A stretch of 44,707 nucleotides of DNA from IMG/VR virus record IMGVR_UViG_3300006802_000014, positions 1 through 44,707 of that record; one strand, 5' to 3'. This DNA is from a virus. A model generated the notes under the pieces. It was not told the origin of the DNA. It did not search any database and was given only the letters and a program-made list of their open reading frames with translations. The position numbers and the translations under genes are program-made. This document shows positions 1-44,707 of the stretch, piece after piece (within the stretch, counting starts at the first letter, position 1; each line of letters begins with the position of its first letter).

Positions 1-123
1 ACTGCGATGGCCATCACGCCGAGTGCTGCCTGATGCTCTCTGGACATGTCCGAAAGGTCGGCGTTGGTAAGCACGGTCTTCAGCAGCCTGATTGCGCGAT
101 CTTGCTTGCTCATGGCCGCACCT
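1..123. repeat. terminal direct repeat, left copy
   Basis: These 123 bases are identical to 44585-44707. The ATGA overlap that joins the 423-aa gene (stop at 110-112) to the 78-aa gene (start at 111-113, equal to 44695-44697) lies inside the repeat, so the operon is continuous when the ends are joined. This fits a circular or circularly permuted genome whose assembly overlap was not trimmed; a true short terminal repeat is the alternative. Confidence 0.95.
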
Positions 124-1381
124 CATCCGCCGCAGCAGCACTGACGCTGTCGTCAATTGGCTCCGTGGCCTCCGCGAACTCCGCCACCTGCTGCGGGGTG
201 AATGGCGGGACTTCCGGCAGATCCTCATCCAGCGGTACGTGCCGTGGCTTTAGGCGGGGGAGCGCCTTGCGGTGGAGTCGGTATCCGTTCTCCGAAAGCC
301 ACCACTGCTCACATGCCGTAATCGTCTTATTCTCAGACCACAGCAGTCCCCCTATGACCTGGCTGATTGTGTGGATGGTGCCATCCTCGCGGATAAGCTC
401 GTCCCCCACCTGCCACGGGTACGGCTCGGGGGCGGGCTCGGCGGGCAATTGCGGGCTGGGTGGCGGGTCGCTGGCCTTGCGGTACAGTTTCCAGCCGCGA
501 CGCTCCCAGTCGGGCTGTGACAGTGGTGAAGTTACACCCTCCAGAAAGACCCAGCCTTCCCTCCGGTCAATGACCTTCCGCCGCGTGACGCCGTTGCATT
601 CGATCTCGTCTCCAATCTGCCACGGGTACGGCTCGGGGGGCAGGTGGCCGGCCTTGCGGTGGAGCGTGTAGCACCATGACTCCAGTTGCGACTGAGTGCC
701 CTGTGCGCCATTGGTCAAAAACACTTTCCCATCGCGTATCAATGACACGCGGCACACATCACCATTAATCGCAACCTCATCTCCCTCGTGCCACGGGTAC
801 GGCTCGGGGGCGGGCTCGGCGGGCAATTGCGGGCTGGGTGGCGGGTCGCTGGCCTTGCGGTACAGTTTCCAGCCGCGACGCTCCCAGTTCGGTTGTGACT
901 GCGGAGACACAATTCCATCGGGAAACACCCAGCCTTCGGAAATGTCTTGCACTCGTCGCGTGCAGCCGTTGTATTCGATCTCGTCGCCAACCTGCCACCG
1001 GTACGGCTCGGGGGCTGGGTCGGGGGGCTCTGGCTCTGTGCCATTGCCTGACATTCTCGCAATGGTGTCGCGGCTCAACTCTCCAAGATTCTTGGATAGT
1101 TCGGCCACCTGCTGCTTCAGCCGCTGCACTTTGCCACGCTCGGCCAACATTTCCGAGACTACAGTCTCGACCAGCTCGTCTAGCTGCATATTCTTCATCG
1201 CCCATGTTATGGCAAATCGCGATTGTGACCTTGCCAGCCTGCCACACGCCCGCCTGATCTCCGCCTGGGCCGCCCACAACGCCCGCTTGAGTTCGCCCTC
1301 CGGGCTCGCCTCCCAGCGGTACTCCGCCTGCAGCCGGTCGTGCTGCTCTCGCTCTGTGCCGCGTTCGTGCTCTGGTGTCAT
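110..1381 (-). CDS. four-repeat protein of unknown function
   Basis: 423 aa; function not recognised. The N-terminal third is charged and helical, with a heptad-like stretch around residues 60-105. Four modules of about 60-65 residues follow. Each opens with PEPY.W..GDE, has a central G-W-V-F or similar strand, and closes with a GW.LYRKA-like end; proline/alanine linkers separate them. The modules look like small beta-barrel (SH3-like) units, but this is inference. Two modules share a perfect 100-bp DNA repeat. The C-terminal tail (AEATEPIDDSV) resembles the tail of the 78-aa gene at 44461-44697, to which it is coupled by ATGA. The start follows a GGAGGGTGAGTG ribosome site. A binding or virion-decoration role is possible; no catalytic motif is visible. 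Confidence 0.85.
   Translation of the reverse strand: MTPEHERGTEREQHDRLQAEYRWEASPEGELKRALWAAQAEIRRACGRLARSQSRFAITWAMKNMQLDELVETVVSEMLAERGKVQRLKQQVAELSKNLGELSRDTIARMSGNGTEPEPPDPAPEPYRWQVGDEIEYNGCTRRVQDISEGWVFPDGIVSPQSQPNWERRGWKLYRKASDPPPSPQLPAEPAPEPYPWHEGDEVAINGDVCRVSLIRDGKVFLTNGAQGTQSQLESWCYTLHRKAGHLPPEPYPWQIGDEIECNGVTRRKVIDRREGWVFLEGVTSPLSQPDWERRGWKLYRKASDPPPSPQLPAEPAPEPYPWQVGDELIREDGTIHTISQVIGGLLWSENKTITACEQWWLSENGYRLHRKALPRLKPRHVPLDEDLPEVPPFTPQQVAEFAEATEPIDDSVSAAAADEVRP
411..510. repeat. 100-bp perfect direct repeat, copy 1
   Basis: Identical base for base to 789-888, inside the four-repeat protein gene. It covers the end of one module, the proline-rich linker and the start of the next. 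No silent differences exist, so the duplication or a conversion event is recent. Confidence 0.95.
789..888. repeat. 100-bp perfect direct repeat, copy 2
   Basis: Second copy of the repeat at 411-510. The spacing of 378 bp equals 126 codons, so recombination between the copies would delete exactly two modules in frame. Confidence 0.95.
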
Positions 1382-1473
1382 CACTCACCCTCCGTCATCA
1401 GGAACCCGGCAGCCATCACTCATGGCCGCCAAACGTCTCTACACTCCACCCACCGCCATCGGTGAGTGCTGAA

Positions 1474-1833
1474 TCACCACGCACGCTGCTTTCGTCTGAC
1501 GAATCTTAACAGCCGCGTCTCGTGTGCCAACCCGCCCTCCGCTGGCCGCTTTAGCCTGCTGATGGTAGCCCTCGCGATTAGCAACGTCAGATACACTCCC
1601 TGTACCTTCCACGACAGCACCGAAGACATGAGCCGCGACTCGACCATCCACAGACATCTGCCCGGCTGAAGCGTCTCCTCGTTCCTCTCATACACCGCAG
1701 TCTGTCGCCGCTCTGGATGCACAAGCTGGAATTTTTCGGCGTGTCTCTTTGTTTCGCACACCTTAACCACACGCCACACCCCGTGCTGCTTCTCCTCCAC
1801 AGCATGCAGGACCTTTTTCAATTTCCGGCTCAT
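1474..1833 (-). CDS. hypothetical protein, basic
   Basis: 119 aa; not recognised. The start ATG overlaps the stop of the Xre gene (ATGA). The N-terminus (MSRKLKKVLHAVEEKQHGVW) is basic and helical, and the C-terminus ends in an arginine-rich segment. An overlapping frame could encode a 72-aa product from 1657 to 1439, but its third-position GC is lower, so this frame is preferred. About 90 bases before the next gene hold no convincing gene. Confidence 0.6.
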   Translation of the reverse strand: MSRKLKKVLHAVEEKQHGVWRVVKVCETKRHAEKFQLVHPERRQTAVYERNEETLQPGRCLWMVESRLMSSVLSWKVQGVYLTLLIARATISRLKRPAEGGLAHETRLLRFVRRKQRAW

Positions 1834-2141
1834 GTCGTCTCCTCCATCTCTGCCAACTGTCGCACCACGGCACACAGCGAAGGTTTCTTGACCAGCGCCT
1901 GAATCACGTCATCCGGCACCTTGCCAGCCGCCGCAGCCAATGCGTCTCCGTCGACCTTCAGCCACTTGGCAAATGTCGCGATTCTCTCGGGAGTCGGCAC
2001 ACTTGCCTTTCCAGTCTCGATCTGGTGCATGTATCCAAGACTAATCTTGGACAAGTGGGCCAAGCTTCGCAGCGACATTCCTTGCTGCTCTCGCACCGCT
2101 CGCAAGTGTTTACCAAACGCCGCTGCCTTCTGTCTAGTCAT
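1830..2141 (-). CDS. Xre-family HTH transcriptional regulator
   Basis: 103 aa. Residues about 10-65 form a lambda-repressor-like helix-turn-helix of the HTH_3/Xre family: the segment GKHLRAVREQQGMSLRSLA leads to the recognition helix region, followed by SLGYMHQIETGKASVPTPE, typical of the family. The protein binds DNA as an operator-recognising regulator. There is no C-terminal protease domain, so it is not a LexA/CI-type cleavable repressor. It is embedded deep in the leftward operon (ATGA with both neighbours) and not beside the divergent promoters, so it may be an autoregulator or an anti-repressor-type control. Its operator was not identified. Confidence 0.9.
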   Translation of the reverse strand: MTRQKAAAFGKHLRAVREQQGMSLRSLAHLSKISLGYMHQIETGKASVPTPERIATFAKWLKVDGDALAAAAGKVPDDVIQALVKKPSLCAVVRQLAEMEETT

Positions 2142-2482
2142 TCAAACACCTCAAACTGCCAGCCACCACCGCGCTTGTTAGGAATCAATCGACAGCCGAT
2201 GAACACGAATGGAAACAGTGCTGCCGCCACCTTGATTTTAACCTTCGCATCGTCACGCCAAAACCCCTTGACCTCCCAGAATTGAATCTCACCATCGGGC
2301 ATTATCACCATGAAATCAGGCGTGTACCGCGTGTCTTTTGCCAGCTTCAGGGTGACCGCCTCGAATCGGTAATCGATGATTTCCTTGCGGGCCTTCATTG
2401 CCTCCAGATGCTCGGCCATCTTCCGTTCCGTGCCGTTCATCTCGCCGGGCTTGCGTCGGCCCTTCGCTCGTGGGTGTTTCAT
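2138..2482 (-). CDS. DUF1064-like phage nuclease
   Basis: 114 aa. Residues about 50-75 carry the PD-(D/E)XK-like signature YTPDFMV followed by FWEVKG, as in the DUF1064 family of small phage nucleases. The acidic residue of PD, the E and the K of EVKG are all present. The N-terminus is basic. It is preceded by an AGGAGTGATGATAG ribosome site and coupled to the Xre gene by ATGA. Together with the HNH protein upstream it probably acts in recombination or DNA processing; the substrate is unknown. Confidence 0.8.
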   Translation of the reverse strand: MKHPRAKGRRKPGEMNGTERKMAEHLEAMKARKEIIDYRFEAVTLKLAKDTRYTPDFMVIMPDGEIQFWEVKGFWRDDAKVKIKVAAALFPFVFIGCRLIPNKRGGGWQFEVFE

Positions 2483-2534
2483 CTATCATCACTCCTAGTC
2501 TCGGTTACTCACGCCGCCAGCCGCTCGGCCAGCT

Positions 2535-2921
2535 TCAAGCGTGCTTCCGCAACAACTCCTCACCCATCGCCACAATCCAATCCTCTTGGATCGTCGGCAA
2601 CACATACTCAATCACACCGAGGGGACATTTCTTCCACGCCTTGCGGGTCGCCTCCAGATCGAACGCTCCCCGGATATCGAGAAGGTACCACCCGAGGATG
2701 CGTCCCTCCTGCGGGTGACTGTGGCACCACTCGTGCGCGTCCATGCACAGCCGCACGATGTTCCAAGGCTTGTCAATTCGGTGTGCCCCGCCCAGGACGT
2801 GGTGGATGTGTAACGGTACGTGCCGACCGCTGCAACACTCCATGTACATGTCAGCCTCGCAGCAGTTCATGGCGTCCGCGAACTGCTGCAACACCGCACG
2901 GTCTCGCTTACGCTTCGGCAT
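2535..2921 (-). CDS. HNH endonuclease-like protein
   Basis: 128 aa. A zinc-bound HNH/beta-beta-alpha-metal fold is suggested by CC..RH near residues 29-33, the HIHHVLGG core (about 38-45), NIVRLC and HEWCH (about 53-67). This order (His-His, Asn, Cys, His) matches the small HNH nucleases that phages encode beside recombination genes. The region after residue 75 is helical and family-specific. The start overlaps the end of the previous gene by 14 bases. Confidence 0.85.
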   Translation of the reverse strand: MPKRKRDRAVLQQFADAMNCCEADMYMECCSGRHVPLHIHHVLGGAHRIDKPWNIVRLCMDAHEWCHSHPQEGRILGWYLLDIRGAFDLEATRKAWKKCPLGVIEYVLPTIQEDWIVAMGEELLRKHA

Positions 2922-3258
2922 CCGACCCGCCCTCCAGCTCCTGAATCAATCTGTGTGCTTGTGCCATCGCGTCCGCATGAATCAAACCGAGGGACCGGCG
3001 CTTGTCTTCGAGGATGATCCTCAGAATGCGGTACATCTCTGGGGCCGCCGCGAGTAGCTTGCCGTTGTCATCTCGTGGCTCTCCGCTGTGTGGATTGCCC
3101 TCGATCACGATTTGACCCTGCGCATCGCGGATGCACCACGCAACGCCCTTTTGCCAATCGTCCAAACCGTAGTTGTATTGGCCCTCACTCCACGGGTCCA
3201 GATCGTAGTTGTAGTGGGCCTCATGCCACGGCCCTGGACTGTGTTCCAACTGGCTCAT
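2908..3258 (-). CDS. SPGPW-motif phage protein, paralogue 1
   Basis: 116 aa. It starts MSQLEHSPGPW and contains a strand-rich middle, then LLAAAPEMYRIL. This SPGPW...AAAPEMY arrangement belongs to a widespread phage family of unknown function. It is paralogous to the next gene upstream (3255-3560). Two near-identical WSEGQYNYGLD-like units sit at residues about 15-40. The start is set by ATGA overlap with that gene. It could be a small DNA-metabolism accessory, but there is no direct evidence. Confidence 0.85.
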   Translation of the reverse strand: MSQLEHSPGPWHEAHYNYDLDPWSEGQYNYGLDDWQKGVAWCIRDAQGQIVIEGNPHSGEPRDDNGKLLAAAPEMYRILRIILEDKRRSLGLIHADAMAQAHRLIQELEGGSDAEA

Positions 3259-3560
3259 TCTCTGCCCTCCAATTCCTGCAGGAGCATTTGTGCCGCCACC
3301 AACGCATCCTGAAGCGGAACCCAACCATCGCCCTTGTTGCACAGCTGACGCAACACGCGGTACATCGTCGGGGCAGCCGCGATCAGCTTCAGGTCGCCTT
3401 CGCTGCCAGTCGTGCCATATGGGTTCATCTCAACGATGCTCTTTCCGTCGGCCCCGATAATCGCGGTTTCCTCTCCGCGATCCTCCCAGACATTGCGGAT
3501 GTCGTAGCGGTAGTATCCCACCGACCACGGCCCCGGACTGTGTTCAATTGGTTGGCTCAC
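3255..3560 (-). CDS. SPGPW-motif phage protein, paralogue 2
   Basis: 101 aa. It reads MSQPIEHSPGPWSVGYYRYD at the start and LKLIAAAPTMYRVLRQL later, the same family as 2908-3258. The pair arose by tandem duplication, and the DNA around the SPGPW codons is still similar. GTG is chosen as start because AAAGGAG lies seven bases upstream; a longer ATG start at 3587 would overlap the previous gene. Function unknown. Confidence 0.85.
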   Translation of the reverse strand: MSQPIEHSPGPWSVGYYRYDIRNVWEDRGEETAIIGADGKSIVEMNPYGTTGSEGDLKLIAAAPTMYRVLRQLCNKGDGWVPLQDALVAAQMLLQELEGRE

Positions 3561-3573
3561 TTCACCGCTCCTT

Positions 3574-3837
3574 TCACGACTCGGCATTCTTGAGTTCCGC
3601 CTGCAGGTTGCCGATTGACCTGTCAGCAGCTTCGATCATCTCTGGCGTTGTCGCGTTGGCTCGCAGCTTGTACGCCCAGGCGAGACGCTCGTGGATCTTG
3701 AACAGGGCCAGACACCGCGCCCGCATTGCCCGCTGTGTCGCCACCTCCTGCACGATCTGATTCCCGGTCCCCTGCGATAGTCCGCCGCTCTGCTGCAGCC
3801 AGACAAGGCGAGAGAGGGCCGCCTGTTCGTCGGTCAC
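3574..3837 (-). CDS. hypothetical helical protein
   Basis: 87 aa, mostly helical by sequence; not recognised. GTG is the likely start because it overlaps the helicase stop as GTGA and has GGAG eight bases upstream. The product is probably made by reinitiation after the helicase and may be a partner of it, although nothing in the sequence shows this. Confidence 0.7.
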   Translation of the reverse strand: MTDEQAALSRLVWLQQSGGLSQGTGNQIVQEVATQRAMRARCLALFKIHERLAWAYKLRANATTPEMIEAADRSIGNLQAELKNAES

Positions 3838-5762
3838 GTCTTCCGCTCCAATCTCCATAGCTTGATGTGGTTCATGAGTTCGGTCTTCTTCGGGCCGGCG
3901 TCCATCTGGTTTTCCACCCACCACGCAAACCCCTCGCCAGCCAAGGCCAGCGACTTGCCCTTGTGCTTGCCGAACGTGATTCGGAATTCCCCGCCCTTAC
4001 GGGCCATCAGAGAATCAATCACGGCCCCGGCTTGCGGCTTGCTGTAGGCCATCGCGTTGATCCGTGGGACGCCGAGGGCCACGAGGTACTCGACTTGTTT
4101 ATCGCTGCAAGATCCCCGCGTGCCAACCAGATCAACAGGCACCTGGAAATGAGCTTCGAGGGCGAACGGGTCCACCTCCTCTGTGCTGTAGGTCGCGACG
4201 GCAGTCTGCCCGCGTGCCTCCCGCTCTCGCCTGATCCGCTCCTCCGCCTCAGCCATCTTCCGCAGCCGATCCTCTTCCGCTCGTGCTTGTCGCTGGCGTT
4301 CCAATTCGGCGAGACGGGCCTTTTCTTCCTCCAACTTCCGCAGTTCTTCCCGAGGGTCGAACGACTCGGAAAGGGTCTGAATCCGGTGGAGCACTTCCTC
4401 CCGCAAATCCTCCGGGGAACCCTCACCCAACACATCGAGGGTACAAATCAATTTGTGCTTGCCACTCGCCCCCACAAAATCCAGTACGGTGCAATGCGGT
4501 TTGCTACTCGCCGCAATCGCCGCACGCCGTTCCTCGCGAGTCAGCAGACCGTCAATCACGCCCCGCAGTGGCCGAGTCCCCCGCCCGACCATCTGCGTGT
4601 AAAGTGCCCGGCTCTTCGTGGGCCGACAGTTCACAATGATCTCGGCGTTCGGGGCGTCGAACCCTTCGGTAAAGACCCCCACGCCGACCAACCATTGCAG
4701 TTCCCCACGCTTAAACCGCCCGATGATCTCGCGTCGGTCTGCGTCAGTAGTTTCCTGTGTCACACACTCGGCGGAACATTCGTAATTTCCCCGCAGTGTC
4801 ACCGCCACATCCCGAGCATGAGCGACAGTCACGCAAAACACGATCCCGGGCCGACCTGCTGCCTCTCGCACAGCGGGCGCACAGATCGCGTGCAACATCT
4901 CCTCATGCCGTCGCCGTGCTTCCTGCTCTTCCTCAGTGAGTTCATCCCACGATTTCCCCAGCCCCATTTCGTCATGCCGTGCACCGGCCATTACGCCTTC
5001 GAGGTCTCGCTCGTTCAGGTCGCCAGCGACGGTCCGCACCCGTGAAAGATCCAGCCCCTTGACGTACACAAACTTCTGTTTGATGTCGCAGAGATAGCCG
5101 TTGTCGATTCCCCAACAGATGTCTCGTTTCACCGGCGAGACGTCGAAGATCTCCCCCAATTTCACCTCGTCGGCGCGGTCCGGTGTCGCCGTCACCCCGA
5201 GGAATCTGGTCTGATGGTTCTGCTGAAACCACCCGTAAATCGTCTTGTAGCTTGATGCTGTCGCGTGATGTGCTTCGTCGGTGATGATCAACCCGAAGTC
5301 TCTCGGGGCGTGCATCTGCAATCGTGTCAGCCGCGACAGTGTCTGCACACTGGCCACCACCACCGGGGATTGCTCGAAGAGGTTCCCCTGCCGGATCTCT
5401 GACTGCTGCCCCATCTCGATCCCGCATCGGATCGCCATGTGTGCCGAAATCGAGTCTGCCGCCTGATAGATCAGTTCCTGCCGGTGTGCCAGAAACAGAA
5501 TCCGCCCGCACTCCCGAGGCCACCGCAGACACACCTCAGCCGCGATGACCGTCTTCCCCAGGCCGGTAGCCAACTCGGCCAGAACAGACCGGTTCGTCTG
5601 CCATGCCGAGTAGATCGCATCGACTGCTTCGTCCTGATAGTCGCGAAGTGTCAGCACGCCTTGCCCAGGTCCGCACGCCGGGACGATTGGACACAACGGC
5701 TCTCGCTCCTCCAGTTCCGGCAGCTCCTCTGCCGCGTCGTAGATCAGGTCCAAGCCGTCCAT
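3834..5762 (-). CDS. superfamily 2 DEAD/DEAH-box helicase
   Basis: 642 aa. An ATP-dependent nucleic acid helicase or translocase. Visible motifs are: Q-like RDYQ (about 40-43), Walker A ATGLGKT (65-71), DEAH (162-165), VTATP (190-194), and motif VI QMVGRGTR in the second RecA domain. A charged, Arg/Glu-rich coiled coil follows at about 460-530. The C-terminal part contains ITFGKHKGKSL, a short domain seen at the ends of several phage nucleases and helicases. This architecture is typical of phage replication/recombination helicases of the RAD3/UvsW-like group. The start overlaps the ParB-like stop as TAATG. With no DNA polymerase or primase present, it is the main recognisable replication enzyme and probably remodels forks or helps recombination with the ERF protein. 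Confidence 0.95.
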   Translation of the reverse strand: MDGLDLIYDAAEELPELEEREPLCPIVPACGPGQGVLTLRDYQDEAVDAIYSAWQTNRSVLAELATGLGKTVIAAEVCLRWPRECGRILFLAHRQELIYQAADSISAHMAIRCGIEMGQQSEIRQGNLFEQSPVVVASVQTLSRLTRLQMHAPRDFGLIITDEAHHATASSYKTIYGWFQQNHQTRFLGVTATPDRADEVKLGEIFDVSPVKRDICWGIDNGYLCDIKQKFVYVKGLDLSRVRTVAGDLNERDLEGVMAGARHDEMGLGKSWDELTEEEQEARRRHEEMLHAICAPAVREAAGRPGIVFCVTVAHARDVAVTLRGNYECSAECVTQETTDADRREIIGRFKRGELQWLVGVGVFTEGFDAPNAEIIVNCRPTKSRALYTQMVGRGTRPLRGVIDGLLTREERRAAIAASSKPHCTVLDFVGASGKHKLICTLDVLGEGSPEDLREEVLHRIQTLSESFDPREELRKLEEEKARLAELERQRQARAEEDRLRKMAEAEERIRREREARGQTAVATYSTEEVDPFALEAHFQVPVDLVGTRGSCSDKQVEYLVALGVPRINAMAYSKPQAGAVIDSLMARKGGEFRITFGKHKGKSLALAGEGFAWWVENQMDAGPKKTELMNHIKLWRLERKT

Positions 5763-6781
5763 TACGACACCCTCCCCCGCAACCACTGATCGCCGCTCTC
5801 TGTTCGTCGCCCGCTGTACTCTGATTCGTTCACCCACCCAGACCCACGGCACAAGTTACAATCCGCCTTGACGTCTCGCTGGCACTTGAAGCATTCAGTA
5901 TGCGGGACGCCCAGCTTCAGGGCCTGTTCAATCGCTTGGATTGCCGCGTCTACTGGCGTGGTGTTGATGCGGCTTCCGACTGCCTCACGACTGATTGCCT
6001 TGATCTTCGCCTTCAGCTTCCGAACGATGCTCTCAATCTCTTTGACTTCTTCCAGCCGTTCCCACAACGGCACCAGAGACAACCAGACTGGACCGAACGC
6101 ATCGCGGACTGACTGGCCTTGTTCGGCCTGTGGCTGCGGATCTTTCGGCTTGTCGATCTCCTCGGCCAGCCGGGCAGCAGCCGACACGCTCTTTTCGTTC
6201 AGTGCCTCGCGCAGTTGCTCAGCCTTGATCGCCTCACCTGCAGCGGTCAATTCGTCGATCTTCTCGACAACCTCCAACGCCTTCTCCGCAGTTTTCCGGC
6301 TGCCCAACCCAGTCTCTTTTGCAGCCTGCGTGATTGCCCGGCCCTTCTCATCGGAACCCTCGGGTAAATTTGCCCGAGGGTCAGACGTTGCCTTTTTCCC
6401 GGCTTTCATGCGGCTCTTTGCTTCCACTGACCGGGCCTTGGCAAGCTCGGCAGTTTCCCGGGCCTTCTGCTCTGTGGTCTTGTCCCGCTGGCGATTGCTT
6501 TCAATCACCATGATCACTTGGAGATGTTCCGGCAGATCGTCGCGGACCACCATTGCCGGGATATTCGTCAGCCCTGCCAGCTTTGCCGCTTGCCGTCGTC
6601 GGTGCCCCGAGAGACAGACGAACGAACCTCCGGGATGTCGGCACACCGTGATCGGATTCAGCACCCCATTTACCCGCACGCTCTCAACAAGATCATCGTC
6701 GAAGTTGTCAGCATAGATAGCGTGGTTGATCGGGTGATCGATGATCTTGCCGAGGGGCAGGTGTTGATAAATCGTGTTCAC
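5762..6781 (-). CDS. ParB-like nuclease-domain protein
   Basis: 339 aa. The N-terminal ParB/Srx-like domain (about 1-100) shows VNGVLNPITVCRHPGG, then SGHRRRQAAKLAG, the GHRR signature of the family, and ESNRQRDKT. The central region is charged and helical, and the C-terminus has CFKC...CNLC, a probable zinc ribbon. Such proteins in phages act in DNA binding, nicking or segregation. It starts at GTG with GGAG six bases upstream. Its own promoter and a leader hairpin with a T-run lie just upstream (see 6794-6834). The gene itself contains a palindrome at 6357-6380 that recurs at 29533. Confidence 0.9.
   Translation of the reverse strand: MNTIYQHLPLGKIIDHPINHAIYADNFDDDLVESVRVNGVLNPITVCRHPGGSFVCLSGHRRRQAAKLAGLTNIPAMVVRDDLPEHLQVIMVIESNRQRDKTTEQKARETAELAKARSVEAKSRMKAGKKATSDPRANLPEGSDEKGRAITQAAKETGLGSRKTAEKALEVVEKIDELTAAGEAIKAEQLREALNEKSVSAAARLAEEIDKPKDPQPQAEQGQSVRDAFGPVWLSLVPLWERLEEVKEIESIVRKLKAKIKAISREAVGSRINTTPVDAAIQAIEQALKLGVPHTECFKCQRDVKADCNLCRGSGWVNESEYSGRRTESGDQWLRGRVS
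6357..6380. repeat. 24-bp palindrome, copy 1
   Basis: The arms CCCTCGGG and CCCGAGGG flank T-AAATTT-G, giving a near-perfect 24-bp palindrome. It lies in the ParB-like coding region. The same site recurs at 29533-29556, directly after the minor head protein gene. Confidence 0.85.
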
Positions 6782-6793
6782 GTTGGCTCCATG

Positions 6794-6834
6794 AAAAAAC
6801 CGCCTCGACAGCGCTCTTACTCGCTGTCGGGCGG
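6794..6834 (-). terminator. intrinsic terminator / possible attenuator before ParB-like gene
   Basis: On the minus strand CCGCC-CGACAGCG pairs with CGCTGTCG-(A)-GGCGG around an 8-base loop, followed by six T. It ends only 12 bases before the GTG start of the ParB-like gene, downstream of that gene's own promoter, so it should stop or regulate the transcript. The loop GTAAGAG is complementary to CTCTTAC at 6874-6880 in the leader. The 8-bp inverted repeat could also be a DNA site for the ParB-like protein. Confidence 0.75.
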
Positions 6835-6891
6835 CTCAAACCCCGGGAGGGGGAAAGTCGAATTGTCGGGCCGGTAAGAGACGGCATCGAC

Positions 6892-6919
6892 ATTGTAGCG
6901 GACGCTTTGAGAACGTCAA
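6892..6919 (-). promoter_or_regulatory. sigma70-type promoter for the ParB-like/helicase operon
   Basis: Minus-strand TTGACG (6914-6919), 16-bp spacer, TACAAT (6892-6897). Transcription would start near 6886, giving a leader of about 100 bases that includes the attenuator-like hairpin. The -35 box directly follows the stop codon of the 88-aa gene. Confidence 0.7.
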
Positions 6920-7186
6920 TCAAAAAGGCGCGTCATCTTCCGGCGTGAAGTGCGAGACGGGCCGGGATGTCTGCTGCTGTTCGGGTTGCTCGGTCTTAGC
7001 TCGCGGCTCCTGCATTGTGCCGGTGTACCGCCATTCGAGTTCCGTGCCGCGCTTCCATGCCGCGATCTCGTAGACCTTGCCGTCCAACGTGACGAGCTTG
7101 CCTTTGAGGTCGGGCTGGTTGTCGGCCTTCTTGTAGGTGTTGGGGAACAGCGTGAAAGTGCCGGGCTTCTGGACGTACTCAGACAT
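6920..7186 (-). CDS. small phage protein next to ERF annealing protein
   Basis: 88 aa. The pattern GTFTLFPNTYKKADNQPD, then G-K-V-Y-E-I-A-A-W, resembles small OB- or beta-barrel-like phage proteins of unknown function that accompany recombination genes. The last 25 residues are polar and end in DDAPF, reminiscent of acidic tails of single-stranded-DNA-binding proteins. An SSB-like role is an inference only. The start overlaps the ERF gene by eight bases. Confidence 0.8.
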   Translation of the reverse strand: MSEYVQKPGTFTLFPNTYKKADNQPDLKGKLVTLDGKVYEIAAWKRGTELEWRYTGTMQEPRAKTEQPEQQQTSRPVSHFTPEDDAPF

Positions 7187-7871
7187 TGGGCTTCTCCATG
7201 ATCGTGATGAAAAGGTCTTGCAAGGCGACATCACGGGTAATGCCGGGCTTGTCGTAGATTTCCGCCTCGATTTCATTCGCAATCTTGGCAGCGTGTTCGG
7301 GGTCGTCCATGCACTTCGCAAGTGATGAATCAAACCACGCCAACAGCTTCTCGCTGTACTCTCGCTTGTACTCGTCCGGCCAGTGGAACTCCTGCAGCAG
7401 ACTCCGCAGAGAGTCGTGAAGGGCTGGACGTGTGCCGGTCTGCTGGGCGGGCTCGGGCTTGGGTTGCTGCTTCGGTGCGGCCTGACTCGCCGCGTTGCCG
7501 TCGTCATCGTCATCAGGTGCCACGCCAACCATCGCCGCAAGGGCGTACCGTCGAGCGTAGGTGATCGCCGATCCCGCCCCCTGTGCCGTCGCCTTGTCCA
7601 TCGGCAGGATGAGCGTTGACTCGGCCCACTGCCCCGAGGAATGCAGTAGCCGAGTCGTGACCGACACACCCCGATCTGCCAGCGCCGGCCCCTGCAACAC
7701 TGCCAGCCCATTGAGTGACAGTGCCACGCGACACGCATTCCATACGCTTGCCAGATCGGCATAGCGGCTGCGGAAGTGCGGATTTTCGTTGTCTCTTGTC
7801 GCGGCTTGAATCTGGCCCTGCGCCTTGGCCAACGCCGCCGCCAGCTCGTTGATCTGCTCACTGGTCTGCAT
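7179..7871 (-). CDS. erf: ERF family single-strand annealing protein
   Basis: 230 aa. An essential-recombination-function type annealase that pairs complementary single strands during phage recombination. Family landmarks are: AALAKAQGQIQ at the N-terminus, NPHFRSRYADLASVW (about 32-46), the GV.V.TRL.HSSGQW strand region, and GSAITYARRYALAAMVGV.PD.DDDGN (about 105-130), which is diagnostic for ERF. An Ala/Gln/Pro linker follows, then a helical C-terminal domain with an acidic patch. The start ATG overlaps the previous stop as TAATG. It lies between the helicase/ParB group and early small genes. Confidence 0.95.
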   Translation of the reverse strand: MQTSEQINELAAALAKAQGQIQAATRDNENPHFRSRYADLASVWNACRVALSLNGLAVLQGPALADRGVSVTTRLLHSSGQWAESTLILPMDKATAQGAGSAITYARRYALAAMVGVAPDDDDDGNAASQAAPKQQPKPEPAQQTGTRPALHDSLRSLLQEFHWPDEYKREYSEKLLAWFDSSLAKCMDDPEHAAKIANEIEAEIYDKPGITRDVALQDLFITIMEKPNV

Positions 7872-8200
7872 TACTCGTCGTCCTCCACTGTGTAGCCCAA
7901 GTACTGCATGTGATGCCACAAACTGCGGACCTCTTTGGTCTTGCGGTCGTAGCCAAACAGATTCCCGCGTCCATGATGTGGGCCGAGAAGTTCCACGAAG
8001 TGATCTTCGGTCTCCCTGACCCAATCAAGAATGGCCCCTGCCTTGAAGGCCGAGACCCTAATTCCGTCTGGCAGAAAGTCTCGTCGCACCTCAAGGCCGG
8101 GATAGTAGGTGGCAACCAAGTTCACCACCTCACCAGACACCCGCAGAATTTCAACCGGCAGCATACACCGCCACTCCAGCCGCTCGGGGATGTCAGCCAT
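7871..8200 (-). CDS. hypothetical protein
   Basis: 109 aa; not recognised. It starts MADIPERLEWR after a GAGGTG ribosome site inside the end of the upstream gene, overlapping it by eight bases, and runs into the ERF gene with TAATG. The sequence is mixed alpha/beta with a central LPDGIRVSAFKAG and an acidic end (EDDE). Confidence 0.8.
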   Translation of the reverse strand: MADIPERLEWRCMLPVEILRVSGEVVNLVATYYPGLEVRRDFLPDGIRVSAFKAGAILDWVRETEDHFVELLGPHHGRGNLFGYDRKTKEVRSLWHHMQYLGYTVEDDE

Positions 8201-8432
8201 GCTGCACCTCATCCCACTCGTCGGCAGGTGCCGGGCCGTGGTCGGTCTTGGCCCTGTCTGGTCGCGATTGCTCGAACGCACACCACGCCGTCATAAGGGA
8301 CTGGCAGAACGAACTCAGCCGCGCCCGCACCGGCAGTTCGATCCACTGGTCTCTCTCCAGCTTCTCGACCTTGCGGAGCAACTCTTGGAAGTCGCGCCAC
8401 AAACCATCCTCAATGCTTTCCATCATCGTCAT
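8193..8432 (-). CDS. hypothetical helical protein
   Basis: 79 aa; not recognised. It is predominantly helical, with FQELLRKVEKLERDQW near residues 13-28. It is preceded by CTCGGGGGTG; the exact start among several clustered ATGs (8432 or 8426) is uncertain. Confidence 0.75.
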   Translation of the reverse strand: MTMMESIEDGLWRDFQELLRKVEKLERDQWIELPVRARLSSFCQSLMTAWCAFEQSRPDRAKTDHGPAPADEWDEVQHG

Positions 8433-8454
8433 CACCCCCGAGGTAAAAGAAAAC

Positions 8455-8880
8455 TCACTGCAACAGCGTCCAACACTGCGTCGACTGATTGCGGCTGATG
8501 CGTGCTAGCGACCCCGCCTCTGTCAGCAGGTCGCTGCACTTGATCACCGCCGCGTTCGCCTGGCCGGCACATTGCTGCGCCTCAGCACGGTCACCAGCCG
8601 CCAATGCGGTCTGGCATTGCTCGATCCATCCGTCTGCCGTGCTGGCGAACAACGCCCCCACAGCAGCCGTGTCGGTCGCTGCTCGGCCATCCGCCAGAGC
8701 ACCGAGTCGCAGCCACTCGTAGTGAGGCCACGGGGTCAGCACCGGCAGGCTCTCTGCCGCATGTCTCGCCTGTGTCGCCTCGACTACCACCGCCGTCGCT
8801 CGGTCTGACCACTCACCAGCAGCAGCCACTGAGGCCGCCGCCAGAATCAGCACACACTCCAGCCATGTTCTAAGACGCAT
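8455..8880 (-). CDS. secreted/periplasmic small protein
   Basis: 141 aa. The N-terminus MRLRTWLECVLILAAASVAA is a clear signal peptide, with a probable cleavage site after AAA-G (about residue 21). The mature part is helical and Ala-rich with three or four cysteines and tryptophans. ATG at 8880 is chosen over a longer frame because CTCGGGAG lies seven bases upstream and only this start exposes the signal peptide. Possible roles are superinfection exclusion or envelope modification; nothing specific is visible. Confidence 0.85.
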   Translation of the reverse strand: MRLRTWLECVLILAAASVAAAGEWSDRATAVVVEATQARHAAESLPVLTPWPHYEWLRLGALADGRAATDTAAVGALFASTADGWIEQCQTALAAGDRAEAQQCAGQANAAVIKCSDLLTEAGSLARISRNQSTQCWTLLQ

Positions 8881-8920
8881 TATCACTCCCGAGGTTAAAG
8901 GAACCGCATCACTCACTCAG

Positions 8921-9047
8921 TGGGGACGGGAGGAGTTGCACCTCCACAGCTCCCATCAGGGAGCTACCGGTTGACGACCGGCTTTGCTCACTCCTCCAGT
9001 TCCGGGCTGACCGTCGTCAGCGTTTTCCTGGCTCTTGCTGCGACCCC
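8921..9047 (-). ncRNA. tRNA-like element B (127 nt)
   Basis: Minus strand. The 3' part has exact tRNA geometry: T-arm GGAGG-TGCAACT-CCTCC, then 3' acceptor strand CGTCCCC and a discriminator A. The 5' end GGGGTCG pairs with that strand at six of seven positions (one T-T mismatch). Before the T-arm are a 7-bp variable-arm-like hairpin (AGCTCCC-TGAT-GGGAGCT) and a 5-bp/7-nt hairpin GCCGG-TCGTCAA-CCGGT in the anticodon-arm position, lacking U33. Between acceptor and that arm are 58 bases instead of about 19. It is too long for a standard tRNA and no CCA extension is convincing. It could be a tRNA relic or a new tRNA-shaped RNA. Confidence 0.45.
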
Positions 9048-9111
9048 AAATCTCTTGCGGTCACCCGGCAATGCTCCGGGATGATGTCACCATGTCGACC
9101 TGATGACACCA

Positions 9112-9196
9112 CAGCAGACGTTGGGCTTCGGGTGGGACCCCTCAATTCCCACGCACGTTAGGGAGTCCGACTCCGTTCGCGTGCGCTTTGCTGCTG
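9112..9196 (-). ncRNA. predicted multi-helix structured RNA between two tRNA-like elements
   Basis: Minus-strand pairing: CAGCAG/CTGCTG closes the region (9191-9196 with 9112-9117). Inside are CGCACG/CGTGCG (9180-9185 with 9152-9157) capped by GGAGT-CGG-ACTCC, and GTGGGA/TCCCAC (9147-9152 with 9132-9137); one base is shared between two helices. There is no reading frame of note. Prediction is by eye only. Confidence 0.3.
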
Positions 9197-9206
9197 ACCG
9201 CAATAG

Positions 9207-9331
9207 TGGATCGGGCAGGAATCGAACCTGCTCTGGCTTCATCCGTTGCCTGTAGCCTAGGTTTGCGAATGATTCTTCGGACTTCATCGCCTATCTAGGT
9301 TTCAGCGTGTCACCGTCCACGCCGCCGATCC
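9207..9331 (-). ncRNA. tRNA-like element A (125 nt)
   Basis: Minus strand. The 5' GGATCGG pairs perfectly (7 bp) with the 3' CCGATCC, followed by discriminator A. The T-arm is canonical: GCAGG-TTCGATT-CCTGC. A D-arm-like hairpin GCGT...ACGC with GG in its loop starts two bases after the acceptor. The middle holds a long arm, CCTAG...CTAGG enclosing GCGATGA/TCATTCGC, and a GGC-AACGGATGAA-GCC hairpin at 9235-9250. No normal anticodon arm is seen and the length is about 50 nt over a tRNA. A 66-aa frame through it is probably spurious. Confidence 0.5.
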
Positions 9332-9389
9332 GTTGCCAGTCTCTGCACGGCCCTGGCTGCCGTTGGTGCGTGTTTCCCGCCGAGTGGGG

Positions 9390-9569
9390 TTAGTCAATCA
9401 CCGTCCTGACCTCGTCGACCTGCACGACACGAAATTCATCATCTTGGGAGCGATGCTGTTCGACAACTCGCCGTGCATCTTTCAATGTGGTCGGGTGATG
9501 GAACGTGGTCCACGAATTGCGGAACTTGTATTCCACAATGTAAAAGGTCCGCCGCTCTGGCTCACTCAT
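9390..9569 (-). CDS. hypothetical protein
   Basis: 59 aa. It reads MSEPERRTFYIVEYKFRNSW and has a beta-alpha-beta feel; not recognised. It has GGAGGATGAGTG before ATG, the ribosome cassette common in this operon, and overlaps the upstream membrane peptide as TGATG. Confidence 0.75.
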   Translation of the reverse strand: MSEPERRTFYIVEYKFRNSWTTFHHPTTLKDARRVVEQHRSQDDEFRVVQVDEVRTVID

Positions 9570-9682
9570 CACTCATCCTCCGAATGATCGTAATCCGGCC
9601 AGATCCGCAGACAGGCCAGCATCGTGGCCACGGCACAGCCGCAGAGGACGCCAGCCGCCAGCACAGAGAGAACGGTTGTCAT
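9569..9682 (-). CDS. small membrane peptide
   Basis: 37 aa. One hydrophobic span (VLSVLAAGVLCGCAVATMLA, about residues 4-23) is followed by a short polar, acidic tail ending HSEDE. GGGAG lies eight bases upstream and the stop overlaps the next start (TGATG), which supports real translation. The upstream gene ends in TAG in the same frame five codons earlier, so readthrough would fuse the two. Orientation N-out/C-in is likely but not proven. Role unknown. Confidence 0.6.
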   Translation of the reverse strand: MTTVLSVLAAGVLCGCAVATMLACLRIWPDYDHSEDE

Positions 9683-9694
9683 GGTGTAGGCTCC

Positions 9695-9907
9695 CTAAAT
9701 CGGCTTGTCAGAATGGATCACATGCTCGATGTGGCAGACGTACACAACCCGCAGCTCCGCATCGATTGACCGAATCACAAAGTCTTTGGCCAACAGATCC
9801 ATTCGATCTAGTGCGGTCTGCTTTCTGTCAAATTTCTCCACCGAACACTTTCCGTCTGGCCAGACAGTCCGCACCTCGAAATACACTTGCTCAGTCATCG
9901 TCGCCAT
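9695..9907 (-). CDS. hypothetical protein
   Basis: 70 aa; not recognised. It has TEQVYFEVRTVWPDGK and VVYVCHIEHVIH, suggesting a small alternating-strand fold. It somewhat resembles the 59-aa gene at 9390 in layout (N-terminal aromatic strand, central Arg/Asp helix, C-terminal strand), so the two may be distant paralogues. The start is preceded by CTCGGGAGGGTGAGTG. The roughly 140 bases upstream contain inverted repeats such as GGCTGG/CCAGCC but no gene. Confidence 0.75.
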   Translation of the reverse strand: MATMTEQVYFEVRTVWPDGKCSVEKFDRKQTALDRMDLLAKDFVIRSIDAELRVVYVCHIEHVIHSDKPI

Positions 9908-10049
9908 CACTCACCCTCCCGAGGAACTTGGAAACACGCCCTGCCGTCGATTCGATCCGGGCCAGACCGTCGTTTTCGGCTGGCTCGCGTCACGCCAGCA
10001 GCACCCACCAGCCTGCTCTGAGGCTCACTCACTGGCAGGCGGTTGAGAT

Positions 10050-10304
10050 TCAAGGGCCATCCGTGGCCGCCGCATCCTGCAGGCCGTCCGTGTCGCCCGG
10101 GCCGTCATGACCCGAGACTGCGAAACTGTCCCCGTTGTCGATCCGCTGTTGTACCTTGTCGCGGAGGATGTCCACGTCGGGCGGGGCGTCGATCCCCAAC
10201 CGGACCTTGTTGCCGGTCACCCGCACAATTTTGACTCGGACCAGCTCGCCGTTGTCCAAAGTCATCGTGAGGCCACTCCCTGCCAGCACCGTAAGAACTA
10301 GCAT
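10050..10304 (-). CDS. csrA: CsrA-like RNA-binding translational regulator
   Basis: 84 aa. It matches the CsrA/RsmA family: start MLVLT, then VRVKIVRVTGNKVRLGIDAP, then DVDILRDKVQQRI. L4 and the conserved Arg of the fifth strand region (R48 here) are kept. CsrA dimers bind GGA motifs in RNA hairpin loops, usually over ribosome sites. Differences are a four-residue longer N-terminal loop (GSGLTMTLDNGE), loss of the usual RR after MLILT, and a disordered Gly/Asp-rich tail after residue 57. It is coupled by TGATG to a ribbon-helix-helix gene and surrounded by structured RNAs with GGA loops. It probably controls phage or host mRNAs; targets are unknown. Confidence 0.92.
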   Translation of the reverse strand: MLVLTVLAGSGLTMTLDNGELVRVKIVRVTGNKVRLGIDAPPDVDILRDKVQQRIDNGDSFAVSGHDGPGDTDGLQDAAATDGP

Positions 10305-10471
10305 CACTTCCCTCCCTGAACTGCTGCCTGCAGAATGTTCCGTATCACCGTGCTCATCGGCACGCCGCCAGCTGTGGCACGCCGCCTGATCTCGGTCACG
10401 ATCTGCCGAGGTAGCCGCGTGTAGACCGAGACTCCACGCTCACGAGGTCGGCCGGGTCGTTTGTGTGCCAT
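10304..10471 (-). CDS. ribbon-helix-helix (CopG/Arc-type) regulator
   Basis: 55 aa. A basic N-terminus (AHKRPGRPRERG) precedes the strand VSVYTRLP, helix RQIVTEIRRRATAGG and helix MSTVIRNILQAAV, the ribbon-helix-helix plan. It should bind DNA as a dimer of dimers through the strand pair. It is directly coupled to the CsrA gene, so a DNA-level and an RNA-level regulator are made from one message. There is no toxin partner of recognised type. Confidence 0.85.
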   Translation of the reverse strand: MAHKRPGRPRERGVSVYTRLPRQIVTEIRRRATAGGVPMSTVIRNILQAAVQGGK

Positions 10472-10477
10472 GATGTC

Positions 10478-10687
10478 CTAGCTGTGAACAATCTCGAATG
10501 CGGGCCGCGTGTCAGTCGGAGCCCACCGCCAGACGGCTTGCTCGTCGCAGGTCTCGCCCGCTGGAAGGTCGCGGCTGATCAGCCGGACGCGATGCTTCTG
10601 GCACAACGCCCGGAACTCCTCGAAGAACCACGCACTCTCACGCCACATCTCTTCTGTCAACTTGCCGCCGGTCACTGTCTGGGGCAT
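10478..10687 (-). CDS. hypothetical protein
   Basis: 69 aa; not recognised. The centre, SAWFFEEFRALCQKHRVRLI, is helical and the tail (DEQAVWRWAPTDTRP) aromatic. ATG follows GGGGGGAGTGAGTG. Confidence 0.75.
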   Translation of the reverse strand: MPQTVTGGKLTEEMWRESAWFFEEFRALCQKHRVRLISRDLPAGETCDEQAVWRWAPTDTRPAFEIVHS

Positions 10688-10690
10688 CAC

Positions 10691-10909
10691 TCACTCCCCC
10701 CGAGAAAAAACAGAAGTTGCCTCAAACACCGGCTCGGCATCTACAGGACCGTGATACCGATACCTGCCACCAGCACCGAACCAATCCCCTAAACACAAGT
10801 CACCACCCTCGTACTCCCAGCCATCCGGATCGGTGTAACACACCAGTTTCAGGCGGCTCACATCGTACTGCTGATCTGGCAGCAGCCTCACCAATGCAGG
10901 TCGCGTCAT
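10691..10909 (-). CDS. hypothetical protein
   Basis: 72 aa; not recognised. It is rich in Gly, Tyr and Trp (WEYEGGDLCLGDWFGAGGRY), likely a small beta protein. ATG follows CTCGGGAGTGAGTG, the best example of the operon's start cassette. Confidence 0.75.
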   Translation of the reverse strand: MTRPALVRLLPDQQYDVSRLKLVCYTDPDGWEYEGGDLCLGDWFGAGGRYRYHGPVDAEPVFEATSVFSRGE

Positions 10910-10939
10910 CACTCACTCCCGAGGTTAGAGAAACATCAG

Positions 10940-11059
10940 TGGATCGGCTGGGAGTCGAACCCAGATCTCCGAGGGCAGCGGGCAATTACTCCGCCCATCC
11001 CCGGCGTGTGTCCGCAGCAACGTTCGCGAGACGCCGCCGACTCTCACAACCGACGATCC
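10940..11059 (-). ncRNA. tRNA-like element C (120 nt)
   Basis: Minus strand. The 5' GGATCGT pairs with 3' CCGATCC at six of seven positions, and discriminator A follows. T-arm CTGGG-TTCGACT-CCCAG is canonical. The hairpin GGGCG-GAGTAAT-TGCCC lies where an anticodon arm would be (loop triplet GTA, but no U33), with a 15-nt variable region. The acceptor-to-arm segment is 56 nt instead of about 19 and contains CGGCGT/ACGCCG. Element A shares the same acceptor 3' strand. An alternative hairpin CGCC-GGGGATG-GGCG (10992-11006) would replace the anticodon-like arm and show GGA in its loop. Confidence 0.45.
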
Positions 11060-11068
11060 GTGTAGAAG

Positions 11069-11089
11069 CCCCCCGGATCTCCCGAGGGG
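11069..11089 (-). terminator. hairpin upstream of tRNA-like element C
   Basis: Minus strand CCCCTCGG-GAGAT-CCGGGGGG followed by CTTCTAC: an 8-bp helix with one G-T pair. It lies between the 84-aa gene and element C. The tail is poor in T, so it is a weak terminator or a processing hairpin. Confidence 0.4.
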
Positions 11090-11104
11090 CGAGGGCTGGA
11101 CTGA

Positions 11105-11359
11105 CTACGGATAGATCCGGAAGTCACCTTTAGGGGTCACCTGAAACCACAACACCTTGCCCTCGCGGGACACAATCGCGTATTGATCGGTCGTGTCGTA
11201 GTACCGCACCTCACCGCCGACAACTTGCCGGTCACAATTCCACAGCCGAGGGTCAGTCGCCGCGACACGCTCTTGCATTGCTTCGCGCTTACGGGCCATT
11301 GCATTCGATGCACGAATCGTCGCGGGGGTCGGCAACACTGTTCCAAGCCAGTCCTTCAT
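11105..11359 (-). CDS. first gene of the leftward operon, hypothetical
   Basis: 84 aa; not recognised. The N-terminal half is helical and basic (RASNAMARKREAMQERVAA) and the C-terminal half is strand-like (YDTTDQYAIVSREGKVLWF). It follows the leftward promoter by about 50 bases, with CTCGGGAG nine bases before ATG. A 17-codon reading frame beginning at the predicted transcription start ends in ATGA overlap with this start. Confidence 0.8.
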   Translation of the reverse strand: MKDWLGTVLPTPATIRASNAMARKREAMQERVAATDPRLWNCDRQVVGGEVRYYDTTDQYAIVSREGKVLWFQVTPKGDFRIYP

Positions 11360-11415
11360 CTGTCATCACTCCCGAGTCTTGTTCGCCACTCGCACATCGC
11401 GTTTGGCATGTCGGC

Positions 11416-11443
11416 ATTGTAGCAACGGCTCGCATTCTGTCCA
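11416..11443 (-). promoter_or_regulatory. leftward early promoter
   Basis: Minus-strand TGGACA (11438-11443), 16-bp spacer, TACAAT (11416-11421). The same -10 and spacer occur in the ParB-like operon promoter. The predicted start coincides with an ATG six to seven bases after the -10. Confidence 0.7.
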
Positions 11444-11650
11444 GAACAATCCAGAAGAATTCCACGACATTGCCCCAAGTCACTGCCGGGCCTGGACTTG
11501 CGTCGACAGATTTTTCCGTTTGCCGCTCGGTTTCTGGTCGGCGGATCGCGTTCGACTCGGAAAAACAAGGGTGGAATTGATTCGCGGAATTCTCGGAAGT
11601 GCGTCCAGTTCGGTTTTCCTAGGCTGGAATGCGTCCCGTACCATCAGGAC

Positions 11651-11779
11651 ATGGTCCTCTTGTTGCCCCTCCCCGCTGCCGTCTTGCTCGATCCCGCCTC
11701 TGTGCTGGCCGGGCTGGCCGTGGGAATTGCCGTGGGCCTGGCGGTGGGGGTGTTGACTCGGGGCAGGGGGGCGGTATAA
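11651..11779 (+). CDS. possible small membrane peptide
   Basis: 42 aa. An almost wholly hydrophobic Gly/Ala/Val helix (LAGLAVGIAVGLAVGVL) ends in TRGRGAV. AGGA lies four bases upstream. The reading frame ends inside the -10 box of the rightward promoter, which argues for caution: the hydrophobic codons may only reflect GC-rich control DNA. Confidence 0.3.
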   Translation: MVLLLPLPAAVLLDPASVLAGLAVGIAVGLAVGVLTRGRGAV

Positions 11780-11780
11780 T
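11753..11780 (+). promoter_or_regulatory. strong rightward promoter
   Basis: TTGACT (11753-11758), 16-bp spacer, TATAAT (11775-11780): the best consensus match in the control region. Transcription should begin near 11787 and reach the terminator at 11834-11878, making an RNA of about 90 nt. Confidence 0.8.
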
Positions 11781-11785
11781 GCCCG

Positions 11786-11878
11786 ATGTCTGAGGAGGTG
11801 CATCTCACCAGACCACAAATTGACGTTGAACAACCCGCTGAGCTTTGCCGATGCACCGGTGAAGCCAGCGGGTTTTTT
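11786..11878 (+). ncRNA. short terminated transcript, possible small RNA or leaderless mini-gene
   Basis: The interval between the strong promoter and the intrinsic terminator. An ATG at 11786 sits at the predicted +1 and opens a 54-codon frame (MSEEVHLTRPQIDVEQPAEL...) ending at 11950, past the terminator. The RNA contains GAGGAGG and a GC-rich 3' hairpin. It may be a regulatory RNA, an attenuated leader for the rightward genes, or the message of a small protein. Confidence 0.45.
11834..11878 (+). terminator. rho-independent terminator with long loop
   Basis: CCCGCTG (11834-11840) pairs with CAGCGGG (11866-11872), followed by six T. The 25-base loop is long and may itself fold (CACCGGTG). 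Confidence 0.75.
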
Positions 11879-11880
11879 CT

Positions 11881-11929
11881 TGGACTGACCGATAGGCGGT
11901 ACAACCCGGTTCGATTCTGGGCAGTCCAC
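11881..11929 (+). ncRNA. 49-nt minimal tRNA-like structure
   Basis: TGGACTG (11881-11887) pairs perfectly with CAGTCCA (11922-11928). A T-arm CCCGG-TTCGATT-CTGGG is in exact position before the 3' strand. Only one small hairpin (ACCG-ATAGG-CGGT) replaces the D and anticodon arms. It begins just after the terminator T-run. It resembles an acceptor/T-arm minihelix, and may be a tRNA mimic, a tRNA relic or part of an attachment site, although no integrase gene was found. Confidence 0.4.
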
Positions 11930-12361
11930 TCGCGGGTGTTTCCGCGATAGGCCGCGTCGCCACTTCCAGACATGGGGCGATGTGCTGAGGCTGACGGCGG
12001 GTCTGGTGAGGTGGCTACCACCTGGGGGAAGTTCCCGGGGGTTGGGGGCTCCTACGGGGGCAAAGTGGAAACGCCAGCAACAATCGCCGTGGGGCCATAA
12101 GCCATGCAAGCCCGAGAATTCGGTTCCATGTCTTGTGGTAACGACCGACCGACCGGCTCCGTGTTTCAGATCAGTGAACTAGCGTTGCGTTGTGTGACTT
12201 GCACTTGTGACTGGTGACTAGCCGACTGGCAGCCGGGACAAGGGACAGAGACGACAGCAGACCGGGTAACTGAAACATGGTGAGGGAAGGGAAGGGAGTA
12301 TCCCGGTGGGCAGGGTGCGCAAAGAGAAAGACGACTTCCGTACACATGAGTAGATGACACG
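11930..12361. other. intergenic control region before the rightward gene block
   Basis: 432 bases without a convincing gene. Three GTGACT repeats lie at 12194-12199, 12207-12212 and 12214-12219, with a related CGACTGG just after, as in an operator or iteron cluster. A purine-rich stretch at 12235-12297 has five GGA motifs upstream of the first rightward gene. AGGTGG-CT-ACCACCT-like symmetry occurs near 12005-12020. No sigma70 promoter matching consensus was found here, so the rightward operon may be read from 11753 by antitermination or from a phage-specific promoter. Confidence 0.5.
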
Positions 12362-12853
12362 ATGACAGCACTTACGATGACCACGTTGACCGAGGCTTGG
12401 CGCAACGTCGAGCAGATCACCCTGCAGCACATCCACGCCGATGGCAGCCGAACGGAGTACACCGGATTCCCGGGCCGTATCACGCGACTGCCCAACGGCA
12501 TCGTGTCGATCTACCTGTCTGACCCACCGAATCAGCCGGTGTATCTGCGGTATACGATGGTCTCGCACGAAAGCGACGTAATTGAGCCGGTGCCCGACAC
12601 CGTGTTCCCGCGATTCGAGGTTATCCAGATCATCGTCAAGGAACGCTGTCGCGACGATTGGAAAGCCTACCTCACCTTTAAGGATCGCGAGTTTCCCGGG
12701 ATGGCCTACGAAATCTCGATGTGTGACGACACACCCGAGAAGGCGTTGAAACTCGCATACGACCTGTTTCTGGACGACCCGGAATTCCATGCTGACAACC
12801 ACTGGGAAATGACCGAGGCCAACGCCGACAAGTTTCGGGACGATGCACGATGA
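12362..12853 (+). CDS. two-domain fusion protein of the MTLREL paralogue family
   Basis: 163 aa. The N-terminal domain (about 1-75) begins MTALTMTTLTEAW and matches the small standalone proteins downstream (LTEAW, then a Gly-x-Pro turn, then a hydrophobic strand). The C-terminal domain (about 80-163) has VIQIIVKE, DDWKAYLTFKDREFPGMAYE, TPEKALKLAY and HWEMTEANADKFRDDAR, and is nearly identical to the standalone 85-aa protein at 13522. So this gene is a fusion, or the ancestor of the split pair. It begins after a degenerate GAGTAGATGACACG site. Function unknown; the acidic C-terminal domain may bind a partner protein. Confidence 0.85.
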   Translation: MTALTMTTLTEAWRNVEQITLQHIHADGSRTEYTGFPGRITRLPNGIVSIYLSDPPNQPVYLRYTMVSHESDVIEPVPDTVFPRFEVIQIIVKERCRDDWKAYLTFKDREFPGMAYEISMCDDTPEKALKLAYDLFLDDPEFHADNHWEMTEANADKFRDDAR

Positions 12854-12868
12854 CACTCAGAGAACTGA
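12803..12868. repeat. 66-bp direct repeat, copy 1
   Basis: Repeated at 13729-13794 with a single base difference. It covers the last codons of the fusion gene, the ATGA junction and the first codons (MTLREL) of the following gene, so the duplicated unit included the junction of two genes. Confidence 0.9.
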
Positions 12869-13095
12869 CAGAGGCGTGGATTCAAAACCGAATCGTAGAA
12901 TGGCACGATGCCGAGGGGACATTGTGTGGCGGGATGCCGGTTGCGATGGATCGTGGCCGGGGTGAGGTCGGCGCGTTGTTCCAAATGTGGGGCAAGGAAA
13001 ACAGGTCATGGTCGGTGCGATTCCGCCTGGTCGATACCATGCGATTCGACAAGGTCCGCCAAGAGTTCGAAACCGATCTGGAGCCCCTGACATGA
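12850..13095 (+). CDS. MTLREL-family paralogue
   Basis: 81 aa. It starts MTLRELTEAW, then N-R-I-V-E-W-H-D-A-E-G-T, then GGMPVAM. It shares these with 13776, 13985 and 14209. ATGA overlap with both neighbours. The family is not recognised; each member looks like one helix followed by a small beta sheet. Confidence 0.85.
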   Translation: MTLRELTEAWIQNRIVEWHDAEGTLCGGMPVAMDRGRGEVGALFQMWGKENRSWSVRFRLVDTMRFDKVRQEFETDLEPLT

Positions 13096-13313
13096 CACCC
13101 CTGACACTCACCGCGTTAGCCCAGGCCTGGAAGGCCATCACCTACATCATCGTGCGCGATGAGCACGGCACGACACACATCGGCTTCCCCAAGAAGATCG
13201 AACGGATGCTCGACGGGGTCGTATCGATCACGCTCGCCGACTGGGACAAGGACGGGGTGACCGTGCTGTATCGCCTCATTGGCGACGGGGAAACGCTGGA
13301 GCCTGTGCAATGA
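13092..13313 (+). CDS. MTLREL-family paralogue
   Basis: 73 aa. It reads MTPLTLTALAQAWKAITYII, then HIGFPKKIERML and a beta-rich end. It is closest to the N-terminal domain of the 163-aa fusion (TLTEAW, GFP.RI.RL.NG.VSI). The start is set by ATGA. Confidence 0.8.
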   Translation: MTPLTLTALAQAWKAITYIIVRDEHGTTHIGFPKKIERMLDGVVSITLADWDKDGVTVLYRLIGDGETLEPVQ

Positions 13314-13525
13314 GACTACGCGACCTCCGTGACATGATCGCCAACCGCCAGCCGATCATAAGCTGCCGAATTGGGGAACCATACGAAGTCGTTCCATATG
13401 ACTACACCCAGTATCGTGGACGGCTCGCAATTCATTGCACCAGCCCGGATGGTGGCTTCGATACGATCATCATGACACTTGACCCCTCGCCCACATACGA
13501 CCCACTGGACGCCGAATTGCGATGA
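13310..13525 (+). CDS. MTLREL-family paralogue
   Basis: 71 aa. It starts MRLRDLRDMIANRQ. Its C-terminus DPSPTYDPLDAELR is shared with the 75-aa gene at 13985. ATGA coupling on both sides. Confidence 0.8.
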   Translation: MRLRDLRDMIANRQPIISCRIGEPYEVVPYDYTQYRGRLAIHCTSPDGGFDTIIMTLDPSPTYDPLDAELR

Positions 13526-13779
13526 CCGCCTTTCCCCAATTCTCAGTCATTCAAATCATAGTCGCGGAAAAAGGAAGCGACGACTGGCGGGCCTTTCTCG
13601 CCTTTCAGGATCGCGAATGGCCCGGCATGGCCTATGAGATTCGAGGCAGTGGCAACACGCCAGAGAAAGCTTTAGCGATGGCTTACGGGCTGTTCCTCGA
13701 TGATCCTCGCGAACACGCTACCGACCATTGGGAAATGACCGAGGCCAACGCCGACAAGTTTCGGGATGATGCACGATGA
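13522..13779 (+). CDS. standalone homologue of the fusion's C-terminal domain
   Basis: 85 aa. Residues 7-85 align without gaps to the C-terminal half of 12362-12853, e.g. VIQIIV.E, FLAFQDREWPGMAYE and HWEMTEANADKFRDDAR. It has 8-10 acidic residues in the last 30. No catalytic motif is visible. Confidence 0.85.
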   Translation: MTAFPQFSVIQIIVAEKGSDDWRAFLAFQDREWPGMAYEIRGSGNTPEKALAMAYGLFLDDPREHATDHWEMTEANADKFRDDAR

Positions 13780-13794
13780 CACTCAGAGAACTGA
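13729..13794. repeat. 66-bp direct repeat, copy 2
   Basis: Second copy of the repeat at 12803-12868, spanning the junction between the 85-aa and 64-aa genes. Confidence 0.9.
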
Positions 13795-13970
13795 TGGACG
13801 CTTGGGAAAAGGGCCGCTCTGTCATGATGACCGACGCCGAAGGGACCGTGTATGTCGGCACCCCCGAAGTCCTGCACATGCTGCCGGATCGCCGAGTAGC
13901 CGTTGTGCTACGGGTCGGCCATTCGCATTCCGGGGAACACGACCACAAGCAGATCATCTACGCCTTTTAG
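13776..13970 (+). CDS. MTLREL-family paralogue
   Basis: 64 aa. It begins MTLRELMDAWEKGRSVMMTD, then AEGTVYVGTPEVLHML, and ends in a His-rich stretch (HSHSGEHDHK) that could bind metal; this His cluster is not in the other paralogues. It ends with TAG and leaves a 14-base gap, the only non-overlapping junction in the chain. Confidence 0.8.
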   Translation: MTLRELMDAWEKGRSVMMTDAEGTVYVGTPEVLHMLPDRRVAVVLRVGHSHSGEHDHKQIIYAF

Positions 13971-13984
13971 ACGGAGCCCACACG

Positions 13985-14212
13985 ATGACACTACGAGAAC
14001 TAACCGACGCGATCGCATTCGGCAGGGAACTGTACTGGACCGTCACCGTCGACGGTTTCCCCGAGGGCTGGCCCGGGGTGCCGTTTGCAATGCAACGCGA
14101 GCCAGACGGTGGAATATGGGTCGGGGTGGACTTTCAGGGGCAGCTAAAGACGTTCACCTTCTATCCCCGATCCTCGCCAACCAATGACCCCCTGGACGCC
14201 GAACTCCGATGA
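13985..14212 (+). CDS. MTLREL-family paralogue
   Basis: 75 aa. It starts MTLRELTDAIAFGRELYW, has G-V-P-F-A-M-Q and ends SSPTNDPLDAELR, the same tail as 13310-13525. The start follows GGAGCCCACACG. Confidence 0.8.
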   Translation: MTLRELTDAIAFGRELYWTVTVDGFPEGWPGVPFAMQREPDGGIWVGVDFQGQLKTFTFYPRSSPTNDPLDAELR

Positions 14213-14424
14213 CGTTCACCGAACTCACCGCCGCCATGTGGGACGGCCGCAGCGTGACGCTGACAGACCACGCGGGCCGGACCATTGAGGCGGTCCCCAT
14301 GGGGATTCTTTGCACTGCGGGATGCCGAGACAGACGGCTATATGTGGTCTCCTGCCGATCAAAGACCACCCGTCCAAGGAGCGGAACTATCGTCATGCGG
14401 TTCGACTCGTTCGACAGCAACTGA
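14209..14424 (+). CDS. MTLREL-family paralogue, last of the chain
   Basis: 71 aa. It starts MTFTELTAAMWDGRSVTLTD, followed by HAGRTIEAVPMGIL. It ends before the first autonomous promoter. Coupled by ATGA to the previous gene. Confidence 0.8.
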   Translation: MTFTELTAAMWDGRSVTLTDHAGRTIEAVPMGILCTAGCRDRRLYVVSCRSKTTRPRSGTIVMRFDSFDSN

Positions 14425-14482
14425 ACGCCCGATAACCTTTTTGCTGGTCCCGACAAAATGGAAAATTCTTCCGGATTGTGTC

Positions 14483-14511
14483 TTGCAAACTCATCCTCAC
14501 GCCGATATAAA
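14483..14511 (+). promoter_or_regulatory. sigma70 promoter, cassette 1
   Basis: TTGCAA (14483-14488), 17-bp spacer, TATAAA (14506-14511). The spacer and the upstream ATTCTTCCG are nearly identical to the promoter at 14943-14971. It drives the 104-aa gene. Confidence 0.8.
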
Positions 14512-14562
14512 TAACCCATCAGACGTGAGTGACGCCTGACCCACTAACCCGAGGAGATGACG

Positions 14563-14877
14563 ATGACGACTGCCAAGCAAGTGTGGAATTCGACCAAGTC
14601 CGACTACAGCAACTGGCGGGCCAGCAAGGTGATTTGCCCGACCCTGATGCCCGCGATTGGCACCAAGGTTGACGTGATGTTCGGCACCTCGCGTGGGCTG
14701 CTGTCCGGTGTTGTGATCGGCCACGACGAGCAAGCCCCCATCGTTGAGTTCACCATGAGGAACGGCAAGACCCGCCAAGGGCTTTGCACCGTGCAGGTCA
14801 AGGGCTTCAAGATGTACTCCGAGGAAACGGGCAAGGGATACATTCCCGTGAAGTACATGGCTTGGCTCGCCGAGTAG
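14563..14877 (+). CDS. hypothetical protein, autonomous cassette
   Basis: 104 aa. It starts MTTAKQVWNSTKSDYSNW and has two strand-rich parts, including GTKVDVMFGTSRGLLSGVVI and a C-terminal GKGYIPVKYMAWLAE; perhaps an SH3-like small fold. The second of two adjacent ATGs is chosen because GAGGAG lies six bases before it. It has its own promoter and terminator, so it is expressed independently of the coupled chain. Function unknown. Confidence 0.85.
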   Translation: MTTAKQVWNSTKSDYSNWRASKVICPTLMPAIGTKVDVMFGTSRGLLSGVVIGHDEQAPIVEFTMRNGKTRQGLCTVQVKGFKMYSEETGKGYIPVKYMAWLAE

Positions 14878-14895
14878 CCCCCACCCAGTCAACGT

Positions 14896-14917
14896 CCCCC
14901 GGGAATCGGCCCGGGGG
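14896..14917 (+). terminator. hairpin terminator
   Basis: CCCCCGGG-AATCGG-CCCGGGGG followed by TCTTC. A strong 8-bp stem 18 bases after the stop; the T-tract is short. Confidence 0.65.
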
Positions 14918-14942
14918 TCTTCGGAATTCTTCCGATTTCCTG

Positions 14943-14971
14943 TTGACAACTCATCCGCACGCCGATATAAA
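14943..14971 (+). promoter_or_regulatory. sigma70 promoter, cassette 2
   Basis: TTGACA (14943-14948), 17-bp spacer, TATAAA (14966-14971), nearly a copy of cassette 1. It is the closest match to consensus in the window. An ATG at 14978 falls at the predicted +1, in frame with the gene below. Confidence 0.85.
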
Positions 14972-15019
14972 TACACCATGTCAGCCGCACAACGCGGACG
15001 ACGCCAACCCCGGGAGATG

Positions 15020-15268
15020 ATGACAGTGACCGCGAAACTCAGCCCCGCAATGGAAGCCACCTTGGAACTGTTTCGGCAGGAATGCGTGAAACATCCCGCT
15101 GGAGTGCAGTGGGTTGAGGGGACAACCCAGCGGACGATTAACGCCCTCGTCGCTCGCGGCAAGCTGAAGATCTCGCGAAGCACACCGGGCGGATACGTCA
15201 CGTTCCTCGGAGAGAAGCGGGCTCGTTGGCACCAAGACATGTGGTATGCCGTCGCGGACGCCAAGTAA
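15020..15268 (+). CDS. small winged-helix-like or DNA-binding candidate, hypothetical
   Basis: 82 aa from ATG 15020. The pattern TLELFRQECVKHP, then TQRTINALVARGKLKISRST, then GGYVTF looks like a helix-helix-wing (a small winged-helix), so DNA binding is possible. Start uncertain: GGGAG at 15012-15016 favours 15020 or GTG 15026, while 14978 would give a leaderless 96-aa form in the same frame. Confidence 0.7.
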   Translation: MTVTAKLSPAMEATLELFRQECVKHPAGVQWVEGTTQRTINALVARGKLKISRSTPGGYVTFLGEKRARWHQDMWYAVADAK

Positions 15269-15279
15269 CTCCCCACCCC

Positions 15280-15302
15280 GCCCCCTGCACATCGCGGGGG
15301 GC
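15280..15302 (+). terminator. hairpin terminator
   Basis: GCCCCC pairs with GGGGGC around a 10-11 base loop containing CACATCGC, followed by TTCCTTCCTCTT. It shares CACATCGC with the next terminator. Confidence 0.65.
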
Positions 15303-15331
15303 TTCCTTCCTCTTGTCTGGAGTCTTGAGAC

Positions 15332-15490
15332 ATGTCGACTATTGAATGGCGCTGGACCAGTGGCGACGGAAGTCAACTTGGCTTTGATCAATTCGGCCAC
15401 TATTGGTGGCGCAAGAATTCGGATTGTGTGCGATTGGAATGTACTCGATTGGCAGCAATCGAGTGGAAACGGCGCAATAACGTTTCCTGA
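15332..15490 (+). CDS. small hypothetical protein
   Basis: 52 aa, rich in Trp and aromatic residues (MSTIEWRWTSGDGSQLGFDQ, then FGHYWWRKNSDCVRLE). GGAG lies ten bases upstream of ATG, and the gene is bracketed by two terminator hairpins. Not recognised. Confidence 0.65.
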   Translation: MSTIEWRWTSGDGSQLGFDQFGHYWWRKNSDCVRLECTRLAAIEWKRRNNVS

Positions 15491-15502
15491 TGTGTGTTAC
15501 CC

Positions 15503-15525
15503 GCCCCCGGCACATCGCCGGGGGC
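15503..15525 (+). terminator. hairpin terminator
   Basis: Nine-bp perfect stem GCCCCCGGC-ACATC-GCCGGGGGC followed by TTCCTCT. Confidence 0.75.
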
Positions 15526-15555
15526 TTCCTCTGACCTGATGGAGATGATGACACG

Positions 15556-15726
15556 ATGAACGAATACCAGATTGCGTTTGACGACTCGACCGCCCCAAGC
15601 GGATGGCACATCGTCGAGACATTTGAGGCCGCAGATGACAAGGCGGCCAACGCATATGCCGACGAGTACTACGCCGATCAGGAATGGTGGGTGTTGGATG
15701 CCAACGGCAGGAACATCAACGGCTGA
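15556..15726 (+). CDS. small acidic protein
   Basis: 56 aa, very acidic (MNEYQIAFDDSTAPSGWHIV, then ADDKAANAYADEYYADQEWW). The GGAGATGATGACACG ribosome cassette precedes ATG. DNA mimicry is conceivable for a small acidic phage protein, but there is no direct evidence. Confidence 0.7.
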   Translation: MNEYQIAFDDSTAPSGWHIVETFEAADDKAANAYADEYYADQEWWVLDANGRNING

Positions 15727-15751
15727 CGCGATCCCGACAACTGATTCACAC

Positions 15752-15774
15752 GCCCCCGGGACTGGCTCGGGGGC
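15752..15774 (+). terminator. hairpin terminator
   Basis: GCCCCCG pairs with CGGGGGC around GGACTGGCT. There is no T-tract, so it may be a stability hairpin. Confidence 0.5.
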
Positions 15775-15814
15775 AACTATTAAGCCCCACTGAAGAGTTC
15801 ACAACGGAGAAGAA

Positions 15815-16039
15815 ATGTCCCTCTACCAACAGGTTGTCAATCGCGTGCGCCGCTCGCCATTCCCTGAATACGTTGAAGCCGCATGGATGGGAACCGAATA
15901 CGTAATCCGAGACGACCGCGCCGGCCCCGGCTCGCTCTACAGTGCGGACGGTGTTGAGTTCGTCTCGCGACTCGGCACCCCCGCGTATGCCATGATGCCG
16001 CCGATTCTGTACTGTGGCGGTCCCCGTTGCTCTTTCTGA
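15815..16039 (+). CDS. hypothetical protein
   Basis: 74 aa; not recognised. It starts MSLYQQVVNRVRRSPFPEYV after GGAGAAGAA. The C-terminus has PPILYCGGPRCSF. Confidence 0.75.
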   Translation: MSLYQQVVNRVRRSPFPEYVEAAWMGTEYVIRDDRAGPGSLYSADGVEFVSRLGTPAYAMMPPILYCGGPRCSF

Positions 16040-16049
16040 AAGCCCCCTG

Positions 16050-16238
16050 ATGCCTACCTACACCACCGCAACCGCCGCCGCCAAACTTGGCCTCTGCCCC
16101 AGGCAGGTCGGCCAACTCGCACGCCAGCACGGGCTCGGCCGCAAGGTCGGCAGAGACTGGCAGTTCACCGCCGCCGAGGTTCGCAAGATGCATGGACGCC
16201 CGACAGTGGGACGCCCACGGAAGGGGGCCGCACGATGA
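16050..16238 (+). CDS. excisionase/MerR-like HTH protein
   Basis: 62 aa. The core TTATAAAKLGLCPRQVGQLARQ followed by GRKVGRDWQFTAAEVRK is the HTH_17 (excisionase/MerR-type) pattern: helix-turn-helix, small wing, then helix. The tail is basic (GRPRKGAAR). Such proteins bend DNA or regulate promoters. No integrase was found, so a regulatory role is likelier than excision. No good ribosome site precedes ATG, so translation probably depends on the upstream gene. Confidence 0.75.
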   Translation: MPTYTTATAAAKLGLCPRQVGQLARQHGLGRKVGRDWQFTAAEVRKMHGRPTVGRPRKGAAR

Positions 16239-16519
16239 CCCATCCCATCATCGCCCGGCTGTACATCGACCGACAGCGGCAGCAACGCCTGATCGAAGAC
16301 GCTCAGGCCAAATGGCAAGACGCCGCTCGTGCTGTCCTGGCCTTGCACCCAGCAGCCCGCGAGTACGGCACCGATGCCGACTACCACGCGGCAGTTGACC
16401 AGTACAATGACTGGCTGGTCCGCATCCAGGATCTCATCGCCGACCTCGCCGTCACCTCTGCCGCGATTGCCGAGTCGCTCGCTGGCCCAGGCTCCCATCT
16501 GACAGGAACCACGCTATGA
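16235..16519 (+). CDS. hypothetical coiled-coil protein
   Basis: 94 aa, helical throughout (RLYIDRQRQQRLIEDAQAKW and DWLVRIQDLIADLAVTSAAI). ATGA overlap with the HTH gene. Not recognised. Confidence 0.8.
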   Translation: MTHPIIARLYIDRQRQQRLIEDAQAKWQDAARAVLALHPAAREYGTDADYHAAVDQYNDWLVRIQDLIADLAVTSAAIAESLAGPGSHLTGTTL

Positions 16520-16875
16520 CAGCCCCCGCCCTCCGCTACCACATCGCCGGGTTGGCCAAATTCATCCAGCCCGGGGGAATGGTCCTGCTCTCGCCGCAGG
16601 ACGAACTCAACCGGCAGGAGTTCCTTACATTGACCGCCGGAATCCTCCACGCCCGCGAGTACCGCACCGATGTCATCGTCTGGTGCCGAGAGGGTCGCTG
16701 GGAGTGGGCCACGTCTGCATACCCCCTGCCGATCAGCGCCTATATCGACGGTGTTCCGGAATGTCAGATCACCGTCACTGATGACACCCAGACAGTCCGC
16801 CGGGTAATCCAGCTCGGCGAGTCCACCGTTACCCCTGTGCCGCCCCCTGTGCCCGAAAAAAGGAAGTCCCGATGA
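16516..16875 (+). CDS. hypothetical protein
   Basis: 119 aa; not recognised. Helical N-terminal third, then strands (TDVIVWCREGRWEWATSAYP) and a Pro/Lys-rich tail (PPPVPEKRKSR). ATGA overlaps on both sides. Confidence 0.8.
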   Translation: MTAPALRYHIAGLAKFIQPGGMVLLSPQDELNRQEFLTLTAGILHAREYRTDVIVWCREGRWEWATSAYPLPISAYIDGVPECQITVTDDTQTVRRVIQLGESTVTPVPPPVPEKRKSR

Positions 16876-17165
16876 TCCGCTCCGCCGCCCTCACTGGCAT
16901 CGCCCTGGGCCTCGCCGTTGCCGCTTGTGTGTCCCGAGTCCCGCCAGTCAATCGGCCAGCGTCTACGGGCCGCGTGGTGCGTTTGGCGACGGTTCCCCAG
17001 GGTGCCGCCTTGCCGCCAGTCGACACGACGTACATTACCGAGTTCCACGGCCGCAAGTATCGCGTTTCGTGGGCCGCCTTGGATATCCCCTGTTGGATGG
17101 TGGGTGGGGACGTGTTGTCGATCAACGGGACTGTGCGATATCAGGACCGCCGCGTCAAACCTTGA
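16872..17165 (+). CDS. small lipoprotein
   Basis: 97 aa. The N-terminus MIRSAALTGIALGLAVAAC ends in a lipobox (AVAAC, Cys 19), so the mature protein is anchored to a membrane by lipid. The 78-residue mature part has a short strand-rich core (FHGRKYRVSWAALDIPCW). It is the last rightward gene and overlaps the end of the convergent tail gene by 11 bases. Possible roles are superinfection exclusion or lysis; neither is proven. Confidence 0.85.
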   Translation: MIRSAALTGIALGLAVAACVSRVPPVNRPASTGRVVRLATVPQGAALPPVDTTYITEFHGRKYRVSWAALDIPCWMVGGDVLSINGTVRYQDRRVKP

Positions 17166-17754
17166 ACCCGTACCAAGAGCCCTGCCAGTGCAGATGCAGC
17201 AGGTCCCCGTTTGCTCCGGTGTAAGTAACGGGGACTGTATGCACTGTTCCCGTGATTGTTGCGTTCCCAAATCCATCATATGTGCCACGAGCGAACAGGC
17301 CGGGGCTGGCAACGACGCGAACATTGAGAGACAGGCCACCATCCGTACTGCTGGATAGCAAGTCGACAACCTGAAATCCAATCGATGTGGTATTCAACAT
17401 CCACGATCCATTGATCGGCCCAATCTGATTTCCGACTGATGGTATGCTTCCACTGTATCCGCCCATCATCACATTGCCAAAAGTGCCCTGTCCAGTGGAG
17501 TTTATTGCAATCGGAATCGGCCCGTTGAACAAGTGCGAATACTGCGATCCGTAAGTGTTCGGCTTGCTCACAGTGAATCCCATATTTGCATACCCAACAC
17601 TATAGATCCCGCCTGACCCGTCGAATTGATTGAACGGAACAAACATCCCCGTAATTCGCATGCAGGCAAAGGCCGGAATTTCCTCCCCGCTGTCGTTTCT
17701 GACTGGCCAGTATTGTTGGTTCTCGCCTGCCGATGTGCCGAGTAGCCCAATCAT
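17155..17754 (-). CDS. late tail-associated protein
   Basis: 199 aa. It opens GLLGTSAGENQQYWPVRNDS and is rich in Gly, Ser, Asn and Thr with predicted strands throughout, as in fibre or tail decoration proteins. It is the last gene of the virion block and ATGA-coupled to the tail-tip gene. Assignment is from position and composition. Confidence 0.7.
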   Translation of the reverse strand: MIGLLGTSAGENQQYWPVRNDSGEEIPAFACMRITGMFVPFNQFDGSGGIYSVGYANMGFTVSKPNTYGSQYSHLFNGPIPIAINSTGQGTFGNVMMGGYSGSIPSVGNQIGPINGSWMLNTTSIGFQVVDLLSSSTDGGLSLNVRVVASPGLFARGTYDGFGNATITGTVHTVPVTYTGANGDLLHLHWQGSWYGFKV

Positions 17755-19484
17755 GGACGCCGCCTCCGCTGGTCTCGGTCCGCTCGTCTCTGCTTTCGTT
17801 GCATGTCATTCACCCGTCGTTCCTTGTACGGTGGGACGTAGGGGGACGGCTCATACAACCTGCTGGCCGAGGTATAGCACCCGCCCCCGCCGATCTCCCA
17901 TGTGACCTGCTGAATGGCACCGTCGGGATTGATCGCCTGCAAGCCGACGTACTTCCCAGATGCCCCGGACTGCGTCACGTACTGCGAAATTCGGCCATTC
18001 GCGTAATACTGGCTGAGGGTGTTGAGTTCGGCCTCATATGTCTTCTCTAGCCAACCGAGTGACAATCCCGCTTGATCGTAACGGGTGTATCTTTCCCAGA
18101 CCAATTCCTCTCTGCGGACAACCTCAGTGCCGTATCCGGATGCCGCTCCAGTCGCTTGGGTGTAGCTCCATCGCATGTGGGCCGAGGTGTCCGGATGCCG
18201 CACCGTGAATGAGCATTCAAGCTCTATGAACGCTGCTGCAAATTGCTTTGTGGTGTTGTCCCATCGAACGACCTGCTCGTCGAATCGCACCATTCCCAGC
18301 TCGTGCTCTACGGTGAACCGGCCGGGATATCTCCACTGAGCTTGATTCGCTCGCGAAGAATTGCGGGGGAACTCAAGTGAGATGTTGCCGACAAAGTATA
18401 CCCCGTACACGGCTTCAGGACGTCTGCGCCTGATTCCGTTGGCATCCGGACCAGTTTGCACCAACCCTTTCTCCAATGGCAGGATCTCGCGAAGGTACTG
18501 AACCAAATATCCAACACCTCCGACTTGCGGTTGCTGCACCTGTAGTGGGGCAGGCTGGCCCGGCATCACTGGACCAATCGGAATGACCGGGGCTTGTACT
18601 GGCGGTGGGCCGGGAAGCAAAACGATCGGGGCTGAAATCGGGCTGTTGATGTCTCGGATGCGATACAGCCGGAAGACGTCACGAAGCGCCAAGGCCCGCG
18701 CATCACTGGCCGCGATACCAGAAAAGAATTGCGTTTCTTTTCCCCAACCTCCGGCAGGCGTGTACGATAGCTGGTCGATGGGTTTGATTGATCCGTCGAG
18801 ATCGTAGCCGACTGCCTCCAACTCCAGCCGCCGTTGATATCGATTCGGGCCGCCCAGGATACGTACCGTCGCGGGTACTTCCGGGGGGTTGCTGCTCACC
18901 TCCTGCTCGATCAGGAATGTATTCGCGGGCAAGGGAGCCCCGACGCCCTGCTGCCTGATGGCAACTGTCCCATTGATCTGCAGGACAACCACCATCCCGA
19001 ACGGCTCGATCAGATCGGCCAACGCCTCGGCGGGATTGTCCGCGACCCATTCACACTCGGGCCGCGCGTTGTTCGGGATGTCTGACACGCCGACAACGCC
19101 GGTCTCCCCCATCGCATCGAGGAGCAATTGGGCCAACTGCTGCGGTGTCTTCTCTGTCGCTGTGACGATCAGGCCATCGGCATCACGCTGGTTGTAATGG
19201 CCGTAGACCTCACCGAACTTCCACCGCCATCGCCGATCTACCGCCGTGAACGACACCAGCGTACCATCAGTCGACCGCACCATTGAGGACTGATCAGCCC
19301 TGCAGTCCTTGATCGTCAGTGTTGTTGTGCCGTGGTAGAACACCACATCCCCAGTCGGGGCAATCGCAGCAGTCTGGGGCGTGATCTGGAATGACACCAC
19401 GCTTGGCGTGATGCCGTGCGTGAGGGTGTACGATGCCCCGAGGACATTCTGGACGCCCGGATAGGTGGCGTAGCTGTGATTCAC
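17751..19484 (-). CDS. tail tip / baseplate hub protein
   Basis: 577 aa. It lies at the position of tail-tip/hub genes, downstream of tape measure. The N-terminal half is alternating strands (TTTLTIKDCRADQSSMV, VRILGGPNRYQRRLE) as in hub domains; the centre has a Pro-rich linker (LLPGPPPVQAPVIPIGPVMP), and the C-terminus is basic (RKQRRADRDQRRRRP). It starts with GTG in a GTGA overlap. No enzymatic domain was recognised. Confidence 0.75.
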   Translation of the reverse strand: MNHSYATYPGVQNVLGASYTLTHGITPSVVSFQITPQTAAIAPTGDVVFYHGTTTLTIKDCRADQSSMVRSTDGTLVSFTAVDRRWRWKFGEVYGHYNQRDADGLIVTATEKTPQQLAQLLLDAMGETGVVGVSDIPNNARPECEWVADNPAEALADLIEPFGMVVVLQINGTVAIRQQGVGAPLPANTFLIEQEVSSNPPEVPATVRILGGPNRYQRRLELEAVGYDLDGSIKPIDQLSYTPAGGWGKETQFFSGIAASDARALALRDVFRLYRIRDINSPISAPIVLLPGPPPVQAPVIPIGPVMPGQPAPLQVQQPQVGGVGYLVQYLREILPLEKGLVQTGPDANGIRRRRPEAVYGVYFVGNISLEFPRNSSRANQAQWRYPGRFTVEHELGMVRFDEQVVRWDNTTKQFAAAFIELECSFTVRHPDTSAHMRWSYTQATGAASGYGTEVVRREELVWERYTRYDQAGLSLGWLEKTYEAELNTLSQYYANGRISQYVTQSGASGKYVGLQAINPDGAIQQVTWEIGGGGCYTSASRLYEPSPYVPPYKERRVNDMQRKQRRADRDQRRRRP

Positions 19485-20809
19485 GAGACACTGCCCAGGG
19501 TGAGGCGTCGGTTATTGGGAATCTCCAATGTGACGCCCTGCAAGTTGGTGCGGTTCAGGTCGATGCCGTTCGTGAAGGTGACCGTCCCGGCTGGATCGCG
19601 GAACGTCGCGCCGGCGAACAGATCGCAATTGGTGACTGTCCTGGCCCGCTGGTTCGCTCGGAAGTCCAGTTCCCCACCGGACAGCGTCAACGTCGTCAAC
19701 GTGCCCGTGCTCTCGTAGGAACAGTATCCCCCGGTGATGGTCACAGTGACCGCCACGCCAGACACATGCCGCCACGATCCGCCGGACAGCGTTGTGGTGG
19801 TCACCGCGTTGTTCGTGGTGAGGTTGCCCCCGGTCTGCTCAAGCGTCGTCAGTGTCACGCCAGACCCGATGACCACCGTGGAATCCGTGGTCTGGTTCGT
19901 GCGGAAACCCACCTTTGCCGTGGTGATCTGGGATGTCTCGCCAGCGAAGAACGCAATCCCGAGGGAGCCTTTCGAGATGGTTACCGTGTTGCTTACGTGC
20001 GTGCCTTTCCAGAGGATCGCCGGGACGCCCTGCAGTTCACTCACGCCAGAGTTCAGAACGACCAACTGACACTGTCCCGACCCGCTGTCGATCTTGATCC
20101 GGCTCGACCCTTGCCCGTCCCCTCCGCCAATCGTGAGGGCTTGCGTTACGCTGTCAGACGACGTGCCGAGGGCAAGGTACTTGTCGCGGTATTCTGCGTA
20201 TGGGTATGCCGAGTCATCGACGTTGGTCTCTGGCAGCCCGATCCGTCCCGTGTATCCCTGCGTAATCGTGATCGACTGAGGGGACACGCTCGATTGTGCC
20301 AGACCGTACAGGCAATCGACGTTCCCCGAGTCGTACACGATGTCGTCGGAGTCTACGGGGACAGTCGACCCACTCCAGTTCGCCGCGACGTTGAAGAAGT
20401 TCGGGCCCGATGCCGAAATCGTCGTGGCAGTCGAGACAGTCCCCGATGTGCTTGATTTGCTCACGCTGATCGTGAACGGCTTGCCCTTCGTTTTGCCGAT
20501 CAGCACCACGGTCGAACCGCTGGCAGCCGGCGCAGTCTCACCGCTCACGAACTCGCGAAACTCTGCCACATTCGGCCCGCGCTCGGTCACGCTATACGCT
20601 GCACCAAGGGCTGTCGACGTGCTCCCGAGGGCTGCGGCAAGCTCGGTCGCAATCTGCGTTGTGGTGACCGTGGTCCCGATTGTCAGCACGATTGCCCGAC
20701 CGTTGCACGTGACTGTCAGCGTATCGGCTGCGACCCACGTCCCGCCGATTGTGATCGTTTCCTTCTGTGCCACGGGAAGCGCGGCCCCCGTCCATCGTCG
20801 TGTCGCCAT
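19481..20809 (-). CDS. beta-rich tail protein
   Basis: 442 aa. From residue about 160 it shows short repeated strand units rich in Thr, Ser and Gly (LTTLEQTGGNLTTNNAVTTT) that suggest a right-handed beta-helix, common in fibres and tail-surface proteins. The N-terminal 140 residues have TITIGGTW...LTVTCNGRAI, a tail-domain-like sandwich. Probable host-contact or decoration role. Confidence 0.75.
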   Translation of the reverse strand: MATRRWTGAALPVAQKETITIGGTWVAADTLTVTCNGRAIVLTIGTTVTTTQIATELAAALGSTSTALGAAYSVTERGPNVAEFREFVSGETAPAASGSTVVLIGKTKGKPFTISVSKSSTSGTVSTATTISASGPNFFNVAANWSGSTVPVDSDDIVYDSGNVDCLYGLAQSSVSPQSITITQGYTGRIGLPETNVDDSAYPYAEYRDKYLALGTSSDSVTQALTIGGGDGQGSSRIKIDSGSGQCQLVVLNSGVSELQGVPAILWKGTHVSNTVTISKGSLGIAFFAGETSQITTAKVGFRTNQTTDSTVVIGSGVTLTTLEQTGGNLTTNNAVTTTTLSGGSWRHVSGVAVTVTITGGYCSYESTGTLTTLTLSGGELDFRANQRARTVTNCDLFAGATFRDPAGTVTFTNGIDLNRTNLQGVTLEIPNNRRLTLGSVS

Positions 20810-20812
20810 TTA

Positions 20813-21517
20813 TCACCCGCTGGGGTATCGGAAGAGAAGGGAAGGGGATTCGAACTCATACGCCCAGGAGACGGCATACATCTGGTTGCCAAACCGCCCG
20901 ATCTTGCTCGGCGTGCTGTACGTGATCCGTCGTCGCTCGCGATGTTCCGCCGAGGGGAACGCCGGGCCGGGGACCGTTGGCCATGTGCTGACCCCGATCG
21001 CCTGGCCCTGCTGCTGGCACGTGTAGGGTGTCTGCTGCCTCACGAGTTGCTCAACCGGGGGGCCGTACAGAGTCGGAATGACAACCTTCTGTTGACCACC
21101 GCCACCGAACGTAAATGTTTCCGAGGTGGAGTAGACGCCCAGGTCTTGATTGTACTCGGCTTCGGCTTGGATGCTGTACGTCCGGAATGTCACGTACTCG
21201 GCACCGTCGCCAGTCGGGTAGGACAGATCCAAGATCCTCACGCCCGTCCGGCTGCCGGTGTTGCGCATCGCGTGGCGAACTGTCACGCCGTCGCTGTCGT
21301 AGAGGACCAGATCCAACCCATCGGCCCCGTACGCCGCTTCGAGGGCGAGAATCTTGGTGGACAGGTCCGAGACAGAGGAGCCCTGCAACATCCCCTGGAT
21401 CGACCACGACGCGACGTATCCCGACCGAAGCCCGACCTCATTGAACGTCGGCCGCTGGCTGATCGAGATGATGACTTCGTTGTCGGGGTGCGAGTAGCTG
21501 CCGTATCTCAGAATCAT
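20813..21517 (-). CDS. tail protein, probably distal tail region
   Basis: 234 aa. It lies just after tape measure, the usual place of the distal-tail protein, and is strand-rich (SYSHPDNEVIISISQRP, AEYVTFRTYSIQAEAEY). No specific motif; called by position. Confidence 0.65.
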   Translation of the reverse strand: MILRYGSYSHPDNEVIISISQRPTFNEVGLRSGYVASWSIQGMLQGSSVSDLSTKILALEAAYGADGLDLVLYDSDGVTVRHAMRNTGSRTGVRILDLSYPTGDGAEYVTFRTYSIQAEAEYNQDLGVYSTSETFTFGGGGQQKVVIPTLYGPPVEQLVRQQTPYTCQQQGQAIGVSTWPTVPGPAFPSAEHRERRRITYSTPSKIGRFGNQMYAVSWAYEFESPSLLFRYPSG

Positions 21518-23052
21518 GGGACACCGCTCCTCCGCAATGCGGCTGCCTCATTGGCCTGTGCGTTCATTTGTGCCCGGATGCGGTTGATGGTGATTTCCTC
21601 CAACTCCTTCACGAGTGGGGCAATCCGCTCCTCTAACGCATCGGCCAACCGCGACGGATCGAGGTCAACGCTGATCGTCTGTTTGATGTCCGCCGTGATC
21701 TTCGCCTCAGCTTCGGCGATTTTACGATCCAAGCCGAGTAGCTTGACGATCTCGGCGAACCCGGCCGCATCGGCTCCCGCCTGTGCCTGCTCGGACAGGA
21801 TGCCACGGAATGCGACATTGCCCCTGGCGAACTTCAATTCCTCGCTCGTGAGTTGTCCCACCCCGCCCGGCCCTGCCACCTTGCGGGCGATGTCCAGCGT
21901 AGCCTGTTTCTCGCGAACGTCCATCAGGCCGAACTCTTCGCGGGCCGCATCAATCCGCTTGCGTGTCTCCTCGATCAGATCACGCTCGGCCTTTGTGCGC
22001 TCGAGGATGATCTGGTTCAACTGCCGCTCATTGTCGAGCCGCGATTGCTGGACGTTGGCGAATCGTTCCTCGCGTGCCCGTGGCGTGTTGCGTTCTGATT
22101 GCGCCCGCTTCTCTTCCTCGTTGCGGAACTGCTCGAAGAACCCGACATTGGGAAACGCCTCGGCCAACGCCGCGTAGAACTGTCGACCGGGCTTGGCGAA
22201 TGTCTCCTCGCCGCCTGTGGCCAGATCCTTGACAACATCCGACACGCCACCGAGAACAACCTTCGGCGCGTTGAATGCCGTGATGGTGGCAGAGGCAATG
22301 GACAGGAATTTGTTTTCCATGCCCCCGCCGAAGAAGCCTTTCCCGGCTGCTGCTGCTCGTCCTGCTGCTGCCGCTCCACCAGCCCCCCCGCCTGCCGCTG
22401 CCTTGGCCTGTGCTGTGGCCTGTGCCGCTGTCGCTGTGGCGTTCTTGATCTCTTTTGCGAGGGCTTCAACCTCGATGATGATTGGGCCGCCGATCCGTCG
22501 CTGGCCCCCCGACCGCCTCGCACCAAGCCCCCCGAAGTCACCGCCACCACCACCGAACCCACCGCCCGCCATCATGCCACGCTCTGGCACGATCAACCCG
22601 CCCCGGTCAATGAACCGACCAAAGCCACCGGCACGCTGCAGGCCACCACCACCGCCGCCACCCTGCGCAACAGCAGCCGGGACGATCAGCCCCCCGCCAA
22701 CGTCGACGGCCCCAGGGGGAACAGGAGCCCCACCGCCACGCCGACCACCTCCGCCGCCTTGGCCAGCCCCTGCCCCGAAGCCTTTCCCGGTCTTGCGGTA
22801 GAAGGTGTTGTAGGCCGCCTCGACCCTTCGCAGGCTGTCTATGTACGCCTTCTCAACGCGCTTGATCTCGGCAAGCTGGCTGTCTACGTGCTTCTTCTGT
22901 GCGCTCCTCAGCCGTCCGAGATGCTGCTTCTCGGCCTGCTCGATGGTCTTTTGGATCGCGGCAATGTCCGCCGTGATCTTCTTCCGGGCATCCGCCGACG
23001 CCTGGAAGTCCATCCTGACCTTAATCAACACATCGGTCGAGAGATTAGCCAC
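21514..23052 (-). CDS. tape measure protein (short)
   Basis: 512 aa. Long N- and C-terminal helical coiled coils (residues 20-90 and 320-500) flank a Gly/Ala-rich central region with many G runs. It follows the frameshifted chaperone, the standard position. Since siphovirus tail length scales at roughly 0.15 nm per residue, a tail near 75 nm is expected; this is an estimate. No peptidase or lytic domain was seen. Confidence 0.85.
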   Translation of the reverse strand: MANLSTDVLIKVRMDFQASADARKKITADIAAIQKTIEQAEKQHLGRLRSAQKKHVDSQLAEIKRVEKAYIDSLRRVEAAYNTFYRKTGKGFGAGAGQGGGGGRRGGGAPVPPGAVDVGGGLIVPAAVAQGGGGGGGLQRAGGFGRFIDRGGLIVPERGMMAGGGFGGGGGDFGGLGARRSGGQRRIGGPIIIEVEALAKEIKNATATAAQATAQAKAAAGGGAGGAAAAGRAAAAGKGFFGGGMENKFLSIASATITAFNAPKVVLGGVSDVVKDLATGGEETFAKPGRQFYAALAEAFPNVGFFEQFRNEEEKRAQSERNTPRAREERFANVQQSRLDNERQLNQIILERTKAERDLIEETRKRIDAAREEFGLMDVREKQATLDIARKVAGPGGVGQLTSEELKFARGNVAFRGILSEQAQAGADAAGFAEIVKLLGLDRKIAEAEAKITADIKQTISVDLDPSRLADALEERIAPLVKELEEITINRIRAQMNAQANEAAALRRSGVP

Positions 23053-23772
23053 GACGCCCCCCGATCAGTGCACCGACTGGACCAGCGACCCGCAAGGCCA
23101 ATTCCATCTCCGCCGAGTCGCTCGCTTGCCTGATGATCGCCGCATTCCTGCGAACGATCGGATCGTCGGGGAACTGGCCCACGGCTCGGCACTCGCTGTA
23201 ATGCTGATATGCCTGCCAATTCTGGTCGGTCAACGCCCTGGATTGCTCGGGCGTTCCCTTGGGGCAGCCGTTCGCCCTGGTACGACACGGGGGGAGATTG
23301 CCGACGGGCCGGCGCACTGGCTCGCCGCGAATCTTCAGCCGATCCCCTGTCTTCTCGTCGTACACGTACATTTGGCAGTCCTGACAATCGCGGTGGGCTA
23401 CCTCGGGGTGCAGGATCGTCAACCGCACCCCCTCCGCTAGTTTTTTGCCGTGTCTCCCGACTCCACCGCACCACAAAGCAAGGTCCACAGCTTCAGCACG
23501 AGGGGATTGACCAGCCGCTTGACGCTATCGACGGACACTGGCACCGCCTCACCGCTCGGCCCTGCGATGTTCCACGATGTGACCTTGGCCGCGATCAGAT
23601 CACAGACCAGCCGCGTCCATCCAGCTTCATCCAATCCCTTGGACTTGGCGAGATACTCGGCGAAGTCAGCCGCCGCCATCGGACGATACGCAATCTGGAT
23701 CTCGTCCCACAGTTCGCACGCTGGAATGACCGTCTCACGGGTGTAGCCGTCGGGAATGAACGGGGATGGCAT
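23045..23772 (-). CDS. tail assembly chaperone, -1 frameshift product (GT-type)
   Basis: About 242 aa made by -1 slippage at AAAAAAC (23440-23446), a classic heptamer (A AAA AAC), three bases before the TAG of the short form. The extended part reads KKLAEGVRLTILHPEVAHRD, then has four or five Cys (DCQDC, PPC, GC) suggesting metal binding, and ends GALIGGRRG. It overlaps the tape measure start. Such G/GT pairs escort the tape measure during tail assembly. Confidence 0.85.
23437..23772 (-). CDS. tail assembly chaperone, short form (G-type)
   Basis: 111 aa, mostly helical (MAAADFAEYLAKSKGLDEAG and VKRLVNPLVLKLWTLL). It lies between tail tube and tape measure, like lambda gpG. It stops at TAG directly after the slippery heptamer. 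Confidence 0.85.
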   Translation of the reverse strand: MPSPFIPDGYTRETVIPACELWDEIQIAYRPMAAADFAEYLAKSKGLDEAGWTRLVCDLIAAKVTSWNIAGPSGEAVPVSVDSVKRLVNPLVLKLWTLLCGAVESGDTAKN

Positions 23773-23781
23773 CGTGTCGCC

Positions 23782-24669
23782 TTATGCGGTTGAGTCGCTG
23801 GTAATGACGAGTTCCTTCGTTGCTCCGCTGCTTCGAGCACTGCCCGACAGCGTGAGGAGGATCTCCCCCGGACCACCAACAACCGGAGAAGCATCGGGGA
23901 CCATGAGGGCCGCCACACTGAATGTAATCGACCGGTTGCCGTTCGTCAGCACGAAGGTTGCCGCCGATGCCCCGCTGGAGTTGATCCCGTACAAGTCCAC
24001 CTCGTCCGAGGTATACGGCACCGTCAGCGAGAGGGTGACGTCTCGGCCTTCCGTGTGAATGTCCGTCGCGGTCTGGCTGTTGGCGAACCGGCTGTTGATC
24101 TGATTGTCGATTGTCAGTTCCCATTGTGTCACCGTCCGCGTCGTCCCCTCGATCGTGCAGACCGCATCGGACCAAACGTAGGGCGGGTCAGTCGGGGCCG
24201 CAATCGTCGGGAAGGCAGTCGCGGATACGACCTCGGTCTTCCCGGTCAACTCACAGTCGAGTTCCAAGGGGCCGCCCGCACTGGCCCGGAATGTCGCCCG
24301 GCCAATCTTGCAGCCACCGTACACGAACCGCTTGGCCACCCGGTCAATCAAAACGTCGAAATCCGGGAGGGTCTCGGCGAAGGCGAAGACGTCGCTCGAT
24401 TCATTGGCACCCATGATCCGGGGGAGGATCAGGTCTAGCATCGAGGGGGTCGCATGAAACTGGATGCCCCCGCCGACCCGATAGATGCTGTCTCGTGCCC
24501 GCTCGATCGGGATGGACCGCGTCCCCCGGATGCCGTTGGTCTCGACGATCTCCTGTTGCTTCCTCAGGCTCTCGGCGATGAACTCGAACGACTCGGTGTA
24601 CGATCCGACCGCTGTCCCCGTCGCCGCCATCGATAGGCGGGACTGGTGCCCCATGCTCGCGTCAGCCAT
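23782..24669 (-). CDS. major tail tube protein
   Basis: 295 aa. Strand-rich; it sits between the tail completion gene and the chaperone, where tube proteins lie. It has IERARDSIYRVGGGIQFHAT and repeated Thr/Ser strands, and a C-terminal Ig-like part (SPVVGGPGEILLTLSG). It polymerises to form the tail tube. Confidence 0.85.
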   Translation of the reverse strand: MADASMGHQSRLSMAATGTAVGSYTESFEFIAESLRKQQEIVETNGIRGTRSIPIERARDSIYRVGGGIQFHATPSMLDLILPRIMGANESSDVFAFAETLPDFDVLIDRVAKRFVYGGCKIGRATFRASAGGPLELDCELTGKTEVVSATAFPTIAAPTDPPYVWSDAVCTIEGTTRTVTQWELTIDNQINSRFANSQTATDIHTEGRDVTLSLTVPYTSDEVDLYGINSSGASAATFVLTNGNRSITFSVAALMVPDASPVVGGPGEILLTLSGSARSSGATKELVITSDSTA

Positions 24670-25147
24670 TGTTCAAGCCCTCGCTAAATTGAGTCGCTAC
24701 GGCTGCCGCCAGCCGGTTGCCAATCTGTGACACCACCTGCCCATTCACCCCGACATGCGGACGGGCCACCATTCGCGGACTGCCGTCCTTGTTCTTCGTG
24801 CCTGTCTGGTGGAAGTGGGCGTATTCAACTGATGTCCCGAAGGTGAACCAGTTGTCCCCCGTCATCCACACCGTATCCTGTGTTCCCTGCGGGGTCGTCA
24901 AGGATTCGAACATCCGCCCGGTATCGACCAAGATCGTGGAGTGTCCCTTGGCCTTGATGGTCGACGGTGCCAGAGGAGCCCACGCCACGCCATCGGGCCC
25001 GCGTTGCTCGCGATACATCTCGCGTTCAAACTCTTGGACGAACCCGATCGACTCGTCAAGAGCTTGCGTGTAGATCCCGTTTTCCGCGTGCTCGGCCGCT
25101 CGAATGACCAGTTCGACCATCTCGCCCAGGCTGTCCAGTGTGGTCAC
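24662..25147 (-). CDS. virion morphogenesis / tail completion protein (gpG/HK97 gp10-like)
   Basis: 161 aa. The segment REQRGPDGVAWAPLAPSTIK with VDTGRMFESL and VEYAHFHQTGT is the signature of the phage virion morphogenesis family (tail terminator/completion). GTG start overlapped as GTGA. Confidence 0.9.
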   Translation of the reverse strand: MTTLDSLGEMVELVIRAAEHAENGIYTQALDESIGFVQEFEREMYREQRGPDGVAWAPLAPSTIKAKGHSTILVDTGRMFESLTTPQGTQDTVWMTGDNWFTFGTSVEYAHFHQTGTKNKDGSPRMVARPHVGVNGQVVSQIGNRLAAAVATQFSEGLNNG

Positions 25148-25617
25148 GTCCGGCCCTCGCGGTTGGTGATCCTCAAGACGAACCCCGAGACAAAAAGATC
25201 CCGGGCGAATGCCGTCTGATCGACAATCGCCAGAGGCTGAACGGCCATCGTGTATCCCCGCGTGGAGTCCAGCCGCTGATTGCTGAACGCCTTGCGGATC
25301 GTCTCACGCCATGTCAACCGCTGATCGAGTCCCAGCCGCTGCTTGTCCATCGGCTCCTCTGCGTCGATCCGCAGAGAGGCCACGAGGGCCACGAGGACAG
25401 GGTAGACGATGTCGTCCCGCACGTTGCTCGATGCCGTGATCGTCTCTGCCCCGAACGGGCTGACAATGACCGCCGGCATCCGCTCGGAAGGCATCCGGGC
25501 AATCTCGACTGCAGCACTCTGGCAGATCACCACATTCGCCCGCGAGATGCCGGGCAGATTCAACGCCTGAACCTGCGCCTGCACGGTCTCAAGAATCGTG
25601 GTCAACTCGGCTGGCAT
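25144..25617 (-). CDS. head-tail connector or tail terminator component
   Basis: 157 aa. Mixed alpha/beta (LTTILETVQAQVQALNLPGI; DDIVYPVLVALVASL), resembling minor capsid/tail-terminator proteins by layout. Called by position between connectors and completion protein. TAATG overlap with the previous gene. Confidence 0.65.
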   Translation of the reverse strand: MPAELTTILETVQAQVQALNLPGISRANVVICQSAAVEIARMPSERMPAVIVSPFGAETITASSNVRDDIVYPVLVALVASLRIDAEEPMDKQRLGLDQRLTWRETIRKAFSNQRLDSTRGYTMAVQPLAIVDQTAFARDLFVSGFVLRITNREGRT

Positions 25618-25943
25618 TAGACCTGCCTCCGACAAATGACCGTGTACCGCGTGTCTAGGGTCGCCTGGCTCGCACTCAGCACACGCCACCGCACGTTAGA
25701 GGCGTCGATGATGATGTCGTCGACCTGCACGCCACGGGAACCCGCCTGTGTGGCATTGAGGGAGAATCCCTTCTCGTCGCCCACAATGTCGATTCCCGCC
25801 GCGTTGAGACGCTGCCGATTGACCAGCCCGCCCACAGCGTTGTCGATCGTCACCGACGTAGCACCATCCGGGCGGATCTGCCGCAAGGTGACAGTCTCGC
25901 CGTTGTCGAAGATGGTGTAGTCGCCGCCGATGTCCAACGTCAT
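25617..25943 (-). CDS. head-tail joining protein
   Basis: 108 aa, strand-rich (GDYTIFDNGETVTLRQI, VDDIIIDASNVRWRV), typical of stopper-like head-tail joining proteins. Function from position and fold impression. Confidence 0.65.
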   Translation of the reverse strand: MTLDIGGDYTIFDNGETVTLRQIRPDGATSVTIDNAVGGLVNRQRLNAAGIDIVGDEKGFSLNATQAGSRGVQVDDIIIDASNVRWRVLSASQATLDTRYTVICRRQV

Positions 25944-26158
25944 GTCGTGGCCTCGCCCAACTCCTCAAACGCCCCGACCGCAGCCGCCTGGAGCGTGTTG
26001 AGGCTCGCGATCTGGCCGAGGATCGCAGTCCGATAGCCGTTCCAGTCCACCTGTTGCCCGTCGATGTTGTAGCTCGGCTTCGGGTTGGCTGACTCGGTCG
26101 CCAATGCCGCGAGAAGGTTGCTGCGAATCGTCGCGATTTGCTCGGCGTCAGTCGCCAT
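25940..26158 (-). CDS. small head-tail connector helper
   Basis: 72 aa, helical (EQIATIRSNLLAALATESAN, RTAILGQIASLNTLQAAA). A small protein of this type is often found before the joining gene. ATGA-coupled. Confidence 0.65.
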   Translation of the reverse strand: MATDAEQIATIRSNLLAALATESANPKPSYNIDGQQVDWNGYRTAILGQIASLNTLQAAAVGAFEELGEATT

Positions 26159-26409
26159 TAGACCGCCTCAATTTCCAGCTTCTTGCGGGTGTAGACCGTC
26201 CCGCCGTTGCCGTTGCCGTTGTACGCTCGGATGGCGTCCTCGATGCTTTCTGCCTCGACGATCCGCCAGTCCCCGCCAGACCCGAGGGGCCGCATCTTGT
26301 AGCGGGGCAACTGCACGCCGGGAGGAGACTCCTCCAACACCGCCACGGTCTCGACCACCTCGACAGGCTCGGCCACCTGCTCCACCGCTTCCGCTTTTTG
26401 TTTCGCCAT
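26158..26409 (-). CDS. small virion-region protein
   Basis: 83 aa. The N-terminal half is charged and Val/Glu-rich (AEAVEQVAEPVEVVETVAVL); the C-terminal half reads YKMRPLGSGGDWRIVEAESI, a small globular unit. It is downstream of the terminator that follows the major capsid gene, so it is less expressed than the capsid protein. Confidence 0.75.
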   Translation of the reverse strand: MAKQKAEAVEQVAEPVEVVETVAVLEESPPGVQLPRYKMRPLGSGGDWRIVEAESIEDAIRAYNGNGNGGTVYTRKKLEIEAV

Positions 26410-26421
26410 GCTGCATTCTCC

Positions 26422-26458
26422 AAAAAAGAGCCCCCGCCAGCTTGTGGCCGACGGGGGC
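26422..26458 (-). terminator. rho-independent terminator after major capsid gene
   Basis: Minus strand CGCCCCC-type stem (26452-26458 with 26430-26436) and TCTTTTTT. Such partial terminators after the capsid gene lower expression of downstream connector genes. Confidence 0.85.
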
Positions 26459-26484
26459 GTATTGTGTCGGCCGTCACGCCGCTA

Positions 26485-27663
26485 CTAGGCAGTACACTTC
26501 ACCATCGCACGCGGTTCGATAGTCGCGAAGGCACCCCGCTCCGACGCCTTGAACCGCATCACCACATCTTGGGTGAATTCCGCCTCGTTGTTCGCCGGGG
26601 CCTGGACGACCGTCAGGGGCCAGTTCTGCATGTAGCGGAAGGCTCGCCGAGGATCGCCGAGGTACCACGTGGTGTCAGTCGCCATCTGCCGGGCCAGTTG
26701 ATTGGTCGACACGATGGTGTAGTTCGTGATGGGGTTACTGCCCCGGGTCTCCGTGGGGTTGCCAGTCGTGGCGTACCCGGGAGTCGTGACCGTGATTTCC
26801 GTTGCGTTGATGATCCGACGGGCAGTGTAAAGCAACTGCCGAGTACAGATCAGGTGCGACGGATTCAGCAGGATCGGCTCGCCCGTCTCCGGGTCGAGCA
26901 TTTCCGAAAAGAGTTGCTCCGCCGCGTCGATGTCGGTCCAGTCAACCAAGGCATTCGACGCCGCCAGATTGTCCCACGTGTGACTGCCAGAGTTGTCCCC
27001 GTAAGTCGCAATCGTGGTATCACGCCAGCGATAGCGGTGGTCGGTCACGGTCTCATCAATCACGCAATTGATGGCCCGCTTCTCCTTGTTGAGCCCGAGG
27101 GCTTCACCGACCTTCCGACACCGGTCTTCCAGAACGCCGGTACGGTCGAAGAAAATGGCCTCTTTTGTGACCTCAACGATCAGCCCCCGCTTGGTCGTGG
27201 TGGGCGTGTCGATGTAGGTCTGGCTCACACCAGCCTTCGGATACGGCTGGCCTTCGTCGACGATGAGCGCTTCGTCACCGATGCCCGAGATGCCCGGAAT
27301 TCGCTCGCCGTTGAATTGCGTGTTGACAACGGGAATGATCCCGGTGAACACGAAGGCTTCCTGCTCATATGCCTCCATCACGGCATTGTAGAGCAGTTGC
27401 CCGCTGATCTTGGCGATCTGACTGGACGCCACCACCGAGGCAGTTTCCCGCAGTTCGGTCGACCCGTTCTCACCCGGGGCGTACATCCCGACGATCTCAC
27501 GACCGTCCGGCACAAAGTTTTCGAACAGCTTGCGGATCGAGAAGTCAGAGAATCGAATCTCTTTCTTCCGCAATCCTTCCGACAGATCGGCGTTGAACCG
27601 ATCGATCTGGCCATCGCGTTGGGCAGCCTCAAAGAGACGCCGCAATTGGGGTACGTTGATCAT
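26485..27663 (-). CDS. major capsid protein (HK97 fold)
   Basis: 392 aa. It follows protease and a ConA-like gene, is the longest gene before the terminator, and shows the HK97-type pattern: N-terminal helices, GREIVGMYAPGENGSTELRE, an E-loop-like region (GISGIGDEALIVDEGQPYPK) and a C-terminal P-domain with AEFTQDVVMRFKASERGAFA, typical of capsid C-termini. It forms the icosahedral shell. Confidence 0.9.
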   Translation of the reverse strand: MINVPQLRRLFEAAQRDGQIDRFNADLSEGLRKKEIRFSDFSIRKLFENFVPDGREIVGMYAPGENGSTELRETASVVASSQIAKISGQLLYNAVMEAYEQEAFVFTGIIPVVNTQFNGERIPGISGIGDEALIVDEGQPYPKAGVSQTYIDTPTTTKRGLIVEVTKEAIFFDRTGVLEDRCRKVGEALGLNKEKRAINCVIDETVTDHRYRWRDTTIATYGDNSGSHTWDNLAASNALVDWTDIDAAEQLFSEMLDPETGEPILLNPSHLICTRQLLYTARRIINATEITVTTPGYATTGNPTETRGSNPITNYTIVSTNQLARQMATDTTWYLGDPRRAFRYMQNWPLTVVQAPANNEAEFTQDVVMRFKASERGAFATIEPRAMVKCTA

Positions 27664-27666
27664 TGC

Positions 27667-28395
27667 TTAGCGCTCCTGACTGCAGACCACATAGTCCACG
27701 TTGAGGGTTTCCAAATTGGCCCCGCCGTTCTTCACCCCGAGGGCAATCTGCATCTCGGTCGCGGAAGTGAAGATGTAGTCGTGCTGTGCCACGGCCACAC
27801 CATCGACGAAGAACGACACGTAGGCGTTGGTGGCCGAGTACGGCATGTACTCAATGCGGAGAGTCTGGTAAGCCGCCCCGCCCGCAGTCACAGCCCGCTT
27901 GGCCAGATTGTTGACGTTCGCCGCCGTCAGTTCGGTCGTGGTCTGGGTGGTGGTCACGCTGGTCTCACACTGCCAGACCGTCCCCCCGTCGACCTTGAAG
28001 AAGGTGGCCCCGCTGTAGGACGCCTTGGGGCCGCCGCCGTTGTCGACCAACGCATCGGCCGCCACCGCGTCCATCAGGCCAACGAGAATGTTCGCGTCGT
28101 CCGTGTTGGCCTCGGTGAACTGCACGCGGGCTTCGAACAACAGGGGCTTGTCAGCCGCGAACTTGAACACCTCGTTGGCCGATTCAACGTATGCCTCGTC
28201 ATTGTCCGCCACAGTGCCATCGGACGGCACGAGGGCGAGAATTCCGCCCGCAGCATCGCCAACGCTCGCGGTTCCCGTGTCGGTGAGTGTGGTCACCCAG
28301 TCCGCCGAATCGACGTCGCGGAGAAAGTCGTCTTGGGTCGTGAATTGGTTGCGGAGTCGCAGCAACTCCGGCAAACCGTCAGTACGTACTGCCAT
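27667..28395 (-). CDS. ConA/LamG-like virion protein
   Basis: 242 aa. Residues about 60-240 have the jelly-roll pattern: KPLLFEARVQFTEANTDD, VWQCETSVTT, YVSFFVDGVAVAQHDY and a final strand. Located between protease and capsid, it may decorate the capsid. Not proven. Confidence 0.75.
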   Translation of the reverse strand: MAVRTDGLPELLRLRNQFTTQDDFLRDVDSADWVTTLTDTGTASVGDAAGGILALVPSDGTVADNDEAYVESANEVFKFAADKPLLFEARVQFTEANTDDANILVGLMDAVAADALVDNGGGPKASYSGATFFKVDGGTVWQCETSVTTTQTTTELTAANVNNLAKRAVTAGGAAYQTLRIEYMPYSATNAYVSFFVDGVAVAQHDYIFTSATEMQIALGVKNGGANLETLNVDYVVCSQER

Positions 28396-28406
28396 TGCTG
28401 GCCTCC

Positions 28407-29459
28407 TTAGTTCGAACGAATGGCAGCCAGAAACTGCCGGGAATCACTGGGATACGACATCGCCGCAGCCACCGGGGGAGAGACAGCCGGACGCCCCGCC
28501 CGATGCGTCACCGGCCACGATTCGAGCAACGCCGACCGCTTGCCAGCATCGACAGCCAAGAGGGCTTTCAGCCGCTCCGGGGTAACCTCTCGGCCAGACG
28601 ATTCCAGCAACTGCCGGGCGTCGTGGTCCGCCTTGACCACCGTGACGGCTTCCACGAGGGCATCGAGTTTCGACAAAACGGGGGCCAACGATTCGGCCAC
28701 AGCTTTCTTCACGTCAGGCATCTCTTGCTCTTCCATCTCTGGCTCTGGCATCTCGCCAGCGGGGGCCGCGTCTTCGGCCTGCAGCATCTCCTGCGCCTTC
28801 AGGATCGCCGCGATACGCTTCATCTTGCTGGCTCGGTCCCCGTCACCGGCCAGCACTTCGGACACCATCGCGCCGAAGTAATCCTCGTTTTCTTTCACCG
28901 GCAGATCGGCGTATTCGCCCATCCCCTCGGCAGTGAGGATCTTCTCCTCGCCCGCAGCCATCGCCGCCTCTCGGATCGTCATGCGTTGCTTCTCGCTTTC
29001 AAAAAGCCCCGCATTGGTGGCGGGAGTCTGGACTAGGTCAATCGAGTGAACCCGCTCGACGGTCTCGACGATCACCTTCTGGCCATCCATGCGGACGGTT
29101 CCCTCGGCGTGATGCGACAAGCCAATACGGTTCGGATTGCGTTCTGCTGCTTCCGCCACAAGCTCGGCTTGCGGATGGCTCTTTAGATAGTGCAAGTCAC
29201 CGTACACCGCCCCCTGCTCCTGCCGGACATTGCGAATCCAGCCGAACGCCTCGGCGAGTGGTCGGTCTTTCCGTTCTGTCGCGGGGTGGTCCACGTTCAC
29301 CGGAGCCCCCTCGTACAGCCGAGCAGCCTCGGCCATCGCTCGCGGGCTGTACCGTCGCCCGTTGCGCGAGTCCTGCCCCAGGATGCGTACCCCCTCGATC
29401 AGACCGGCTTCGCGGTCGACACGCTTGGGGGCAATGGTGGTCTGCTCGGTGAGTCGCAT
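28407..29459 (-). CDS. prohead protease fused to scaffold
   Basis: 350 aa from ATG 29459. The N-terminal part has LIEGVRILGQDSRNGRRY, then VNVDHP, then IGLSHHAEGTVR and VERVHSIDLVQTPATNAGLF, a serine/cysteine-type prohead protease pattern with conserved His (HP, SHH) and Ser. The C-terminal part (about 190-350) is charged and helical with EMPEPEMEEQEMPDVKK, a typical scaffold. Self-cleaving protease-scaffold fusions precede major capsid genes. The start at 29483 (GTG) is possible. Confidence 0.85.
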   Translation of the reverse strand: MRLTEQTTIAPKRVDREAGLIEGVRILGQDSRNGRRYSPRAMAEAARLYEGAPVNVDHPATERKDRPLAEAFGWIRNVRQEQGAVYGDLHYLKSHPQAELVAEAAERNPNRIGLSHHAEGTVRMDGQKVIVETVERVHSIDLVQTPATNAGLFESEKQRMTIREAAMAAGEEKILTAEGMGEYADLPVKENEDYFGAMVSEVLAGDGDRASKMKRIAAILKAQEMLQAEDAAPAGEMPEPEMEEQEMPDVKKAVAESLAPVLSKLDALVEAVTVVKADHDARQLLESSGREVTPERLKALLAVDAGKRSALLESWPVTHRAGRPAVSPPVAAAMSYPSDSRQFLAAIRSN

Positions 29460-29532
29460 AGAACGATTGTCACCGACTGCCACTCGCCCGCAATACCCGC
29501 TCTAGGAAAATGGGGCGTTCATACAAAATGCA

Positions 29533-29556
29533 CCCCCGGGCAAATTTACCCGAGGG
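29533..29556. repeat. 24-bp palindrome, copy 2
   Basis: CCCC-CGGG, C-AAATTT-A, CCCG-AGGG: one base differs in an outer arm from the copy at 6357. It lies between the stop of the minor head protein and a 70-base gap before the protease, so on the minus strand it may act as a hairpin terminator. No other near copy was noticed. Confidence 0.8.
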
Positions 29557-30318
29557 TCAGAGAACGCGGTTGCGGATCGCCGTGGGCTCGGCCTTCGTCA
29601 GCAAATAACACCGGCAGTTTGGGTGCGCCGGCGGGCCACCGTTGCGGATGATCTCGTCGATTGCCCTACCACCGCCTGGCCCTGGCAGATTCTGCAACAC
29701 CACGTCCCACAGATCGACGGCCTTCCCATGTAGGGGTCGGCAGATCGGACAGACCTTGCCATCCTTCTCGGTCTGCCACCGTGTCACGAGGTTCAGTGCG
29801 AACGCTGCCAGCAGCAATTGGGTTGCGTTGGTCCCCTCGGTCTGCGCGAGAGTCGTCGTTGTCGCCGCTGTCACCGCGTCACGATCCGGGCCGAGTGCCG
29901 ACGCCAGCACGCCCTCGATATCCGCCGCCGTCCCTGTGCGGATCAGCTCACCCGATGCAATGACGATTTCCTTCGCCGACTGGATCGACGAACGGGCCGA
30001 GTCTGCCGCGATGGCCTGCGCCCGTAGCAGTGCCTGCCGGTATGCCTGTGTGCGGGTCTCGTCGCTCGGCTGTTGACCCGGGGGAAGCAACTCCTCGGCG
30101 TGCTGATTGAGTGTGGCGAGAATGATTGCCAAGAGGATCAACGCCAGCTCTCGCCGGCGCTCCTCCTCCCAGCGGTTCCAGTCGGCCTCCGAGACGTTGC
30201 GGATGTCCGGGGGGTCGCCCAGCATCTCGCGCAGTTCCCGCCGCTGCTTGGACGTGAGGCGAGACAGCCGACGTGCGAAGTCGGCTTCTACGCCCATCCG
30301 GTTGGCCAGTTCGCTCAC
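29557..30318 (-). CDS. minor head protein (SPP1 gp7 / Mu gpF type)
   Basis: 253 aa. N-terminal helices and a basic stretch (RRLSRLTSKQRRELREML); a C-terminal domain with KVCPICRPLHGKAVDL and GPPAHPNCRCYLL, the CPxC...HPNCRC zinc signature of the phage head morphogenesis family. It joins portal and capsid. GTG start overlapped as GTGA. Confidence 0.9.
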   Translation of the reverse strand: MSELANRMGVEADFARRLSRLTSKQRRELREMLGDPPDIRNVSEADWNRWEEERRRELALILLAIILATLNQHAEELLPPGQQPSDETRTQAYRQALLRAQAIAADSARSSIQSAKEIVIASGELIRTGTAADIEGVLASALGPDRDAVTAATTTTLAQTEGTNATQLLLAAFALNLVTRWQTEKDGKVCPICRPLHGKAVDLWDVVLQNLPGPGGGRAIDEIIRNGGPPAHPNCRCYLLTKAEPTAIRNRVL

Positions 30319-30443
30319 TTCTTGCTGCCCTTCGCCTTGGCAAGTGCAATCGCGACAGCCTGCTTATGGGGCTTGCCCGCTGCAATCTCCCGCTCGATGT
30401 TCGCCTTCACAGTTGCAGCACCCTTGCCCGGCTTCAGTGGCAT
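30315..30443 (-). CDS. small conserved phage protein (DUF6496-like)
   Basis: 42 aa. It reads MPLKPGKGAATVKANIEREI, then AAGKPHKQAVAIALAKA, the plan of a small basic phage protein found near portal genes (A-x-G-x-P-x-K-Q-A-V-A-I-A-L). It overlaps the portal gene in another frame by 80 bases and is coupled as GTGA to the minor head gene. Confidence 0.75.
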   Translation of the reverse strand: MPLKPGKGAATVKANIEREIAAGKPHKQAVAIALAKAKGSKK

Positions 30444-32310
30444 TGCTCAGGTTCTCCAGAATGGCCCGCGCTTCGGGCATGGTCGCGACACTCTCCAACG
30501 CCGCCACGACAGCAGCGTCTAGGCTCGACTCCCGCACGTTCCCGACGATTCCCGCCGCCCAGTCCACGCCACTGGTCCCGCCCCAGCCCAACCACGCGAC
30601 GTGACCGGCATCCCGCCACGGCTCGCCCTCGTACTCGGGGGCCACGTCGGCATTCTTGCGATGTCTGGCAAACGCCGCCATTCGGCCGACGGTCTCGCGC
30701 GACAGGTTCTCCCCGCTGGCCAGTTGATTGGCCCGGGTCCATCCGACTTGGGTCATCCCGGCCACTGCGTCCCCGTGCTCGTCCCGCCACTTCAGCACCC
30801 TCCGGGCGTTGTTGCGGGCTGCCTCGGGAGGGCTGTAGCTGTCCTCCGCCTCTCTGACTGGCATGATCGAAGGGGCCGGCGCTTGGCTCGGTCCCTCCTC
30901 TGCTCGGTTGCGCTGCTCCTCCTCGTAGTCCAATCCCATCTGGCGTGCCGCTGTTCGCTTGCTGACGACGCCCATCCCCAATTGGATCTGCGACACGTCC
31001 GCCAGTTCCCGGGCGTTCCTAGAGGCCACAGAAGGCTTCTGGACGGCAATGTCCACGAGGGCCTCGATCTCTGGCCACGGTCGGGCAGTCAACAAGCCCC
31101 TATCGTGTTCGAATCGCAGCACCTTCCAGAGAAGGGCCGTGAACTCGCGGGCGTAGAACGACTGATCGGCTTCGCGGGCTTTGACGAACGGGGATTCGGC
31201 TACCAACGTGCTCGCGTAGTTGGCATTCGACGCATCGCCGCTGACCATGTACTCGGGCATCGCCCACCGAGTCCCCACGATCCGCAGCACGTACTGCGAC
31301 ACCTCAAGGAACCCGGAATTCCGCTCCGCCCCCATCGGCCCCGGCTTGTACACCAGCCCTGGCGACGGCTTGAGGATCGTGCCCGGCTTGTACCGCTGCA
31401 CATTCTGTTGCTTCTGCCCGCCGCCGACCACCTGCCGACCGTACTGTGCCACGGCATCGGACGCCCCGAGGGTCTGGATACTGCCCTGCGATGTCCCCGG
31501 GGGGGCTTCCAGAATCCACGCAATCGCCGCCTGAAGGGCCGCGCCTTCGGCCATGTTCCTGCGAAGTTTCGCCTCTCGGCTGATCTCCTCGACCACCAAG
31601 AACGTGTCAGAGACCCCCCGCTTGGCGTTCCGGCTCACGTTCCGCTTGATGTGCAGCATTCTGCGCGACGGGATGTAATCCCAATCCATCCCGCCGTCAT
31701 CTCGCGACAGGTGATACCCGAGGACTTCGGCGGGACGGTTTGCCGGGCTCCTCGCGCCGAATGACCACGACGTGACCCCCTCGAAGTCCTGCAACCACTC
31801 CTCAAGTTGTCGCACGTTGCCCGGCTCGCGGATCTGGTCCGGCTCGACCATGCACAGCGTTGGGCGTCCGTTCGTGCCGAGTTCGAGGTAGCCGAACGCC
31901 TCGCCATCCTCGCGGCTGCGGTGATGCAACTCCCGGTCGAGACTGCCCACCATATCCACATCGTCGATAAAGCGATCGATGACCCGCTGGCACAGATCGA
32001 CGAGTTGCGGATCGGCACCCTGTGCGGTGAACTCGAACCCCGGGCCGAACGTGTATTCCGCCAAGCGATCGAGGGCAGCCGTTGCGACAGGCGTCAGCAG
32101 CGACAGGTTACGGGCCGCCCCCCGGATGTAGGCCAAGTCAACTTCGCTGTCGTAGTACGGTTTGAACCGCCCGTCAGTGCGATCGGTGACCGAGGTGAAC
32201 GGATTGACCGCCGTCGGATAGCCGAACGTCGGGTCATCGTACAGGTAGCCCCTCCGGTCGATCGTCTCGGGGACAAACGCCTCCATCAGTGCCTGAATCG
32301 CTTCGCTCAT
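30364..32310 (-). CDS. portal protein with C-terminal extra domain
   Basis: 648 aa. The N-terminal two-thirds show portal features (YYDSEVDLAYIRGAARNLSL, SVSRNAKRGVSDTFLVVEEI, YKPGTILKPSPGLVYKPG). The C-terminal region about 525-600 has RRVLKWRDEHGDAVAGMTQV and GWTRANQLASGENLSRETVG, then W-L-G-W-G-G, a small module of unknown role seen at the ends of other portals. It forms the 12-mer DNA gate of the head. ATG at 32310 follows GAGGCGAGACA. Confidence 0.9.
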   Translation of the reverse strand: MSEAIQALMEAFVPETIDRRGYLYDDPTFGYPTAVNPFTSVTDRTDGRFKPYYDSEVDLAYIRGAARNLSLLTPVATAALDRLAEYTFGPGFEFTAQGADPQLVDLCQRVIDRFIDDVDMVGSLDRELHHRSREDGEAFGYLELGTNGRPTLCMVEPDQIREPGNVRQLEEWLQDFEGVTSWSFGARSPANRPAEVLGYHLSRDDGGMDWDYIPSRRMLHIKRNVSRNAKRGVSDTFLVVEEISREAKLRRNMAEGAALQAAIAWILEAPPGTSQGSIQTLGASDAVAQYGRQVVGGGQKQQNVQRYKPGTILKPSPGLVYKPGPMGAERNSGFLEVSQYVLRIVGTRWAMPEYMVSGDASNANYASTLVAESPFVKAREADQSFYAREFTALLWKVLRFEHDRGLLTARPWPEIEALVDIAVQKPSVASRNARELADVSQIQLGMGVVSKRTAARQMGLDYEEEQRNRAEEGPSQAPAPSIMPVREAEDSYSPPEAARNNARRVLKWRDEHGDAVAGMTQVGWTRANQLASGENLSRETVGRMAAFARHRKNADVAPEYEGEPWRDAGHVAWLGWGGTSGVDWAAGIVGNVRESSLDAAVVAALESVATMPEARAILENLSNATEAGQGCCNCEGEHRAGDCSGQAP

Positions 32311-32449
32311 TGTCTCGCCTCGTTCTCTTTGTCTTCCGCCCACACCGCAGACACTCGCGGTATTCTGTCCTGCCCCACGACGATCGCACCCGCATCGGAT
32401 GCCCGCAGACACACCACACGATCAGACTACGATACCGGCCCAGCGTCAT
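32234..32449 (-). CDS. small zinc-ribbon protein
   Basis: 71 aa. It has CVCGHPMRVRSSWGRTEYRE followed by CLRCGRKTKR, a probable zinc ribbon. The start is ATGA-coupled to TerL. Its end overlaps the portal start region by 77 bases out of frame. Unknown role. Confidence 0.55.
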   Translation of the reverse strand: MTLGRYRSLIVWCVCGHPMRVRSSWGRTEYRECLRCGRKTKRTRRDNERSDSGTDGGVCPRDDRPEGLPVR

Positions 32450-33825
32450 GGAGTGTATGCCAGTTCCTCCGTATCGTATTCCGTGGCCGCGATCCCGTTC
32501 AGCGTGCGGACTGCCATTTCCAAGGCATCCGGCCCGTCGTCGTGGTCACCCCGAGGGAACTCCCCGAGTTGATCCAGCAGCAGCCGGGAGCCCTGCGAGT
32601 CCGAGAATCTGAACATGTCCGCCGCCAGCAGAGGGCCGAGGCTCGACAGCCGTAGGATCTTGTTGCCGGTGTTGATGACCGTCTGGAGTGGCAGCATGAT
32701 CCCGCTCGCCATCGCCGCCGATTGGAACGACTCGCCGAGAACCCGCTGGAAACCGTTGCCTTCGAGAACCATCAGGTTCGCCCGATGCTTCGCGTACATC
32801 CCCACAGCATCCGCTGCAATCTCCGTCTCGCTCCGTCGCCTGATGTCCGCATCGACCCACAGCCGACCCGAGGCACGCCCAACGAAGACAATGGCCGAGT
32901 AGTCCCCCTTCCGATCGTCCGCACCGAGGGACGGATCAACAGCCACCACCCCGAATTCGAACGCATCGGGCCACCTGGCAGCCGTCACCTTGTCCCCCAG
33001 GTACTGGCCCCACTTCGACTCGCCCCACTTCCCGGGCCGCTGTTGGAACATCGACCGCCACCAATATTCCGACCGCTCCCGCCGCATCTGCTCCAATCGC
33101 TGGACAGGATACCGCTCAGGCCACAACGCCTCCCCCGGCTGCCTGCCCAACACGTCGCCCGGCTCGGCCAGCGCTGGCAACGTCAGCCGCCTGATCTGCC
33201 CGCCGCCCTTCAGCAACCGCCCGAAGATGTCATCCTCGTGCCATCGAGTCATAATGCCTATCACGACGCCGCCCGGCTCTAGCCGCGTCGATGCCGTCGA
33301 CTGCCACCAATCCCAATGGTTTTCCCGGGTCGTCGCCGACAACGCCTCCTCCGCGTTCTTGACCGGGTCGTCAATGATCAGCAGATGAGCCCCTCGCCCC
33401 GTCATCGGACCGCCCACACCTGCCGTGGACATGCCCCCGCCTGCTGTCGTGCTCCAGTCATCCGCCGCCGAGTTGTCGCCAGACAAGCCCCGACCGAACA
33501 CCGGGCATGCCGACTCGACGAACACCTGCCGGGCTTTGCGTCCCCATGATCTCGCAAACGTCGCCTCATACGCTGCCAGCATGACCCGCCGATCGGGCCA
33601 CACCCCGAGATACCACGCCGGGAGGAACTTGCTGACCAGTTCGCTCTTGCCGTGCCGAGGGGGAGCCTCGATCAGCAGAATCGGCTCGCTCCTGCCGGTG
33701 ATGGTGTCGCAGATGGCTTCGGAGATTGCCGCGACATGCCGAGGCAGCAAGAACCGCCCGTCAGTTGCTGCCCGGGCAAACAGTGCCGGTGTCAGACACT
33801 GCCTCGCCCTGTGCCCATCGGACAT
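32446..33825 (-). CDS. terL: terminase large subunit
   Basis: 459 aa. ATPase motifs: Walker A APPRHGKSE (about 54-62), Walker B LLIIDDP (about 148-154), coupling TRWHEDD. RNase H-like nuclease: VAVDPSLGADDRKGDYSAIV and HDDGPDALEMAV. It pumps DNA into proheads and cuts concatemers. No N-terminal truncation. Confidence 0.95.
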   Translation of the reverse strand: MSDGHRARQCLTPALFARAATDGRFLLPRHVAAISEAICDTITGRSEPILLIEAPPRHGKSELVSKFLPAWYLGVWPDRRVMLAAYEATFARSWGRKARQVFVESACPVFGRGLSGDNSAADDWSTTAGGGMSTAGVGGPMTGRGAHLLIIDDPVKNAEEALSATTRENHWDWWQSTASTRLEPGGVVIGIMTRWHEDDIFGRLLKGGGQIRRLTLPALAEPGDVLGRQPGEALWPERYPVQRLEQMRRERSEYWWRSMFQQRPGKWGESKWGQYLGDKVTAARWPDAFEFGVVAVDPSLGADDRKGDYSAIVFVGRASGRLWVDADIRRRSETEIAADAVGMYAKHRANLMVLEGNGFQRVLGESFQSAAMASGIMLPLQTVINTGNKILRLSSLGPLLAADMFRFSDSQGSRLLLDQLGEFPRGDHDDGPDALEMAVRTLNGIAATEYDTEELAYTP

Positions 33826-34186
33826 ATCCCGGCTCCTGGAGCATTGCCGCCACTGTGTCAGCCGTCCCGTTGACGTTCACCTGCACCGCCGCCGCCGGCG
33901 CTGGCTCATTCTGGCCGTGCATCGCCACGACTACTTTCGCCGCGTTCACCCTCGCCCGCACTTCCTCGTTCCTGTCCAGTGCCACCCGCAGCAATGCAGC
34001 CGGAAGGACGGTCATCGCCTCATCGGGAATCACCCAGCCTTTCCGCACAGCCGACGCGATCAGCCGCAGATCCTTCCCCGGGGTCCGAGGGTCGATCTGT
34101 GCCACGGCGGGAACTGGCGGGGGAGCCGGCTTCGCACCGCCCCCCAATCCCCCCGTTACCGGCTTGTCATCGGCTGGCCTGATCAT
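33761..34186 (-). CDS. terS: candidate terminase small subunit
   Basis: 141 aa, immediately upstream of TerL in transcription. Helical centre (KDLRLIASAVRKGWVIPDEA; RVALDRNEEVRARVNAAKVV), Pro/Ala linkers at both ends. ATGA overlap with the methyltransferase. Assigned by position and helix content; no clear HTH seen. Confidence 0.6.
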   Translation of the reverse strand: MIRPADDKPVTGGLGGGAKPAPPPVPAVAQIDPRTPGKDLRLIASAVRKGWVIPDEAMTVLPAALLRVALDRNEEVRARVNAAKVVVAMHGQNEPAPAAAVQVNVNGTADTVAAMLQEPGYVRWAQGEAVSDTGTVCPGSN

Positions 34187-35217
34187 CCTTCACCTCCTTC
34201 GGTCAACCATTGCTGAATCACTGCCTCCGCAACTGCCTTCGTCATCTTCGGCGGGACACTCATCCCAATCATATATTTGCCGATCTTGTCTGTCTTGGCG
34301 TGATAGTCATCCGGGAATGATCCGAGTCGTTTCCATTCGCGAAAGGTCAACTTCCTGCATTCTGCCCAATGCGTAAATGAATCTTGAGCCTTGAGACAAT
34401 TCGATGCAGCCCGTGAATCCAATCGATAATGGTTGAAGTAGGTTTTCCTTCCAAGGACTTTTTGTGTTGCTACATCGAATGAATCACCTTCGCTAATCTG
34501 TGGCCACCACCTTTGATCTAGTGGTGTTGGCGCCGTGTCTTTCTTTTCGGCCTGTGTCAACTCCTGAATATCTGACGTTGCCTCCCCTGAGGATATCCAT
34601 CGATGCTGCGGCCTCAAGCGCAATTCCGGCCGTTTGATATCGTCCCTCAAGGCACAGAAAAACACCCTTTCCCGACGCTGAGGCACGCCACAATCCGCAG
34701 CGTTCAACAGAAAAAGTTGCGGCCGATATCCGATCTCTCGGAATCGTTGCATCACCATTTTCGTGTACCCCTTGGCGTTGCCGATAATCATCCCCTTGAC
34801 GTTCTCCGCAATCGCCACCCGTGGGCGCAATCGCTCCACGAGGTTAAGGTAATCGAAAAACAGGTCGGACAATACTTGCTCTGCCTGTCCTTCGCGAAAA
34901 TGCTTCTTCTTCCCCCATGTTTTTTCCCGACTGCCGGCCATGCTGAAGGTAGAGCACGGCGGAGAACCATCGAGGATATCCAATTCATGGAGTTCGTTTG
35001 GCAAATCTGCCATGAGCAAATCAGAAATTGGGCACAAGAAATAATGCTTGGGATTCAGATTCCGTTTGTAATGCCATGCCATTTCCGGATCGATATCGTT
35101 CGCGGCAATCACATCACATCCGGCCAGCTTGTAGCCCATTGACGATCCGCCGCCACACGCAAAAGTGGACATGACCCGCAGCCCATTCTTCGGGACTGCC
35201 TTGAGGTCTTCCAGCAT
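34183..35217 (-). CDS. DNA cytosine-5 methyltransferase
   Basis: 344 aa. C5-methyltransferase motifs: I FACGGGSSMGYKLAG, IV GSPPCSTFSMAG with catalytic PC, VI ENVKGMI, VIII QRRERVFF, IX/X region REWKRLGSFPDDY and IGMSVPPKMTKAV. No nuclease partner, so it probably protects phage DNA or alters host expression. The DNA is clearly more AT-rich than its flanks, suggesting recent acquisition. The start at 35217 avoids a 128-base overlap with the ParB-like gene. Confidence 0.95.
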   Translation of the reverse strand: MLEDLKAVPKNGLRVMSTFACGGGSSMGYKLAGCDVIAANDIDPEMAWHYKRNLNPKHYFLCPISDLLMADLPNELHELDILDGSPPCSTFSMAGSREKTWGKKKHFREGQAEQVLSDLFFDYLNLVERLRPRVAIAENVKGMIIGNAKGYTKMVMQRFREIGYRPQLFLLNAADCGVPQRRERVFFCALRDDIKRPELRLRPQHRWISSGEATSDIQELTQAEKKDTAPTPLDQRWWPQISEGDSFDVATQKVLGRKTYFNHYRLDSRAASNCLKAQDSFTHWAECRKLTFREWKRLGSFPDDYHAKTDKIGKYMIGMSVPPKMTKAVAEAVIQQWLTEGGEG

Positions 35218-35227
35218 CCAAGCACAA

Positions 35228-35752
35228 TCAGGCTTCTGGGGGATCGAATTCAAAGCCACACCGTGGGCACTTGCATTGCATGTTGAAGGAATCAACGTTG
35301 ATTTCTTCGGCTGTCGACTCGTTCGCTTGCTTGTTTTCATCGATGATCCCCGCATCCTCCGCCAACGCTGTCAGCATGTCGGCAAGCTCTTGGCTCCCCG
35401 TCTCCACATCCTCCAGCAGTGCCCGCAACGCGTCCGCGTCCGATTCCGCCATCGCTCCCAGCGGGTCGAACGTCGCGAGGATCTTGTCCGCCTCTTCCTC
35501 GCTCACGTCCAGCACAAGGACCGGGATCTCGGCATTGTGCAGCGTCTCTGTTCTCAGGTGCCCGTCAATCAGCATCAGGCCGCCCTCTGGCGTTTCCCTG
35601 GCCAGCACAGCCGACGCAATGCCCACCTCTGCCAAAACGCCGCGTAGTGCGTTTGCCTGTGCCTCTGGATGCTTCCGCCAGTTCTTCGGGTTGGGCTGGA
35701 GTTGATCCGCTGGCACCCGCCGCAGTTCTTTGATCCGGTCTCGAATGTTCAC
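35228..35752 (-). CDS. ParB-like protein 2
   Basis: 174 aa. ParB N-terminal-like domain: DQLQPNPKNWRKHPEAQANA, ALRGVLAEVGIASAVLARET, LIDGHLRTE. C-terminal CKCPRCGF may bind zinc. It sits next to the methyltransferase and terminase, a frequent phage arrangement. Function uncertain; may modify packaging or methylation site choice. Confidence 0.9.
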   Translation of the reverse strand: MNIRDRIKELRRVPADQLQPNPKNWRKHPEAQANALRGVLAEVGIASAVLARETPEGGLMLIDGHLRTETLHNAEIPVLVLDVSEEEADKILATFDPLGAMAESDADALRALLEDVETGSQELADMLTALAEDAGIIDENKQANESTAEEINVDSFNMQCKCPRCGFEFDPPEA

Positions 35753-36078
35753 GACGATCTCACCTGCAACGTGGCCACAAACACCCGCGTGTTACTCCCG
35801 CTCGTCGTGGCCGTGCACTTCAACACGTAGTCGGTCCCAGCAGTCCCCCCACTGATCCGCACTTTCGCCCCCTCATTCGCCGCCACTGTCGCCCCGGTAA
35901 ACTCATCGATGAATGCCGATGATTGGACCGCAGCCGTCCCGATGGTCAGCCCGCTTGGAGTCGCGGTCACCGTCACCGAGGACAGCGTCTCACCGCTGGC
36001 CAACAGGTTCCCGAAGTCCAGACCGAAGAGGACCGACTCGTCCGGGTGTTTCCACAAGTACCGCTCTGCTGCGATCAT
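35749..36078 (-). CDS. small strand-rich virion-region protein
   Basis: 109 aa. It opens with ESVLFGLDFGNLLASGETLS and continues with an Ig-like array of strands (SSVTVTATPSGLTIG, GTDYVLKCTATTSG), a known type of small tail-region protein. ATGA at both ends. Confidence 0.75.
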   Translation of the reverse strand: MIAAERYLWKHPDESVLFGLDFGNLLASGETLSSVTVTATPSGLTIGTAAVQSSAFIDEFTGATVAANEGAKVRISGGTAGTDYVLKCTATTSGSNTRVFVATLQVRSS

Positions 36079-36269
36079 TGCTGCCTCCCTCGTGCGACGT
36101 CTGGCCGCTCTCGTGCTCGCATTGTCTCAGGCCTTGGCCTCGCACGCCAGACCGGTGTTGGCGTCTCGGCCACCGCTGCCCCGATCCCATAACCCAGCGT
36201 AAGGACCAGCCCCGGGCTTCCCCAGGTGCCGAACCCCATGCTGATGATTGCCGACGGGCTGCCGTTCAT
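36075..36269 (-). CDS. small conserved phage protein
   Basis: 64 aa. It begins MNGSPSAIISMGFGTWGSPG, then LVLTLGYGIGAAV. Similar short Gly-rich proteins are seen beside fibre genes. The C-terminus is Arg-rich. Membrane insertion of the GLVLTLGYGIGAAV span is possible. Confidence 0.7.
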   Translation of the reverse strand: MNGSPSAIISMGFGTWGSPGLVLTLGYGIGAAVAETPTPVWRARPRPETMRARERPDVARGRQQ

Positions 36270-37783
36270 GTCGCTTCCGTGATCGAGGTGGGTGCGGTGC
36301 TGCTGTCCAGCGTGAAGGTCTTGGCCGTGGTGCCGTCGATCTTCTTCAGCGTCTTCGTGGTGCCGCTGATCGCCGAATCGCCCATCTGTGCGATCAGCTC
36401 AAACATGGCCTGTGCCAATGTCGGTGCAACACCTGCCGCACGGTAGCTCTCGCTCATCTGGCCGGTATAGACCGCCGTCGCGATCTCGCTTGCCGCATCC
36501 GTCGCGAGTGCGTTGGCATCGATGGCACCCGCAGCAAACTTTGCCGCCGTGATGGCTCCGCCCTGAATGCTGCTGGCCGTGATGGCGTTGTTGTCGAGCG
36601 ACTTGACCACGGCCGACACGTGACCATTTGCAGCGATCTCCAGAGAACTGAAGTGCGTCGGCAGGGTGAATGTCGCCATCCGGGAACTGATCGAGGCATC
36701 AATCCGGCCCAACTCCACGGTGAGGTCTGTCCGCACTGCTGTCGCGATTTCCGTTGCCGCGTCGGATGCCAACGCCGAGGCAGTCAGCACACTTGAGGCC
36801 ATGGCACCGACCGAGGCATCCATCCGACCGGCTACTAGGGCTGCCGGGAGCCTGCCTTGGATGTCCTGCGTGTCCACCTCGACCGCCAGCACAGAATCCC
36901 TGATCGTGTCCAGAATCCCCACGGTTGGATTCGTTGGCGTTGTGCCGCTGGTCGCCACACCAAGAATGGATCGGATCTGCGTTCGCTCGTCCGTGGTCCA
37001 GTCCGTACCACCGCCACCACCACCCGCCGGCGCTTGTTCGAGGGCCGTCGTGGTGAACCGGGTCGTTCCTGTGCCGTTGTCCTCGACCAGATCATTCAGC
37101 AACGAATCGGCCACGCCCACCGGGCTCGCTGGGTCGTAGGTCGCCGCCAAGAGGTGGTCGAGATGATTGACCTCGATGGCGTCTTGAACCTCGCTTTGCA
37201 CCTCCGTGTCCCACGCCGCATTCCAAGGAATCGCGGTCAGTTCGCTTCCGTCGATCGACATGGCCGCGTTGTTGATCGCCCCGGCTGCGAACGATGCCGA
37301 GGTAATCCCTCCAGTGGCGATGTTGATGCCACTTGCCGCCGTGATGTTGGTCGTGCTGGCGACGGTCCCCGGGAATGTCGCCGCGAGAAATCCCGTGGGC
37401 TGGGTGTAGGTCGGCATCGGCATGCCGGTAACCGCCGCCCCGCCCCACTGTGTGGCATTCGCGACGATGTCCCCGTCCTTCAACGGGTAAATGACCAACG
37501 CCGTGGTCTTGGCCCCACTGCTGCTCGTCTTGACAATGACCGCCACCGTATCGGCGTTCATCTCGGTAGCAGTCAGGTCGAGGTAGTAAATCCCGCTGGA
37601 CGTGGCGATCTCGGTCGCCTCGTTCGTCGCATCCGTGAACGTGCCGCCATCTTTACTGACCTCCGAGTCCAGCCCCGTCGCCCCACTGACCAGATCCCCG
37701 TCAGCGTCGTAAATGGGGAATGTCACCCGATAGGCCACACCCTTCCGTCCGAACGCCGATGCATCGCCTGCCGCCATTACCAC
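36266..37783 (-). CDS. tail fibre / appendage protein
   Basis: 505 aa. The N-terminal 100 residues form a strand domain (AYRVTFPIYDADGDLVSG; GIYYLDLTATEMNAD). The rest has repeated units such as ALATDAASEIATAV and ITAAKFAAGAIDANAL, typical of phage baseplate-appendage or fibre shafts. Likely host recognition. Confidence 0.85.
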   Translation of the reverse strand: MVMAAGDASAFGRKGVAYRVTFPIYDADGDLVSGATGLDSEVSKDGGTFTDATNEATEIATSSGIYYLDLTATEMNADTVAVIVKTSSSGAKTTALVIYPLKDGDIVANATQWGGAAVTGMPMPTYTQPTGFLAATFPGTVASTTNITAASGINIATGGITSASFAAGAINNAAMSIDGSELTAIPWNAAWDTEVQSEVQDAIEVNHLDHLLAATYDPASPVGVADSLLNDLVEDNGTGTTRFTTTALEQAPAGGGGGGTDWTTDERTQIRSILGVATSGTTPTNPTVGILDTIRDSVLAVEVDTQDIQGRLPAALVAGRMDASVGAMASSVLTASALASDAATEIATAVRTDLTVELGRIDASISSRMATFTLPTHFSSLEIAANGHVSAVVKSLDNNAITASSIQGGAITAAKFAAGAIDANALATDAASEIATAVYTGQMSESYRAAGVAPTLAQAMFELIAQMGDSAISGTTKTLKKIDGTTAKTFTLDSSTAPTSITEAT

Positions 37784-38502
37784 ACCCTCCTATTTCTGCC
37801 TGCGCTATGCGGCACCCCGCCCCACCGCTTGGCAAAGGGCTGTCCGCCCGCTGCTGCCGCCTCAGCCCACACCGCACCCAGTCCCCAGATTGCCCGGGCA
37901 GTTGTTACCGTTGCCGACCCAGTAACGCCACTCGCTGCCGTGGTGTTGTAGCCGGTCCACATCGACGCCCCGGGGGCCGTCGTGCTCGTGTAAGACTGCG
38001 TGAAATTGGCCGGGGCAGTCGTGACCGAAGTCCACGACAGGCTGCCCTGCGTGCTGAACGCCCCGATCATGATTCCACCCGACGGGATGGTCAAACCCGT
38101 GTCAACCATCTGGGGAGATGTCGTGCTGGTCTGCGTGCCAGTCCCGCTACTGTCGGGAGTCGCGCTGTTCTGCCCTGTGATTTCCCATGCGCGAATGACA
38201 CCCGCCGCCGAGAGTCCACCGCTGATCGTAATTGTGTAGGACGTGACGCCGGTCCCTGCCTCGACCATCGACCACATGGCCAACGCACCAACCGCGTTGC
38301 CGCCAATCGATTGCACGGAAGCGAACGTCCCCGAGGAACCAGACCCACCTGCGGGAGTGCCCATTGTTCGATTGGCCGTGCCCATGCGGCCCATAATGAC
38401 GACGACATTCCCCGCAGTGACGGCCGATCCAAACGTGACCGTCCATTGTGTGACCGCCGAGGCGAAGATCTGCCCCGCTTCTTGAACGAAGGTCGCTGGC
38501 AC
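37777..38502 (-). CDS. tail fibre-associated beta protein
   Basis: 241 aa, Ser/Thr/Gly-rich strands throughout (TQWTVTFGSAVTAGNVVVIM; VTSYTITISGGLSAAGVIR), a jelly-roll-like domain common in tail spikes. GTG start overlapping TAG of the preceding gene. Confidence 0.75.
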   Translation of the reverse strand: MPATFVQEAGQIFASAVTQWTVTFGSAVTAGNVVVIMGRMGTANRTMGTPAGGSGSSGTFASVQSIGGNAVGALAMWSMVEAGTGVTSYTITISGGLSAAGVIRAWEITGQNSATPDSSGTGTQTSTTSPQMVDTGLTIPSGGIMIGAFSTQGSLSWTSVTTAPANFTQSYTSTTAPGASMWTGYNTTAASGVTGSATVTTARAIWGLGAVWAEAAAAGGQPFAKRWGGVPHSAGRNRRVW

Positions 38503-38990
38503 TATCCGATCTCCAGAGGGCTGCGATCTGACCCGAACGCCTCAAGAGTTACGGCCGCCGTCACGTAGATAGCCTGCATGTGCGAAAGCCGAAACTCAAC
38601 ACCTGCAGTGATCGCATACGGCACCTGCTCGACCGCTGGCGAGTCCTCCATCACGTAGGCGAACGCCCCAGAGTTCGCCGGAAACACGCCCGGGGGCTGG
38701 CCCTGCTCGTGACCAGTGACAGGCGTTGGCTCGTCCTCGGCGAATTGTGGCCGGGCCTGGATCGCAGCCCCACCCCCTGGAATCTGCACACCCTCAGCAT
38801 TACGGAACACAAGGCGAATGTCACAGGCCAACTGCGGAGACTCGCGGATCTCGGCTGCCGGGCTGACCGTCGCACGAACCGAGGCACACCCAGGGGGAAG
38901 CGTCACGAATTGTGTGAGGTGCCACACCGACGCCTGCCAGTCCTGCGGCTCAGCCACCAAGTATCCGTTCAATCTGCCACCATCCTGCAA
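38502..38990 (-). CDS. tail-region beta protein, hypothetical
   Basis: 162 aa; not recognised. Strand-rich (VRATVSPAAEIRESPQLACD) with two Cys. It may be part of the fibre complex by position. Confidence 0.7.
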   Translation of the reverse strand: MQDGGRLNGYLVAEPQDWQASVWHLTQFVTLPPGCASVRATVSPAAEIRESPQLACDIRLVFRNAEGVQIPGGGAAIQARPQFAEDEPTPVTGHEQGQPPGVFPANSGAFAYVMEDSPAVEQVPYAITAGVEFRLSHMQAIYVTAAVTLEAFGSDRSPLEIG

Positions 38991-39370
38991 AGTAGGTCGG
39001 GCCGGTCTTCACTCGTCGAATCCGAGAACAGCCACAAGGCGAACCGCCACGCGAGATTCTGCAACAACTGCCGCAGCAACAGCCAGCCGATGGTCTCGAT
39101 CAAAATACCACATGTCGGGTCGGCTCGCATCTGGCGTTCCGTCGCCGCTGCCACTGTGTCCGCGACGAAGGGCGGTTGAAACCTCGCGGGCCGATGCGAC
39201 TTTCGTCCCCACCTCGCCGCTGCTCGTGCAGTGTGCCGACACAGAACCGGCAAATGAGCGCGAGCAACAAACGCCTCATCCTGCGACACTTCTTCCCCGC
39301 ACGCCACCCGGGTCGAGTTGTTGGCCCAGTAGTCGATCTCAAGCTGAGTCGCGAGTCCGTCAACGGTCAT
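38969..39370 (-). CDS. hypothetical protein with hydrophobic C-terminal segment
   Basis: 133 aa. It starts MTVDGLATQLEIDYWANNST. A hydrophobic stretch IGWLLLRQLLQNLAWRFALW may be membrane-active. It may be a helper of the lysis or exported genes upstream. Not recognised. Confidence 0.7.
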   Translation of the reverse strand: MTVDGLATQLEIDYWANNSTRVACGEEVSQDEAFVARAHLPVLCRHTARAAARWGRKSHRPARFQPPFVADTVAAATERQMRADPTCGILIETIGWLLLRQLLQNLAWRFALWLFSDSTSEDRPDLLCRMVAD

Positions 39371-40095
39371 TCGAGCGAAATCCTGATGGTCTTCCAATTC
39401 GTGGCGACTCGCACCTCGTTGCGGGGTGGTGACCAGACAGCACCCTCGACCCTGTAGCCGATCCCCAGGCCAAATTTCTCCACCGTTCCCCGAGGCGTCG
39501 GCGTGTCAAAAACGATCTTCGGCTCCGGCCCCGTCAGATCGTAACGCCCCCGGATCTCACCGACTTGCAGCGTAACGCCGTCCGTAACCGTCGCGGTCTG
39601 GGGCTGGTCTGGCGTGAACACAAACCGCCCGCCACGCCCGGCAAACCTGCGGATCGTCTCAACGGTCGACTCTGCCTCTGGGGCTCGCCGTGGGGCTGCT
39701 ACGGGCTCAGTGCGGGGATTCTTCTCGGCATACTGGGTGACAAGATGCTCGACCGTTGGGCGTCCCTGCCATCCGACTACCTGCCACCACTCCCCATTGG
39801 CACCCTGAAATTTCCATGTCGGCGTTGCCTCGCCTTCCAAAGGTGCCGTGCGAATGACCTGGAACGGAAACCCGTTGTCCCTCATCCACAATTCGGCTTG
39901 CTGGCACGGCCCGCATGCCTTGCTCGTGACCATCCAGACGCGGGGAAGCGCCGGCGCGAGCAGGGGGGCTGATGACGTACCCCCCTCCGCTGTAATCGGT
40001 GCCCGGGGGTGAGTAGTCCCCGTTTGTCCCCGTGTCTGGATTGGCCCCGGGTCCGTAAACTGGCCGAGGGCTGCCAAAAGGATGATCGTCTTCAC
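39367..40095 (-). CDS. exported thioredoxin-fold protein
   Basis: 242 aa from GTG in GTGA overlap. Signal-like N-terminus MKTIILLAALGQFTDPG. Thioredoxin domain: VWMVTSKACGPCQQAELWMR with CGPC active site, then a central ATPTWKF strand. It could catalyse disulfide formation or reduction in the envelope, perhaps on the protease next to it. The C-terminal part is strand-rich and unassigned. Confidence 0.75.
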   Translation of the reverse strand: MKTIILLAALGQFTDPGPIQTRGQTGTTHPRAPITAEGGTSSAPLLAPALPRVWMVTSKACGPCQQAELWMRDNGFPFQVIRTAPLEGEATPTWKFQGANGEWWQVVGWQGRPTVEHLVTQYAEKNPRTEPVAAPRRAPEAESTVETIRRFAGRGGRFVFTPDQPQTATVTDGVTLQVGEIRGRYDLTGPEPKIVFDTPTPRGTVEKFGLGIGYRVEGAVWSPPRNEVRVATNWKTIRISLE

Positions 40096-40904
40096 GCCAT
40101 GAATCCTTGCCAGTTGAATTTGCGGGGTTTGAATCCCTGCACGCCGCTCACCGTGTACGCGCCGAAGGGCTGCGAAAGTAGTTGCGTCATCGTGTCGACG
40201 GTGACCGCGAACCACCCGCGATCCCCCCACCGCTCCCCGTGAGAATTGGCCACCCAAATCAAACCCTTGGACCGCTCGTAGTCGACCGCGCACACAGCAT
40301 GGCCGCCGAGGGACCGACCAGCCGGAACACGGTCGATGATCCCGCCCCGATACTCGACCATTTGCCCCGTCCAGTACATCCCGAAGACGGTCGCTCCGAT
40401 CCCTGCCCCAAGCCGTTGGATCACCTCCTCCCCCGTGTTGGCTCTTGCGACGGATTGCACACGATGTTGCCCAGCCCGTCCTAAGAGATCCTGCGGTAGT
40501 TCACGGTCGAACGCCTCGCCCTGTCGCCAGTAAGGAAACTCGCTCTCCAGCACGGCACCCACGTCCCGCGATGCCATCACGCCCGCTTCGATGCTCACGC
40601 CGTTGTCGCCACGATAGAGGGTCTGCGCCCAATCGAGGGCCGCCAGATAGGACCAGCGGGCCGACAGGTCCTCCGGCTGCGACTGGAACGCCAAGTCAAA
40701 CAGCCGCGACAGCTCAAGGGCCTTGTCGACGGCATTCCCGCAGCAGCTATTCCGCAGCCCCTGATCGTTCACCCGCAACCACCGCCTCGCGTTCAGCGTC
40801 TCGGGGATGTCCCCATCGAATGCAGGCGGAGCACTGCAGACCGAGTCGACCAGACCGATCTCGGCGGATGATGCCTCAAGGCAGCCCAACCCGTGCTCAG
40901 ACAT
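40092..40904 (-). CDS. papain-like cysteine protease
   Basis: 270 aa. The C1A-like set is present: Gln 48 with Cys 54 (DQGLRNSCCGNA), His 202 (LGGHAVCAVDYE), and Asn 220 (WVANSHGERWGDRGW), the order and spacing of papain-family enzymes. No signal peptide. It lies between probable lysis genes and the exported thioredoxin-like gene. It may be a lytic enzyme acting on a protein-rich wall, an intracellular protease or a virion processing enzyme. Confidence 0.8.
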   Translation of the reverse strand: MSEHGLGCLEASSAEIGLVDSVCSAPPAFDGDIPETLNARRWLRVNDQGLRNSCCGNAVDKALELSRLFDLAFQSQPEDLSARWSYLAALDWAQTLYRGDNGVSIEAGVMASRDVGAVLESEFPYWRQGEAFDRELPQDLLGRAGQHRVQSVARANTGEEVIQRLGAGIGATVFGMYWTGQMVEYRGGIIDRVPAGRSLGGHAVCAVDYERSKGLIWVANSHGERWGDRGWFAVTVDTMTQLLSQPFGAYTVSGVQGFKPRKFNWQGFMA

Positions 40905-41151
40905 TCGCCGCCCCCTTCATGTGCTCGACCATGTCGCCCATCGACAGCGGCTTGCGGATCAGCAACTCAGTTCCGCTCCGCCGCCACCAGAAGTGATCGC
41001 CCGGCTGAAGTCCCGCATCGATCAATAGGACCGTGGGAAGCCTGCTCGGCCACATGGACTCATCGGAAAACAGCACAACTTCCGAATTTCCATCGCTCCG
41101 ATCTGATCGGTAGTCCCCGGTAAACCACTCGACGCCATCAAAATCACTCAT
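40897..41151 (-). CDS. hypothetical protein
   Basis: 84 aa; not recognised. It reads WFTGDYRSDRSDGNSEVVLF, then AGLQPGDHFWWRRSGTELLI. Overlaps both neighbours by eight bases. Confidence 0.75.
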   Translation of the reverse strand: MSDFDGVEWFTGDYRSDRSDGNSEVVLFSDESMWPSRLPTVLLIDAGLQPGDHFWWRRSGTELLIRKPLSMGDMVEHMKGAANV

Positions 41152-41503
41152 CAGCCCACCCCCGCGAAAGGCTCATCAGCACCGACCGCCACCGCTCGCG
41201 ATCCCATCGTTCCTGCTCCCCGGCAGCCCGGAGAATCGCCGCCTCAAGCCGCTCGTTGGCCACCCGCCGCGCCTCGACCTGCTCACCCCGCCATGCCTCA
41301 GCCGCCTTGGCCCAGTCCCCCGGGTCGGTCTCGGATGTTCGGGCTGCTCGCTCGCTCAACTCGCGGAACAGGGTCTGACGGAATTCCCGGGCCGCTTGCT
41401 CCACCTCATCCCGTGCAGGCGGGGGGGTTGTGTCGCGCGAGGAGTCTCGCACGGGAGCACACCCGAGGACCGCCAGCAGGAGGACGATGAGGCAGAGTCT
41501 CAC
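41144..41503 (-). CDS. lipoprotein, possible spanin-like
   Basis: 119 aa from GTG (GTGA). Signal MRLCLIVLLLAVLGC with lipobox LAVLGC (Cys about 15), then a long helical Glu/Arg-rich segment. Topology resembles outer-membrane spanin partners, but a matching inner-membrane Rz-like gene was not found. Lysis role is possible. Confidence 0.75.
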   Translation of the reverse strand: MRLCLIVLLLAVLGCAPVRDSSRDTTPPPARDEVEQAAREFRQTLFRELSERAARTSETDPGDWAKAAEAWRGEQVEARRVANERLEAAILRAAGEQERWDRERWRSVLMSLSRGWADE

Positions 41504-41826
41504 GGCTTGGGGCTCTCCGGATTGGTCGCTTGCCACGCCTTGACGACAGCCGTAAGCCGGTCCCACTCGCACGCAACCGCCAACTCGTAGACGCTCTGGC
41601 ACACCTCGCGATGCCCCGGGCTGCCCGGCTTGGCAGTGTCTCCCGAGGGCTTCCCAAGAAACGCCTGCCCCACACCGCCAGCCGCAGCCAGCAATGCGGG
41701 AATGCCAGCCCAGACCGCGATCTCCCCGGGACTGCCGTCGGCCGTAGTGAGGCGACCGAGGTTCCCCGAGGCGATTGCAGTCATGAGCACTGACAATGCT
41801 TGTGTGATCAGTCTAGGCCAGTTCAT
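41500..41826 (-). CDS. membrane protein, possible holin-type
   Basis: 108 aa. It has hydrophobic segments (ITQALSVLMTAIASGNLG and EIAVWAGIPALLAAAGG) and a polar C-terminus with two Cys. It may be a holin or antiholin by position. ATGA-coupled. Confidence 0.65.
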   Translation of the reverse strand: MNWPRLITQALSVLMTAIASGNLGRLTTADGSPGEIAVWAGIPALLAAAGGVGQAFLGKPSGDTAKPGSPGHREVCQSVYELAVACEWDRLTAVVKAWQATNPESPKP

Positions 41827-42035
41827 GGCGTCGGGCTCGGCGGGGGCGGAGTCGGCACGATTGGCGACGGGGGGCCGACGATGGCCAGCGCCGCCAGAAT
41901 GTCGATCACCCGTTGCATGATGGCGTTGGCAACTTCTTGGATCTTCGGGTTATTGGACGCGGGCGGAATTCCTGCCGGGGGCGGGAGGGCCGACAGTGCC
42001 TGTCGCAGACCGGTTTCAACTTGCTCGGATGTCAT
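41823..42035 (-). CDS. small protein with Pro-rich tail
   Basis: 70 aa. One hydrophobic helix (VIDILAALAIVG) then a Pro-rich end (PPSPIVPTPPPPSPTP). ATGA-coupled to the neighbours in the lysis-like group. Confidence 0.65.
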   Translation of the reverse strand: MTSEQVETGLRQALSALPPPAGIPPASNNPKIQEVANAIMQRVIDILAALAIVGPPSPIVPTPPPPSPTP

Positions 42036-42388
42036 GCCTTTGGCTTCCAGTTTGCGCAGGATTGGTGAAGTTCTTTGATGTCCCGCTGGACCGTCTGATG
42101 CTGCTGCTCTAGTCGGTCGATTGCCCCCTCCAGCTTCGCGATCAGACTGTTATGCCGGTCCGCAGCCTCGACCACCTTGGGGCCGAGGTTGACCACCGCC
42201 CACCGGATCGCGTACCCCAGAATCCCGATCAGGCCCACGTTCAACACGTCCCTCAGGGCCTCGAATACGGCACCGGGTGAGACAGCCGCCACACCACCAC
42301 CGCCGCCATCCGTGACCGTCGCCAGCACGGGAGCGACCTGCGCGAGCATCGCCACAGACAGCGCCACGAGGGTGATCACCGTGTTCAC
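42032..42388 (-). CDS. two-span membrane protein with coiled coil
   Basis: 118 aa. TM1 VITLVALSVAMLAQVAPVLA and TM2 about VLNVGLIGILGYAIRWAV, then a C-terminal coiled coil (AKLEGAIDRLEQQHQTVQRD). GTG start in GTGA. Holin or spanin-like features, not a recognised family. Confidence 0.65.
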   Translation of the reverse strand: MNTVITLVALSVAMLAQVAPVLATVTDGGGGGVAAVSPGAVFEALRDVLNVGLIGILGYAIRWAVVNLGPKVVEAADRHNSLIAKLEGAIDRLEQQHQTVQRDIKELHQSCANWKPKA

Positions 42389-42630
42389 TTCCCGGGCTCC
42401 ACCGGCACGACCGCCGTGCTGGTAGCCCACCGCCGCAGCAGATCGATAGCCGCTGTCACACCGACCGCCGCGATTGGCTGCCACGGCCCCAAGCCGAGGT
42501 GACCGAGATTCTCGGCCAACACGGTTAGCCCGGTCCCCGCCGCCATCTGCACCACGTGCAGCATCACCCGCCGCACGTCGTGGCCACTCAGTTTCCCCGC
42601 CTCACTCCCCACCACCGCTTGTGCTTCCAT
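42385..42630 (-). CDS. small membrane protein, possible holin
   Basis: 81 aa. Two hydrophobic segments (VMLHVVQMAAGTGLTVLAEN and PIAAVGVTAAIDLLRRWAT) in a short protein are typical of holin-like genes. GGTGGAGGT ribosome site. First of the coupled lysis-like group. Confidence 0.65.
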   Translation of the reverse strand: MEAQAVVGSEAGKLSGHDVRRVMLHVVQMAAGTGLTVLAENLGHLGLGPWQPIAAVGVTAAIDLLRRWATSTAVVPVEPGK

Positions 42631-42680
42631 CTCGGCACCTCCACCAGCGATTGTGGGCGAAGGGCGGGAACGCGTCAAGG

Positions 42681-42956
42681 TTATTCGGTTACCGCGAACC
42701 CAAGGGCAGCCATCTGGGAAAGTCGCCATTGCCGCAGCTTGTCGGGATCGCCCTGGACGAAAGCCCGCTGCTGCTCGGGGTCGCCCTGGGGAATCAGTGC
42801 CTCCAGCGTCTTCAGCCGGATCGCCGACATGTCCGGCTTCGCCCGGCTCTCGCTGCAACTGGTTCCGGCTGCCTCCCGCTTCCGCCTGTCGGCTGTCGGG
42901 GTCATCGACTGCGGGCCGGCGCGAAGCCTGCGGTAAAAGGTGCGGTCGCGGGTCAT
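42681..42956 (-). CDS. hypothetical protein
   Basis: 91 aa; not recognised. Basic N-terminus (MTRDRTFYRRLRAGPQSM) and helical C-terminus (RAFVQGDPDKLRQWRLSQM). ATG follows CGGAGGGAATGGAC and overlaps the upstream stop. Confidence 0.75.
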   Translation of the reverse strand: MTRDRTFYRRLRAGPQSMTPTADRRKREAAGTSCSESRAKPDMSAIRLKTLEALIPQGDPEQQRAFVQGDPDKLRQWRLSQMAALGFAVTE

Positions 42957-43198
42957 GTCCATTCCCTCCGGGCTTCGTCGACCAGCCCACGAATCTTCTG
43001 AGGCGTGCGGATCGTCTCCCACACCTTGACGCCGTCCTGCTTGGCAAGTCGGCAGAATTCAAACTGTGCCACCAGAATTGTTTCGTCCTCCTCCGGATCG
43101 TAGACAGCCCAGATGAATCGCCGGATCAGGTACGACGCCCCGCGAAGGACCACATCGCGGACGCGGTAGCCTGCCAAGATGGGTTTGATGCGCTTCAC
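42953..43198 (-). CDS. hypothetical protein
   Basis: 81 aa; not recognised. A strand pair (YRVRDVVLRGASYLIRRFIW) precedes an acidic turn and a helical end. ATGA overlap with 43195-43395. Confidence 0.75.
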   Translation of the reverse strand: MKRIKPILAGYRVRDVVLRGASYLIRRFIWAVYDPEEDETILVAQFEFCRLAKQDGVKVWETIRTPQKIRGLVDEARREWT

Positions 43199-43395
43199 TG
43201 CTGACCCTCCTTATGAATCCGCTCGGCCAGAGTCCGCATCACTGCGATGATCTCCCGTCTGTGCTCGGGAAGGATGTCCTTGGTACTGGCCGGAAGTTGC
43301 TGCGTGTCGTTGATTACTTCGTTCACCGCAACGGTTACCTGCACGACAAACTTTCGCCCATTCGTGCTGTAGGTGCCGCTTAACTCAGCCCGCAT
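43195..43395 (-). CDS. hypothetical protein
   Basis: 66 aa; not recognised. It starts MRAELSGTYSTNGRKFVVQV. GGAG lies six bases before ATG. It overlaps the end of the upstream zinc protein gene by 11 bases. Confidence 0.75.
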   Translation of the reverse strand: MRAELSGTYSTNGRKFVVQVTVAVNEVINDTQQLPASTKDILPEHRREIIAVMRTLAERIHKEGQQ

Positions 43396-43759
43396 TGCCT
43401 GCTCCTTCCATCTTCCAATCGTCCGGCCCCAGCTTAAACAGCGCTCTGTTCGTGCTGTTGTCGCCCACCAGCTTCTGCCGCCATTCCCTGCGCTCATCCC
43501 CGAGGTAGTCGCCCAGGTAGATCTCGGCAGATCGCTGGCAGCCGGGGCAGTCGGTTTTTCGTCGGGCCAAATCTGGCATCATGTCGACGGCCGCCGCTCG
43601 GAGTCGTTGCGCCGCCGTGTAGTGGTGTCCTGTGTACGGTGGCGGATCGGCGAACACGGGCAGCCGACTCGCCGCAAATGCCGCGTTCCACAACTGACAC
43701 CACCGGCAAGATCGCTCGTTGGCTCCCGCGTTCTGGTTGCTCTGGGGGGCTGTGGTCAC
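43385..43759 (-). CDS. zinc-motif protein, hypothetical
   Basis: 124 aa from GTG. Two Cys pairs, CRWC and CPGC, may bind zinc. The start overlaps, as GTGA, a TGA that ends the frame beyond the amber codon at 43870, indicating that frame is translated. Function unknown. Confidence 0.75.
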   Translation of the reverse strand: MTTAPQSNQNAGANERSCRWCQLWNAAFAASRLPVFADPPPYTGHHYTAAQRLRAAAVDMMPDLARRKTDCPGCQRSAEIYLGDYLGDERREWRQKLVGDNSTNRALFKLGPDDWKMEGAGNAG

Positions 43760-43935
43760 TTCTTCACCTTCGGCTTGGCCTGCACTAACCGCACTTCGAC
43801 TGGGGCAAGATCTGCCGGCTCCTCCTCGGGCTCCAACAGGATGTAATCCGCAAAGTCGCCCGGCAGCTTCTAGCCGATGTACTCGATGTCCCCGTCTGGC
43901 GGGGGCTCGGGGAACAGGGTTTTCTGTCTGCTCAC
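43756..43935 (-). pseudogene. small gene interrupted by in-frame TAG
   Basis: The frame starts at GTG 43935 (GTGA with the upstream gene), runs 21 codons (MSRQKTLFPEPPPDGDIEYI-G), meets TAG at 43870-43872, and continues 37 codons (KLPGDFADYILLEPEEEPAD...) to TGA 43756-43758, which overlaps the next GTG. Both ends keep the coupling used by all neighbours, so the original gene was 58 residues plus one codon. This may be a nonsense mutation, a sequencing error or suppressed readthrough. Confidence 0.7.
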
Positions 43936-44195
43936 GATTCGCTCCTGATCACGTTCCCCTGCTCGTCGTACTTGGGCCACGCGATCGCATCGAGGTCCAA
44001 ACAACCGTGCCAATAGTCGTCCCATTGCTCCGGCGTCCACGACTCCGTGACCTCCAGACACTCGGGGTGGAACCAGTCCGGCCCGTCGAAATCCGTCGTG
44101 TTTTCGCAGCAGGTCCAGCCCTTGCGAATCGTTCCCCAGCACAGTTGACAGCTCACGTCTTCCTCGGCTGTGTGCTCATGCCATTCAATGCTCAC
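43932..44195 (-). CDS. zinc-ribbon-like protein
   Basis: 87 aa from GTG (GTGA). C-x2-C near residue 15 (CQLCWG) with a later CC and HPEC suggests a treble-clef-like zinc site. The C-terminal half is acidic and Trp-rich (WTPEQWDDYWHGCLDLD). No function assigned. Confidence 0.75.
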   Translation of the reverse strand: MSIEWHEHTAEEDVSCQLCWGTIRKGWTCCENTTDFDGPDWFHPECLEVTESWTPEQWDDYWHGCLDLDAIAWPKYDEQGNVIRSES

Positions 44196-44464
44196 GACTG
44201 CCCCTCCCCGTCGGCCATTGCTCGGCAGAATTGCTGCCATGTTCCCCTGAAATTCAACACAGCTTCGATCGATCCATGGTCGCCCGCCAGTTCGTGTTCT
44301 GACATGTCACCGCCGCCATCTGCGTAGGCCGTGTTACCAATTCGCACGGCCACCGCATCGTCACGAACCAGGTCGAAAACTTCCTCGAATGTCAGCCGCA
44401 CACCCCGCCCGCCTTGGATTGCCTCAAACAACCTCTGCTCGACTGATTTTGGCTTATCGCTCAC
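44192..44464 (-). CDS. hypothetical protein
   Basis: 90 aa; not recognised. It starts MSDKPKSVEQRLFEAIQGGR and ends ADGEGQS, the same tail as the next gene upstream. A 26-bp repeat (44190-44215 and 44459-44484) covers both tails. Confidence 0.75.
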   Translation of the reverse strand: MSDKPKSVEQRLFEAIQGGRGVRLTFEEVFDLVRDDAVAVRIGNTAYADGGGDMSEHELAGDHGSIEAVLNFRGTWQQFCRAMADGEGQS

Positions 44465-44697
44465 GACTGCCCCTCCCCGTCGGCTCCGACACTGTCGCTG
44501 ATCGGCTCGGTCACCTCTGCGAACTTCTCCACAAACGCAAACTTCTCAATGACCTTGTCGACCATCTCCTCCTTGTTTGCCAGCACTGCGATGGCCATCA
44601 CGCCGAGTGCTGCCTGATGCTCTCTGGACATGTCCGAAAGGTCGGCGTTGGTAAGCACGGTCTTCAGCAGCCTGATTGCGCGATCTTGCTTGCTCAT
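44461..44697 (-). CDS. hypothetical protein coupled across the genome ends
   Basis: 78 aa; not recognised. It starts MSKQDRAIRLLKTVLTNADL and has a helical body. C-terminal TEPISDSV resembles TEPIDDSV of the 423-aa gene. Its ATG overlaps that gene's stop when the ends are joined. Confidence 0.8.
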   Translation of the reverse strand: MSKQDRAIRLLKTVLTNADLSDMSREHQAALGVMAIAVLANKEEMVDKVIEKFAFVEKFAEVTEPISDSVGADGEGQS

Positions 44698-44707
44698 GGC
44701 CGCACCT
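44585..44707. repeat. terminal direct repeat, right copy
   Basis: Identical to 1-123. See left copy. Confidence 0.95.

Follow-up and report, generated by a model that had tools for sequence, protein, structure and literature searches.

As a rule, the accessory genes of phages are single orphans without recognisable relatives. Among the closest described counterparts of the array analysed here are the anti-defence islands and early accessory loci of phages, which share with it clustered small open reading frames, high presence/absence variation and orphan proteins. They differ from it in two respects: the members of the array belong as paralogues to a single domain family and are encoded by overlapping genes of an operon, and neither an anti-defence activity nor an anti-defence family is known for them. 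A further likeness, confined to the units flanking the array, is with the mobile regulatory cassettes of T4-type phages, reportedly described by Arbiol et al. in 2010 as promoter-stem-loop elements (cited in PMC4177764). There too a promoter and a stem-loop recur between different genes, but the phage group and the sequence are unrelated, and the linkers inside the array are promoterless, in-frame coding ends with an SD and an overlap. In predicted topology, an N-terminal helix followed by five strands, the array members resemble Sm-like small barrels (Hfq, YaeO/Rof, WYL domain), although this likeness lacks sequence support. Likewise, the predicted beta-beta-beta-alpha(-beta) order of a second, acidic domain recalls HicB and ribosomal S5-type dsRBD-like folds, but for HicB the comparison is negative by profile and no partner toxin was seen.

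The array is a case of phage accessory-gene shuffling, already known as a kind, with new protein families. We read it, with a probability of about 0.55, as a hypervariable accessory operon of recombining small binding proteins directed at varying host targets. It lies in an IMG/VR record of an uncultured tailed phage, classed as linear, whose 44,707 bases constitute the window. The minus strand of the window carries large-terminase, portal, head-maturation, head-morphogenesis, DNA methyltransferase, helicase and ParB-like genes. When the terminase was compared with bacterial genomes, its nine best relatives all came from Planctomycetes, which makes a planctomycete the probable host and our best guess, the assignment being drawn from terminase identities of 44-50% only.

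Eight coupled genes and two recurring domains

Eight plus-strand open reading frames occupy positions 12362-14424, in agreement with the original prediction of a chain of eight coupled genes. The first, g1 (12362..12853, 163 aa), encodes a g3-type MTLREL barrel domain (~6-82) fused to an acidic beta-beta-beta-alpha-beta domain (~83-163). It is followed by g2 (12850..13095, 81 aa), an MTLREL protein present in the related contigs L003-L007 and the most widespread array member; by g3 (13092..13313, 73 aa), of the same family and found also in L005 (85%) and L011; and by g4 (13310..13525, 71 aa), an MRLRDL variant with a DPLDAELR tail whose L011 relative begins with MTLREL. The acidic domain stands alone in g5 (13522..13779, 85 aa). 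The chain continues with g6 (13776..13970, 64 aa), an MTLREL protein that has its 5' end and upstream junction in common with g2; g7 (13985..14212, 75 aa), an MTLREL protein with a DPLDAELR tail and a relative in L007; and g8 (14209..14424, 71 aa), an MTFTEL variant. Six of the seven gene junctions are 4-nt ATGA overlaps. The predicted coupling holds in this form except between g6 and g7, which do not overlap and are separated by a 14-nt gap containing GGAG. Immediately upstream of g1, no promoter was detected.

Seven of the eight products are versions of one small domain, comprising the MTLREL helix and a small domain, as had been proposed. Pairwise alignments compared with 500 shuffles support the relationships g1N-g3, g2-g6, g3-g6, g2-g3, g2-g7, g6-g7 and g6-g8. 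Leave-one-group-out HMMs, trained on other subfamilies only, recovered g1N, g2, g3, g6, g7 and g8 of the window with 20.6-43.8 bits, against ~8.6-11 bits for the best of 2000 shuffles. The product of g4 reached a non-significant 3.9 bits in this test; its L011 relative, which is 91% identical and starts with MTLRELRDM, scored 12.9 bits versus 9.0 for shuffles, and g4 can be placed in the family through this relative only. The MTLREL residues are encoded by differing codons between members (e.g., ACACTCAGAGAACTG, ACACTACGAGAACTA and ACACTCCGCGAATTG), indicating that the helix is kept at the protein level and not merely copied. The claim that one MTLREL product is fused to an acidic domain occurring alone at 13522 also held, the C-terminal domain of g1 and g5 being 72% identical over 81-82 aa.

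For orthologous pairs, dN/dS ranged from 0.09 to 0.43 (Nei-Gojobori), and the members are therefore genuinely coding and constrained. Judged from these comparisons, gene content and order turn over while the proteins themselves are under purifying selection, so that the term fast-evolving, used in the original prediction, applies to the make-up of the locus but not to point change in its orthologs.

Junction modules and array variants in related phages

Several gene ends recur within the array. The LDAELR tail noted earlier as common to two products is found in g4 and g7 as DPLDAELR, spanning 42 nt at 83% identity; the corresponding DPLDAELR/ATGAC module lies at 13485..13526 (+), and recurs at 14172-14213 and in L003/L004/L011. 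A third shared end, absent from the original prediction, consists of WEMTEANADKFRDDAR plus the MTLREL of the following gene, and links g1/g2 with g5/g6. Here, the module at 12801..12868 (+) has a near-identical copy at 13727-13794, whereas the flanks show ~43-77% identity. Within this ~68-nt tract, 59 of 60 positions agree in two central windows, and its sharp ends give it the appearance of a signature left by a recent copy or conversion event. In five phages, ten junctions carry GGAG with its spacing to the following ATG fixed at exactly 8 nt, and the motif falls either within the last part of the preceding gene or immediately behind it (window 13092, 13310 and 13985; L005 2942, 3160 and 3357; L006 434; L007 829 and 1074; L011 3916). 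A different end, GGACGCCGAA.T.CG-ATGAC, is seen at further junctions (window 13522 and 14209; L003 497; L011 4125). The shared tails thus appear to be largely DNA junction modules, made up of in-frame 3' ends, a ribosome-binding stretch and an overlap. Of the two recombining domains originally proposed, the MTLREL and acidic domains stand, and the shared tails are better described as junction modules than as a protein part. Recombination at these junctions is the mechanism that we infer from their sequences.

Scans of IMG/VR retrieved five contigs with g2 as query, and eleven with the HTH protein encoded downstream of the array. The resulting sample of arrays comprises six contigs besides the window, of which L003 and L004 carry the same array and several are fragments; moreover, metagenome assembly of repeated genes could make or break apparent arrangements. 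Compared with g1-g8 of the window, the arrays read g2-g3-X-g8 in L005, g2-Y-g8 in L006, g3-g4-g8 in L011, and a 72-aa open reading frame followed by g7-g2-g1 fusion in L007. The L006 contig begins close to the first array gene, so this array may be incomplete at one end. L003/L004 have a single gene, in which the g2 body is joined to a DPLDAELR tail without that tail's barrel, and the conserved gene g15 comes directly next. Overall, the arrays of relatives contain one, three or four members, varying in content and order with coupling retained, and the four arrays with a g8-type gene all end with it. These arrangements bear out the earlier picture of a recombining repertoire, the same genes occurring in other numbers, orders and fusions among related phages. 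The g1-type fusion is also present at L007:1074-1646, and it is therefore not an assembly accident of the window. In the same contig, at L007:1506-1646, what looks like a deletion has joined g1 to the 3' end of the HTH gene, generating a hybrid open reading frame that seems to be a snapshot of array decay.

In L014 and L017, no array member was found upstream of the HTH gene. An HNH-like gene lies upstream of it in L017, and ParB-like and PAPS-reductase-like genes replace the array at the corresponding place in L014 (1373-3839), all of them named by eye. Nor was an array found in 41 terminase-bearing relative contigs, most of which are fragments possibly not reaching the locus. The content of the locus varies between related phages at a conserved place, as in anti-defence islands.

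Predicted folds and possible roles

No credible family match was obtained for any member in Pfam, PHROGs or NCBIfam, nor in PADLOC, whose models describe defence and not anti-defence; the PADLOC WYL model matched g8 at E=0.039 only. Accordingly, a match to a housekeeping family, which the original prediction had named as the result that would speak against it, did not occur in these four libraries. Isolated-phage genomes yielded no relatives of g2 or g5, and matches to g3 only at E>=0.7; no relatives were detected in bacterial genomes, and 13 planctomycete genomes gave weak matches only. Among PDB sequences, the MTLREL profile matched designed TIM barrels, with the alignment confined to an 'R-L-EAW' helix, and these matches were discarded. 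On the strength of these searches, the MTLREL and acidic domains would be new, previously unnamed protein families.

In AlphaFold models of 20 members, a helix is combined with five strands (mean pLDDT 82, pTM 0.67; other models 68-72), the g2 model having a pLDDT of 82, which suggests a small five-stranded barrel of Sm/SH3-like type preceded by a helix. Foldseek returned no match at E<=0.001 for the members, and the fold class is therefore a lead only. The topologically sensible matches were Hfq (1kq2; probability 0.91, rmsd 1.7 over 52 columns, E=1.7), a designed SH3-like barrel, the WYL proteins CapW and PafBC, and YaeO/Rof (6jie; probability 0.63); among viral models, a 67-aa protein of Gordonia phage VanLee superimposed with an rmsd of 1.9 over 53 columns. 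The acidic domain was modelled in beta-beta-beta-alpha-beta order, and resembles the ribosomal S5 N-domain (Foldseek probability ~0.9, E ~0.07-0.3). Its membership in HicB was rejected by profile comparison (probability 0.8%, from a small comparison alignment), and Pfam revealed no HicA toxin among the neighbouring g4, g6 and g2 products. An obligate heteroheptameric Sm ring built from seven members is disfavoured, because the arrays of relatives have one, three or four.

In the reading that we prefer, that of a hypervariable accessory operon, recombination at the junction modules would duplicate, delete and reassort members. Each module would supply homology, a ribosome-binding stretch and a coupled start, so that a new gene would arrive already coupled and, given that stretch and the overlap, gains and losses would spare the translation of neighbours. 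The products would be small binding proteins that have the MTLREL helix in common, vary in the surface of the barrel, and act during infection on host targets that vary as well. Their most plausible single role would be counter-defence, followed by host-takeover regulation. The multiplication, fusion and reassortment of one domain family, at junctions that can be seen in the sequence, offers a concrete route for phages to make as well as swap small host-interacting proteins. The array and its relatives provide about nine subfamilies that can be tested against host defences, and the new families can be used to annotate a phage group recurring in metagenomes.

A narrower explanation, possible but clearly less probable, is that the locus is a true anti-defence island, whose members would each block a single host defence system and whose gene content would follow the defences present locally. 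This explanation fits the small size of the proteins, their orphan sequences and stand-alone nature and their high presence/absence turnover, as well as the position of the array in a block of small plus-strand genes (~11650-17165), on the other strand from terminase, portal and head genes. Nevertheless, the missing matches in Pfam, PHROGs, NCBIfam and the defence models of PADLOC count against it, and selection on orthologs is purifying and not diversifying.

The products could also be host-takeover regulators, whose Sm/Rof/Hfq- or WYL-like barrels would act on RNA polymerase, Rho, ribosomes or RNA. We consider this unlikely, though less so than the explanations that follow. The predicted helix and five-stranded barrel, with Hfq, YaeO/Rof, CapW and PafBC among the Foldseek matches, point in this direction. 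Rof uses its N-terminal helix to bind Rho (PMC11018626), and the equivalent helix is the part conserved in the array. However, the E-values of these matches all exceed 0.6, and small barrels readily match one another. Membership in Rof/YaeO (PF07073) was rejected, with no Pfam match and a probability of 0.7% in an hhalign comparison with one Rof sequence; the WYL match of g8 is too marginal to help, and why a regulator should require turnover of the array is not obvious.

Mostly selfish or neutral accumulation, in which junction modules ease duplication and array size drifts with little benefit to the phage, is improbable. It would account for the repeats at junctions, for the single-member or empty loci of L003, L014 and L017, and for the truncated fusion in L007, but hardly for the low dN/dS values across members or for coupling that survives reshuffling. 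Least probable of all is a modular diversification system in which SD-bearing in-frame junctions would let recombination reassort barrel cassettes with translation left intact, and the co-translated paralogues would form mixed Sm-like oligomers whose composition sets binding.

Regulatory elements and small genes around the array

Upstream of the array, a TTGACT-16-TATAAT promoter and an intrinsic terminator enclose a structured RNA of ~100 nt (11753-11883, +). The unit recurs in relatives (L005:2273-2401, L007:1-117, L011:3180-3315 and L017:1690-1815) with the consensus TTGACN-16-TATAATG and a variable body, both promoter and terminator being visible in L017 as well. In the window, L005, L007 and L011, the RNA folds far better than shuffled sequences (z -3.9 to -5.7), and an Rfam search over 11000-17300 gave no match. 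Candidate roles for it are those of a phage small RNA or of an attenuator preceding the array. A conserved 42-aa hydrophobic protein (MVLLLPLPAAVLLDPASVLAGL...), probably a membrane protein, is encoded at 11653-11779 (+), upstream of the array, and occurs also in L003-L005, L011 and L017.

Small single-gene units come after the array. A promoter-leader element composed of TTGNNN-17-TATAAAT, a small hairpin and an SD is present at 14483-14560 and 14943-15030 of the window, and at L005:3623, L006:896, L010:476, L011:4870 and, as a diverged copy, L017:2665. It precedes different small genes in each phage, and its hairpin shows a few compensatory changes. Linkers resembling G+C-rich hairpins or terminators separate small genes at 15276-15307, 15500-15562 and 15748-15774, and are repeated in relatives. 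Further downstream, at 16051-16238 (+), lies the gene for the small HTH_17 protein, which has a conserved RPTVGRPRKGA tail and is found in 11 related viral contigs.
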